From Bacilli bacterium (lineage in GTDB: Bacteria; Bacillota; Bacilli; Paenibacillales; KCTC-25726): a stretch of DNA of 45,025 nucleotides. Of this stretch, positions 1 through 45,025 are shown piece after piece (within the stretch, counting starts at the first letter, position 1; each line of letters begins with the position of its first letter). The stretch is taken from contig DASVDB010000052.1 of the NCBI GenBank assembly GCA_036381315.1, forward strand, positions 1-45,025. The letters run 5' to 3'. Under the pieces are notes generated by a model. The model made no database searches. It worked only from the letters and a program-made list of their open reading frames with translations, and had not been told where the DNA came from. Both the position numbers and the translations under genes were made by a program.

Positions 1-352
1 TTTGTAATAAATTGGATGAGATCTCTACTATACTAAATTCGATAGATACTAATACGATGTGAGATTATAAATATTGTTTAGAACCATTTTTACAAAATCA
101 CGTAAACTAATCGAACAATTTTCAACCGTTAAACAATCATGCTGAACCTTTTAAAAATGAAAACCCAGTTTGACCAAGACGCGTTCTAACGGAACGGTTG
201 AAGGAGCGAGCCCGTCTATTGGATGACATTAAAACTGGTATACAGTGTGGCACCGCCCCGTACACCATCAGAGATATTTCTTATTCAGAGTCAGAAAAGG
301 CAAAAACCCAATAACCACAAGTTTTTTAAACCACCACAATTACCGAAAACGC
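1..352. other. AT-rich flank beside the ssrA 3' end
   Basis: The first roughly 350 bases are visibly more AT-rich than the rest of the window and hold no intact gene. The only coding-like signal is the small frameshifted plus-strand frame listed separately at 139-314. The stretch ends at the hairpin terminating the tmRNA gene. The 3' end of ssrA is a well-known integration site for genomic islands, so this may be the edge of, or scar from, an inserted element. That is inference: no integrase or duplicated ssrA 3' end is visible here. Confidence 0.4.
139..314 (+). pseudogene. small frameshifted reading frame, unknown function
   Basis: An ATG at 139 opens 16 codons (starting MLNLLKMK) that end at a TAA at 187-189. 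A second frame is open from 174 to the TAA at 312-314 and reads LTERLKERARLLDDIKTG from about 186 onward. A single-base shift near 186 joins the two into one plausible, charged, mostly helical protein of about 58 residues. No ribosome-binding site is evident before the ATG. I do not recognise the family. It could be a decayed gene of a mobile element abutting ssrA, a sequencing error in a real small gene, or chance. The second half looks protein-like rather than random, but certainty is low. Confidence 0.3.
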
Positions 353-382
353 AGAAAAGACACCTAACGCGGTGTCTTTTCT
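353..382 (-). terminator. intrinsic terminator of ssrA
   Basis: A perfect 12-bp inverted repeat (AGAAAAGACACC / GGTGTCTTTTCT) with a six-base loop lies 9 bases past the CCA end of the tmRNA. On the minus strand it is followed by a moderately T-rich tract. Confidence 0.8.
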
Positions 383-390
383 GATGGTAT

Positions 391-759
391 TGGTGGAGGC
401 GAGGGGAGTCGAACCCCTGTCCGAAGACAACGCCACACAAGTTTCTACGGGTGTAGCAACGGATTTGATGTCACCCGGATGGTCGCCCCGTCACCGGCTA
501 CCATCAAGGTCAGCCTGATTGTCTTCTTCCGTCAGCCCCAGGCGGAGGCCAAGCGGCGTAGCCCACTAAAGTTGAGCCCCTATCCCGCCACATGGGCGAT
601 GGAGGGCAGGAGCCTGGAGGCTGTTATTAGGCAGCCAGAGCCAGAGAAGGTTGTTGTTGTTTGCCGTTTAAATTTGGCTTTCGCGTTGTTAAAGCGTGCG
701 CGACCCCGCTACCCGCTGCTCATGCTCGAACTGTCCCCGTCGAATCCAAAAACGCCCCC
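391..759 (-). ncRNA. ssrA: transfer-messenger RNA (tmRNA)
   Basis: tmRNA rescues ribosomes stalled on broken mRNAs: it enters the A site with SmpB, accepts the nascent chain on its alanine-charged tRNA-like end, then templates a degradation tag. On the minus strand the 5' end is GGGGGCG followed by the conserved TTTGGATTCGACGGGGA. The 3' end closes the acceptor stem (CGCCTCC), carries a T-arm with TTCGA, and has CCA encoded. The tag frame lies at 630-665 and reads GKQQQPSLALAA followed by tandem TAA TAA; alanine from the tRNA-like domain would precede it. The LALAA end is the usual ClpXP/ClpCP-type degron. A TATAAT box lies upstream at 798-803, implying a leader of about 30 nt removed by RNase P. 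smpB lies just upstream in the same orientation. Confidence 0.97.
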
Positions 760-797
760 GTATCGGATATTTCGCCGCGCTAAGTGCGGCTACCATT

Positions 798-803
798 ATT
801 ATA
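798..803 (-). promoter_or_regulatory. -10 box of the ssrA promoter
   Basis: A perfect TATAAT on the minus strand lies about 40 bases before the mature tmRNA 5' end. No good -35 hexamer is visible at 16-18 bases upstream, so the promoter assignment rests on the -10 box and its position between smpB and ssrA. Confidence 0.55.
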
Positions 804-860
804 ACACGGCAAACCGATCAGCCGCCCGAAATTCTGCTGGAAGATCGGGCACAAACCTGA

Positions 861-1340
861 CTACCGCGGCATTTTCTGCCGTTCGCGCAGCGCCCGCTGG
901 ATGTCGCGCGCGGCGTCGCGTTTGGCTTCCGCTTCGCGCTTGTCATACAGCTTTTTCCCGCGCCCCAGGCCGATCAACAGTTTGGCGTAGCCGTTTTTGA
1001 CATATACCTTGAGCGGCACAAGCGTATAGCCTTCCTGCTTCGATTTCCCCAGCAGCTTGTTGATTTCAGCTTTGTGCAGCAAGAGCTTGCGCGCCCGCGT
1101 CGGATCGGACGGATTGAAGCGGTTGCCCTGCTCAAACGGGCTGATGTGCATGTTGTGAATGAACGCTTCCCCGTTACGGATGGTGGCAAAGCTGTCGTTG
1201 ATGTTCGCTTTGCCGCCGCGCAGCGATTTGATCTCCGTGCCGGTCAGCACAAGCCCCGCTTCATACGTATCCTCGATAAAATAATCGTGCGCCGCTTTGC
1301 GGTTTTGCGCGAGCGGTTTGTCGTCATTCTTTTTGCCCAT
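861..1340 (-). CDS. smpB: SsrA-binding protein SmpB
   Basis: SmpB (159 aa) binds the tRNA-like domain of tmRNA and places its C-terminal tail in the empty mRNA channel of a stalled ribosome during trans-translation. The protein shows family signatures: [20 protein letters not shown] near residue 18, [13 protein letters not shown] near 39, and [12 protein letters not shown] near 62. The lysine/arginine-rich C-terminal tail (from about residue 130) ends RERQKMPR, as expected for the helix that enters the channel. Length fits the family. It is followed by its RNA partner ssrA and preceded by rnr, an order common in Bacillota that groups rescue with RNase R decay of the defective message. Confidence 0.98.
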
Positions 1341-1463
1341 TTTCCCGCCTCCTCCCGCCGGTGCTGTGTGCGGTAATCAGCGTTCAGTATAGCAGGGCGA
1401 CCAATATAAATCAAGGCGAATCTGTATAAAAAAATCCGTCATCACTGCCACCGCCGCCGCAGT

Positions 1464-3788
1464 TTATCGCCTCTTCCGCGCCTTGCCGCGTTTCGCCTTG
1501 CCTTTTGCCTCCGCATGGCGCCTCTTTTTCGCGATCACACCGCCGGTAGCAACTCCGCCTTTGCCGCGCCCATGTCGCTTGCCACGCCTTTTTTCCGCCC
1601 GAAGCTCGCCGTCATGCTCCGCCCATACAGGCCGTGAAGCCGCATCCTGCTTGCGCGGTTTGCTTTCAACCATCTGAAAGTCGATCGTATGCTCGTCGAC
1701 ATTGACGTTTGCCACGCGCACCTTCACTTCGTCGCCGATCCGGTACACCTTCGACGTCCGCTCGCCGACCAACGCATGATGCGCCTCGTGGTAATGGTAG
1801 TAGTCATCGGTCATGCCGCTTAACCGGATCAACCCTTCCACCGTGTTGTGCAGCTCCACGAAAATGCCAAAATTCGTCACACCGCTGATGATGCCCTCGA
1901 ATTCCTCCCCAACCTTGTCCAGCATGAACTCCGCCTTCTTGAGATCAGCCGTTTCCCGTTCGGCGTCGACCGCGATGCGCTCCCGCTCCGACGACTGCCT
2001 GGCGAAATCCTCCATTTTCTCCGCCAAAATGTCATGCCGTTCCGCCGCAAGACCTCCGTTCTCGATGACTTCGCGGATAATCCGATGGATGACAAGATCG
2101 GGGTAGCGCCGAATCGGCGAGGTAAAATGCGTGTAAAACTCCGTCGCCAAACCGAAGTGCCCCAAGCTCTGCGCGGCGTATTTCGCCTGCTTCATCGAGC
2201 GCAACATGACCGTGCTGATGACCGTCTCTTCCTTCGTGCCCTTGATTTGCTCCAACAGCGTCTGCAGCGCGTGCGGGTGAATATGGTTGCCGCGCCCTTT
2301 TACCGCGTAGCCGAAGTTCGCGATAAATTCCAGAAAGTGCATCAGCCGGTCGCCGTCCGGCTCCTCGTGAATCCGGAACAAAAACGGCACCTTCAACCAA
2401 TGGAAATGTTCGGCTACCGTCTCGTTCGCCGCGAGCATAAATTCCTCGATGATTTGTTCGGCAATGCTGCGCTCCCGCCTGACAACATCCGTCGGCTTGC
2501 CGTTCTCGTCAACGATCACCTTCGACTCGGCCAAGTCGAAATCGATTGCCCCCCGCTTCATCCGTGCCGCGCGCAGCCGCAAGGCAAGCTTTTCCATCAA
2601 GCGAAAATCATCAACCAGGTGGCTATAGCGCGCAATCACCTCTTCATCTTCATCGACCAAAATTTTGCGCACGTTCGTATACGTCATCCGCTCCGCCGTC
2701 TTGATCACGCTGGGAAAAATGTCATGGCTAACGCATTGCGCCTCATCGTCAAATTCCATCACGCACGACAGCGTCAACCGGTCGACGCGCGGGTTTAAGC
2801 TGCAGATGCCGTTGGACAATCGGTGCGGCAACATCGGAATCACCCGATCCACCAAATAGACGCTGCAACCGCGCAAGTACGCTTCCCTATCAAGCGCCGA
2901 ATTCTCCCGCACATAATGGCCGACATCGGCAATGTGCACGCCCAGCCTGATATGCCCGTTCGGCAGTTGTTCGACATGCACCGCGTCGTCCAAATCCTTG
3001 GCGTCTTCCCCGTCGATCGTCACAATCTTAAGTCCCCGCAGATCCCGCCGTCCTTTCAGTTCTTCCGGCGATACCGCATCGGGCGCACGCTCCGCCTCCC
3101 GCATTACTTCGGCGGGAAACGCCTCCGGCAGTTCATATTTGCGAATAATGGACAAAATATCGACGCCGGGATCATCCTTGTGGCCCAATATCTCGATTAC
3201 TTCGCCCTCAAGCGCCGCAGACCTTCCATCCGGGTAGCCGGTGATTTTGACCACTACTTTTTGTCCGTCGACCGCGCCTTTAAACGCATTGCCCGGAATA
3301 AAAATATCCCGCCCCAACCGTCTGTCGTCCGGCACAATCAGCGCATAGCCGGCAAACAGCCGGAACGTACCGACCACCGTCGCGTTGGCGCGGCTTATGA
3401 CGCGCACCACTTCGCCTTCGAGCTTTTTAACCGCGTGGGATTTCCCCGCGAGGCGGACAAGTACGACATCACCGTTTAAGGCGCCCTTTAAATCATTGGC
3501 ATGGATATATACATCGGGATGCCCGGGCTCATCCGGCAACAGAAACGCAAAACCTTTCGGATGCGCTTGCAGTTTTCCGCGCAGCAGATTCATCCGTTCC
3601 GGTATGCCATATCTGTCCGCGCGCGTCCGGTATATTTTCCCGGCCGATTCCAAATCATTGAGCATTTTGACCAGCGCCTTGAATTGTTCGGCGTCGGCGA
3701 TTCCAAGTTGTTCCTCCAATTCGTGCACCGTCATTGGCTTATAAGCCAATTCCGTCATAAACTCCACCAGTTGTTCTTCCGTTATCAT
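1464..3788 (-). CDS. rnr: ribonuclease R (3'-5' exoribonuclease)
   Basis: RNase R degrades structured RNA processively from the 3' end and removes the non-stop mRNA released by trans-translation. The 774-aa protein has an N-terminal winged-helix-like segment (1-70), cold-shock domains (about 75-220), and the RNB catalytic domain (about 250-580). The RNB domain contains the acidic motif [11 protein letters not shown] near 260, which binds the catalytic magnesium. An S1 RNA-binding domain (about 630-710, [19 protein letters not shown]) and a very basic lysine/arginine-rich tail follow; such tails aid unwinding in RNase R. The ATG at 3788 has an AAAGGTG element upstream. The gene lies between secG and smpB, and a terminator separates it from secG, so it probably has its own promoter. 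Confidence 0.97.
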
Positions 3789-3835
3789 TTTATCGCACCT
3801 TTTAAAAAACCTTTATGTTTAGTTTGCGCCTTTCC

Positions 3836-3875
3836 AAAAATAAAAAACAGCAGGGGAAACAATGCCCGCCTGCTG
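3836..3875 (-). terminator. intrinsic terminator after secG
   Basis: On the minus strand a CAGCAGG...CCTGCTG stem with a loop of about 14 bases is followed by TTTTTTATTTTT. It lies downstream of the secG stop codon and would separate secG from rnr. Confidence 0.8.
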
Positions 3876-3911
3876 CAAGGTTCGTTGTTGGCTTTCCAAT
3901 ACACTTGGCCG

Positions 3912-4151
3912 TCACTGGGTGAAAAAGGAAATCACAAGCGAAAGGCCCAGGAACAATACAGACATTACAATTGTCAAGCGATGCAAAAGCAAGTCCAACC
4001 CGCGGGCTTTCGTCTTGCCGAACAAATGCTCGGCACCGCCGGAAATGGCGCCCGACAGCCCCGCGCTTTTTCCTTTCTGCAACAATACGATACCAATAAG
4101 TGCCAATGCCGATATAATCAGAATAATTTTCAAGACCAAATTCAAAACCAT
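3912..4151 (-). CDS. secG: protein translocase subunit SecG
   Basis: SecG is a small auxiliary subunit of the SecYEG channel in the cytoplasmic membrane that stimulates SecA-driven export. The 79-aa protein has two hydrophobic helices (about 4-22 and 53-76) separated by a loop with the family pattern [24 protein letters not shown], in which GGAEHLFGK is diagnostic. Length matches the usual 75-80 aa. Its ATG is preceded by AGGAGGTG. A promoter (TTGACG, 18-base spacer, TAAAAT) lies 65-100 bases upstream and a terminator follows, so it reads as a single-gene transcript. Its position between rnr and eno is the usual Bacillota arrangement. Confidence 0.96.
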
Positions 4152-4222
4152 TGCATTCCACCTCCTGAAACCGGCCGCCTGTACAGGCTAAATCCGAACA
4201 TGCGCATAAAAACAGCAGTATC

Positions 4223-4252
4223 ATTTTATCACAGAGTGCGAATGAACGTCAA
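4223..4252 (-). promoter_or_regulatory. predicted vegetative promoter of secG
   Basis: On the minus strand TTGACG (4247-4252) and TAAAAT (4223-4228) are separated by 18 bases. Transcription would start near 4216, giving a leader of about 65 nt before the secG start. Confidence 0.7.
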
Positions 4253-4298
4253 CAAATCGTAATCATCAGCTATAATCCAGAATTGGATCCGCATCCAA

Positions 4299-4478
4299 TA
4301 TATATGGTTTTTCACATATATTTTTGTAAAAGCCGGCGTTTTTGCTTGATATATGTTATTTTTCACATATATTTGTGTAGAATTTGCAAACCCCTGCTAA
4401 ATATGTATGATTTTCCACATAAAATCGCCAAAAAATCGAGTTCTTAGAAAATTATGTTTGATTTTTCACATACATTTT
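4299..4478. repeat. four dyad repeats at 51-52 bp spacing
   Basis: Four copies of a degenerate dyad lie at about 4299-4322, 4350-4373, 4401-4424 and 4452-4476. Read on the minus strand the core is TATGTGAAAAAT followed, after a short gap, by ACATA or CATAT. The CACATA element (plus strand) starts at 4313, 4364, 4416 and 4467, so the steps are 51, 52 and 51 bases. Bases between the cores are only weakly similar. The array lies directly upstream of the secG promoter and within the eno-secG gap. It could be a helically phased protein-binding array or the remains of a roughly 51-bp tandem repeat. Confidence 0.75.
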
Positions 4479-4496
4479 CTTAAAAGTAAAATTGGC

Positions 4497-4650
4497 CGGA
4501 TGCCAGGGTACCGGGCTGCCCGGCGACTGGGCTGCTAAGCTGCCAGGATGTCAGAACGCCCGACGACTGAGCTGCCCGTCAGCCATGATGCTCTGCGACT
4601 GGGCCGCCTGGATGCCAAGCCACCTCGCCGACGGGCTGCCAGGCTGATAA
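4497..4650. repeat. degenerate GC-rich repeat tract
   Basis: This tract is built from recurring short words such as CGACTGGGC, GCTGCC and CCAGGATG. The word CGACTG recurs at 4524, 4564 and 4596. Periodicity is loose. Base composition changes abruptly from the AT-rich repeats at its left. It lies between the eno terminator and the phased dyads; no gene is visible. Confidence 0.5.
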
Positions 4651-4687
4651 AATGCGGCCTTCCCTTGCCGACAAAGGAAGACCGCAC
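4647..4687 (-). terminator. intrinsic terminator of the glycolytic operon
   Basis: On the minus strand, just past the eno stop codon, a 13-bp stem (TGCGGTCTTCCTT / AAGGGAAGGCCGCA, with a G-T pair and one mismatch) is followed by TTTTAT. Confidence 0.85.
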
Positions 4688-4703
4688 GCATTGGATCGCT
4701 TGC

Positions 4704-6020
<1,317 letters not shown>

Positions 6021-6029
6021 TCAAGCCTA

Positions 6030-7595
6030 TTATATCGAAAGGGGGCCGGTTCTTTCCACTATCATGGACTGGCCGGTCATTTCCTTTGGCTGCGCAATAC
6101 CCAGCAACGTGAGCATGGAAGGCGCCACATCGGCTAAAATGCCGCCGTCTTTCAACCGTACATTCTTGTCTGTGACGATAAACGGCACGGGGCTTAACGT
6201 GTGCGCCGTCTGCGGGCGGTCCTGTTCATCGCGGACGATGTCCGCGTTGCCGTGGTCGGCGATAATGATCGCCACGCCGCCTTGCGCCTGAATGGCGTCC
6301 ACCACTTTGCCCAGGCACGCGTCGGTTGCTTCCACCGCTTTGATCGTCGGCTCTAGCAGTCCCGAATGCCCGACCATGTCCGGATTGGCAAAATTCAGGA
6401 TGATCACGTCATGGACGCCTTTTTTGATTTCGTTCACCGTCGACTCCGCAAGTTCGTACGCGCTCATCTCCGGCTTTAAGTCATATGTCGCCACCTTCGG
6501 CGAATTGATCAAAACGCGGGTTTCGCCCGGCAGCTTGACGTCGCGGCCGCCGCTGAAGAAAAACGTGACGTGCGGATATTTTTCCGTCTCGGCGGTGCGC
6601 AGTTGCGTCAGGTTGTGCTGCGCCAGCACTTCGCCCAGCGTATTGTCCAACTCCTTCGGCTTGTAGGCGACAAACCCGTCGACCGTTTCGCTGAACAGCG
6701 TCATGCAGACAAAATGCAAACGCTCGGGAAATTTCGGTCCGCGGTCGAACGCCGAAAAGTCTTTGTTGGTAAACACATTCGACAACTGTATCGCCCTGTC
6801 GGGGCGGAAGTTGAAGAAAATGACGGCGTCTTCGGATTGAACAAGTCTGACCGGCTCGCCCGCTTCATTCACGATGACGGTCGGCAGGACAAATTCGTCG
6901 TAAACCGACTTTTCATACGACTTAACGATCGCTTTAACGGGATCGGTATAGTGCGGGCCTTCGCCGTACACCATCGCGCGGTACGATTTTTCCACGCGAT
7001 CCCAGCGCTTGTCGCGATCCATCGCGTAGTACCGCCCCTGCACAGTGGCAACCTTACCTACGCCGACTTTATTGATGTACTGCAGCAACTGCTCCATATA
7101 ATATTTTGCGCTGTCCGGCGCCACGTCGCGGCCGTCCAAAAACGCGTGAATGTATACGTCGCGCAAGCCTTCCCTTTTTGCCAGATCAAGCAAGGCATAC
7201 AAGTGGCCGATATGGCTATGTACGCCGCCGTCGGACAGCAGGCCGTAAAGATGCAGCGCCTTGCCGTTGTCTTTCGCGTGGCGGACAGCCTTGAGCAGCG
7301 TTTCATTGGCAAAAAATGCGCCCTCGCGGATCTCCTTGGTAATTCGGGTCAAATCCTGATACACGATGCGGCCTGCGCCAATATTCAAATGGCCTACTTC
7401 CGAGTTGCCCATTTGCCCTTCGGGAAGCCCCACGGCTTCGCCGCAAGCGGTAAGCGTGGTATGCGGATAAGTGTTCCAGTAGCGGTCGAAGTTCGGTTTG
7501 TTCGCCTGCGCCACCGCATTGCCCTGCGTTTCCGCGCGAAGTCCGAAACCGTCAAGGATGATGAGCGCGACCGGTTTTGGTCTGCCAGCTGCCAT
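6030..7595 (-). CDS. gpmI: 2,3-bisphosphoglycerate-independent phosphoglycerate mutase
   Basis: This enzyme interconverts 3- and 2-phosphoglycerate through a phosphoserine intermediate, using two manganese ions. Of 521 residues, the start [18 protein letters not shown] contains the metal-binding Asp. [17 protein letters not shown] near residue 60 contains the phosphorylated Ser, and [12 protein letters not shown] near 120 and IADHGNADI near 440 carry further ligands. I chose the ATG at 7595. A longer open frame reaches 7658, but the extra 21 residues overlap tpiA out of frame. The ATG lies one base after the tpiA stop and the GAGGGGG at the end of tpiA serves as its ribosome-binding site, which implies translational coupling. 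Confidence 0.98.
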
Positions 7596-7596
7596 A

Positions 7597-8349
7597 TCAC
7601 TTAGCCCCCTCGACAAGCTGAATGAATGACGCCGGGTCAAGGCTTGCTCCGCCGACAAGCGCGCCGTCGATTTCCGGCTGCCGCATGAATTCGCGGATAT
7701 TGCCCGGCTTCACGCTGCCGCCGTACTGAATGCGGATCGCCGCCGCCGTTTGCTCGCCAAACATGTTTTTCACAACATTGCGGATATGGCCGATCACTTC
7801 ATTCGCGTCATCGGCCGTGGACGATTTGCCGGTGCCGATCGCCCAGATCGGTTCGTAAGCGATCACCGTTTTAGCCGCCTGTGCGGCGGTTAATCCGGCT
7901 AGCGCCGCTTCCGTTTGTGTTTTGCAAATGTCTTTCGTCTTTCCCGCTTCGCGCTCGTTTAGCTTTTCGCCGACGCAAATAATCGGGGTCAAGCCATACT
8001 TGAAAGCGGCATGCGCCTTTTTGTTCACGGTTTCGTCCGTCTCGGCAAAATAAGCTCTGCGCTCGGAGTGGCCGATAATCACATAGTTGACGCCGAGCGC
8101 TTGCAGCATTGGGCCGCTGATTTCGCCGGTGAAAGCGCCGCTTTCCTCCCAGTGCATATTTTGCGCTCCGACTTTCAACGTTGTGCCTTTAACAGCAGCC
8201 ATGAGCGCCGAAAGATTGGTAAACGGCGCGCATACGACGCTCTCCACCCCGGAGATTTCCGCTTTTCCTTTCACCGCCTGGATGAAATCGACCGATTCCT
8301 TGTCCGTTTTGAACATTTTCCAGTTGCCTGCAACAATAGGCGTTCGCAC
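7597..8349 (-). CDS. tpiA: triosephosphate isomerase
   Basis: Interconverts dihydroxyacetone phosphate and glyceraldehyde 3-phosphate. The 250-aa protein begins [14 protein letters not shown], with the catalytic Lys in NWK. The electrophilic His is in VIIGHSERR near residue 95, the catalytic Glu in [11 protein letters not shown] near 167, and the phosphate loop in IQYGGSVK near 208. I chose a GTG start at 8349: AAAGGAG lies nine bases before it, whereas the longer option, a TTG at 8358, directly abuts that same element with no spacing. It sits between pgk and gpmI; a hairpin occupies the gap to pgk. Confidence 0.97.
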
Positions 8350-8376
8350 CCAAAGCAACTCCTTTCCGCCAAACTG

Positions 8377-8413
8377 CCCGCCAGACTTAACGCTCAGGCG
8401 TTAGTCCGGCGGG
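8377..8413 (-). promoter_or_regulatory. intercistronic hairpin between pgk and tpiA
   Basis: A near-perfect 16-17-bp inverted repeat (CCCGCC..AACGC / GCGTT..GGCGGG) with a four-base loop lies in the 126-bp gap between pgk and tpiA. It has no T tract on the minus strand, so it is more likely a processing or mRNA-stability element than a terminator. Confidence 0.55.
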
Positions 8414-8475
8414 CCAGCGTAAAATTGTATCGTGCCATAAAACATGCTATGAATCGAACACGGCGTTATCCTGGC

Positions 8476-9657
8476 TTACTTGTCGTTCAAAGCCACCACG
8501 CCGGGCAGCGCCTTGCCTTCCATAAATTCCAGCGACGCGCCGCCGCCGGTGGAGATATGGTCCATCTTGTCCGCCAGGCGGAATTTCTCGACCGCCGCCG
8601 CGGAATCTCCGCCGCCGATTATGGTGTACGCGGCAGTTTGCGCGCAAGCCTCGGCCACCGCTTTCGTTCCGTTTGCGAAAGGTTCCAGTTCGAACACGCC
8701 CATCGGGCCGTTCCATACAACCAGCTTCGATTGCTTGATAACGTCCGCATACAGCTTGCGGGTGTTCGGGCCGATATCGAGCGCTTCCCAATCCGCCGGG
8801 ATTTGGTTAATGCCGACTTCCCGCGTGTTGGCCGCGGCGCTGAAGTCGTCCCCGATCACCACATCGACGGGAAGCATAAAGCGAACGCCCCGCTCTTGCG
8901 CCTTTCGCAGAAAATCGAGCGCAAGGTCGATCTTTTCGTTGTCGACAAGCGACTTTCCGACTTCATAGCCCTGCGCCTTCAAAAACGTATAGGACAATCC
9001 ACCGCCAATTATAATATTGTCGGCAATCTGAAGCAAATTGTTGATAACGTCAATTTTATCTTTCACCTTGGCGCCGCCGATAATCGCGGTAAAAGGCCGG
9101 TCCGGATTTTTCAGCGCCTTGCCGAGCACCGCGATTTCTTTTTCCATCAACAGCCCCGATACGGCCGGAAGATGATGGGCGATTCCTTCGGTGGAAGCGT
9201 GCGCCCGGTGCGCCGCACCGAACGCGTCGTTCACGTAGATGTCCGCCAATTCCGCAAACGCCTTGGCCAACTCGGGGTCGTTCTTCTCCTCGCCGGGATA
9301 AAACCGGACATTTTCCAAAACCAGCACATCGCCGTTTTGCATCGCGGCGATCTTCGCTTTCACGTTGTCGCCGATTGCTTCGTCCGCTTTGGCCACCGGT
9401 TTGCCCAACAATTCGGACAACCGCTTGGCTGCCGGATTCAAGCGCAAGTCTTCGACCACTTTCCCTTTCGGGCGGCCAAGGTGGCTCGCCAAAATCAGTT
9501 TCGCCCCTTGCCCGATCAAATAGCGGATCGTCGGCAACGTTTCGCGGATGCGGGTATCATCGGTGATCTCGCCGTTTTCCAACGGCACGTTGAAATCGAC
9601 GCGGACAAATACTCTTTTCCCCTGAACATTCACATCACGAACGCTTTTTTTGTCCAT
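8476..9657 (-). CDS. pgk: phosphoglycerate kinase
   Basis: Transfers the acyl phosphate of 1,3-bisphosphoglycerate to ADP in the first ATP-yielding step of glycolysis. The 393-aa protein has the substrate motif [11 protein letters not shown] near residue 19, [11 protein letters not shown] near 35, SHLGRPKG near 58, and [14 protein letters not shown] near 110. The nucleotide-binding domain carries GGAKVKDKI near 194, WNGPMGVFE near 320 and [12 protein letters not shown] near 350. Length is typical. The ATG at 9657 follows GGAGTGGTTCGCAC. It is the third gene of the operon after cggR and gap. Confidence 0.99.
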
Positions 9658-9706
9658 GTGCGAACCACTCCTTCCGGGAGATGATCTTTTTTAACGGATG
9701 CGAATG

Positions 9707-10759
<1,053 letters not shown>

Positions 10760-10775
10760 TTAAAATTTAACTTGC

Positions 10776-11807
10776 TTAACTTAACCCGTTTGCCTTGATA
10801 ATCTCCTGCGCCGCGGCTTCGTCCGTCACCAGAATATTTTCGCGTCCGTACCGAAGCACCGCCGCAATTGCCTGGCCTTTGCTGGTTCCGCCCGCCACCG
10901 CGATCACCGCTTCGGTTTGGTGTATGTCCTCCAGCCTGAGCCCCAATGTCTGCATTTTATGCACGACTTGGCCCGCCCGGTTGAAGTAATAACCGAACGC
11001 TTCCGCCAACGCGCCTTCTTCCCGCAGCTTTTGCAGCGTCAACGCGTCGGAATTGCGCCGTTTCGCCATGCGGATGGCGTCGCCGATACCGTGCACGACG
11101 ATCCGGGCTCTGCGGATGACAGCGACTACTTCGCGGATATTGGGTTCCTGGCTCAGCGATTGGTAAGCTTCTTCGCTCAGATGATCGGGAACGTGCAGCA
11201 TCCGGTACTGACCGCCGGTTCGCTTCGCCATATCCGAAGCGATGGTGTTTGCCTGAAACTCCACGCTTTCGCCGAGGCCCCCGCGCGCCGGCACGAACCA
11301 GTTCCCCTTCATATTGGGCGTTTGCGTTAACCAGAGCGCGACTTCCGCCATTGTCGATCCGCCGGTCACGGCAATTACGTCGTTTTCTTCCACGATCTTC
11401 CGCAAAATGCCGGCCGCCGCGCGGCCCAGCTCTTTCTTGGCGATATGGGAATTGTCCGCATCGCCCGGTACGACAACAACCTGACGCAAGCCATACCGGC
11501 TTTTGATCGCTTCTTCCATTTCCGTCAAGCCGAACAATTCCTTGATCAAGGGTTCCAACTGTTGCAGCAACCGTTTGCCGGCCGGGCTGATGCGCATGCC
11601 GCTGTTGTCGATGTCAAGCAAACCTTGAACTTTCAAAAAATCGACTTCCGCCCGCAAGACGCGTTCACTGATCCCGAGAGAACCCGCCAAAACCCTTCTG
11701 CCAACCGTGCCGGACAGCATGACCAGATGCAAAATTTCGTAGCGCTTTTTCATGACTTCCATCAAGTCAGGCAGGAGATGCTTTTGGATGTCCAATAGCG
11801 TTCTCAT
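10776..11807 (-). CDS. cggR: central glycolytic genes repressor CggR
   Basis: CggR represses the gap operon until fructose-1,6-bisphosphate accumulates. The 343-aa protein has an N-terminal winged helix-turn-helix (about residues 20-75, LSGTVGRRVLAGSLGISERV). A SorC/DeoR-type effector-binding domain of the ribose-isomerase-like fold follows, with ITVTGGSTMAEVA-like phosphate-binding loops near 145 and 310 (AVAGGTSKGQAIA). Length and position match Bacillus CggR. It is the first gene of its own operon, and a CggR-type direct-repeat operator lies 45-80 bases upstream of the ATG, so it should autoregulate. Confidence 0.95.
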   Translation of the reverse strand: MRTLLDIQKHLLPDLMEVMKKRYEILHLVMLSGTVGRRVLAGSLGISERVLRAEVDFLKVQGLLDIDNSGMRISPAGKRLLQQLEPLIKELFGLTEMEEAIKSRYGLRQVVVVPGDADNSHIAKKELGRAAAGILRKIVEENDVIAVTGGSTMAEVALWLTQTPNMKGNWFVPARGGLGESVEFQANTIASDMAKRTGGQYRMLHVPDHLSEEAYQSLSQEPNIREVVAVIRRARIVVHGIGDAIRMAKRRNSDALTLQKLREEGALAEAFGYYFNRAGQVVHKMQTLGLRLEDIHQTEAVIAVAGGTSKGQAIAAVLRYGRENILVTDEAAAQEIIKANGLS

Positions 11808-11851
11808 GTCATCACTCCGGTGGCTAGCCTTTTATCTGTCATGATTTGCTG

Positions 11852-11887
11852 GTCATAAAATGTCCCGGATATACTTTTTATGTCCCG
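11852..11887 (-). promoter_or_regulatory. CggR operator (two direct repeats)
   Basis: On the minus strand two CGGGACAT elements lie 20 bases apart, each followed at a fixed distance by a weaker half-element (AGTA and TGAC). This matches the known CggR operator layout CGGGAC-N6-TGTC-N4-CGGGAC-N6-TGTC. The site begins just downstream of the predicted start point, so bound CggR would act as a roadblock. Confidence 0.85.
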
Positions 11888-11894
11888 CAGCTAT

Positions 11895-11923
11895 ATTTTA
11901 TTGAAACCGAAGTAAAAAATCAA
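11895..11923 (-). promoter_or_regulatory. predicted vegetative promoter of the glycolytic operon
   Basis: On the minus strand TTGATT (11918-11923) and TAAAAT (11895-11900) are 17 bases apart. Transcription would begin near 11888, immediately before the CggR operator. Confidence 0.8.
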
Positions 11924-11937
11924 GGTAAACCTTTCCC

Positions 11938-11966
11938 TTGATTTTTGCTTTGGCCTGTCATATAAT
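11938..11966 (+). promoter_or_regulatory. predicted promoter of tRNA-Arg
   Basis: TTGATT (11938-11943), a 17-base spacer and a perfect TATAAT (11961-11966) precede the tRNA by 18 bases. It lies back to back with the cggR promoter; the two -35 hexamers are 14 bases apart. Confidence 0.85.
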
Positions 11967-11984
11967 AACCTATGCTGTTTGTTT

Positions 11985-12056
11985 GCGCCCGTGGTCCAAT
12001 GGATATGACGTAGGCCTCCGGAGCCTGAGATCGAGGTTCGATTCCTCGCGGGCGCG
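11985..12056 (+). tRNA. tRNA-Arg (anticodon CCG)
   Basis: The 72-nt cloverleaf has acceptor stem GCGCCCG/CGGGCGC, a D arm, anticodon stem TAGGC/GCCTG enclosing CTCCGGA (anticodon CCG, codon CGG), and a T arm with GTTCGATTC. CCA is not encoded. A clear promoter precedes it and a hairpin terminator follows at 12114. Confidence 0.96.
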
Positions 12057-12113
12057 TCATTCGAATTCTGCTGTAGCGTGCGCAGCAGTAGTATGCGCAA
12101 TCGATGAAAATTC

Positions 12114-12137
12114 CAGCCGTCGGCTGTTATTTTTTTA
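12114..12137 (+). terminator. intrinsic terminator of tRNA-Arg
   Basis: CAGCC-GTC-GGCTG followed by TTATTTTTTT. The stem is short (5 bp) but the T tract is strong. It separates the tRNA from the clpP promoter. Confidence 0.65.
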
Positions 12138-12144
12138 ACCACGG

Positions 12145-12161
12145 TTTGACCTTTCTTGACC
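12145..12161 (-). promoter_or_regulatory. CtsR-type operator of clpP
   Basis: On the minus strand GGTCAAG-AAA-GGTCAAA matches the tandem-heptad CtsR consensus (GGTCAAA-N3-GGTCAAA) at 13 of 14 fixed positions. It overlaps the -35 region of clpP, the expected position for heat-shock repression. Confidence 0.85.
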
Positions 12162-12184
12162 TTTCACCGCGACTGGTATATGAT
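12156..12184 (+). promoter_or_regulatory. predicted vegetative promoter of clpP
   Basis: TTGACC (12156-12161), a 17-base spacer and TATGAT (12179-12184). The -35 hexamer lies inside the CtsR operator. Confidence 0.8.
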
Positions 12185-12218
12185 AATTCCTGAAGGAAGC
12201 TTTTGAGGAGGAGAAAAC

Positions 12219-12800
12219 ATGAATTTCGTGCCGATGGTCGTTGAACAAACCAACCGCGGAGAAAGATCTTACGACATCTACTCGCGGTTGCTGAAGGACC
12301 GGATTATCTTCCTGGGGAGCGCGATCAACGATGTGGTCGCCAATACGGTCATTGCCCAATTGCTGTTTCTGACGGCGGAAGATGCGGAAAAAGATATCCA
12401 TCTGTACATTAACAGCCCCGGAGGATCGGTTACCGCCGGCATGGCCATTTATGACACGATGCAATTCGTCAAACCCGACGTATCCACAATCTGCGTAGGC
12501 TTCGCCGCTTCGATGGGAGCGTTCCTGCTCAATGCCGGGGCAAAAGGCAAACGGTTTGCATTGCCGAACAGCGAGATCATGATTCATCAACCGCTGGGCG
12601 GCGCCGAAGGGCAAGCGACGGATATCGCGATTCGCGCCAAACATATCATGCGCACGCGCGACCGCTTAAACCGCATCCTTGCCGAACGGACCGGCCAACC
12701 GCTCGCGCGAATCGAACGGGACACGGACCGCGATTACTTTATGACCGCGTATGAAGCGAAAGAATACGGCATTATCGACAAGGTGATCGAAAAAGTCTGA
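12219..12800 (+). CDS. clpP: ATP-dependent Clp protease proteolytic subunit ClpP
   Basis: ClpP forms the barrel-shaped serine peptidase that degrades substrates unfolded by ClpX or ClpC, including proteins tagged by the tmRNA at the left of this window. The 193-aa protein has the catalytic triad Ser98 ([10 protein letters not shown]), His123 (MIHQPLGG) and Asp172 (DRDYFM), plus the signature [20 protein letters not shown] strong GAGGAGGAG element precedes the ATG. Regulation is visible in the CtsR operator over its -35 region. The stop codon lies one base from that of a convergent gene, with no terminator between them. Confidence 0.99.
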
Positions 12801-12801
12801 A

Positions 12802-14550
12802 TCAATCCAGCTCTTTTAACGGATAAAACAACAGGTTTACCGGCAGCGAGGAGCCTGCGGACGGCGTAAATTCAATGTCGAGCGATTTCTCCGCGCCGTC
12901 GGTTCTGGCCAACAGATAAAGCCCGTCATACGGCGACAACACCCCCGATTTCGGCACCATCACCAACCGGCCGTTGATTTTGATCGGGCCTTTGTACAGT
13001 CCGCCGCGGGTAATAAGCAAAATGGCCATTTTCGGCGGCCGTTCGGCGTGGATATTGTAAATAACTCCATAGTTGCCGAAATTGACGCGTTCCGTTTGCG
13101 AAACGGCGTCAAACCCGGCGACGAATTTGTCGGCGCTGTTGTCGCCGATCACCAATTTGGACGGACCATTCATATTCGCCATGTCGACATGCCAATTCAG
13201 CCGCGATGTGGCGAACGTCCCGCGAACGTTGTTATTGTAGGGCAAATCCGGAAGATTTGCCACATCGTCAAGCGTGTCGGCAGGATGCATCGCGACAAAC
13301 CGAAACGTAACCGGCCCGTCCGTTTCCACATCGTAAATCGCATTCATGCCGTACCCGGGCGCAAAATCCGGCATCAAGCTGTAAAAATGCGTGGAACCGG
13401 CCGGCAAAACCAATTGCTGTTCCGCCTTGTCCTGCAGCTGAAAGTCCAGCGTTGCCTGGTGGCCAAGCAAAGCGGCATAGATGGACGGGTACACTTCCCC
13501 TTTATTCGTCGTTTTCACCGTAACTTCATGATCGCTAGTGTTCGTTGCGACAATGGCGAACTTGATGTTCTCATCCATTCCGTTCATATGGTGGGCGTAC
13601 AAGCGCGCTTTTCCGTCAACCGTATCCCGGTATAAAACGCCGAATTGCGTAATCGTCTCCGGACTGTCACTCAGCAATAGCGGCCTTGTGTTGTCCGCAT
13701 TCGCCGTTACCGTTAGCGACGGCACGCTTTTATACTCGAGCAGCGTATCGAAGTCCACTTGAATGGCCGACTCCGGCGGCTGAAAGTAAAAAGGATATTG
13801 TTCCTGCGTCACATACGGTTCAGCGGATATGGTGACGCTTTTGGTGTACACATCGCTCCAATTTCCTTTTCTGTCTTGCACTTTCAATGACACCGGGTAC
13901 GTTCCCGGTTTAAAATACGCATCCTTTTTTCCCGTCCACTCGTGGGCGACGATGCCTTCTCCATCCGCGTCATAGCTGTAATCGAAAATCTCGACGGGTT
14001 CTCCGATGCGGTAGGTGGATTTGCCGAAGGCGAATTTCGCCACCGGTTTGGAATTTCCCGTCGCCCGGTCAATCAAGCCGTCGGGTTTGATGATATACGT
14101 AATCGTGATGCGGCCGTTCTCCGGTTCATACACATAATCAAGCTTCAACAATTTCATCATCCAGGCGAATTGCACGAGGATGGCACCGTTTGGGCCGGTA
14201 ATCGCCAGATCGCCCAAAGGCACCATCGCGCCGTTGATGCGCGCCAGCTTTGCCGTAAGATTCAGGACGGCGCTCGTTTCGGCCACTTGCAGTTCGATGC
14301 GCTTTGCCTTCGCGTCGCGCTTCACCGATACGGGCAACCTGCCGACAAAGAAGTTCGGATCCATGTAAGTCCTGCCGTTTGCGACCGTGGGCGGAGCGGT
14401 AAGCGGCACTTCTTCGTTATTGACAAACGCGGTCGGCTTGCCGATGTACAACACAACGGTTGTCGTTGTCGCCGACACGGCATACGCGGGAATGAGACCG
14501 GCCAACAGCAATAAAGCGGCAACCGCCGCGGCCAAACAGTTCTTTTTCAT
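12802..14550 (-). CDS. secreted protein with stalk-like and PKD-like domains, function unknown
   Basis: A 582-aa exported protein. Residues 1-24 form a signal peptide (MKK, then a long hydrophobic run ending AYA). Residues about 30-150 resemble the copper-amine-oxidase-N-like 'stalk' domain common in Paenibacillaceae surface proteins (YIGKPTAFVNNEEVPLTAPP near 36; NGRTYMDPNFFVGRL). Residues about 170-250 look like a PKD beta-sandwich (DYSYDADGEGIVAHEWTGKK). The remaining 330 residues are beta-rich and I do not recognise them. I chose the ATG at 14550 (MKKNC) because GGTGAG sits just before it; the frame extends six codons further without a better site. The gene converges on clpP with one base between the stops. 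It is probably a cell-surface or matrix protein, but no function can be assigned. Confidence 0.8.
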   Translation of the reverse strand: MKKNCLAAAVAALLLLAGLIPAYAVSATTTTVVLYIGKPTAFVNNEEVPLTAPPTVANGRTYMDPNFFVGRLPVSVKRDAKAKRIELQVAETSAVLNLTAKLARINGAMVPLGDLAITGPNGAILVQFAWMMKLLKLDYVYEPENGRITITYIIKPDGLIDRATGNSKPVAKFAFGKSTYRIGEPVEIFDYSYDADGEGIVAHEWTGKKDAYFKPGTYPVSLKVQDRKGNWSDVYTKSVTISAEPYVTQEQYPFYFQPPESAIQVDFDTLLEYKSVPSLTVTANADNTRPLLLSDSPETITQFGVLYRDTVDGKARLYAHHMNGMDENIKFAIVATNTSDHEVTVKTTNKGEVYPSIYAALLGHQATLDFQLQDKAEQQLVLPAGSTHFYSLMPDFAPGYGMNAIYDVETDGPVTFRFVAMHPADTLDDVANLPDLPYNNNVRGTFATSRLNWHVDMANMNGPSKLVIGDNSADKFVAGFDAVSQTERVNFGNYGVIYNIHAERPPKMAILLITRGGLYKGPIKINGRLVMVPKSGVLSPYDGLYLLARTDGAEKSLDIEFTPSAGSSLPVNLLFYPLKELD

Positions 14551-14581
14551 ATTCTCACCGTCTCCCATCTTTTTCCGGCAA

Positions 14582-14640
14582 TTAAAAAACCTTTTCTAAA
14601 TGTCACGTAAGTGTAAACGCAACATCCATAGAAAAGGTTT
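14582..14640 (-). terminator. terminator of the glcK-rapZ-yvcK-whiA-HPr operon
   Basis: A perfect 12-bp inverted repeat (AAACCTTTTCTA at 14587-14598, TAGAAAAGGTTT at 14629-14640) encloses an unusually long loop of 30 bases. On the minus strand it runs straight into TTTTTTAATT. It lies 41 bases beyond the stop of the HPr-like gene. Confidence 0.7.
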
Positions 14641-14680
14641 CGCAAAAAAGCGATCTTTCCGCTAACATCCGCTTTTCCTT

Positions 14681-14950
14681 TTATTGGTTGTCCAATTCCT
14701 CTTTGCTGACCAAATTCACTAAAGCGGTTACAGCTTGCTCCTCGTCCGAACCTTCCGCGCTGATGGCCACTTCCGTATTCGCGCTGATAGCGAGGCTCAT
14801 AATGCCCATAATGCTTTTGGCATTGACTTTCTTATCCTCTTTCTCGACAAAAATCTCCGACGAATACTTGTTGGCTTCTTGCACAAAAAGCGCTGCCGGC
14901 CTTGCATGAAGTCCCGTTTTCAATTTCACGACAACAGGTCTTCTCGTCAT
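14681..14950 (-). CDS. HPr-family phosphocarrier at the crh locus
   Basis: HPr proteins carry phosphate in the PTS (on His15) and act as the CcpA corepressor when HprK phosphorylates Ser46. The 89-aa protein, counted from the ATG at 14950, has His15 in KTGLHARPAALFV and Ser46 in VNAKSIMGIMSLA, matching HPr numbering exactly. A TTG one codon earlier is also possible. By gene order (rapZ-yvcK-whiA-x) this is the position of crh in Bacillus. Bacillus Crh has Gln at position 15 and cannot serve the PTS, whereas this protein keeps the His. It may therefore be a functional HPr or a Crh orthologue that retains the ancestral residue. The HprK that would act on Ser46 is encoded at 34354-35292. Confidence 0.9.
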   Translation of the reverse strand: MTRRPVVVKLKTGLHARPAALFVQEANKYSSEIFVEKEDKKVNAKSIMGIMSLAISANTEVAISAEGSDEEQAVTALVNLVSKEELDNQ

Positions 14951-15093
14951 CAATGGATACCCCCATTTCGATTTATCCAGGCTTTATCTATGTGTGAATG
15001 TTGCATACCGCTACGTTGAATGATATTGCATAAGCTCATTTTATTATAACATGTATATGCACGAAGCACTATATCAGATGGATTATTTCCAAA

Positions 15094-16041
15094 TTATTTC
15101 CCAAATGATTCCTTGTTGCGGATCTTTTCGGCCATTTCCTCAATTTTTCGCAAGCGATGGTTTACGCCGGATTTGCTTACTTTATCGCGCAGCAACTCGC
15201 CGACTTCCTTCAAATTCATATCCGGATGGGTAAGGCGTATTTCCGCCACTTCGCGCAGCTTGTCGGGAAGGTTCTCCAATCCGATTTCTTTTTCCAGAAG
15301 GCGGATGTTCTCGATTTGCCTTACCGAAGCGCCGATCGTTTTGTTCAGGTTCGCCGTTTCGCAATTGACAATGCGGTTGACCGAATTGCGCATATCCCGC
15401 ATAATCCGTACATCCTCAAACCGGAACAACGCCTGGTGGGCGCCGATAATGCTCAAAAACTCGATAATTTTTTCGCCTTCCTTCATATAGCAGATGAACC
15501 CTTTTTTTCGTTCGATGCAGCGGGCGTTCAGCCTGAACCGGTTGGCGAGCCCGCACAATGCGCGGGAATGCTCTTCATACATCGAGGCGATCTCCAGATG
15601 ATAAGAAGCTCCCTCCGGATTGTTGACCGACCCTCCCGCCAAAAACGCGCCGCGAAGATATGCCCGCTTGCAGCACGGTTTGCTGATGATCCGCTTGTCA
15701 ATGCCGGGCGTAAACTGGAACCCTTCGGATACGATGAACAGCTCGGCCAGCACTTCCTGCACGCGATGCGGAATGCGCACGGCATAAATGTTGTTTTTCT
15801 TCAGCCGCATCTTCTTGCTGACAATCAATTCGCCCTGAATGCCGAACATTCTTTTGATAAAGGTAAAAATCCGGCGCGCGATCGCCGCGTTTTCCGTCGA
15901 AATATCCAGCACGACGCGCTGATGCGACGACAACTTCACCGTTCCGTTCATCCGGATTAACGCGGACAATTCCGCTCTTTCGCAGCACGGCTCATCCTCG
16001 ATCATCGTCAATTCTTTTTTTGTCTCCGCCGCAAAAGACAT
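15094..16041 (-). CDS. whiA: WhiA-family DNA-binding protein
   Basis: WhiA is a conserved Gram-positive protein: a sporulation regulator in Streptomyces, and linked to cell division and chromosome segregation in Bacillus. The 315-aa protein has the N-terminal homing-endonuclease-like domain ([11 protein letters not shown] start; [20 protein letters not shown] near 128) without the acidic catalytic residues, and a C-terminal helix-turn-helix region ([20 protein letters not shown] near 262, then [14 protein letters not shown]). Length is standard. It starts seven bases after the yvcK stop and is preceded by GAGGTG, so it is co-transcribed with yvcK and rapZ. Confidence 0.96.
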
Positions 16042-16047
16042 CGCGCT

Positions 16048-17034
16048 TCACCTCTTCTCGGCCATCCATCCGTCTATCAGCCGCATGATGTGCCTGCTTA
16101 ATTTTTCCGCGTCGTGCCGCAAATATGTGTGGTATTTGACCAGCTGATCGGCGATAACCGCAATGCCGCTGCCGGCCGCCCCGCCCAAATCCAGCCCGAC
16201 GGGCCGCGCTCCCTGCTCGGCGTATTGCTCCAATATTTGCTCGGGAATCTCGCCGTTGTTGACAATAACATAATCGAATATATGATTGCCGATGTGATTA
16301 TACAATGCGGTCAAATGGTCGCCCACGGTATAGTCGTCCGTTTCGCCGGGCTGTGTCATGACGTTGCAGACAAAAATTTTCAACGCTTGCGAAGCGGTTA
16401 AAATACGCGCCAGCTTCGGCACGAGCAGGTTCGGCATGATGCTCGTATACAGGCTGCCCGGACCGACGATGATCGCATCTGCTTCGTGCAAAGCATCCGC
16501 CGCTTCTTCAAGCGGGTATACATCCGCCGGTTCAATAAAAACCCGTTTGATTTTTTTGCCCGCTTTCGGAATATTGGATTCGCCGGTTACGATTTCGCCG
16601 GTTTCCAACTCCGCTTTCAGGACGATCGCGTGGTCCGCCGCCGGAAGCACGCGCCCCCGGACGGCGAGCACCTTGCTTAATTCTTTCACCGCGGCGACGA
16701 AATCGCCGGTAATGTCCTTCATCGCGGCCAATATCAGGTTGCCCAGGCTATGCCCGGCGAGCCCGTTGCCGGCGGAAAACCGGTATTGCAACAACTGCGT
16801 CAGCATCGGTTCCACGTCCGCCAGCGCCATCAACACGCTGCGAATATCTCCCGGAGGCGGTATGTGCAGTTCCGAACGCAAGATGCCCGAGCTTCCCCCG
16901 TCATCGGCAACCGTCACAATCGCCGTGATCTCAAGCGGCATTTCCTTCAGCCCGCGCAGCATGACGGACAAACCGGTGCCGCCGCCAATCACGACGATTT
17001 TGGGCGGCTTCTTTCCCCCCGCTCCCGTCTTCAT
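16048..17034 (-). CDS. yvcK: YvcK/CofD-like protein (gluconeogenesis factor family)
   Basis: YvcK is needed in Bacillus for growth and normal morphology on gluconeogenic carbon sources; it binds UDP-sugars. The 328-aa protein begins with a glycine-rich nucleotide-binding loop (KIVVIGGGTGLSVMLRGLKE near residue 12), followed by VTVADDGGSSGILR near 41, GLAGHSLGNLILA near 91 and IIVGPGSLYTSIMPNL near 190, all typical of the CofD-like fold. The ATG follows AAGAGGTGAAGGG. It lies 11 bases after rapZ and just before whiA, the conserved trio of Bacillota. Confidence 0.95.
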   Translation of the reverse strand: MKTGAGGKKPPKIVVIGGGTGLSVMLRGLKEMPLEITAIVTVADDGGSSGILRSELHIPPPGDIRSVLMALADVEPMLTQLLQYRFSAGNGLAGHSLGNLILAAMKDITGDFVAAVKELSKVLAVRGRVLPAADHAIVLKAELETGEIVTGESNIPKAGKKIKRVFIEPADVYPLEEAADALHEADAIIVGPGSLYTSIMPNLLVPKLARILTASQALKIFVCNVMTQPGETDDYTVGDHLTALYNHIGNHIFDYVIVNNGEIPEQILEQYAEQGARPVGLDLGGAAGSGIAVIADQLVKYHTYLRHDAEKLSRHIMRLIDGWMAEKR

Positions 17035-17045
17035 CCCTTCACCTC

Positions 17046-17933
17046 TTATTGCCGATCCCGATCAGCGTCCCGATGGCTGACCTTGATCATTTCCGTTTCG
17101 TTGTTATCCAGCATTTTTCCGAGATATTCGGCGATGGCGACAGAGCGATGCTTCCCTCCCGTGCAGCCGATCCCGATCACGATTTGGCCTTTGCCCTCCT
17201 GCAAATATTGCGGGATCAAGAAATTCAGCATATCCAACAATTTTTGCAAAAAAATTTGCGTGTCCGGCCAGCGCATCACGTAATCATACACGTCCGAATG
17301 AATGCCTGTCAGCGGGCGCAAATGCTCGATGTAATGCGGATTGGGCAAAAACCGCACGTCAAAAACGAGGTCGGCGTCAATCGGAATGCCGTATTTAAAA
17401 CCGAATGAAATCACATTGACCACAATTGTCTTGACATGAAGTTGATGATAACGCTCCACTATCCGCTCTTTCAGCTGCATCGGCTTCAATCCGGACGTGT
17501 CGATGACCTGCGTAGCCATCCCTTTCAACTCTTCCAGCAGCCTTCGCTCCAGCATGATGCCCTCCAGCGGGAGCCCCTCGGGCGCCAGCGGATGCCTGCG
17601 GCGGCTTTCCTTATACCGCTGCACAAGCACCGCGTCGGTGGCATCGAGAAACACAATTTCATAGGAGATCGTCTGGTTTTCTTTCAAATAATTCAACGCC
17701 TCCGCCAAGGCGGTGAAAAATTCCCGCCCGCGCAGATCGATCACCAGAGCGACTTTGCCGATGCGTCCTTTCGATTGTTCGATTAATTCGGCAAATTTTG
17801 GAATGAGCACAGGCGGCAAATTATCCACGCAAAAAAAACCGAGGTCTTCGAGACTCTGTACGGCAATCGTCTTTCCCGCCCCGGACATTCCGGAAATAAT
17901 CACCAGTTTGGATGGGGTTTTTATGTCCAACAT
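17046..17933 (-). CDS. rapZ: RapZ/YvcJ-family nucleotide-binding protein
   Basis: RapZ-family P-loop proteins hydrolyse nucleotides. In Escherichia coli RapZ is an RNA-binding adaptor controlling GlmS; in Bacillus YvcJ affects competence. The 295-aa protein has a Walker A motif [17 protein letters not shown] near residue 14, [15 protein letters not shown] near 34, a Walker B-like [11 protein letters not shown], and the C-terminal signature [17 protein letters not shown] near 258. I chose the ATG at 17933 because GGGAGGGAG lies seven bases before it. A longer frame to 17963 would place that element inside the coding sequence. It follows glcK by 33 bases and precedes yvcK. Confidence 0.95.
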
Positions 17934-17966
17934 CGTGCAACTCCCTCCCCTATGCTGCCGCATTAA

Positions 17967-18914
17967 TCAGCGCAACAACAGCCCCGCCGCGCCGATCATG
18001 CCGGCATCGTTGCCAAGCTGCGCGGGAACGATGCTTACTCCTTCCCTTGCCGGTTCGGGCGTATATTTCAGGAAGTATTCCCTAATGGGGTCAAACAGCA
18101 CGTCTCCGGCGCGCGATACGCCGCCGCCGATGATAAAGCGTTCGGGATTGACCGACAGGGCGATAATCGCCATCGTTTTCCCCAGATAAAAAGCGGCGCG
18201 CTGGATGATGCGCAGCGCCACTTCATCGCCCGCTCTGGCCGCGTCAAACACATCCTTGGCGGTGATCGTTTCCAACAGATTCAGCTGTGTACGGTCGCCG
18301 CGCTCCACCGCGTCTTTCGCCATCCGGACGATGCCGGTTGCGGACGATACCGTCTCCACGCAGCCCATTTGGCCGCAGCCGCACTGGATGGCCTCCAGAT
18401 CGGGCACCACCTGCAAATGTCCCAATTCTCCCGCTACGCCGGAAAAACCCTGGACGATCTTGCCGTTATTGATAATTCCGCCGCCCACGCCGGTTCCCAA
18501 CGTAAACAGAACGATATGGTCAATCCCTTTACCCGCTCCGCTTAAGGCTTCCCCAAGGGCGGCCACATTCGCGTCATTGTCGATCCGCACTTTTTTTTGC
18601 AGCAAATCTTCCAGCATGCTTTTGATTGGCACATTTTTCCATAGCAAGTTTGGGGCCATTTTGACAATCCCGTTTTTAACATCCGTAAAACCGGGAATTC
18701 CCGTGCCGATCCCGGCAACCTGCTCCCAACGGTATGGAGATTGATCCACGAGCTGATGCGCATAACGGGCGATATTTTCGACCACTTTGTTTGCCCCGCC
18801 TTCCGCTTCAGTCGGCCCCTCCATTTTGTGCAAGAGATTACCGTCCTGGTCGCAAATTCCCACTTTAATGTTGGTGCCGCCAAGATCGACACCGACATAA
18901 ACTTGATCCGACAT
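17967..18914 (-). CDS. glcK: ROK-family glucokinase
   Basis: Phosphorylates intracellular glucose to glucose 6-phosphate with ATP. The 315-aa protein has the N-terminal phosphate loop GVDLGGTNIKVGICD near residue 8, the catalytic Asp in IDNDANVAALGE near 118, the second phosphate loop FTLGTGVGGGII near 137, and the ROK zinc site CGCGQMGCVE near 179. Length fits GlcK. It heads the rapZ-yvcK-whiA-HPr group, separated from trxB upstream by a terminator. A glucokinase here puts free-glucose entry in the same apparent operon as the YvcK carbon-metabolism factor. Confidence 0.95.
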   Translation of the reverse strand: MSDQVYVGVDLGGTNIKVGICDQDGNLLHKMEGPTEAEGGANKVVENIARYAHQLVDQSPYRWEQVAGIGTGIPGFTDVKNGIVKMAPNLLWKNVPIKSMLEDLLQKKVRIDNDANVAALGEALSGAGKGIDHIVLFTLGTGVGGGIINNGKIVQGFSGVAGELGHLQVVPDLEAIQCGCGQMGCVETVSSATGIVRMAKDAVERGDRTQLNLLETITAKDVFDAARAGDEVALRIIQRAAFYLGKTMAIIALSVNPERFIIGGGVSRAGDVLFDPIREYFLKYTPEPAREGVSIVPAQLGNDAGMIGAAGLLLR

Positions 18915-18996
18915 TTCCTGTCACCCCAAAACGCATTTTTAAAAGGTTGCTCTGTCCCCCACTATAAGGCAAGGCCGCGCAATCGGTCAAGGATTT

Positions 18997-19025
18997 AAAA
19001 AACGTGGAATGTTCCCATCCCACGT
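18997..19025 (-). terminator. intrinsic terminator after trxB
   Basis: On the minus strand a 10-bp stem ACGTGGGATG/CATTCCACGT with a GGAA loop is followed by TTTTTTAAAT. It separates trxB from glcK. Confidence 0.9.
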
Positions 19026-19055
19026 CGTTTATGCTGTATCCTGGCCTGTCCCGGG

Positions 19056-20006
19056 TTACGATGCGGTATGGTGAAAGCCTTGCACGGCCTCGCCTTCGAG
19101 AAACTTTTCGCAATCGAGCGCCGCCATACAACCGCTTCCCGCCGCCGTGATCGCTTGCCGATAGCGGCGATCCTGCACATCCCCGCAAGCAAAAACTCCT
19201 GCGACATTCGTTTGCGCTGTGCCGGGTTTGACTTTAATATAACCAAATTCATCGGTATCCACCTGACCTGCAAGAAAAGCCGTATTCGGCGAGTGGCCGA
19301 TCGCGACGAAAAGGCCGTCGGTTTGAAGCACGCTTTCTTGCCCGGTGGCGTTATCGCGAACCTTGAGCCCGGTCACCCCGCTGTCGCCGGACATCACTTC
19401 GAGCGGCGTCACATTAAGCGACCAAACAATTTTGGCGTTTTCCCGCGCCCGCTGCTGCATAATTTTCGAGGCGCGCAGTTCGTTGCGCCGATGCACAAGG
19501 CGCACTTCCGAAGCGAAGCGGGTCAGGAAAGTCGCTTCTTCCATCGCCGAATCGCCGCCGCCCACCACAATGATTTTCTTGCCGCGAAAGAAGAAGCCGT
19601 CGCACGTCGCACATGCGCTGACGCCGCGTCCGATGTTTTCTTTTTCGCCCGGAATGCCCAAATATTTCGCTGATGCGCCTGTCGAGATAATCAGCGTTTG
19701 CGTTTCAACCGCCTGGCCGCCTTCGATCGTCAGTTTGAAGGGGCGCTTGGATAAATCGACCGAGTTGACCCATCCGCGGATGAATTCCGCGCCGAAGCGC
19801 TCGGCCTGCTTGCGCATGTTGTCCATCAGTTCCGGCCCCATGATGCCATCCGGGAAACCGGGGAAGTTTTCCACTTCCGTCGTTGTGGTCAATTGCCCGC
19901 CCGGTTCCGGACCTTCGATTACCAAAGGCTTCAGATTCGCCCTGGCAAGATAAATCGCGGCGGTCAATCCGGCAGGCCCCGTTCCGACAATGACTGTTTG
20001 TCTCAT
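19056..20006 (-). CDS. trxB: thioredoxin reductase
   Basis: NADPH-dependent flavoenzyme that reduces thioredoxin. The 316-aa protein has the FAD-binding motif VGTGPAGLTAAIYLARA near residue 6, the redox pair CATC in SACATCDGFFF near 134, the NADPH motif VVGGGDSAMEEATFL near 152, and the C-terminal FAD motif FACGDVQDRRYRQAITAAGSG near 277. I chose the ATG at 20006, which has GGGAGG ten bases upstream; the frame extends eight codons further but that places the ribosome-binding site inside the gene. It follows the TPR gene closely and ends at a terminator. Confidence 0.97.
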   Translation of the reverse strand: MRQTVIVGTGPAGLTAAIYLARANLKPLVIEGPEPGGQLTTTTEVENFPGFPDGIMGPELMDNMRKQAERFGAEFIRGWVNSVDLSKRPFKLTIEGGQAVETQTLIISTGASAKYLGIPGEKENIGRGVSACATCDGFFFRGKKIIVVGGGDSAMEEATFLTRFASEVRLVHRRNELRASKIMQQRARENAKIVWSLNVTPLEVMSGDSGVTGLKVRDNATGQESVLQTDGLFVAIGHSPNTAFLAGQVDTDEFGYIKVKPGTAQTNVAGVFACGDVQDRRYRQAITAAGSGCMAALDCEKFLEGEAVQGFHHTAS

Positions 20007-20034
20007 GATGCACATTCCTCCCTTTTCCATCCTC

Positions 20035-21765
20035 TTATGTGAACTGCGAATAGATCGATTTCATCTTTTCATTCAGGCGGCATACGTCATCAATCATTTG
20101 CGCCCGCCTGCGGACAGTCGCGACGGATACGCCGTACTTGACGGCAACATCATTCAACGTCTGCTTCCTGCGGTGCATTTTCGCCGTTAAATATTCAAGC
20201 GCCGCCGCCCAGCCTTCCGGCTTGATGAGCCTTGGCACGTCCGGGTATGTGCGGCTTAAAAACTCCACCCACAGCGTCTGCAAATCGTGTTTTTGCACGA
20301 TGTCGTAGCGGTGTCCCATCCGGTTCAAAGCTTCGTCGATGACGCGCTGCCATTCCTCTTCCCATACCGGCAGCGCGGGCGAATGGGGGCGCGGCGGAAA
20401 ATCAGCCGTTTTTCCATAAATATGCGCTTTGATCGTTTCCCTTACACCCATGCTGCGCAAAACAAACAACGCAATCTTTTTCAGATCGTCGTTTTCATGC
20501 GGCAGCATGACAAACTTGCGCAACGCCTCCTCCACTTCGGCGTCCTGTAACAGCGCGAGCACCTGCAGCACCTGCAGCTTGGTATTGTCGTCGCCGTGGC
20601 GCAAAGCCCAAAAATACGAAGCGCGGACAAGCGTGTCCTTCCTGATTTGCTCCATGATCTTGGCGGGCGTTTTCTCCAGCGTGCGAATTTGTTCCTCGTA
20701 TGGGAGGTGGTAGTAATAGCTCAAAACCGCATGCTCCGAATTTTCCCGCAGGCTTTGCATGTGATGCAGGTAAAATTTGGGCACCTGCGATTCCGGATCA
20801 AGCCTTTCCGCCTGTTTCCACAAATGCGCCGCCTCGGAAAATCTCCCCGTATTATAGGCCGCAACGGCGGCGTAATGAAACAGGTAAGCGTCAAATTCCG
20901 TGTCTTCCGCTTTCAGAAGCCGCCTGAAGTGCCGGTATGCGGCCGCGTGCTCCCCCAGTATTCCGAGCGTCGTCGCCAATTTGAACACATGCTCGTGATG
21001 GAGCGGATCGATCACCCGCAATTTGGCCTGCAACGCGGGCAAATTTTCCGTATCGCCAAGATGCGACAGGAATATGCCTTTGTTGCACAACGCATGCAGA
21101 TTGCCCGGATCCTGGGCCAAAACCTCTTCGACGATTTCGAGCGCCTTGCCCGGGTTGCCTTGATAAAAGCAAGCCAGCGCCAAATTGTTGCGGGCGGCCA
21201 GGAAATCGGGGCAACGGGCAATCAACGCTTCCAGAATGCGCCTGGCCTCGCCGAAATTGCCTTCTTCCAGCAATTTTCGCGCCCGATCGTGGGCAAACAA
21301 ATTCTCTTTGCTTTTAATGTTTTTCAGTTTGGTCGGACGCGCCAGCTCATAGCTGAGGAGTTCCATCATTTCTTCCGACTCCTCCAGATAGTGCCCTTCG
21401 ACATCCGTTTCCAAATAGGTCACAAGCGCGGACTCGGCCGCTTCGTAGTTCTCCATGTTGGCGTAATTGTTCGCCATATAAAAGTAACATTCCGTCATGT
21501 TGGGATCGATCTCGTCCACCACTTTTTGCAAAATCTCGTTCGATGCTTCGTAGTTTCCGAGTTCGGATAACACACCGGCCATGTTGCAATGATTGACCGG
21601 GTTGTCCGGTTCGTATTCCACCGCTTTGCGGAAATATTTTAACGCCTTGTCATAATGGTATCGATCCAGCGATTGGACGGCACGCTCGAAAAAGAACGCG
21701 GCGTTCATTTGCAGCGGAATAACCTTCCGGCTTTTTGCGTGTGCCGCAGATTTGCTGTCGTTCAT
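20035..21765 (-). CDS. TPR-repeat protein with a C-terminal HTH-like segment (YvcD-like)
   Basis: A 576-aa cytoplasmic protein without signal peptide or membrane segments. Tetratricopeptide-type helical repeats run from about residue 35 to 340, for example ALKYFRKAVEYEPDNPVNHC, GNFGEARRILEALIARCPDF, NPGKALEIVEEVLAQDPGNL and GRFSEAAHLWKQAERLDPES. The last 45 residues (RRKQTLNDVAVKYGVSVATV) read like a helix-turn-helix. By position next to trxB it corresponds to the TPR gene yvcD of Bacillus; the exact role is unknown to me. TPR proteins usually mediate protein-protein contacts. A TATACT preceded by TGTG lies between prs and this gene, so it may have its own promoter. Confidence 0.8.
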   Translation of the reverse strand: MNDSKSAAHAKSRKVIPLQMNAAFFFERAVQSLDRYHYDKALKYFRKAVEYEPDNPVNHCNMAGVLSELGNYEASNEILQKVVDEIDPNMTECYFYMANNYANMENYEAAESALVTYLETDVEGHYLEESEEMMELLSYELARPTKLKNIKSKENLFAHDRARKLLEEGNFGEARRILEALIARCPDFLAARNNLALACFYQGNPGKALEIVEEVLAQDPGNLHALCNKGIFLSHLGDTENLPALQAKLRVIDPLHHEHVFKLATTLGILGEHAAAYRHFRRLLKAEDTEFDAYLFHYAAVAAYNTGRFSEAAHLWKQAERLDPESQVPKFYLHHMQSLRENSEHAVLSYYYHLPYEEQIRTLEKTPAKIMEQIRKDTLVRASYFWALRHGDDNTKLQVLQVLALLQDAEVEEALRKFVMLPHENDDLKKIALFVLRSMGVRETIKAHIYGKTADFPPRPHSPALPVWEEEWQRVIDEALNRMGHRYDIVQKHDLQTLWVEFLSRTYPDVPRLIKPEGWAAALEYLTAKMHRRKQTLNDVAVKYGVSVATVRRRAQMIDDVCRLNEKMKSIYSQFT

Positions 21766-21863
21766 TTTCGCAAGGCACCTCCAAACTAGGCTTCAGCATT
21801 CCCACCGAAGTGTCGCCGCGATGGCGAAAACCCGCCTTCAGTATAACACATGCCGGCAAAAGG

Positions 21864-22814
21864 TTACACGCCGCCGTATTTGAACAACGTGCTGATGGAA
21901 CCGCCTTCAATGATGATCTTGATCGCATTCGACAACAACGGCGCCATCGAAATGACTTTAAAACGGTCCGGATGCACCTTGGGCAAGGCGATCGAGTCGG
22001 TGACGACCAGTTCCTTGATGGCCGGATGGTCCAGTTTTTCCAATGCGGGCGGGGAAAAAACGGCGTGCGTGGCGCATATGTATACGTCTTCCGTTCCTTT
22101 CTCCTTCAGGCCTTCGACCACGTTGATGATGGTCGTCCCGGTGTCGATCATATCTTCGATAATGATTGGCGTGCGTCCTTCCACTTCGCCAATAATATGG
22201 GTGATAACCGATTTGTTATGTTCCGGGCGTTTTTTGATCATGATGGCGAAAGGCGAATCAAGTGTACTCGCCAAACGTTCCGCCGTGGTGGCGCGGCCGG
22301 CATCGGGAGAAACGACAATCGGGTTCGGAATATTCTTTTTGCGGATATAGTCGCTGATCAAATCCAGCGCGGTCAGATGATCCACCGGAATATTGAAGAA
22401 ACCCTGGATCGCCGGTGCATGCAAATCGATCGTAATCACGCGATCCGCTCCGCAGGTGGTCAACACGTCGGCGACCATTTTGGCCGAAATCGGTTCCCGC
22501 GGAGAAGATTTCCGTTCCTGGCGCGAATAGCCGTAATAAGGAATGACCAGGTTGATGGTACGGGCGGAAGCACGCTTGGCGGCGTCGATCATGATCAGCA
22601 ATTCGACGAAATGTTCGTTAATCGGGTGCGACAGCGATTGGACAAGAAAAACGTCGCAATTGCGAATCGACTCCTGATAATGGCAATAAATTTCGCCGCT
22701 TTTGAAGCGCGACAGCTTGATTTTGCCCATTGGCTGGTTCAATTGTTCACAAATATGTTCGACCAACTGTGGATTCGAAGATCCCGAAAATATCCGCAAT
22801 CTGTTGAATGACAT
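21864..22814 (-). CDS. prs: ribose-phosphate pyrophosphokinase (divergent paralogue)
   Basis: Makes PRPP from ribose 5-phosphate and ATP. The 316-aa protein starts MSFNRLRIFSGSSNP and has FKSGEIYCHYQESIRNCDVF near 36, PYYGYSRQERKSSPREPISA near 90, TIDLHAPAIQGFFNIPVDH near 127, and the PRPP-binding loop IIIEDMIDTGTTI near 217. Several positions depart from the housekeeping enzyme as I know it, for example the flexible loop KRPEHN and DTGTT instead of DTAGT. I chose the ATG at 22814 because AGGAGG lies six bases before it. It lies 134 bases past the end of the histidine operon, whose first step uses PRPP, so a dedicated supply role is likely but inferred. Confidence 0.93.
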   Translation of the reverse strand: MSFNRLRIFSGSSNPQLVEHICEQLNQPMGKIKLSRFKSGEIYCHYQESIRNCDVFLVQSLSHPINEHFVELLIMIDAAKRASARTINLVIPYYGYSRQERKSSPREPISAKMVADVLTTCGADRVITIDLHAPAIQGFFNIPVDHLTALDLISDYIRKKNIPNPIVVSPDAGRATTAERLASTLDSPFAIMIKKRPEHNKSVITHIIGEVEGRTPIIIEDMIDTGTTIINVVEGLKEKGTEDVYICATHAVFSPPALEKLDHPAIKELVVTDSIALPKVHPDRFKVISMAPLLSNAIKIIIEGGSISTLFKYGGV

Positions 22815-22948
22815 GATTATCCTCCTAGGCATGATGTGACCCTGCATGGAGAACAGCCCATAAAAAATTTGCTGCCTCCATTATAACCGACAGATTTCTT
22901 TTTTCCAAAAAGGCGAATCGAAACACCAAACGAACGCATTTTTTTGCT

Positions 22949-23692
22949 TTAACGGAATTTCCCCTGCGGCTTCAGAACGTGTCTTGCCGTCAGTTCGGCG
23001 ATGATGTCGTCCAGCGGCAGCTTTCTTTCCCTTAGCAGCACAAGCAGATGGAAAATCAGATCGCTGACTTCAAACCGCAGTTCATCGTTGTCGTTATTTT
23101 TCGCCGCGATGATGGTCTCGGCGGTTTCCTCACCAACTTTCTTCAAAATTTTGTCCAGGCCTTTTTCAAACAAATAGGTGGTATAGGCGCCCTCCGGACG
23201 CTCCGCTTCCCGTTCGGCAATCAGCGACTCCAACTGCGCCAGAATGCCGAATCGCTCCTGCGAAGCAACCGTTCGCCCGCGATCGTTTTCCGTCGCCGCC
23301 GGATGTTTCGCGGCGTCCGCTTCCGTTCGCGCGCCGGTTGCCTTATCCTCCGCTTGCGGGAAAAGCTGCCGGTAAAAGCAATGCCTGCGGCCGGTATGGC
23401 ATGCGGGGCCATTCGGCACAACTTGCACAAGCAGCGTATCGGCATCGCAATCATAGCGGATTTCCCGCACGGACTGCGTATGTCCGCTCGTTGCGCCTTT
23501 ATGCCACAATTCGGAGCGCGAGCGGCTCCAAAACCATGTTTCCCCGGTCGCCACCGTCCGCTCAAGCGACTCGCGGTTCATATAGGCGAGCATCAGCACG
23601 TCTTTGCTGACGGCGTCTTGCACAACCGCGGGAATCAGCCCTTGCGGGTCCCATTTGATCTGGTCCAGTATTGCGCCCATGTTATCCGACAC
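22949..23692 (-). CDS. hisI: bifunctional phosphoribosyl-AMP cyclohydrolase / phosphoribosyl-ATP diphosphatase
   Basis: HisIE performs steps 2 and 3 of histidine synthesis. The 247-aa protein has the HisI cyclohydrolase domain at about 1-115 ([17 protein letters not shown] near 54, the zinc/magnesium site [12 protein letters not shown] near 78, [10 protein letters not shown] near 97). The HisE pyrophosphatase domain lies at about 150-245 ([21 protein letters not shown] near 170). A linker of about 40 charged residues joins the two. The start is GTG at 23692: GGAG lies nine bases upstream and the gene overlaps the end of hisF by 11 bases. It is the last gene of the histidine operon. Confidence 0.97.
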
Positions 23693-24446
23693 GGATTTCC
23701 ACTCCTTTATCGCGCAGATGGGCTTTTACTTCGCCCACCGTCAATTCCTTATAATGAAAAATGGAAGCGGCCAGGGCCGCGTCCGCGCAACCATCGGTAA
23801 ACACATCCAAAAAATGTTCCTTTTTGCCGGCGCCGCCGGAAGCGATGACCGGTATTCCGACCGACTGCGAAACCGCTTTTGTGAGCGGGATGTCGAAGCC
23901 GTTTTTGGTTCCGTCGGCGTCCATGCTGGTCAGCAAAATTTCCCCGGCGCCAAGCCGCCAAGCCTGTTGCGCCCATTCCAGCGCCTTGATGCCGGTAGCC
24001 GTCCGCCCGCCATGGGTCACGACTTCCCAGGTTCCCCACGCCTCGTTAAACCGCGCGTCGATCGCCACCACAACGCATTGCGAGCCGAAACGTTTCGCGC
24101 CGTCCGCAATCAGTTGCGGGTTTTTCACGGCGGCCGTGTTTACGCTGATTTTATCCGCGCCGGCGCGCAAAATCCGCTTCATGTCAGCGACAGTGGAGAT
24201 GCCGCCGCCCACCGTAAACGGGATCGTGATTTCGCCCGCCGTTTTTTTTACGACCTCCACCATCGTCTCGCGCCCTTCATGGGAGGCGGATATATCGAGA
24301 AACACCAATTCGTCCGCGCCCTCCCGGTCATAAAGAGCGGCGAGTTCCACCGGATCGCCGGCGTCTTTCAGATTCACGAACCGGACGCCTTTGACGACGC
24401 GGCCTTCCTTGACGTCCAGGCAGGGAATGATTCGTTTTGCCAGCAT
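23682..24446 (-). CDS. hisF: imidazole glycerol phosphate synthase, cyclase subunit HisF
   Basis: HisF is the TIM-barrel subunit that condenses ammonia from HisH with PRFAR to give imidazole glycerol phosphate and AICAR. The 254-aa protein begins [20 protein letters not shown] with catalytic Asp11; the second Asp is in [10 protein letters not shown] near 130; phosphate loops are VGGGIST near 80 and [11 protein letters not shown] near 220. I chose the ATG at 24446, one base after the hisA stop; the GTG three codons earlier overlaps hisA and would change the conserved N terminus. Confidence 0.97.
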
Positions 24447-24447
24447 T

Positions 24448-25188
24448 TCACTCACCCGCTTCCAACAATTCGATCGCTTCGGCCAAATCGATGCCGCCCG
24501 TGTACAGCGCTTTGCCGACGATGGCCCCCGCTACCCCGTCGTTCGCCCGGTTAAAGAGCGCCAACAGATCGTACGACTGGCTGACGCCGCCTGAGGCGAT
24601 CACCGGTTTGCCGGCCGCCTTTGCCAAGGCGGCGATCGCTTCCACATTCGGACCCTGCATCATGCCGTCGCGGGAAATATCGGTGAAAATAAATGTTTCG
24701 GCCCCGATGGCGGCAAGCTCCCGGGCCAGTTGTTCCGCTTTAACTGTCGTCGTATCCAACCAGCCGCGCGTGGCGACGAAACCGTCGCGGCAGTCAAGGC
24801 TGATTGCCGTTTTATCGCCATAAAGCTGCAGCACCCGCTCGGTAAACGCCCGGTCTTCAATCGCCGCCGTACCGAGAATGACGCGGGAGACGCCCAGCGA
24901 CAAGAGCCGCTCCACATCCGCCAGCGTGCGCAAACCGCCGCCTGCCTGCACGGGAATATCGACGCTTTTCACGATTTGCCCGATTAATTGGTCATTTACG
25001 GGCTTTCCCTGTTTCGCCCCATCCAGATCGACAAGATGCAGCCAACGAGCCCCCGCGCGCTGCCATTTCTTCGCCACTTCCGCGGGATCTTCCGAATATA
25101 CCGTTTCCTTGCCATAATCTCCTTGCACAAGGCGAACGCATTTCCCGCCCAACATATCAATCGCCGGATAAATGGTAAATGTAGACAA
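24448..25188 (-). CDS. hisA: phosphoribosylformimino-AICAR ribotide isomerase HisA
   Basis: HisA catalyses the Amadori rearrangement of ProFAR to PRFAR. The 246-aa barrel begins [19 protein letters not shown] with catalytic Asp11; the second acid is in [10 protein letters not shown] near 129; phosphate loops are QAGGGLRT near 80 and ASGGVSQ near 200. The best start is TTG at 25188: GGAGG lies eight bases upstream, and an ORF extending to 25203 would place that element within the gene. Its stop lies one base before the hisF ATG. Confidence 0.96.
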
Positions 25189-25214
25189 ACCGCGTACCTC
25201 CAAAAAGTTGATGG

Positions 25215-25817
25215 CTAAGCAAGCTTAAGAAAATTATGCAGCAGTTGCATGCCGATGCGGCCGCTTTTTTCCGGATGAAATTGCATGCCGTATACATGGT
25301 TTCGGCCAACGATGGCCGCCACCTGCTCGCAGTAATCCGTCGAAGCCAGCAGATCGGACGGATTATCCGGCACCACTTTGTATGAATGCACAAAGTAGAC
25401 GTATCCCTCTTCCACTTCGTGCAGAAGCGGCGACCCGGCATGAAACTCAAGGCGGTTCCACCCCATGTGCGGCACTTTGCCAGCGCCTTTGAGGCGCACG
25501 ACTTTTCCGGGGAGGAGCCGCAAGCCTTCATGCAGCCCGTGCTCCTCGCTTTGCGCGAACAATAGCTGCATCCCCAGGCAGATGCCCAAAAGCGGCTTGC
25601 CGGTGGCGGCAAACTTGCGCACGGTCGCATCAAGATTCTTCTCCCGCAAAAAACGCATCGCATCGCCAAAGGCGCCGACCCCCGGCAAAATGGCCGCCGC
25701 CGCGGCCAGAATCGCACTCTCGTCGGAAGTTACGGCAACGTCATACCCCAGGCGTTCGACCGCTTTCGTCACGCTGTGCAAATTGCCCATTCCGTAATCG
25801 ATGACCGCAATCGACAC
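25215..25817 (-). CDS. hisH: imidazole glycerol phosphate synthase, glutaminase subunit HisH
   Basis: HisH hydrolyses glutamine and channels ammonia to HisF. The 200-aa class I amidotransferase has the nucleophile Cys in LLGICLGMQLLF near residue 78, the catalytic His/Glu pair in YGMQFHPEKSG near 182, and the oxyanion region PGVGAFGDAM near 48. The start is GTG at 25817, three bases after the hisB stop. I see no strong ribosome-binding site before it, so translation probably depends on coupling to hisB. Confidence 0.96.
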   Translation of the reverse strand: MSIAVIDYGMGNLHSVTKAVERLGYDVAVTSDESAILAAAAAILPGVGAFGDAMRFLREKNLDATVRKFAATGKPLLGICLGMQLLFAQSEEHGLHEGLRLLPGKVVRLKGAGKVPHMGWNRLEFHAGSPLLHEVEEGYVYFVHSYKVVPDNPSDLLASTDYCEQVAAIVGRNHVYGMQFHPEKSGRIGMQLLHNFLKLA

Positions 25818-25820
25818 CGC

Positions 25821-26420
25821 CTAGAGCACTCCCTTCGTGGACGGTACGCCCTGCACGCGCGGATCGATGCTGGTCGCTTCGTCAAGCGCGCGGCCCAACG
25901 CTTTGAAAATCGCCTCGACCATATGGTGCGTGTTGTCTCCGTAATGAACGATCACATGCAGCGTGATGCGCGCTTCCAATGCGAATTTCCATAAAAACTC
26001 TTTGACGAGTTCCACGGTAAAGCTGCCGACATTGGCGCTCGGGAACGCCGCCCGATATTCCAGGTGCGGGCGGTTGCTGATGTCGATTATAACCTGCGCC
26101 AACGCTTCGTCCATCGGCACAAACACGCTCGCGTACCGTTTGATCCCTTTCTTGTCGCCCAATGCCTGCTTGACCGTCTGCCCCAGACAGATGCCGATAT
26201 CTTCCGTCGTGTGGTGGTCGTCCACCTCAATATCGCCGATGGCGTTCAGCTTCAGATCAAAGTGGCCGTGCTTGACGAACAAATCCAGCATATGGTTCAA
26301 AAAAGGCACGTCGGTTTCAATCTCGCTTTGCCCGGTGCCGTCGATGGCGAATGAAAGCTGAATATCGGTTTCTCCCGTTTTCCGGATTACGCTGGAAGCT
26401 CTTCTATTTTGTTCGCTCAT
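25821..26420 (-). CDS. hisB: imidazoleglycerol-phosphate dehydratase HisB
   Basis: Dehydrates imidazole glycerol phosphate to imidazole acetol phosphate at a dimanganese site. The 199-aa monofunctional enzyme shows VPFLNHMLDLFVKHGHFDL near residue 38, DIEVDDHHTTEDIGICLGQ near 64, and VHYGDNTHHMVEAIFKALGRAL near 159; the His-rich segments are the metal ligands. No phosphatase domain is fused. It follows hisD by two bases. Confidence 0.97.
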   Translation of the reverse strand: MSEQNRRASSVIRKTGETDIQLSFAIDGTGQSEIETDVPFLNHMLDLFVKHGHFDLKLNAIGDIEVDDHHTTEDIGICLGQTVKQALGDKKGIKRYASVFVPMDEALAQVIIDISNRPHLEYRAAFPSANVGSFTVELVKEFLWKFALEARITLHVIVHYGDNTHHMVEAIFKALGRALDEATSIDPRVQGVPSTKGVL

Positions 26421-26422
26421 GG

Positions 26423-27724
26423 CTATTCCCCTTCTTTCCGCAACGTATTGGGCATTTGCGCAAGTCTTGCCTGAATCGCCCTGGCGTGGCCTTCCAGGCC
26501 TTCATGCCTGGCCAGAAGCATAATGTCCGCGCCATTGGTTGCCAATGCCTGCGCGCTGTAATGGATAAGCGACATCTTTTTCACAAAGTCGTCGACGTTC
26601 AACGGCGAGGAAAAACGCGCCGTACCGTTGGTCGGCAGCACATGGTTCGGCCCCGCCAAATAATCGCCGACCGGTTCGGAACTGTACGGTCCCAAAAAGA
26701 CGGCGCCGGCATTTTCGATTTGCCCGACCCATTTGAACGGATCGGCAACCAGCAATTCCAAATGCTCGGGAGCGAGCCTGTTTACGGTGCGAATCCCCTC
26801 CGCCATGTCGGCTGCGGTCAAAATCGCGCCGTATGTCTGAAGCGACTTTTCCGCGATCGCTTTGCGCGGCAGCGAATCCAGTTGGCGCGCCACTTCCCGC
26901 TTGACTTCCTGCGCCAGCTTCAGCGAATCCGTCACGAGGATCGCCGCCGCCATCTCGTCATGCTCGGCTTGCGACAACAAATCCGCCGCCACATACGCCG
27001 GGTTGGCCGAGTCGTCCGCCAGGACGACGATTTCGCTCGGACCGGCGATGCTGTCGATGGCGACCGCGCCGAAAACGTATCGTTTCGCCAGCGCGACGTA
27101 AATATTGCCGGGACCGACAATTTTATCGACCGGTTGAATCGTTTCCGTTCCGTAAGCGAGCGCGGCGATTGCTTGCGCTCCGCCAACCCGGTACATTTCC
27201 CGCACGCCCGCTTCCGCCGCGGCAACCAAAATATACGGATTGATGCCCGCCGCGCCCGCCGTCGCCGGCGGCGTCACCATGACGATTTCCTGCACGCCGG
27301 CCACTTGCGCCGGAATTACGTTCATCAACACGGTTGATGGATAAGCGGCTTTGCCGCCGGGGACATACACGCCTACGCGGCGCAGCGGGCGGATGATTTG
27401 GCCCAAAGCCGTGCCGTCCTGCTGCCAATCCATCCAGGAAACGCGCTTTTGCCGTTCATGGTACGCGCGTATATTGGCCGCGGCTTTGCGGATCGCCGCA
27501 AGAAACGGCGCGTCGACTTGCGCATACGCCGCTTCAATTTCTTCATTGCTAACCCGCAGTTGATTGATTTTGACCTTGTCGAACTGTTCCGCATAACGGA
27601 TCAGGGCGCCATCGCCTTCCGCCCGGACGGTTTCGATGATTTCCCGTACCATGCGGTTTTGCTCGGGCGATCCGTACTCCACTTTTCTCGCCTGCGAAAA
27701 CTCGGCAGCTTTCACAATGCGCAT
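26423..27724 (-). CDS. hisD: histidinol dehydrogenase HisD
   Basis: Oxidises histidinol to histidine in two NAD-dependent steps at a zinc site, the last reactions of the pathway. The 433-aa protein has [20 protein letters not shown] near residue 116, the substrate-binding [16 protein letters not shown] near 150, [23 protein letters not shown] near 250, the zinc-binding [14 protein letters not shown] near 279, and [20 protein letters not shown] near 350. I chose the ATG at 27724 with AAGGAGG eight bases upstream; a GTG three codons earlier is less well placed. Confidence 0.97.
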
Positions 27725-27749
27725 CTCCCGCACCTCCTTTGCCTTCCGT

Positions 27750-28385
27750 TTAAACTTGTACAGGAATCACATGTTGCAGCAAATCGCACAATTCCTGAAT
27801 CCGTTCGTTTTTCATCCGGTAGCTGACCCGATTGGCAATCAGGCGGCTTGTGATCGAGTGGATCTGTTCCAGTTCCACCAATCCGTTTTCCTTAATGGTC
27901 TGCCCTGACTCCACCATGTCGACAATGCGGTCGGCCAGCCCGATCAGCGGCGCAAGCTCGATGGAACCGTTCAGCTTGATCACTTCCACTTGCTGTCCCT
28001 TCTCGCGAAAATATCGGGATGCCACATTGGGATATTTGGTGGCGACCCGGGGATTCAGCACCGGCTGCCAATCCGGCAGACCGATGACCGACATGCGGCA
28101 GCGGGCGATCTGCAAATCAAGCAATTCGTATACGCGCCGATTTTCCTCCATCAATACGTCCTTGCCGGTTACCCCGATATCCGCCGCGCCGTATTCGACA
28201 TAGGTCGGCACATCCACCGGCTTCGCCATGATGAACTCAATGCCGGCTTCGGCAAACGGCAAAATCAGTTTGCGCGTATCGTCCAGATCGTCCGGCAGCG
28301 GCAACCCGGCATCCCGGAACAACTTTGCCGCCTGTTTGTATATTCTTCCCTTCGGCATTGCCACTTTCAATAAATCCCGCGGCAT
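27750..28385 (-). CDS. hisG: ATP phosphoribosyltransferase HisG, short form
   Basis: Catalyses the committed step, ATP + PRPP to phosphoribosyl-ATP. The 211-aa protein is the short form, lacking the C-terminal regulatory domain, and therefore needs HisZ. It has [16 protein letters not shown] near residue 8, [14 protein letters not shown] near 68, [13 protein letters not shown]-like [11 protein letters not shown] near 117, and the PRPP loop [21 protein letters not shown] near 140. hisZ lies directly upstream, as expected for the HisG-HisZ octameric enzyme. Confidence 0.96.
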
Positions 28386-28415
28386 GCGCGCACCTCCCCT
28401 GCTGTCCTCGCGCTT

Positions 28416-29609
28416 TTACACAAACGTCCAAATCTCCTCGTACCATTTGCCGGCATATTGCCCGCCGGTTCCGCCATTCGGCGCGGAGGCGGCGCTTTCT
28501 TTGTCCGCAACGCGCAGCGTTTCCACCATGTAGCCGCCGCGCGACCGCAATTCGCCAGCCGTTTGGAACGCCTTTTCCCGGTTGTCTGCCGTATACAAAA
28601 TAAGGGCGCGGATATGGCTTTGCGCCGGAATGTCGGCAACCTGCATCATGCGGTTTGTCTCCAGGGCAAATCCGGTTGCCGGAGCCGGGCGGCCAAACTG
28701 CGTCAGCAGATTGTCGTATCTGCCGCCGCTTAACACGGGCGAACCGATTCCGGCGGCATAGCCTTCCATGACCATACCGGTATAATAAGAAAAATTCCCG
28801 CTCATCGTTAAGTCGATTGTGATATGCTCGCACACCCCGTAAGCGGCAAGCACGGCCCACACTTCGCACAGGTGGCGCAACGCCGCTTTGGCCGTCGCGC
28901 TCTCCGTAATTTCTTCCGCTTGTCCGCAAATTTCCCGGCCGCCGCGCAGCCGCAGGATGCCTTCCAGCTCGGCGTATGCCTTATCGTTCATGTTGAAACG
29001 GCGCAAAGCGGCGCGGTATCCGACAAAGTCGCGGTTTTGCAGCGCCTCTTTCAATTCGGCTTGCTCCGTTTCCCGGCCCGGCAACAGCGACGCCAGCAAC
29101 CCGTTTAAAAATCCGACGGAGCCAAGCGCGATTTTAAATTTTTTCACGCCGGCAGCCTGTAAAGAAGCGATGGCCAACGCGACCATTTCCGCGTCCGCCT
29201 CCGGCGAAGCGTCGCCGACCAATTCGACGCCCGTTTGCACAAACTCCGAATCGCGTCCGGCTTCTTCCTCAATCGCCCGAAACACCGAAGCGTGATAAGA
29301 CAGACGCAAAGGAAGCGGTTCATCCTTCAACAGCGACGCCACAACCCGGGCAATCGGAGCCGTCATATCGGAACGCAGCACGAGCGATGTGCCCCTGTTG
29401 TCCAAAAGCTTGAACAATTTATTGTTTGCCGTCGAGCTGGCCAGCCCAACCGTATCGTAATACTCCAATGTCGGAGTCATAATTTGCGTATAGCCCCACC
29501 GCTGCATGCACGCCAGCACCTGATGCTCGATGTGGCGCAGCTTCTCCACGGCTGCGGGAAGGAGATCCTTCATTCCCGGCGGCTTTTCGAAAACTTTGGG
29601 CAAAGACAT
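28416..29609 (-). CDS. hisZ: ATP phosphoribosyltransferase regulatory subunit HisZ
   Basis: HisZ resembles the catalytic core of histidyl-tRNA synthetase but serves as the regulatory partner of short HisG. The 397-aa protein has the class II motif 2-like VLRSDMTAPIARVVAS near residue 79 and motif 3-like LSGGRYDNLLTQFGRPAPATGFALE near 288. It lacks the tRNA-binding C-terminal domain, and its place at the head of a his operon directly before hisG favours HisZ over HisS. I chose the ATG at 29609 (MSLPKVFEKPPG) with GAGG eight bases upstream; a GTG three codons earlier is possible. Confidence 0.95.
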   Translation of the reverse strand: MSLPKVFEKPPGMKDLLPAAVEKLRHIEHQVLACMQRWGYTQIMTPTLEYYDTVGLASSTANNKLFKLLDNRGTSLVLRSDMTAPIARVVASLLKDEPLPLRLSYHASVFRAIEEEAGRDSEFVQTGVELVGDASPEADAEMVALAIASLQAAGVKKFKIALGSVGFLNGLLASLLPGRETEQAELKEALQNRDFVGYRAALRRFNMNDKAYAELEGILRLRGGREICGQAEEITESATAKAALRHLCEVWAVLAAYGVCEHITIDLTMSGNFSYYTGMVMEGYAAGIGSPVLSGGRYDNLLTQFGRPAPATGFALETNRMMQVADIPAQSHIRALILYTADNREKAFQTAGELRSRGGYMVETLRVADKESAASAPNGGTGGQYAGKWYEEIWTFV

Positions 29610-29627
29610 GAAAGACACCTCATCGCG

Positions 29628-29659
29628 CTTTAGTATGCTACCATACTACCAAACTAAAG
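29628..29659. promoter_or_regulatory. palindrome in the histidine operon leader (candidate operator)
   Basis: TAGTATG-CTAC-CATACTA (29631-29648) is a perfect 7-bp inverted repeat. It is nested in a wider inverted repeat CTTTAGT...ACTAAAG (29628-29634 and 29653-29659). It lies between the predicted transcription start (about 29666) and the hisZ start. The position suits a repressor operator. A TrpR/YerC-type histidine regulator is a known kind of candidate in Bacillota, but I cannot confirm that the motif is its site. Confidence 0.5.
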
Positions 29660-29672
29660 TAAGAGTACCGTT

Positions 29673-29701
29673 ATTCTAGCATGAATGAGCAAACGCGTCA
29701 A
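29673..29701 (-). promoter_or_regulatory. predicted vegetative promoter of the histidine operon
   Basis: On the minus strand TTGACG (29696-29701) and TAGAAT (29673-29678) are separated by exactly 17 bases. Transcription would start near 29666, giving a leader of about 57 nt. No T-box or long attenuator fits in it. Confidence 0.75.
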
Positions 29702-29717
29702 ATGGCGATGAAACGAT

Positions 29718-29746
29718 TTGTGGAAATAAGCGAAATGCGGCACAAT
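29718..29746 (+). promoter_or_regulatory. candidate promoter of the GH3 gene
   Basis: TTGTGG (29718-29723), a 17-base spacer and CACAAT (29741-29746) precede the chosen start by about 50 bases. Both hexamers are imperfect. Confidence 0.4.
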
Positions 29747-29794
29747 AGAAACAAACAAGTAAACGGCACACCCCGCTTTTGGGAGGAATGCGGC

Positions 29795-31663
29795 ATGCCC
29801 AAAACGATTTTGTACGGTGCAATGGCCGGCATAATCATTGTGCTGCTGGCCTTGGGCTCTTATCTATATGTAAAAAAAATGTCCGAAAATGCGCAAAATC
29901 CGCCCGCGAAGGCCACGCCAACCACGCCCGCCGCAACTTCGCCGACGCCTTCCGCTCCCGCGCCGAAAACGCCGGAGCCCGATCCAATTGCGGCAATCAT
30001 GTCCGCTTTAACCCTGCAGCAAAAAATCGGGCAAATGATCATGCCCGCGGCCGTGACGGCAAACGGCGCGCTCGCTCCTTCGTTTGCCGCCGATCTGGCA
30101 AAATACGGCTATGGCGGCGTCATCCTGTTTCGCGACGATATGCCCGATTTGCCGAAAACAGTCGCACTGACCGACGCAATCGGCAAAGCCGCCGGCGCGC
30201 TGCCGCCGTTTATCGCCACCGATCAGGAAGGCGGCAGCGTGTACCGGCTTACTTTCGGCACAAGCCTGCCAGGCAACATGGCGCTTGGCGCGGCACATTC
30301 CCGGTCAGGCGCTTACGCCGCCGGCAGCCTGATCGGCGAGGAACTGTCCGCTTTGGGAATCAATACGGATTTTGCCCCGGTGCTTGACGTTAACAACAAT
30401 CCGGACAATCCGGTGATCGGCGTCCGGTCGTTCGGCGCCGATCCGCAGTTGGTCGCCAAGTTGGGCTCGGCGGAAATTCAAGGCTTGCACGCTTCCGGCG
30501 TAATCGCCGCGGCCAAACATTTTCCCGGGCATGGCGACACGGACGTCGATTCGCACCTGGGCCTGCCTGTCATTCCTTACGACAAATCAAGATTGGAGAA
30601 AATCGAGCTCATCCCGTTCAAAAGCGCCATCGCACATGGCGTCGACATGATCATGGCCGCGCATATTACTTTCCCGGCGCTGGAGCAAACGACGGTTGTT
30701 TCCCGATTGGACGGTTCCAGGATTACTCCCCCCGCTTCGCTGTCGCATGCCGTGCTTACCGATCTGTTGCGCCACGAATTGGGCTACGAAGGCGTGATCG
30801 TGACGGACTCGCTGCAGATGAAAGCCGTAACCGACCACTTCGGCAGTGAACAGGCGGCCGTCATGGCCGTGCAGGCGGGGGCGGATCTTTTGTTGATGCC
30901 GCAAAACCCCGGCGATCTCGTTGCCAGACTTATGCAAGAAGTCAAGAGCGGCGCCATACCCGAAAGCCGGATTGACGAGTCGGTCCGCCGCATTTTGACC
31001 TTGAAGGAGAAATACGGATTATTCGCCACCGCCGGGCGGCAAACGCCCCTCACGGAAAAAATCGCACAAGCGCAGGCGAAAGTCGCCTCGCAAGCGCACC
31101 GGCAAACCGCGCAAAAGCTTGCCGAAAACGGCGTGACGTTGGTGAAAAACGAACGGAACACGCTGCCTTTTACTGTTCAAGACAACGCCCGCCTCCTCAT
31201 CCTCGCTCCGGACAACGGAACGCTGCAGACGATGCGGCGGACGGTTGCGCAACTTCTGCCGGACGGCCATGTGCGGATCGACGCATTTTCATACGCCGGC
31301 CTGGCGCAAATGACGCCGGACATGCGGCAAGCTGCCGCCCGTTCCGACTATGTGCTCATGGCCACGAGCAATTTGACGAAAGCGGGCAAAAGCGGCCGAT
31401 TTGCCGCCGATGTTGTCAGCGGCATGCGGGCGCAAGCCAACAGGCTCGCCGTGATGGCGTTGGACAGCCCGTACGATTTGGCCTACATTCCGAATGCGCC
31501 CGCTTACCTGGCCATCTACGGCAGCGTCGCCAACGTGAATCTGGATGCCGGATTGCGTGCGGTGTTCGGGAAGTACAACCCGACCGGCAAATTGCCGGTG
31601 TTCATCCCCGACCGCCTGCACGGCGGCAACCTTTATGAAATCGGCGCCGGTCTTTCCTATTAA
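29795..31663 (+). CDS. glycoside hydrolase family 3 beta-N-acetylhexosaminidase, membrane-anchored or secreted
   Basis: Likely hydrolyses N-acetylglucosamine from muropeptides or chitooligosaccharides outside the cytoplasmic membrane. The 622-aa protein starts MPKTILYGAM, has a hydrophobic helix at about 8-28 (anchor or signal), then a proline/alanine/threonine-rich linker to about 65. The GH3 barrel covers about 70-400: ATDQEGGSVYRLTF, NTDFAPVLDVNNNPDNPVIGV, the catalytic His/Asp loop KHFPGHGDTDVDSHLGLPV and the nucleophile Asp in GVIVTDSLQMKAV. A C-terminal GH3 alpha/beta domain follows (NGVTLVKNERNTLPF onwards). The KHFPGHGDT signature is typical of NagZ-type enzymes. I chose the ATG at 29795 because GGGAGG lies eight bases upstream; the longer frame to 29681 would overlap the histidine promoter. 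Confidence 0.92.
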   Translation: MPKTILYGAMAGIIIVLLALGSYLYVKKMSENAQNPPAKATPTTPAATSPTPSAPAPKTPEPDPIAAIMSALTLQQKIGQMIMPAAVTANGALAPSFAADLAKYGYGGVILFRDDMPDLPKTVALTDAIGKAAGALPPFIATDQEGGSVYRLTFGTSLPGNMALGAAHSRSGAYAAGSLIGEELSALGINTDFAPVLDVNNNPDNPVIGVRSFGADPQLVAKLGSAEIQGLHASGVIAAAKHFPGHGDTDVDSHLGLPVIPYDKSRLEKIELIPFKSAIAHGVDMIMAAHITFPALEQTTVVSRLDGSRITPPASLSHAVLTDLLRHELGYEGVIVTDSLQMKAVTDHFGSEQAAVMAVQAGADLLLMPQNPGDLVARLMQEVKSGAIPESRIDESVRRILTLKEKYGLFATAGRQTPLTEKIAQAQAKVASQAHRQTAQKLAENGVTLVKNERNTLPFTVQDNARLLILAPDNGTLQTMRRTVAQLLPDGHVRIDAFSYAGLAQMTPDMRQAAARSDYVLMATSNLTKAGKSGRFAADVVSGMRAQANRLAVMALDSPYDLAYIPNAPAYLAIYGSVANVNLDAGLRAVFGKYNPTGKLPVFIPDRLHGGNLYEIGAGLSY

Positions 31664-31667
31664 ACGC

Positions 31668-32153
31668 TTAATATTCTACCGGATGCTTGATGTAATTCCC
31701 GCCGGTGACAACATACAGCTTGTATGCGTTTGCGCCGGGAATGTCGAACATTTCATAACTGTCGCAGCCCATGCAATACTTATACGGATTTTGGTCGGTG
31801 ATAAAAAAAACCACATTCCATCGCCAATCCGGCTTCAACGGAATGATGAGCGTTTCTGCCACCGTTTCGTGCCCCATAATGGCAACCGCAAAGGAAACAT
31901 GCAGCAGCCCTTTGGTTTTGGTCCGCATCGGCTCTGTGGCGCCGCGCTTATTACGCGAAAACGCCTGATCGTCAAACTCCCTTTCGTGTTTGCCGTCCGT
32001 CGCTTCGACCCGCAACGTATATGCGGCAAATGCGCTTGGCTGTTTTGTGAAGGTGATTTCGGCCCGGTCCTGATGTTGCCGATATAACATTGTCAGGACA
32101 AGCAAAAACGAAATTGCCCAAAAGGCGTAATAGTAAAATTTCCGGATCCTCAT
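31668..32153 (-). CDS. small membrane-anchored protein, function unknown
   Basis: I do not recognise this family. The 161-aa product from the ATG at 32153 starts MRIRKFYYYAFWAISFLLVL, giving one N-terminal membrane helix. An extracytoplasmic domain of about 130 residues follows, with mixed charge, a pair of cysteines in KYCMGCDSYEM near the C terminus, and an aromatic-rich stretch (DWRWNVVFF). A longer start at 32180 (nine more codons) is possible; GAGG seven bases before 32153 favours the shorter form. It follows the phosphopantetheinyl transferase gene by 33 bases and converges with the GH3 gene with four bases between stops. The CxxC pair could be structural or bind metal; nothing more can be said. 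Confidence 0.65.
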   Translation of the reverse strand: MRIRKFYYYAFWAISFLLVLTMLYRQHQDRAEITFTKQPSAFAAYTLRVEATDGKHEREFDDQAFSRNKRGATEPMRTKTKGLLHVSFAVAIMGHETVAETLIIPLKPDWRWNVVFFITDQNPYKYCMGCDSYEMFDIPGANAYKLYVVTGGNYIKHPVEY

Positions 32154-32186
32154 TCCCGAGCCTCGCTTTCTCCCGGCCATTATCCG

Positions 32187-32891
32187 TTAAAACTCCCGGC
32201 ATAACCGCAAATACCGCCGCAGCAGTTCGGCGGCGTCCGTTACATCCGCCGTTTTCGGCAGCTCGTCATGATCCGCGCAGACGGCGCATTTATAATGCGG
32301 GTCAATGGCATAATGGCGTACGCAAACCGGTTTGCGGGGGCCGTCCGCCAACACATATCCGTTCCGTTCTTGGCGAAACCAAAACGCATCAAGCGGCAAG
32401 GCGAGCCCACGCCCATCCAGCTTGATGTAACTTTCCTTCAGCGTCCAAATATCGAAAAAATAGTCCGATCTGTCCGCCTCCGGCAGTTGCCGCAAAGCGG
32501 CGGCCTCTTCAGCGGCAAAAAAACGTTCGGCGATCTGAAAACGGATCGGGCGCACCCGTTCGATATCGACGCCGACCGGAAAGCGGGCAAATGCGCAAAC
32601 GACCCAGCAGCCGGAATGGGAAACATTAAAATGAAATGTCCCCGCTTCGGCAAGCGCAGGCTTTCCGTGCGCATTCGCAGTAAAGCGAAGCGAGGAAGGC
32701 GCTTTCGAAAGACATAATGACGCCTGCATCCGGACAGCGGCATCGCCGATCAGGGAACGCAGCCTGTCGGCTTCTTTTTTATACCGCAAAATCCGTTCGC
32801 GTCTTGCTGCCGGCAGCGTTTGCAGGCAACTTTGCACAAGCTCGGCGCCGAAACGCAAATCCGGTTCGCATTTGATGGCCACTATCCGCAT
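32187..32891 (-). CDS. 4'-phosphopantetheinyl transferase, Sfp family
   Basis: Transfers phosphopantetheine from coenzyme A to a serine of carrier proteins. The 234-aa length and motifs are of the Sfp/Gsp type rather than the short AcpS type. They are an N-terminal RRERILRYKKEADRLRSLIG near residue 30, the Mg-binding FPVGVDIERVRP near 110, and FFAAEEAAALRQLP followed by FDIWTLKESYIKLDGRGL near 150. No nonribosomal peptide or polyketide genes are in the window, so its carrier protein is not identifiable here. It ends close to the small membrane protein gene, and yvoF lies three bases upstream. Confidence 0.93.
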   Translation of the reverse strand: MRIVAIKCEPDLRFGAELVQSCLQTLPAARRERILRYKKEADRLRSLIGDAAVRMQASLCLSKAPSSLRFTANAHGKPALAEAGTFHFNVSHSGCWVVCAFARFPVGVDIERVRPIRFQIAERFFAAEEAAALRQLPEADRSDYFFDIWTLKESYIKLDGRGLALPLDAFWFRQERNGYVLADGPRKPVCVRHYAIDPHYKCAVCADHDELPKTADVTDAAELLRRYLRLCREF

Positions 32892-32894
32892 CGT

Positions 32895-33395
32895 TTAGCT
32901 TCCTTTTTCAGACAGGTTTTCACGGATTACGGTCAGCGGATTGCCCGCCACGAACGAGCCGGCGGCAACGTCTTTATGCACAACGGAGCCGGCGCCGACA
33001 ACAGCGTTATCGCCGATTACAACGCCGGGCAAAATGGTGCAGTTGGCCCCGATCATCACGTTGGAGCCGATATGCACTTCCCCGAGCCGGTATTCACGGA
33101 TTAAATACTCATGCGCGAGGATCGTGGTATTATAGCCAATGATCGTATTCCGCCCAATATGTATCAACTCGGGATAAAACACATCAACCATTGTCATCAG
33201 CGCGAACGCCGTGTTCTCCCCCACTTTCATACCCAGCGCATGCCGATACAACCAATTTTTCAGGCGCAAGGACGGTGAATAGCGGCAGATTTGCACGATG
33301 ATAAAATTTTTTATGGCTTTCCACAAACTGACCGTTTTGTAGATTTGCCAGAGCGAATTCGGTCCTTCAACCGGGTAACGGCGGGTGTTTCTCAT
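32895..33395 (-). CDS. yvoF: hexapeptide-repeat acyltransferase (YvoF-like)
   Basis: A 166-aa left-handed beta-helix acyltransferase. Hexapeptide repeats run from about residue 55 to 150: ELIHIGRNTIIGYNTTILAHEY, then GSNVMIGANCTILPGVVIGD and NAVVGAGSVVHKDVAAGSFV. Acceptor substrate cannot be deduced; relatives acetylate sugars or other small molecules. I chose the ATG at 33395, which overlaps the lgt stop (ATGA) and has GGAG eight bases upstream. In Bacillus the hprK-lgt cluster also ends in yvoF; the two intervening genes known there are missing here. Confidence 0.88.
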   Translation of the reverse strand: MRNTRRYPVEGPNSLWQIYKTVSLWKAIKNFIIVQICRYSPSLRLKNWLYRHALGMKVGENTAFALMTMVDVFYPELIHIGRNTIIGYNTTILAHEYLIREYRLGEVHIGSNVMIGANCTILPGVVIGDNAVVGAGSVVHKDVAAGSFVAGNPLTVIRENLSEKGS

Positions 33396-34327
33396 CGCTT
33401 TTGCTCCACAAACGAAAACCGCGAAACGATCGGATCCAGATAGCGCTCCTTGGCGAGCCCGCTCTTGCGGCGCCATACAATCAGCGCAATTGCCGCAATG
33501 ATCAGCAAAACAGCCAGCAATTGGGAGATCCTGACGTTCCCGTAATACATAATACCCGGCTCAAACAAGAGGCGCATCGGCGACCATAATGCCTGCATCA
33601 ATCCGGCCAACCAGTCGGGTCCGGTAAACGCCAGACTATCCGTGCGCAGGCCCTCGACAAAAAAGCGGCCAAGCGAATACCAGATGATGTAACTGAAAAA
33701 CAGTTCGCCGGAGCGCAAAAACGGCCGGCGGCGCAAGTAGAACAAAATCAGCAACCCAGCGATATTCCACACGGACTCATATAGAAACGTCGGATGGTAG
33801 TACGTCCCGTCAATATTCATTTGCTTTACGATAAAATCGGGCAGATGCAGCGTATGGCGCAAAAACGCTTCGCTTACCGGGCCGCCGTGCGCCTCCTGAT
33901 TCATGAAATTGCCCCAGCGGCCGATGATCTGGCCGATGATCAAACTGGGCGCGCAAATATCGACGATGCGCCAGAAGTTATAGCCTTTTCTCCGAACATA
34001 AAAATAACCGGCAACGACGGCGCCGATCAGCGCGCCATAAATGGCGATTCCGCCGTGCCATATTTTGAACACCTCGGCCAGATTGTTGCGATAGTCCTGC
34101 CATGAAAACGCGACATAATAAATCCGGGCGCCGATGATGGCGGAAGGGGCGCCAATCAACAACAAGTCCATGAAGAAATCCTGATGAATGCCGAAACGCT
34201 TGCCTTCGCGAATCGCCAATAACAGCCCGGCCAACGCCCCTATGCCCAAAATGATGCCGTACCAGCGAATTTCAATCAGGCCAAGGGTTAGCGCAACCGG
34301 GTTCAAATGGGAAGCCAGATCATGCAT
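33392..34327 (-). CDS. lgt: prolipoprotein diacylglyceryl transferase
   Basis: Adds diacylglycerol to the lipobox cysteine of prolipoproteins in the membrane, such as the solute-binding protein at 42393. The 311-aa integral membrane protein has seven hydrophobic segments, the N-terminal IRWYGIILGIGALAGLLLA near residue 20, the Lgt signature IIGRWGNFMNQEAHG near 140, and HPTFLYESVWNIAGL near 185. I chose the ATG at 34327 with GGGAG eight bases upstream rather than a TTG at 34342. It follows hprK closely and overlaps yvoF by four bases. Confidence 0.97.
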   Translation of the reverse strand: MHDLASHLNPVALTLGLIEIRWYGIILGIGALAGLLLAIREGKRFGIHQDFFMDLLLIGAPSAIIGARIYYVAFSWQDYRNNLAEVFKIWHGGIAIYGALIGAVVAGYFYVRRKGYNFWRIVDICAPSLIIGQIIGRWGNFMNQEAHGGPVSEAFLRHTLHLPDFIVKQMNIDGTYYHPTFLYESVWNIAGLLILFYLRRRPFLRSGELFFSYIIWYSLGRFFVEGLRTDSLAFTGPDWLAGLMQALWSPMRLLFEPGIMYYGNVRISQLLAVLLIIAAIALIVWRRKSGLAKERYLDPIVSRFSFVEQKR

Positions 34328-34353
34328 TGCCAAAACTCCCAACTATAATTGGT

Positions 34354-35292
34354 CTATTCAAATTCATCCAATTCTTCATTGATTGTTTCCGTCAATTTGT
34401 TCGTAAACTGCAGCGCGGCGTTAAAGCCCATTCTTTTCAGCCGGAAATTCATCGCGGCAACCTCGATGATGACGGCAAGGTTGCGCCCGGGGCGCACGGG
34501 AATGGTCACAAGCGGCAAATCCGTGTCTATGATTCTTGTCGTCTCTTCATCGATCCCTAAACGGTCATACATTTTGTCTTCCTGCCAGGTTTCCAATTTG
34601 ATGACCAATGTGATTTTTTTCTCGCTGCGAATCGCACCCGCGCCAAAAAGCGTCATGACGTTAATAATGCCGACGCCGCGAATCTCCAGCAAATGTTTGA
34701 TCAGTTCGGGAGCGTTTCCGAGCAGGACGTTGTCCGCGGTTTGGCGAATTTCCACGGCGTCATCGGCAATTAAGCGATGGCCTCTCTTCACCAGTTCCAA
34801 CGCGGTTTCGCTCTTGCCGATCCCGCTTCCGCCGATAATTAAAATCCCGACGCCGTACACATCGACCAATACGCCATGAATCGTCGTTGTCGGAGCCAGC
34901 CTGTTTTCCAGGAAGCTGGTAATTCTGCTGGCCAAAATCGTTGTGGCCACCGGGCTGCGCAATACCGGAAACTCGCGCCGTTCCGCCGTTTCCAGCAGTT
35001 CGGGCGGCACATCCTGCCCCCTGCTGATCAAGACGCACGGGGTTTCCTCTTCACACAGCTTGGACATTCTTTCCCGCTTTGCCGCCGAGCTCAACGTTTC
35101 CAAAAACGTCAATTCGGTTTTCCCCAATATTTGGATGCGTTCTTTCGGATGATAATTGTAGTAACCGGCGATCTCCAACCCCGGCCGGTACAAATCAGCT
35201 ACGGTAATCGGGCGCTTTAATCCGGATTCGCCGCACACGACTTCCAGATTGAATCGTTGTACGAGCTCGGACACTTTCAACTTTTTCGGCAT
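34354..35292 (-). CDS. hprK: HPr kinase/phosphorylase
   Basis: HprK phosphorylates Ser46 of HPr (and Crh) in response to fructose-1,6-bisphosphate and ATP, and dephosphorylates it when phosphate is high, setting CcpA-mediated catabolite repression. The 312-aa protein has the N-terminal domain (1-130), the Walker A motif [21 protein letters not shown] near residue 151, the catalytic region with [11 protein letters not shown] near 174, and the signature [19 protein letters not shown] near 204, then a basic [11 protein letters not shown] near the C terminus. Its likely substrate is the HPr-type protein at 14681-14950. It leads the hprK-lgt-yvoF set. Confidence 0.98.
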
Positions 35293-35380
35293 CCATTCAT
35301 TCCCCTTTTTCCGCAGATGATTTCAATTTGCCCCATAATGTATTCATCGTAAAGCAATTGGCAATTGAAATCAATATGAA

Positions 35381-35414
35381 GAAGCAGGCCGGCGATTCAT
35401 CGCCGGCCTGCTTC
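35381..35414 (-). terminator. terminator after the MsmX/UgpC-type ATPase gene
   Basis: A perfect 15-bp stem (GAAGCAGGCCGGCGA and its complement) with a four-base loop lies 26 bases past the stop codon at 35441. The minus-strand T tract (TTCATATTG) is poor, but the stem is very stable. It is transcriptionally neutral toward hprK, which starts at 35292. Confidence 0.7.
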
Positions 35415-35440
35415 GGTTGATGCCCGGTAACGCTTATCTC

Positions 35441-36565
35441 TCATTCTCCGTAGAAAATGGACTTTTCCGTTTCCTTGTCAAAGACGTGAATCTTGTTCAT
35501 ATCGAGCGCCAGTTTCACGTTCGTTCCTTCTTTCAAACCTGCGCGGCCGTCAACACGGGCGATAATCGTATCTTTGCCGACGCCGTTGATGTACAGGAAC
35601 ATTTCGTGGCCCAGGTTTTCGGCAACTTCGATGAACACGTTCACGACGCTTTGCGGAGAAGCTTCCAGGAAGATCGGCTCCTGATGAATGTCCTCCGGGC
35701 GGATGCCCAGGATGACTTCCTTATTGGCGTAGCCTTTTTCCCGCAGTGTAGCGGCTTTCCCTTCCGGAATCGGAACGGAAATGCCTTCCGCTTTGAACAG
35801 CAGTTGGCCGGCGCTTTCCTGCAGTTGGCCGTTAATGAAGTTCATCGCGGGCGATCCAATGAAGCCGGCGACGAACAGGTTAACCGGATAGTTGTAAACA
35901 TCTTCGGGAGATGCAGCCTGTTGAATAACGCCGTCTTTCATAATAACGATACGGTCGCCCATCGTCATGGCTTCCGTTTGGTCGTGGGTAACGTAAATGA
36001 TCGTCGTTTCCAGACGTTTGTGCAGTTTGCTGATTTCGGCGCGCATCTGTACGCGCAATTTCGCATCCAGGTTGGACAACGGTTCGTCCATCAGGAACAC
36101 TTGCGGTTCGCGCACAATCGCGCGGCCCAAGGCGACACGCTGGCGCTGACCGCCGGACAACGCTTTCGGTTTGCGATCCAGCAAATGCTCGATATCGAGA
36201 ATTTTGGCCGCTTCGCGAACGCGGCGGTCGATGTCGGCCTTTTTAAATTTGCGCAATTTCAAACCGAAGGCCATGTTTTGATAAACGTTCATATGCGGAT
36301 ACAAGGCGTAAGACTGGAACACCATCGCGATATCGCGGTCTTTCGGGGCAACATCGTTCACAAGGCGGTCGCCAATGTACAGTTCGCCTTTGGAGATTTC
36401 TTCCAGGCCGGCAATCATCCGCAAAGTTGTGGATTTGCCGCAACCGGACGGACCTACGAGAACAAGAAACTCTTTGTCCTTAATTTCCAGGTTGAAATCG
36501 GAAACGGACGGCGTTTCGGAACCCGGATAAATTTTATAAACGTTGTTCAAGCGCAATCCTGCCAT
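35441..36565 (-). CDS. sugar ABC transporter ATP-binding protein (MsmX/UgpC type)
   Basis: Multitask ATPase of this kind powers several carbohydrate importers. The 374-aa protein has Walker A GPSGCGKSTTLRMIAG near residue 38, the Q loop in AMVFQSYALYPHM near 80, the ABC signature LSGGQRQRVALGRAIVREP near 134, Walker B VFLMDEPLSNLD near 154, and the His switch in IIYVTHDQTEAMT near 190. The C-terminal OB-type regulatory domain (about 240-374) of the CUT1 family includes VILGIRPEDIH near 291. Alone among sugar transporter genes here, it is a candidate to serve the importer at 42393-45018, which shows no ATPase of its own within the window. Confidence 0.95.
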   Translation of the reverse strand: MAGLRLNNVYKIYPGSETPSVSDFNLEIKDKEFLVLVGPSGCGKSTTLRMIAGLEEISKGELYIGDRLVNDVAPKDRDIAMVFQSYALYPHMNVYQNMAFGLKLRKFKKADIDRRVREAAKILDIEHLLDRKPKALSGGQRQRVALGRAIVREPQVFLMDEPLSNLDAKLRVQMRAEISKLHKRLETTIIYVTHDQTEAMTMGDRIVIMKDGVIQQAASPEDVYNYPVNLFVAGFIGSPAMNFINGQLQESAGQLLFKAEGISVPIPEGKAATLREKGYANKEVILGIRPEDIHQEPIFLEASPQSVVNVFIEVAENLGHEMFLYINGVGKDTIIARVDGRAGLKEGTNVKLALDMNKIHVFDKETEKSIFYGE

Positions 36566-36733
36566 ACAACTCTCCCCCTAAACAGTGAAATCTTCCATAT
36601 CTATCTTACTCCACCCCGGCATGAAAGACTATGCACATTCCTTACAAAAATCGCCGCCGCATTTTCGTTACTTTGTACAATGCCTGCGAATCCGCTTTGC
36701 GAATACGCTTGATGCACATAACGGAGAGGAAAG

Positions 36734-37840
36734 CTATACCGTATGCTTCGCCGCCTTGATCAGCATCAGCGCCAGTTTCACCAGCACCGCGTCACTGAAA
36801 ATCCGAACATCCATGCCGATTTCCTGTTTGAGCCGGTCGAGCCGGTACAACAGCGTGTTCCGGTGTATGTAAAGCGTTTTCGCCGTCTCGCTTACGTTGC
36901 AGTTTAATTCGAAAAACTGCTCGAGTGTTTTCAACATTTCGCTATCCAGGACATGATCGAGGTTTTTCCAAACACGCTCGATATAGCGCTCCTTTTCCCG
37001 TTCCGGCACAGCATTGAGCAACCGGTCCAGGACGAGTTTCCAGGGAAGATGGACGTTCGCGCCAAGATGGAACGATTTGCCCAGACTGATAGATTCCCGC
37101 AGCTCGGCAATGACGGACAGCAATTTTTTGGCCGGCACAAACGGGTACGAAACGGCCACATGGCAATCTTCGCCCCATTCGCTGATCATCATTTCGTACA
37201 AACCCTGGGCAAGCTCTTGCAGCGATTCTTCCAGGCGCAAAAGTTCTTCACCCGGATTCGCGTCCGTCTCGTCGGAAGCATCGATGATTTCCGGCGGACC
37301 GAGAATGAGCCATTCCATATCTTTGAGCGGAATAATCGTCACTTCCGCGGCAAAGTAAGATTCCAGCAATGCGGGCAAACTTTCGCTTTTCGCATGTTTT
37401 TGTTCCGATTCTCCCACCACAAGCAAAAGCGGCACTTTGGACGCGTAAAAAGCCGAAACCGAACGGTAGCACTCCGGCAGTTCGGCGGCGATATTTCCCG
37501 CTTCAAGATGATCGTTTATCCATTCGCGCAGTTCGGCAAATTTCCCGTCATCCCGCCGGCGGAAAAACTGCCATTTTTCCCGGGAAGAGCGATGCGCCGT
37601 AAGGGCCATGGCAATGAGCCGCTTTTCCGTTCGGGTCAACAGCGCTTCATTGATAGCCAACGTTTGCAACGTTTCGTCATGTTCCGGCTGCAGATAAAAA
37701 TGAGTTGTGGAATCGATGGTGACAAACTCCCCGCCGGTCGGATCGGATAAACGCTTCCATTCTTTCAGCGGAATGTGCCCGTAGGCAAAACGCATATCCA
37801 GCAATCGTTCGAGCTCATTTTTTACCTGTTCCCAATCCAT
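36734..37840 (-). CDS. PucR/CdaR-type transcriptional regulator
   Basis: A 368-aa protein whose C-terminal 60 residues form the PucR-type helix-turn-helix: LNCNVSETAKTLYIHRNTLLYRLDRLKQEIG, with the RNTLLYRLD core. The middle (about 190-290) resembles the GGDEF-like sensory domain of CdaR-family regulators; the N-terminal 180 residues are not recognised. I chose the ATG at 37840 because AGGAGG lies four bases before it. A minus-strand TACAAT near 37875 could be its -10 box. It is divergent from the LarA-family gene, a layout that suggests control of that gene, though its effector is unknown. Confidence 0.85.
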   Translation of the reverse strand: MDWEQVKNELERLLDMRFAYGHIPLKEWKRLSDPTGGEFVTIDSTTHFYLQPEHDETLQTLAINEALLTRTEKRLIAMALTAHRSSREKWQFFRRRDDGKFAELREWINDHLEAGNIAAELPECYRSVSAFYASKVPLLLVVGESEQKHAKSESLPALLESYFAAEVTIIPLKDMEWLILGPPEIIDASDETDANPGEELLRLEESLQELAQGLYEMMISEWGEDCHVAVSYPFVPAKKLLSVIAELRESISLGKSFHLGANVHLPWKLVLDRLLNAVPEREKERYIERVWKNLDHVLDSEMLKTLEQFFELNCNVSETAKTLYIHRNTLLYRLDRLKQEIGMDVRIFSDAVLVKLALMLIKAAKHTV

Positions 37841-37949
37841 ATGTCCTCCTAAAGCGCAAAAACCTTTCATCTATTGTAGCATAATTGGGATAAAAGCAAA
37901 CGATTCGGCAAAAACTGTGGAAAACGCAATCTTCCGAGGGGGAATCACG

Positions 37950-39185
37950 ATTTCCACTTTTACACTACGGTACGGAAGAGGCGAGGTTGCATTCACGCTT
38001 CCGCCGGAAATTCACGCGGAGACGATCATGTACCGCGCGGAAACGGCGGGCGATGCAGGACAAACGATCCGCCATGCGCTGGCAAACCCGATCGGAACGC
38101 CCAGGCTGGCCGATATCGCGCGCGGGAAAAAGAATGCGGTCATCATCATCAGCGACGCGACGCGGTTAAATCCCAGCCATTTATTTTTGCCCGAACTGAT
38201 CAACGAATTAAATTCGGCAGGCATTCCCGATCAGGCGATAAAAGTGATTGTTGCATTAGGCGCGCATCGCAAACAGTCGGAGGAGGAATTGCGGGCGTTG
38301 GCAGGCGATGCCGTTTTCAGCCGCGTGTCGGTGGAAAACCATTCCGCGCAAAGCGCGGATTGCACGCCGCTGGGAACGACTTCATTCGGAACGCCTGTCG
38401 AGATAAACAGCCAGGTGGTCCGGGCGGACATCCGCATATTAACCGGGAACATCGAGCCGCACCGTTTGGCCGGAATGTCCGGCGGCGTCAAAGCGCTTAT
38501 GCCCGGAGTGGCCTCCGTGAAAAGCATTGAGCATAACCATTCGCTGTCGTTTCGCCAGCAAGCGAAAATCGGCCGCCTCGATAATCCGGTGCATGCGGAT
38601 ATGATGGAAACATTGCGGTTTTTGCCGGTTCACTTTTTGTTCAATACGGTGGCGGATCACGACAAACATTTGCTGTTTGCGGCGGCAGGCGACGTTGTGA
38701 AGGCGCATGAGGCGCTATTGCAAAAGGCGAGAGAGATGTTTATCGTCAAAACCGAAGCAAACTTTGATTTGGTGATCGCGTCCGCCGGAGGCCATCCGAA
38801 AGATATGCAATTGTATCAAGCCGCAAAATCGCTGCAAAACGCCGCGGCGCTTGCCAAACCGGGCGGCGCGATCGTTTTGGCCGCGCGCTGCGAGGAAGTG
38901 TTCGGCAACGGCACGTTGCAAACATGGCTGGAAACGATGCGGGATTTTCCGCAAATGTTGGCGGCGCTCAGCGAAAATTTTCGATTGGGAGCCCACAAGA
39001 TCAGGCATATTGCCGAAATCGTCGCGCGGCACCGCGTATTTCTCTACTCCGATATTCCCTCGCCGCTTGTCCGGTTATGCGGGTTTGCGCCTGTGGCCGA
39101 TTTGCCGGAAACGATTACCGAACTCGCCCACTCCGCCGGCAAAATCGCCGTTATGCCTTGCGCCGCATTGACCTTTCCGAATTAA
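37950..39185 (+). CDS. LarA-family nickel-pincer-dependent racemase (DUF2088)
   Basis: LarA enzymes racemise 2-hydroxyacids such as lactate using a nickel-pincer nucleotide bound to a lysine. The 411-aa protein keeps the key positions. PHRLAGMSGGVKALMPG holds a His 10 residues before a Lys, and a second His lies 16 residues after that Lys in SIEHNHS. This spacing matches His174, Lys184 and His200 of Lactobacillus LarA; another His is in ALGAHRKQ. The N terminus is STFTLRYGRGEVAF. The best initiation site is an AUU codon at 37950, seven bases after GAGGGGG; the only upstream in-frame usual start is a GTG at 37917 without a ribosome-binding site. The cofactor genes larB, larC and larE are not in the window. 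Actual substrate unknown. Confidence 0.85.
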   Translation: MSTFTLRYGRGEVAFTLPPEIHAETIMYRAETAGDAGQTIRHALANPIGTPRLADIARGKKNAVIIISDATRLNPSHLFLPELINELNSAGIPDQAIKVIVALGAHRKQSEEELRALAGDAVFSRVSVENHSAQSADCTPLGTTSFGTPVEINSQVVRADIRILTGNIEPHRLAGMSGGVKALMPGVASVKSIEHNHSLSFRQQAKIGRLDNPVHADMMETLRFLPVHFLFNTVADHDKHLLFAAAGDVVKAHEALLQKAREMFIVKTEANFDLVIASAGGHPKDMQLYQAAKSLQNAAALAKPGGAIVLAARCEEVFGNGTLQTWLETMRDFPQMLAALSENFRLGAHKIRHIAEIVARHRVFLYSDIPSPLVRLCGFAPVADLPETITELAHSAGKIAVMPCAALTFPN

Positions 39186-39207
39186 AAAGGCAGCCTCGGT
39201 GGCTGCC
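39184..39207 (-). terminator. terminator after the DUF1657 gene
   Basis: GGCAGCC-ACCGA-GGCTGCC on the minus strand is followed by TTTTTAAT. It lies between the convergent LarA and DUF1657 genes and terminates the latter. Confidence 0.75.
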
Positions 39208-39219
39208 CGGTAAAATGCC

Positions 39220-39426
39220 CTAAAACCCTTTATACTGCGGTTCTTCGTTTTCAATTTGTTGGACGCGCGATTCAATCTGCTGGCAAATCTGCTGCGTAGA
39301 CTTCGCGGCATTTTCAAACAACGTTTTCGCTTCCTGGTTTTGGGTGTTCAGCGCGAATTGCTCCAGGCTTGCCTGGGCGCTTTTTAATGAAGCCACACAT
39401 GTTTTGACTTGCGTTGCCACCGTCAT
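39220..39426 (-). CDS. DUF1657 small helical protein
   Basis: The 68-aa product (MTVATQVKTCVASLKSAQAS...) is predicted to be nearly all helix with heptad-like spacing and ends QIENEEPQYKGF. It matches the DUF1657 family, which in spore formers is typically found beside spoVAC-spoVAD-spoVAE genes; its function is not known to me. The ATG at 39426 follows GGTGGTG; a GTG four codons earlier is also open. Here it is divergent from the spoVA genes instead of co-directional. A sporulation-type promoter candidate lies 25-50 bases upstream. Confidence 0.85.
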   Translation of the reverse strand: MTVATQVKTCVASLKSAQASLEQFALNTQNQEAKTLFENAAKSTQQICQQIESRVQQIENEEPQYKGF

Positions 39427-39450
39427 TTTTTTCACCACCCTTCACCTTTT

Positions 39451-39477
39451 TAATATGGCGAGGCGGCCTAAAATTCA
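39451..39477 (-). promoter_or_regulatory. candidate forespore (sigma-F/G type) promoter of the DUF1657 gene
   Basis: On the minus strand TGAATT (39472-39477) and CATATTA (39451-39457) are 14 bases apart. They resemble the -35 (GHATR-like) and -10 (CATNHTA) elements of forespore sigma factors. No vegetative promoter is visible in the same place. Confidence 0.4.
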
Positions 39478-39593
39478 TAAATGGAACATTCCGTCAGCCG
39501 AATCTTTCCGTGATCGCTCATAACCGCCCCGTTTGCTACAAATAATCAATGAAGAAGCGCTACCTTGAAGAAGGAGCAACAAGGAGGAGCAAC

Positions 39594-40082
39594 ATGGCCA
39601 ATAACAAGAAAAAAAAGCTTACGCCCATTCAACAGGAATATCAGCAGTTTGCCAAAGCGCGCGAACCGTCGCGAACCGTGTGGAAAAACTGTTTTCGCGC
39701 CTTTATATCGGGAGGCGCAATCTGTGCGGTGGGGCAAGGAATTCAACAGTTTTTTATTACGTTTGCGGATTTTGACAAAAAAACGGCCAGCAGCCCGACA
39801 GTAGCCGTGCTGATTTTTATCTCGGTGCTATTAACCGGCTTTGGCGTATACGACAAATTCGCGCAATGGGCCGGCGCGGGTTCGGCTGTGCCGGTTACCG
39901 GGTTTGCCAATTCGATGGCGTCCGCGGCGATCGAACACCGCAGCGAAGGTTTGGTGCTCGGCGCCGCCGCCAAAATGTTCAAGCTGGCCGGCGCGGTGAT
40001 TGTATTCGGCACCGTGACCGCTTTTATCGTCGGCATTGTGCATGCGATCATTAATCCCGGTTCAGTGGGAGGAGGATCCTGA
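39594..40082 (+). CDS. spoVAC: stage V sporulation protein AC
   Basis: SpoVAC is a membrane protein of the spore inner membrane involved in dipicolinic acid movement. The 162-aa protein starts MANNKKKKLTPIQQEYQQFA, then has hydrophobic segments near 38-60, 75-95 and 130-155. The family motifs ISGGAICAVGQ and AGAGSAVPVTGFANSMASAAIEH are present. The ATG at 39594 has AAGGAGG upstream; a frame extending to 39549 lacks a site. It is the first of three co-directional genes, ending one base before spoVAD. Confidence 0.95.
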   Translation: MANNKKKKLTPIQQEYQQFAKAREPSRTVWKNCFRAFISGGAICAVGQGIQQFFITFADFDKKTASSPTVAVLIFISVLLTGFGVYDKFAQWAGAGSAVPVTGFANSMASAAIEHRSEGLVLGAAAKMFKLAGAVIVFGTVTAFIVGIVHAIINPGSVGGGS

Positions 40083-40083
40083 A

Positions 40084-41103
40084 ATGCTGAAGGGCCATCA
40101 AAGCTGGGTATTTCCAAATCGGCCTGTAATTATCGGCACGGCGACTGTCGTAGGACCTTTCGAAGGCCAGGGGCCGCTGGCGCATGCTTTCGACATCATC
40201 CACGGCGATTTGTCGCTCGGGCAAAAAAGCTGGGAAAAAGCGGAGAAAACGCTGCTGGAAGAATCGACAAAATTGGCGATTGAGAATGCCGGACTCACCG
40301 CCGGACAAATCCAGTTTTTTATCGGCGGCGACCTGATGAACCAGATTATCAGTACAACGTTCGCGGCGCGCACCATGAACATCCCCTATTTGGGCGTGTT
40401 CGGCGCATGTTCCACGTCCATGGAAAGCCTGGCGCTTGCGGCGCAGTTGGTCGACTCCGGCGCGGCGCGTTACGCGCTTGCCGCGACCACAAGCCATAAT
40501 GCCAGCGCGGAAAAACAATTCCGCTATCCGACGGAATACGGCAGCCAAAAGCCGCCGACCGCCCAGTTTACCGTAACCGGCTCCGGCGCGGCGGTCGTAG
40601 CCGCCAAGGGCGAAGGCCCCGTTATTACAGCGGCGACCATCGGCAGAATTGTCGATATGGGAAGCAAAGATCCTTTCAATATGGGCGCAGCCATGGCGCC
40701 TGCCGCTGTCGACACCATCCAGGCGCATTTTCGCGATTTGCAAATCGAACCGAATCATTACGATCTGATCGTGACCGGCGATTTGGCCAAAGTAGGCCAC
40801 GCCATCGCCAACGATCTGTTTGCCAAACACGGGTTTCCCATTTACCAAACCCAATATGACGACTGCGGAATGATGATTTACGATTTTACCAAACAAGATG
40901 TGCAAGCCGGTGCGAGCGGCTGCGGCTGTTCGGCAGTCGTTACATACGGCTACCTCTTGAAGAAATTGCGCAATAAAGAGCTCAATCGGATACTGGTTGT
41001 CGCAACCGGAGCGTTATTGTCGCCGATTTCTTTTCAACAAGGCGAAAGCATCCCGTGTATCGCGCACGCGGTCGCAATCGAGAATATGGAGGCGGGTGGT
41101 TGA
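40084..41103 (+). CDS. spoVAD: stage V sporulation protein AD
   Basis: SpoVAD is a thiolase-fold protein of the spore inner membrane that binds dipicolinic acid directly. The 339-aa protein shows [20 protein letters not shown] near residue 14, the ketosynthase-like elbow [19 protein letters not shown] near 103, [19 protein letters not shown] near 140, [10 protein letters not shown] near 165 and [10 protein letters not shown] near 260. The ATG at 40084 has GGAGGAGG upstream. Spacing of one base on each side to spoVAC and spoVAE shows a tight operon. Confidence 0.97.
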
Positions 41104-41104
41104 C

Positions 41105-41458
41105 ATGATGCCTTACGTTTGGGCGTTTTTAATCGGAGGCGCCATTTGTGTGATCGGGCAAATTTGCTTTGACGTGTTTAAGCTCACTCCGGCTCACACG
41201 ATGACAACTCTTGTCGTAGCCGGGGCCATATTGGACGGTATCGGCTTATACGATCCGCTAATCAATTTTGCCGGAGCCGGCGCATCCGTGCCGATTACGA
41301 GTTTCGGCAATGCGCTCGTGCACGGGGCGCTTGAAGAGTTGAAACGGGACGGCTGGATCGGCATTATTTCCGGGATTTTTGAAATCACTAGCGCGGGCAT
41401 ATCGGCGGCGATCATCTTTTCTTTTTTGGCGGCATTGGTGTTTAAACCGAAAGGGTAA
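41105..41458 (+). CDS. spoVAE: stage V sporulation protein AE (SpoVAEb type)
   Basis: A 117-aa membrane protein with three to four hydrophobic segments. It works with SpoVAC and SpoVAD in dipicolinic acid uptake and release. Motifs [16 protein letters not shown] near residue 10 and [20 protein letters not shown] near 56 closely parallel those of SpoVAC at 39594, indicating that the two are old paralogues. The ATG at 41105 (or the adjacent ATG at 41108) follows GGAGG and lies one base after the spoVAD stop. It is the last gene before a bidirectional terminator. Confidence 0.95.
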
Positions 41459-41478
41459 AGAATTGGTCCGCATACGTA

Positions 41479-41505
41479 AAAACCGTCCGGTAAATTCGCC
41501 GGACG
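41479..41505. terminator. bidirectional terminator between spoVAE and the tRNA cluster
   Basis: AACCGTCCGG...CCGGACGGTT forms a 10-bp stem with an eight-base loop. On the minus strand it is followed by TTTTTACG (end of the tRNA transcript); on the plus strand by TCTTTATG (end of spoVAE). Confidence 0.85.
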
Positions 41506-41586
41506 GTTCTTTATGGACAACCCCAATCGCTTGCGGCGTGTCGGGGGATCGCGCTTTGCGGAAAGCTCGCGATGTTTGTTCTGTGA

Positions 41587-41659
41587 TGAGCCATGGAGGA
41601 TTCGAACCTCCGACACCCTGATTAAAAGTCAGGTGCTCTACCGGCTGAGCTAATGGCTC
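41587..41659 (-). tRNA. tRNA-Lys (anticodon UUU)
   Basis: The 73-nt cloverleaf has acceptor GAGCCAT/ATGGCTC, anticodon loop CTTTTAA and T loop GTTCGAATC. CCA is not encoded. It is the last gene of the minus-strand Asp-Tyr-Lys cluster. Confidence 0.97.
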
Positions 41660-41663
41660 GCAA

Positions 41664-41749
41664 TGGTGGAGGGTGATGGATTCGAACCACCGAACCAGTG
41701 AAGGAACAGATTTACAGTCTGCCGCGTTTGGCCGCTTCGCTAACCCTCC
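41664..41749 (-). tRNA. tRNA-Tyr (anticodon GUA)
   Basis: A class II tRNA of 86 nt with a long variable arm, acceptor GGAGGGT/ACCCTCC, anticodon loop CTGTAAA, and encoded CCA. Four bases separate it from tRNA-Lys. Confidence 0.97.
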
Positions 41750-41808
41750 AAACTAAAAGGCCAAATAGCTCGGGATAGAATTGATATGATTCCACAAGGA
41801 GCAAAAAA

Positions 41809-41885
41809 TGGCGGAACTGACGGGATTCGAACCCGCGATCTCCTGCGTGACAGGCAGGCATGTTAGGCCTCTACACCACAGTTCC
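41809..41885 (-). tRNA. tRNA-Asp (anticodon GUC)
   Basis: A 77-nt cloverleaf with acceptor GGAACTG/CAGTTCC, anticodon stem CCTGC/GCAGG around CTGTCAC, T loop GTTCGAATC, and encoded CCA. It is the first gene of the tRNA cluster, about 55 bases after a predicted transcription start. Confidence 0.96.
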
Positions 41886-41945
41886 CTATTCTGATTTGCC
41901 GTTCTCATAGGCGGGATTCGCTCCGGAAAGTCAGCAACGTGAAAT

Positions 41946-41974
41946 ATAATACATTATTTTTAGCCGAATGTCCA
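41946..41974 (-). promoter_or_regulatory. predicted promoter of the tRNA-Asp-Tyr-Lys cluster
   Basis: On the minus strand TGGACA (41969-41974) and TATTAT (41946-41951) are 17 bases apart. Transcription would begin near 41939. Confidence 0.75.
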
Positions 41975-42055
41975 GCGGGGATTGCGGATATGAACAAGAG
42001 GCAATGACCGGCCCGCCCTCCTGAAAGAACGTACCCTTGATCTGCCTGGAAATTC

Positions 42056-42082
42056 CGCGGTACCACCGCCGGGCGTAACCCG
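42056..42082 (-). promoter_or_regulatory. T-box-like core motif (likely remnant)
   Basis: The minus strand reads GGTGGTACCGCG at 42056-42067, the conserved 12-base core of T-box antiterminators. It is preceded by a small hairpin (CCGGG-TTACG-CCCGG) such as T-box leaders carry before the antiterminator. No competing terminator, specifier loop or downstream amino-acid gene is visible, so if it is a T-box it is a fragment. Confidence 0.3.
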
Positions 42083-42291
42083 GGTAGCGCGAAGCCGAAA
42101 CGATCTCCCGACGGGTTTACGCCGCGGCAGCCGGCCAGCTTGCCGGGCCGAATTTCTTTATTGGCTTGATGAATCCTGAATGAATACGCCTTCATGGCGG
42201 ATGCGCCTCCTTTTGAATCTCAGCCGATTCCGATTGACGAATTGCAGCGAAAGCCGCGACAACCCCCGCCCAACCGTGTCGTCGCGAAAAT

Positions 42292-42327
42292 GCCGCCGGA
42301 CTTACGCATAACGCTCGATCCGGCGGC
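42292..42327 (-). terminator. candidate terminator after the solute-binding protein gene
   Basis: GCCGCCGGA...TCCGGCGGC, a 9-bp stem with an 18-base loop, is followed on the minus strand by ATTTTCG. It lies 66 bases after the stop codon of the binding-protein gene. The T tract is weak. Confidence 0.45.
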
Positions 42328-42392
42328 CTGTTTCCCCGCGATGCGGCTATGGCATGGGGGCGCTCCGTATTTTATTTTGCGAATAAATCGAT

Positions 42393-44030
42393 TTATTGCT
42401 TGACGTTGAATTCGTCGATTTGTTTTTGCAGTTCCGCTTTGACATCTTCAATGCCCGCCGCCTTCAACTTATCGATGACCGTGTTGAATGCCTCGTCCAC
42501 ATTTTTGACGGCGCCGATATAGATCGGGTACATATACTGCGACGAAACGTTGGTAATATTCGCCATCTGCGTCTTCACGTTGTCGGCGTTGAAGGAAAAG
42601 GTCAAATATTTCGGAATAACCAGATTTTGCTTGAGTTGCTCCTGCAACTCGATATATTGCGGCGTCCAGTCAGCCATCGGCTTAAACTCGTTTTTGTTGG
42701 TGAACCAAAATCCGGCGGCATCCGGCGGATAATCGTTGTCCTTCGCCGAAACGCCCGGCGGCAGGCCGATCTTGCCGTCGTCCGTAATCACGTAGTTTTT
42801 GCCCTCGACGCCAAAATACACAAGGTAATTGTAAGACGGGTCTTCCATAATCAGATCCAGCGCCATCAACGCGCGTTCCGGATTTTTCGAGCTGGCCGGC
42901 ACGGCCACCCCGTTGTTCATCGGACTGGCCAGTTTCTCCTTGCCGTTTGGCCACCATACCGGAATGATGTCGGTGGGAATGCCTTTGGACTGACACTGGC
43001 TCATAATGCTTTGCAAATCCTGGGTGTTGCCCAAAGCCACTCCGACTTTGCCTTCACAGAATTGATCCTTGCTGCGCACTTTGTTCGCATACGGGTTTTT
43101 AATGACATAGCCTTTGTCGTACCAGTCTTTCATGATGCCGGCGGCCCATTTTTCCGCACTGAGAATCGGTTCATCGATCTGGGAATAAATCTGGCCCGAA
43201 TCGTCCGATTGTTCATATCCCACGCCAACCGCGGCGGCGTTGGTCGTCGCCAGATTGAAATAGCTTGTCTTTTCTTCCAGCAGATTGTAGAACGGCATCG
43301 GCAAATCCGTGTTCGAATCCATGGAAAGGGGAATCATTTCCGGATTGTTTTTCTTGAGGGCGGCAAAATACGGTTCCAACTCGGAAAACTTGTGAATTTC
43401 CGGGACATTGTATTTTTCGCGCAAATCTTTGCGAATCAACGCGGCCTGGACTTTCTTGTCCGGCGAAGAAGTCGGAATCATAAAATATTTGCCGTCAATC
43501 ATCGTACCGTTCCAAATATCCTGGGAGGTCGCTTTCCAATGCCGCGGCATATACTTCTGCAACATCTCTTGCGTCAGCGGCATAAACGCACCTTTCGCCG
43601 CTTCCTGCGCGTAGAAGTTCCAGTCCGCCGTGTAGATCAAATCGATCGGCTCGCCGGAAGCTAGCAGCAGCGGATATTTCGACTGCAGGTTCCCCCAATC
43701 GATATAATTGATCTCCAACGTCGCATTGATATCCTTTTGCAATTTCTCGTTCACCTGCTTCAGGACGTCGGGCAGCCCTTGGGGCGCCGCGCCCAACAAG
43801 TACATCGTCAACTGGACCGGCTTTGAGGTGTCGATTCCGGATCCCTCACCTTCACCGCTTGCTTGTCCGGCGGCGCTTGCGTCATCCGAATTGGCGGAAT
43901 TCGCCGTCTGGTTGTTATTCGCCCCATCGGCCGAACTGCCGCTATCGCTGCCGCCGCAACCGGCCAAGACGAGCGAGAACGTAATCAAGAACGCGAGCAA
44001 TGCAATCGCGAATTTGCCATGCGCTTTCAT
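42393..44030 (-). CDS. extracellular solute-binding lipoprotein of a carbohydrate ABC importer
   Basis: The 545-aa protein has a lipoprotein signal peptide with lipobox LAG-Cys25, then a serine/asparagine/glycine-rich spacer to about residue 70 (including GSSADGANNNQTANSANSDD). The mature domain is of the LplA/family 1 binding-protein type used by CUT1-related importers in Paenibacillaceae: QLTMYLLGAAPQGLPDVLKQ near 73, NYIDWGNLQSKYPLLLASGE near 104, and NNGVAVPASSKNPERALMAL near 370. Lgt (33392) would lipidate it. It follows the permease gene at 44095, with a small hairpin and a strong AGGAGGGG between. The sugar cannot be named; relatives bind oligosaccharides or uronate oligomers. Confidence 0.92.
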   Translation of the reverse strand: MKAHGKFAIALLAFLITFSLVLAGCGGSDSGSSADGANNNQTANSANSDDASAAGQASGEGEGSGIDTSKPVQLTMYLLGAAPQGLPDVLKQVNEKLQKDINATLEINYIDWGNLQSKYPLLLASGEPIDLIYTADWNFYAQEAAKGAFMPLTQEMLQKYMPRHWKATSQDIWNGTMIDGKYFMIPTSSPDKKVQAALIRKDLREKYNVPEIHKFSELEPYFAALKKNNPEMIPLSMDSNTDLPMPFYNLLEEKTSYFNLATTNAAAVGVGYEQSDDSGQIYSQIDEPILSAEKWAAGIMKDWYDKGYVIKNPYANKVRSKDQFCEGKVGVALGNTQDLQSIMSQCQSKGIPTDIIPVWWPNGKEKLASPMNNGVAVPASSKNPERALMALDLIMEDPSYNYLVYFGVEGKNYVITDDGKIGLPPGVSAKDNDYPPDAAGFWFTNKNEFKPMADWTPQYIELQEQLKQNLVIPKYLTFSFNADNVKTQMANITNVSSQYMYPIYIGAVKNVDEAFNTVIDKLKAAGIEDVKAELQKQIDEFNVKQ

Positions 44031-44064
44031 CTGTAACCCCTCCTGATATGGTAATTATAAATAT

Positions 44065-44090
44065 ATAAATCCGGTTAAGCCGGCATTTAT
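44065..44090 (-). promoter_or_regulatory. intercistronic hairpin between permease and binding-protein genes
   Basis: ATAAATCCGG and CCGG(C)ATTTAT form a 10-bp stem with a one-base bulge. No T tract follows. Hairpins here commonly shield or separate the abundant binding-protein message; that role is inferred. Confidence 0.45.
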
Positions 44091-44094
44091 ATCG

Positions 44095-45018
44095 TTATCC
44101 TTTGACCGCCCCGATCGTAATGCCTTTGACGAAGTATTTTTGCACGAACGGATAAACCAGCACGATCGGCCCGGTAGCCACCACCGTCATCGCCAACTTG
44201 AACGTTTCCTTGGGCAACTGCACATTTCCCATATGCTGTCCGAATTGACCCGAAACGTTCATCATCGACAGCATCTGATACAAGGTGTACTGCAACGGAA
44301 ACATATTTTGGTGTTCAACGAACATCATCGGCGTCCACCAGTCGTTCCAGTACGCAAGCGCCATGAACAATCCAATGGAGGCCAAAGCCGGTTTCATGAG
44401 CGGAAACACGATCCGCAAAAAAATTCGCATATCGTTGGCCCCGTCTATTTTGGCCGATTCCACAACGGCATCCGGTATGGTCGATTTGATAAAGCTGCGC
44501 AAAATCAGGATGTAGATGACAAAATTAACTGCCGGACTCAAGATCAGCACCGAATAGCTGTTTTTCATATGCAGGTAGCGCACCAGCAAGATGTAGTACG
44601 GAGCCAATCCACCGTTGAACAAGGTCGTGAAAAACAGGTAGAAGGCCAGTCCGTTGCGGTATTTCACGTCTTTGCGGTACATCACGTAAGCGCCCATCGC
44701 GGAGAAAAACAACGCTGCCGCCGTTCCGACCACCGTAACGATAATCGACACTTTATAAGAGGTGAGTACTTCGCCCGGAGACCGAAAAATGAACTTGTAC
44801 GCATCCAGCGAAAAATGCCGCGGTATCAGTGTGTAGCCGTGCACCAGGATGTGGCTTTCCGAAGACAGGGAGCTGTCCAACAAGACAACAAACGGTAACA
44901 GTGCGAACAGCGCCATGATCAGAATGACCGCGTGGAACATTATGGTTGCGAAGTCGTTTTTGGATGCAGCCTCCAATTTTTTCACCGCCTTTTTGCCCGG
45001 TTGGTTAAAAGAGCGCAT
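44095..45018 (-). CDS. carbohydrate ABC transporter permease (MalG/LplC type)
   Basis: The 307-aa inner-membrane permease has six predicted membrane helices (about 28-50, 88-112, 123-145, 156-176, 205-225 and 275-297). The cytoplasmic EAA loop reads ESAKIDGANDMRIFLRIVFPLMKP near residue 190, which contacts the ATPase. The ending GAVKG is typical of LplC-like proteins. The ATG at 45018 is seven bases from the window edge, so its ribosome-binding site cannot be fully judged. The partner permease is expected just beyond the edge, upstream. Confidence 0.93.
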   Translation of the reverse strand: MRSFNQPGKKAVKKLEAASKNDFATIMFHAVILIMALFALLPFVVLLDSSLSSESHILVHGYTLIPRHFSLDAYKFIFRSPGEVLTSYKVSIIVTVVGTAAALFFSAMGAYVMYRKDVKYRNGLAFYLFFTTLFNGGLAPYYILLVRYLHMKNSYSVLILSPAVNFVIYILILRSFIKSTIPDAVVESAKIDGANDMRIFLRIVFPLMKPALASIGLFMALAYWNDWWTPMMFVEHQNMFPLQYTLYQMLSMMNVSGQFGQHMGNVQLPKETFKLAMTVVATGPIVLVYPFVQKYFVKGITIGAVKG

Positions 45019-45025
45019 AGTCTTT

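What the first reader, a model, noticed from the sequence alone, without database searches (positions are those of the whole stretch)
4299..4478. Four dyads phased at 51-52 bp upstream of secG
Four degenerate dyads (minus-strand core TATGTGAAAAAT...ACATA) recur with CACATA starting at 4313, 4364, 4416 and 4467. Steps of 51, 52 and 51 bases equal about five DNA turns, placing all sites on one face of the helix. The cores are more conserved than the bases between. This fits an array for a cooperatively binding protein, or a chromosome-organisation site, or a decayed tandem repeat.
Basis: seen in the sequence. Interest (0 to 1): 0.6.

Follow-up and report, generated by a model that had tools for sequence, protein, structure and literature searches.

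The report
Dispersed array of 51-52-bp dyad repeats
The four evenly spaced palindromes next to secG are real and are one of twelve scattered copies of a non-coding repeat, part of a seemingly undescribed repeat family found across Paenibacillus and its relatives, whose 51-52 bp spacing is kept even where the DNA between the palindromes is unrelated.

Summary
In detail: four AT-rich dyads at 4301, 4352, 4404 and 4455, steps 51/52/51 (4 matches, 0.01 expected). It is not a private secG feature. The same genome holds 12 four-dyad arrays between different genes, and corresponding spacers match between loci, so a four-unit block was copied around the chromosome. Other Paenibacillales (Paenibacillus, Cohnella, Paenibacillaceae) carry arrays of the same dyad at the same pitch with unrelated spacers, 2 to 19 units. 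With any step from 36 to 66 bp allowed, 225 of 230 pairs lay at 50-53. In Paenibacillus the elements have a leader and a trailer, vary in unit number at orthologous places, are present or absent between species, favour convergent gaps, and in one subtype are oriented along the replichores (27/28). The window's genome (6:6) and a second genus lack clear polarity. Best reading: a STAR/BOX-like modular interspersed repeat, spread as a non-autonomous mobile element, whose dyads and pitch are probably kept by an unknown DNA-binding protein. Binder and mobiliser are not identified. It does not fold as RNA, does not need a Y1 transposase, and has no match in Rfam, phage or plasmid records, or the papers searched.

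The parts
4281..4487 (+). extent of the repeat element that aligns to its other copies in the genome
   Evidence: blastn of 12 loci against each other, 75-80% identity over 175-204 bp
4301..4318 (+). dyad 1, TATATGGTTTTTCACATA
4352..4369 (+). dyad 2, TATGTTATTTTTCACATA
4404..4421 (+). dyad 3, TGTATGATTTTCCACATA
4455..4472 (+). dyad 4, TGTTTGATTTTTCACATA
4319..4351 (+). spacer 1; same-index spacers match between loci (mean 0.68), other-index ones less (0.47)
4370..4403 (+). spacer 2
4422..4454 (+). spacer 3
3912..4151 (-). secG, the gene downstream of the array; no evidence that the array acts on it
   Evidence: SecG PF03840, E 7e-20
4704..5996 (-). eno, the gene on the other side
   Evidence: Enolase PF00113, E 4e-138

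Best explanation
The feature is one copy of a modular, non-coding interspersed repeat. Its unit is an AT-rich dyad (about TATnnnRTTTTTCAYATA) plus a variable spacer, repeated every 51-52 bp. Shown: 12 copies of a four-unit block lie in this genome; related arrays of 2-19 units occur across Paenibacillales; unit number differs at orthologous places; whole elements are present or absent between related species. Inferred: the element spread as a non-autonomous mobile element (leader - units - trailer), with units gained and lost by tandem duplication. Also inferred: the dyads are docking sites for an unidentified DNA-binding protein that contacts neighbouring dyads about five helical turns apart, which would explain why dyad and pitch persist where spacers are unrelated. 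The window copy is an old, diverged copy in the eno-secG gap; any effect on secG would be incidental.
For: 12 arrays of exactly four dyads in the genome; block copying from spacer index; dyads more conserved than spacers; same dyad and pitch with unrelated spacers in other genera; 225 of 230 pairs at 50-53 bp when 36-66 was allowed and 265 of 279 steps at 51-52 in loci chosen without asking for spacing; leader and trailer in Paenibacillus; presence/absence at two places and unit-number changes at orthologous places; convergent-gap enrichment, odds ratio 7.8, the pattern that PMC3049150 takes as a mark of mobile repeats.
Against: No mobiliser, terminal inverted repeat or target duplication was found. 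No binding protein was found. Pitch constancy within one array could partly be inherited by tandem duplication. In the window's genome the copies are old (20-25% diverged), leader and trailer are poorly defined, and convergent gaps are not favoured. The presence/absence alignments have ragged edges, so deletion is not excluded.
Confidence: 0.6

Rival explanations
1. Purely selfish or decaying repeats without present function. Dyad and pitch conservation only reflects what the past copying machinery required.
For: Patchy distribution, 36 of 392 genomes of the order; avoidance of promoters, preference for convergent gaps; no gene class among neighbours; homogenisation of units within an array.
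Against: In the window's genome dyads stay more alike than spacers among old copies, and the C102 copy keeps all four dyads and the pitch while its spacers have diverged.
Confidence: 0.22
2. Chromosome-organisation sites read along the replichore, like KOPS or SRS.
For: In Paenibacillus 44 of 52 arrays, and 27 of 28 of the CAC/CAT subtype, have the TTTTTCAYATA strand running towards the origin, also in convergent gaps (12 of 13); gene strand bias of 74% does not account for it.
Against: No polarity in the window's genome against the majority gene strand (6 of 12) and none clear in G090 of another genus; the CGC subtype is only 16 of 23. Strand-specific insertion would give the same picture.
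Confidence: 0.09
3. Operator array of a regulon: a cooperative transcription factor controls secG and the genes next to the other copies.
For: Phased palindromes; in the window's genome most arrays lie in tandem or divergent gaps, 5' of a gene such as secG, ylxM, proB or trpE.
Against: Neighbours are unrelated housekeeping genes; copies share spacers and so arose by copying; in Paenibacillus divergent, promoter-bearing gaps are avoided, 2 of 66.
Confidence: 0.05
4. Structured RNA or single-stranded-DNA hairpin element moved by a Y1 transposase, as for REP or IS200/IS605.
For: Dyads, leader stem and trailer stem could form hairpins; replication-strand polarity in Paenibacillus resembles insertion into the lagging-strand template as described for IS608 and ISDra2 (PMC6006769, abstract).
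Against: PF01797 is absent from the window's genome and from array-bearing G122, G144, G076, G115, G132, G264 and G187. An alignment of 126 units folds to nothing on either strand; G-U is not preferred over A-C in the arms; no Rfam match.
Confidence: 0.04

Closest known systems
STAR elements of staphylococci (PMC3532100)
   Same: Intergenic arrays of a short conserved motif with 40-44-bp spacers, units of about 50 bp, a start signature, variable unit number, spacers alike within a locus, function unknown.
   Different: The STAR motif is a 14-bp GC-rich sequence; here it is an AT-rich dyad. Near-invariant pitch across genera and replichore polarity were not described in the passages read.
BOX elements of Streptococcus pneumoniae (PMC3049150)
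   Same: Modular plan: end module, variable number of tandem middle units, other end module; enriched between convergent genes; regarded as parasitic and non-autonomous.
   Different: BOX is predicted to fold as RNA, the units here are not. BOX, RUP and SPRITE follow coding-strand bias (61-63% leading strand); the Paenibacillus CAC/CAT subtype is 27/28.
REP/BIME with RAYT (PMC2817692)
   Same: Dispersed palindromes in regular arrays in intergenic regions; also targets of insertion sequences (PMC1525189).
   Different: BIMEs alternate orientation, here all units of an array point one way; no Y1 transposase in the window's genome.
KOPS / SRS polar sites
   Same: Orientation along replichores, in the Paenibacillus subtype only.
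   Different: KOPS and SRS are frequent single 8-mers (own knowledge), not sparse phased dyad arrays; polarity is absent in the window's genome.

Membership tests
STAR element | 14-bp motif T(G/A/T)TGTTG(G/T)GGCCC(C/A) | tested here: not met
   the motif here is TATnnnRTTTTTCAYATA
STAR element | intergenic direct repeats with spacers, variable unit number per locus | tested here: met
   met in relatives, 2-19 units; always four in the window's genome
STAR element | start signature GTGGGACAGAAATGAT | not tested
   leaders seen here are TCATCCTAACGGATGA-like; the signature itself was not searched
BOX element | end module - tandem middle modules - other end module | tested here: met
   leader and trailer recur in Paenibacillus elements; only weak in the window's genome
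BOX element | predicted RNA secondary structure | tested here: not met
   units do not fold on either strand; leader and trailer stems not tested statistically
BOX element | sequence similarity to boxA, boxB, boxC | not tested
   box sequences were not to hand
REP/RAYT system | Y1 (HUH) transposase in the genome | tested here: not met
   PF01797 absent from G000 and seven other array-bearing genomes
MITE | terminal inverted repeats and target-site duplication | tested here: inconclusive
   none seen by eye in flanks or at two presence/absence places, but edges are ragged
CRISPR array | unique spacers acquired one by one | tested here: not met
   spacers recur between loci and units
KOPS/SRS-like polar sites | orientation from origin to terminus on both replichores | tested here: inconclusive
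   met for the Paenibacillus CAC/CAT subtype (27/28); not met in the window's genome (6/12) nor clearly in G090

The most novel reading that the evidence does not exclude
Paenibacillales use phased dyad arrays as nucleoprotein scaffolds along the chromosome, read directionally by a translocase or the replisome in Paenibacillus; mobile-like spread is how new scaffold sites are seeded.
Probability: 0.12. Interest if true: 0.88.

Novelty: new variant of a known kind. Interest (0 to 1): 0.6.

Why it matters
It adds an order-wide family to the poorly understood STAR/BOX type of bacterial repeat, with two sharp, testable facts: an almost invariant 51-52-bp pitch across genera with unrelated spacers, and 27/28 replication orientation in one Paenibacillus subtype. 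Either should lead to an unknown DNA-binding protein or to a strand-specific way of spreading. Unit-number variation also makes the arrays candidate strain-typing markers.

Tried and rejected
Private secG regulatory array: rejected, 12 block copies exist. Chance: rejected. Tandem Repeats Finder does not detect the array, the spacers being too diverged. Rfam: nothing (a group II intron domain in L033 is unrelated). Plasmid and phage records by blastn: nothing; the four viral-contig pattern hits lack a good left arm. RNA structure of the unit: none. The 1.4-kb gene found between arrays at six loci first looked like the mobiliser, but it is a Mutator/IS256-type insertion sequence sitting inside the arrays, with an 8-bp duplication where read. 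Y1 transposase: does not co-occur. Replichore polarity as a general rule: rejected, it fails in the window's genome and is not clear in G090. A helical-turn series (41-42, 62-63 bp): absent. Literature by sequence and by name: no description found.

Full report
What was checked. With the consensus TATGTGATTTTTCACATA and up to three mismatches the 45-kb window has four matches, at 4301, 4352, 4404 and 4455, all on the + strand; shuffles give 0.01 on average. The array lies between eno and secG, both on the - strand.

It is a repeat family in this genome. A search of the whole assembly (2.78 Mb, 183 contigs) with the element finds ten further full-length copies at 75-80% identity and a twelfth array with diverged spacers on contig C102. 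The dyad pattern with up to three mismatches gives 50 matches in the genome, 46 of them inside the 12 arrays, against 1 for the reversed control. Every array has exactly four dyads at steps of 51 or 52 bp. The arrays lie next to unrelated genes, among them secG, ftsY/ylxM-ffh, ylmD and trpE (confirmed by Pfam), and others such as guaA, proB and rho that were recognised only by eye from their translation. Spacers with the same index are 0.68 identical between loci, those with different index 0.47; dyads are 0.82 in both cases. So a four-unit block was copied around the chromosome. Dyads (0.82) and their shoulders (0.87) are more conserved than spacer interiors (0.69; p 0.0014), although the contigs are 50-56% G+C and the dyads are very AT-rich.

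It is a family in the order. A pattern of two cores at 50-53 bp occurs in 36 of 392 genomes of the order, with zero in the reversed control. Hits outside Paenibacillales lack the left arm of the dyad and look like chance. Arrays run from 2 to 19 units. Spacers are unrelated between lineages, similar within an array, and in one 19-unit array alternate between two types. When all steps from 36 to 66 bp were allowed in 23 array-bearing genomes, 230 pairs were found, against 225 in the same genomes at 50-53 bp; there is no series at four or six helical turns. In Paenibacillus loci chosen by a single-site pattern, 265 of 279 neighbour steps are 51 or 52. The pitch is a fixed property of the element, compatible with about 10.3 bp per turn over five turns but stricter than helical phasing alone would need.

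Anatomy and behaviour in Paenibacillus-like genomes G203, G295 and G122 (one genus; 185-306 sites each; the genus name is inferred from arrays matching P. silagei). Many elements have a recurrent leader with a TCATCC-TAAC-GGATGA stem and a recurrent trailer ending near GGAAACTATAGTTTCC. At orthologous places between species unit numbers differ (6 v 13, 5 v 13, 4 v 4). Two places show an element of several hundred bases present in one species and missing in the other, with ragged edges. Arrays are enriched in convergent gaps (36 of 66 against 34 of 254; odds ratio 7.8, p 2e-11) and nearly absent from divergent ones, as PMC3049150 reports convergent enrichment for BOX, RUP and SPRITE.

Strand polarity. 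dnaA was located in each genome. Away from the terminus (taken as the point opposite dnaA) and counting one array per orthologous place, the strand TTTTTCAYATA runs towards the origin in 44 of 52 arrays (p 4e-7), in 27 of 28 of the CAC/CAT subtype (p 2e-7) and in 12 of 13 of those in convergent gaps; 74% of genes in the same loci are on the leading strand, which does not account for it (p 0.003 against 0.75). The CGC subtype is 16 of 23, with a G122 subfamily mostly reversed. The arrays were taken from lists of at most 100 sites per genome, best matches first, so this is a sample. The window's genome shows 6 of 12 against the majority gene strand of each contig, and genome G090 of another genus no clear bias by eye. 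Polarity is therefore a trait of one Paenibacillus subfamily. It may reflect insertion into the lagging-strand template or selection; the data do not decide.

What it is not. No RNA fold in 126 aligned units on either strand, no G-U preference, no Rfam family. No Y1 transposase in the window's genome or in seven other array-bearing genomes. Not CRISPR: spacers recur. Not on the phage or plasmid records searched. A Mutator/IS256-type insertion sequence sits inside arrays at six loci; in L189 it has its own ends and an 8-bp target duplication, so it is a guest.

Mechanism. Best supported: a modular interspersed repeat that spread as a non-autonomous mobile element and changes unit number by tandem duplication. 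That dyads and pitch survive with unrelated spacers points to a protein that binds neighbouring dyads; this step is inferred. The binder and the mobiliser are unknown. The closest described kinds are STAR elements (PMC3532100) and BOX elements (PMC3049150); it is not filed as a member of either, since the motif differs from STAR and an RNA structure as predicted for BOX was not found in the units. No description of this family turned up in the papers searched.

Noticed in passing
L189:3500-4960; also L193, L205, L220, L228, L231: A Mutator/IS256-type insertion sequence (PF00872) sits inside the dyad arrays at six loci in three genomes; in L189 the 8-bp duplication is CATGTGGC in a spacer. The arrays seem to be its preferred target, as REPs are for some IS.
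   Followed up: partly
G000:C134:3603-3620 and G000:C58:7153-7170: Two single, orphan dyads outside any array in the window's genome.
   Followed up: no
window 4490-4690: GC-rich degenerate repeat stretch (GGCTGCC, GGATGCCAG-like) between the array and eno; a similar stretch lies right of the C109 copy.
   Followed up: no
G122 arrays at 1256800, 4290457, 4479306, 4632542, 6836792 (L214, L223, L224, L226, L231): CGC-subtype arrays, several with a shared different leader (GATATTACCTGCGCGTCAGCAA), lie in the orientation opposite to the other Paenibacillus arrays.
   Followed up: partly
L168, minus strand, 19 units: Array in which two spacer types alternate for most of its length, so the amplified unit is a 104-bp dimer.
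   Followed up: no
upstream of arrays in L207, L208, L202, L176, L227: A second dispersed Paenibacillus repeat (about CGTCCTTTTAAAGGACGGTACCGTTTCAGCGAGAAATA) often sits beside the arrays.
   Followed up: no
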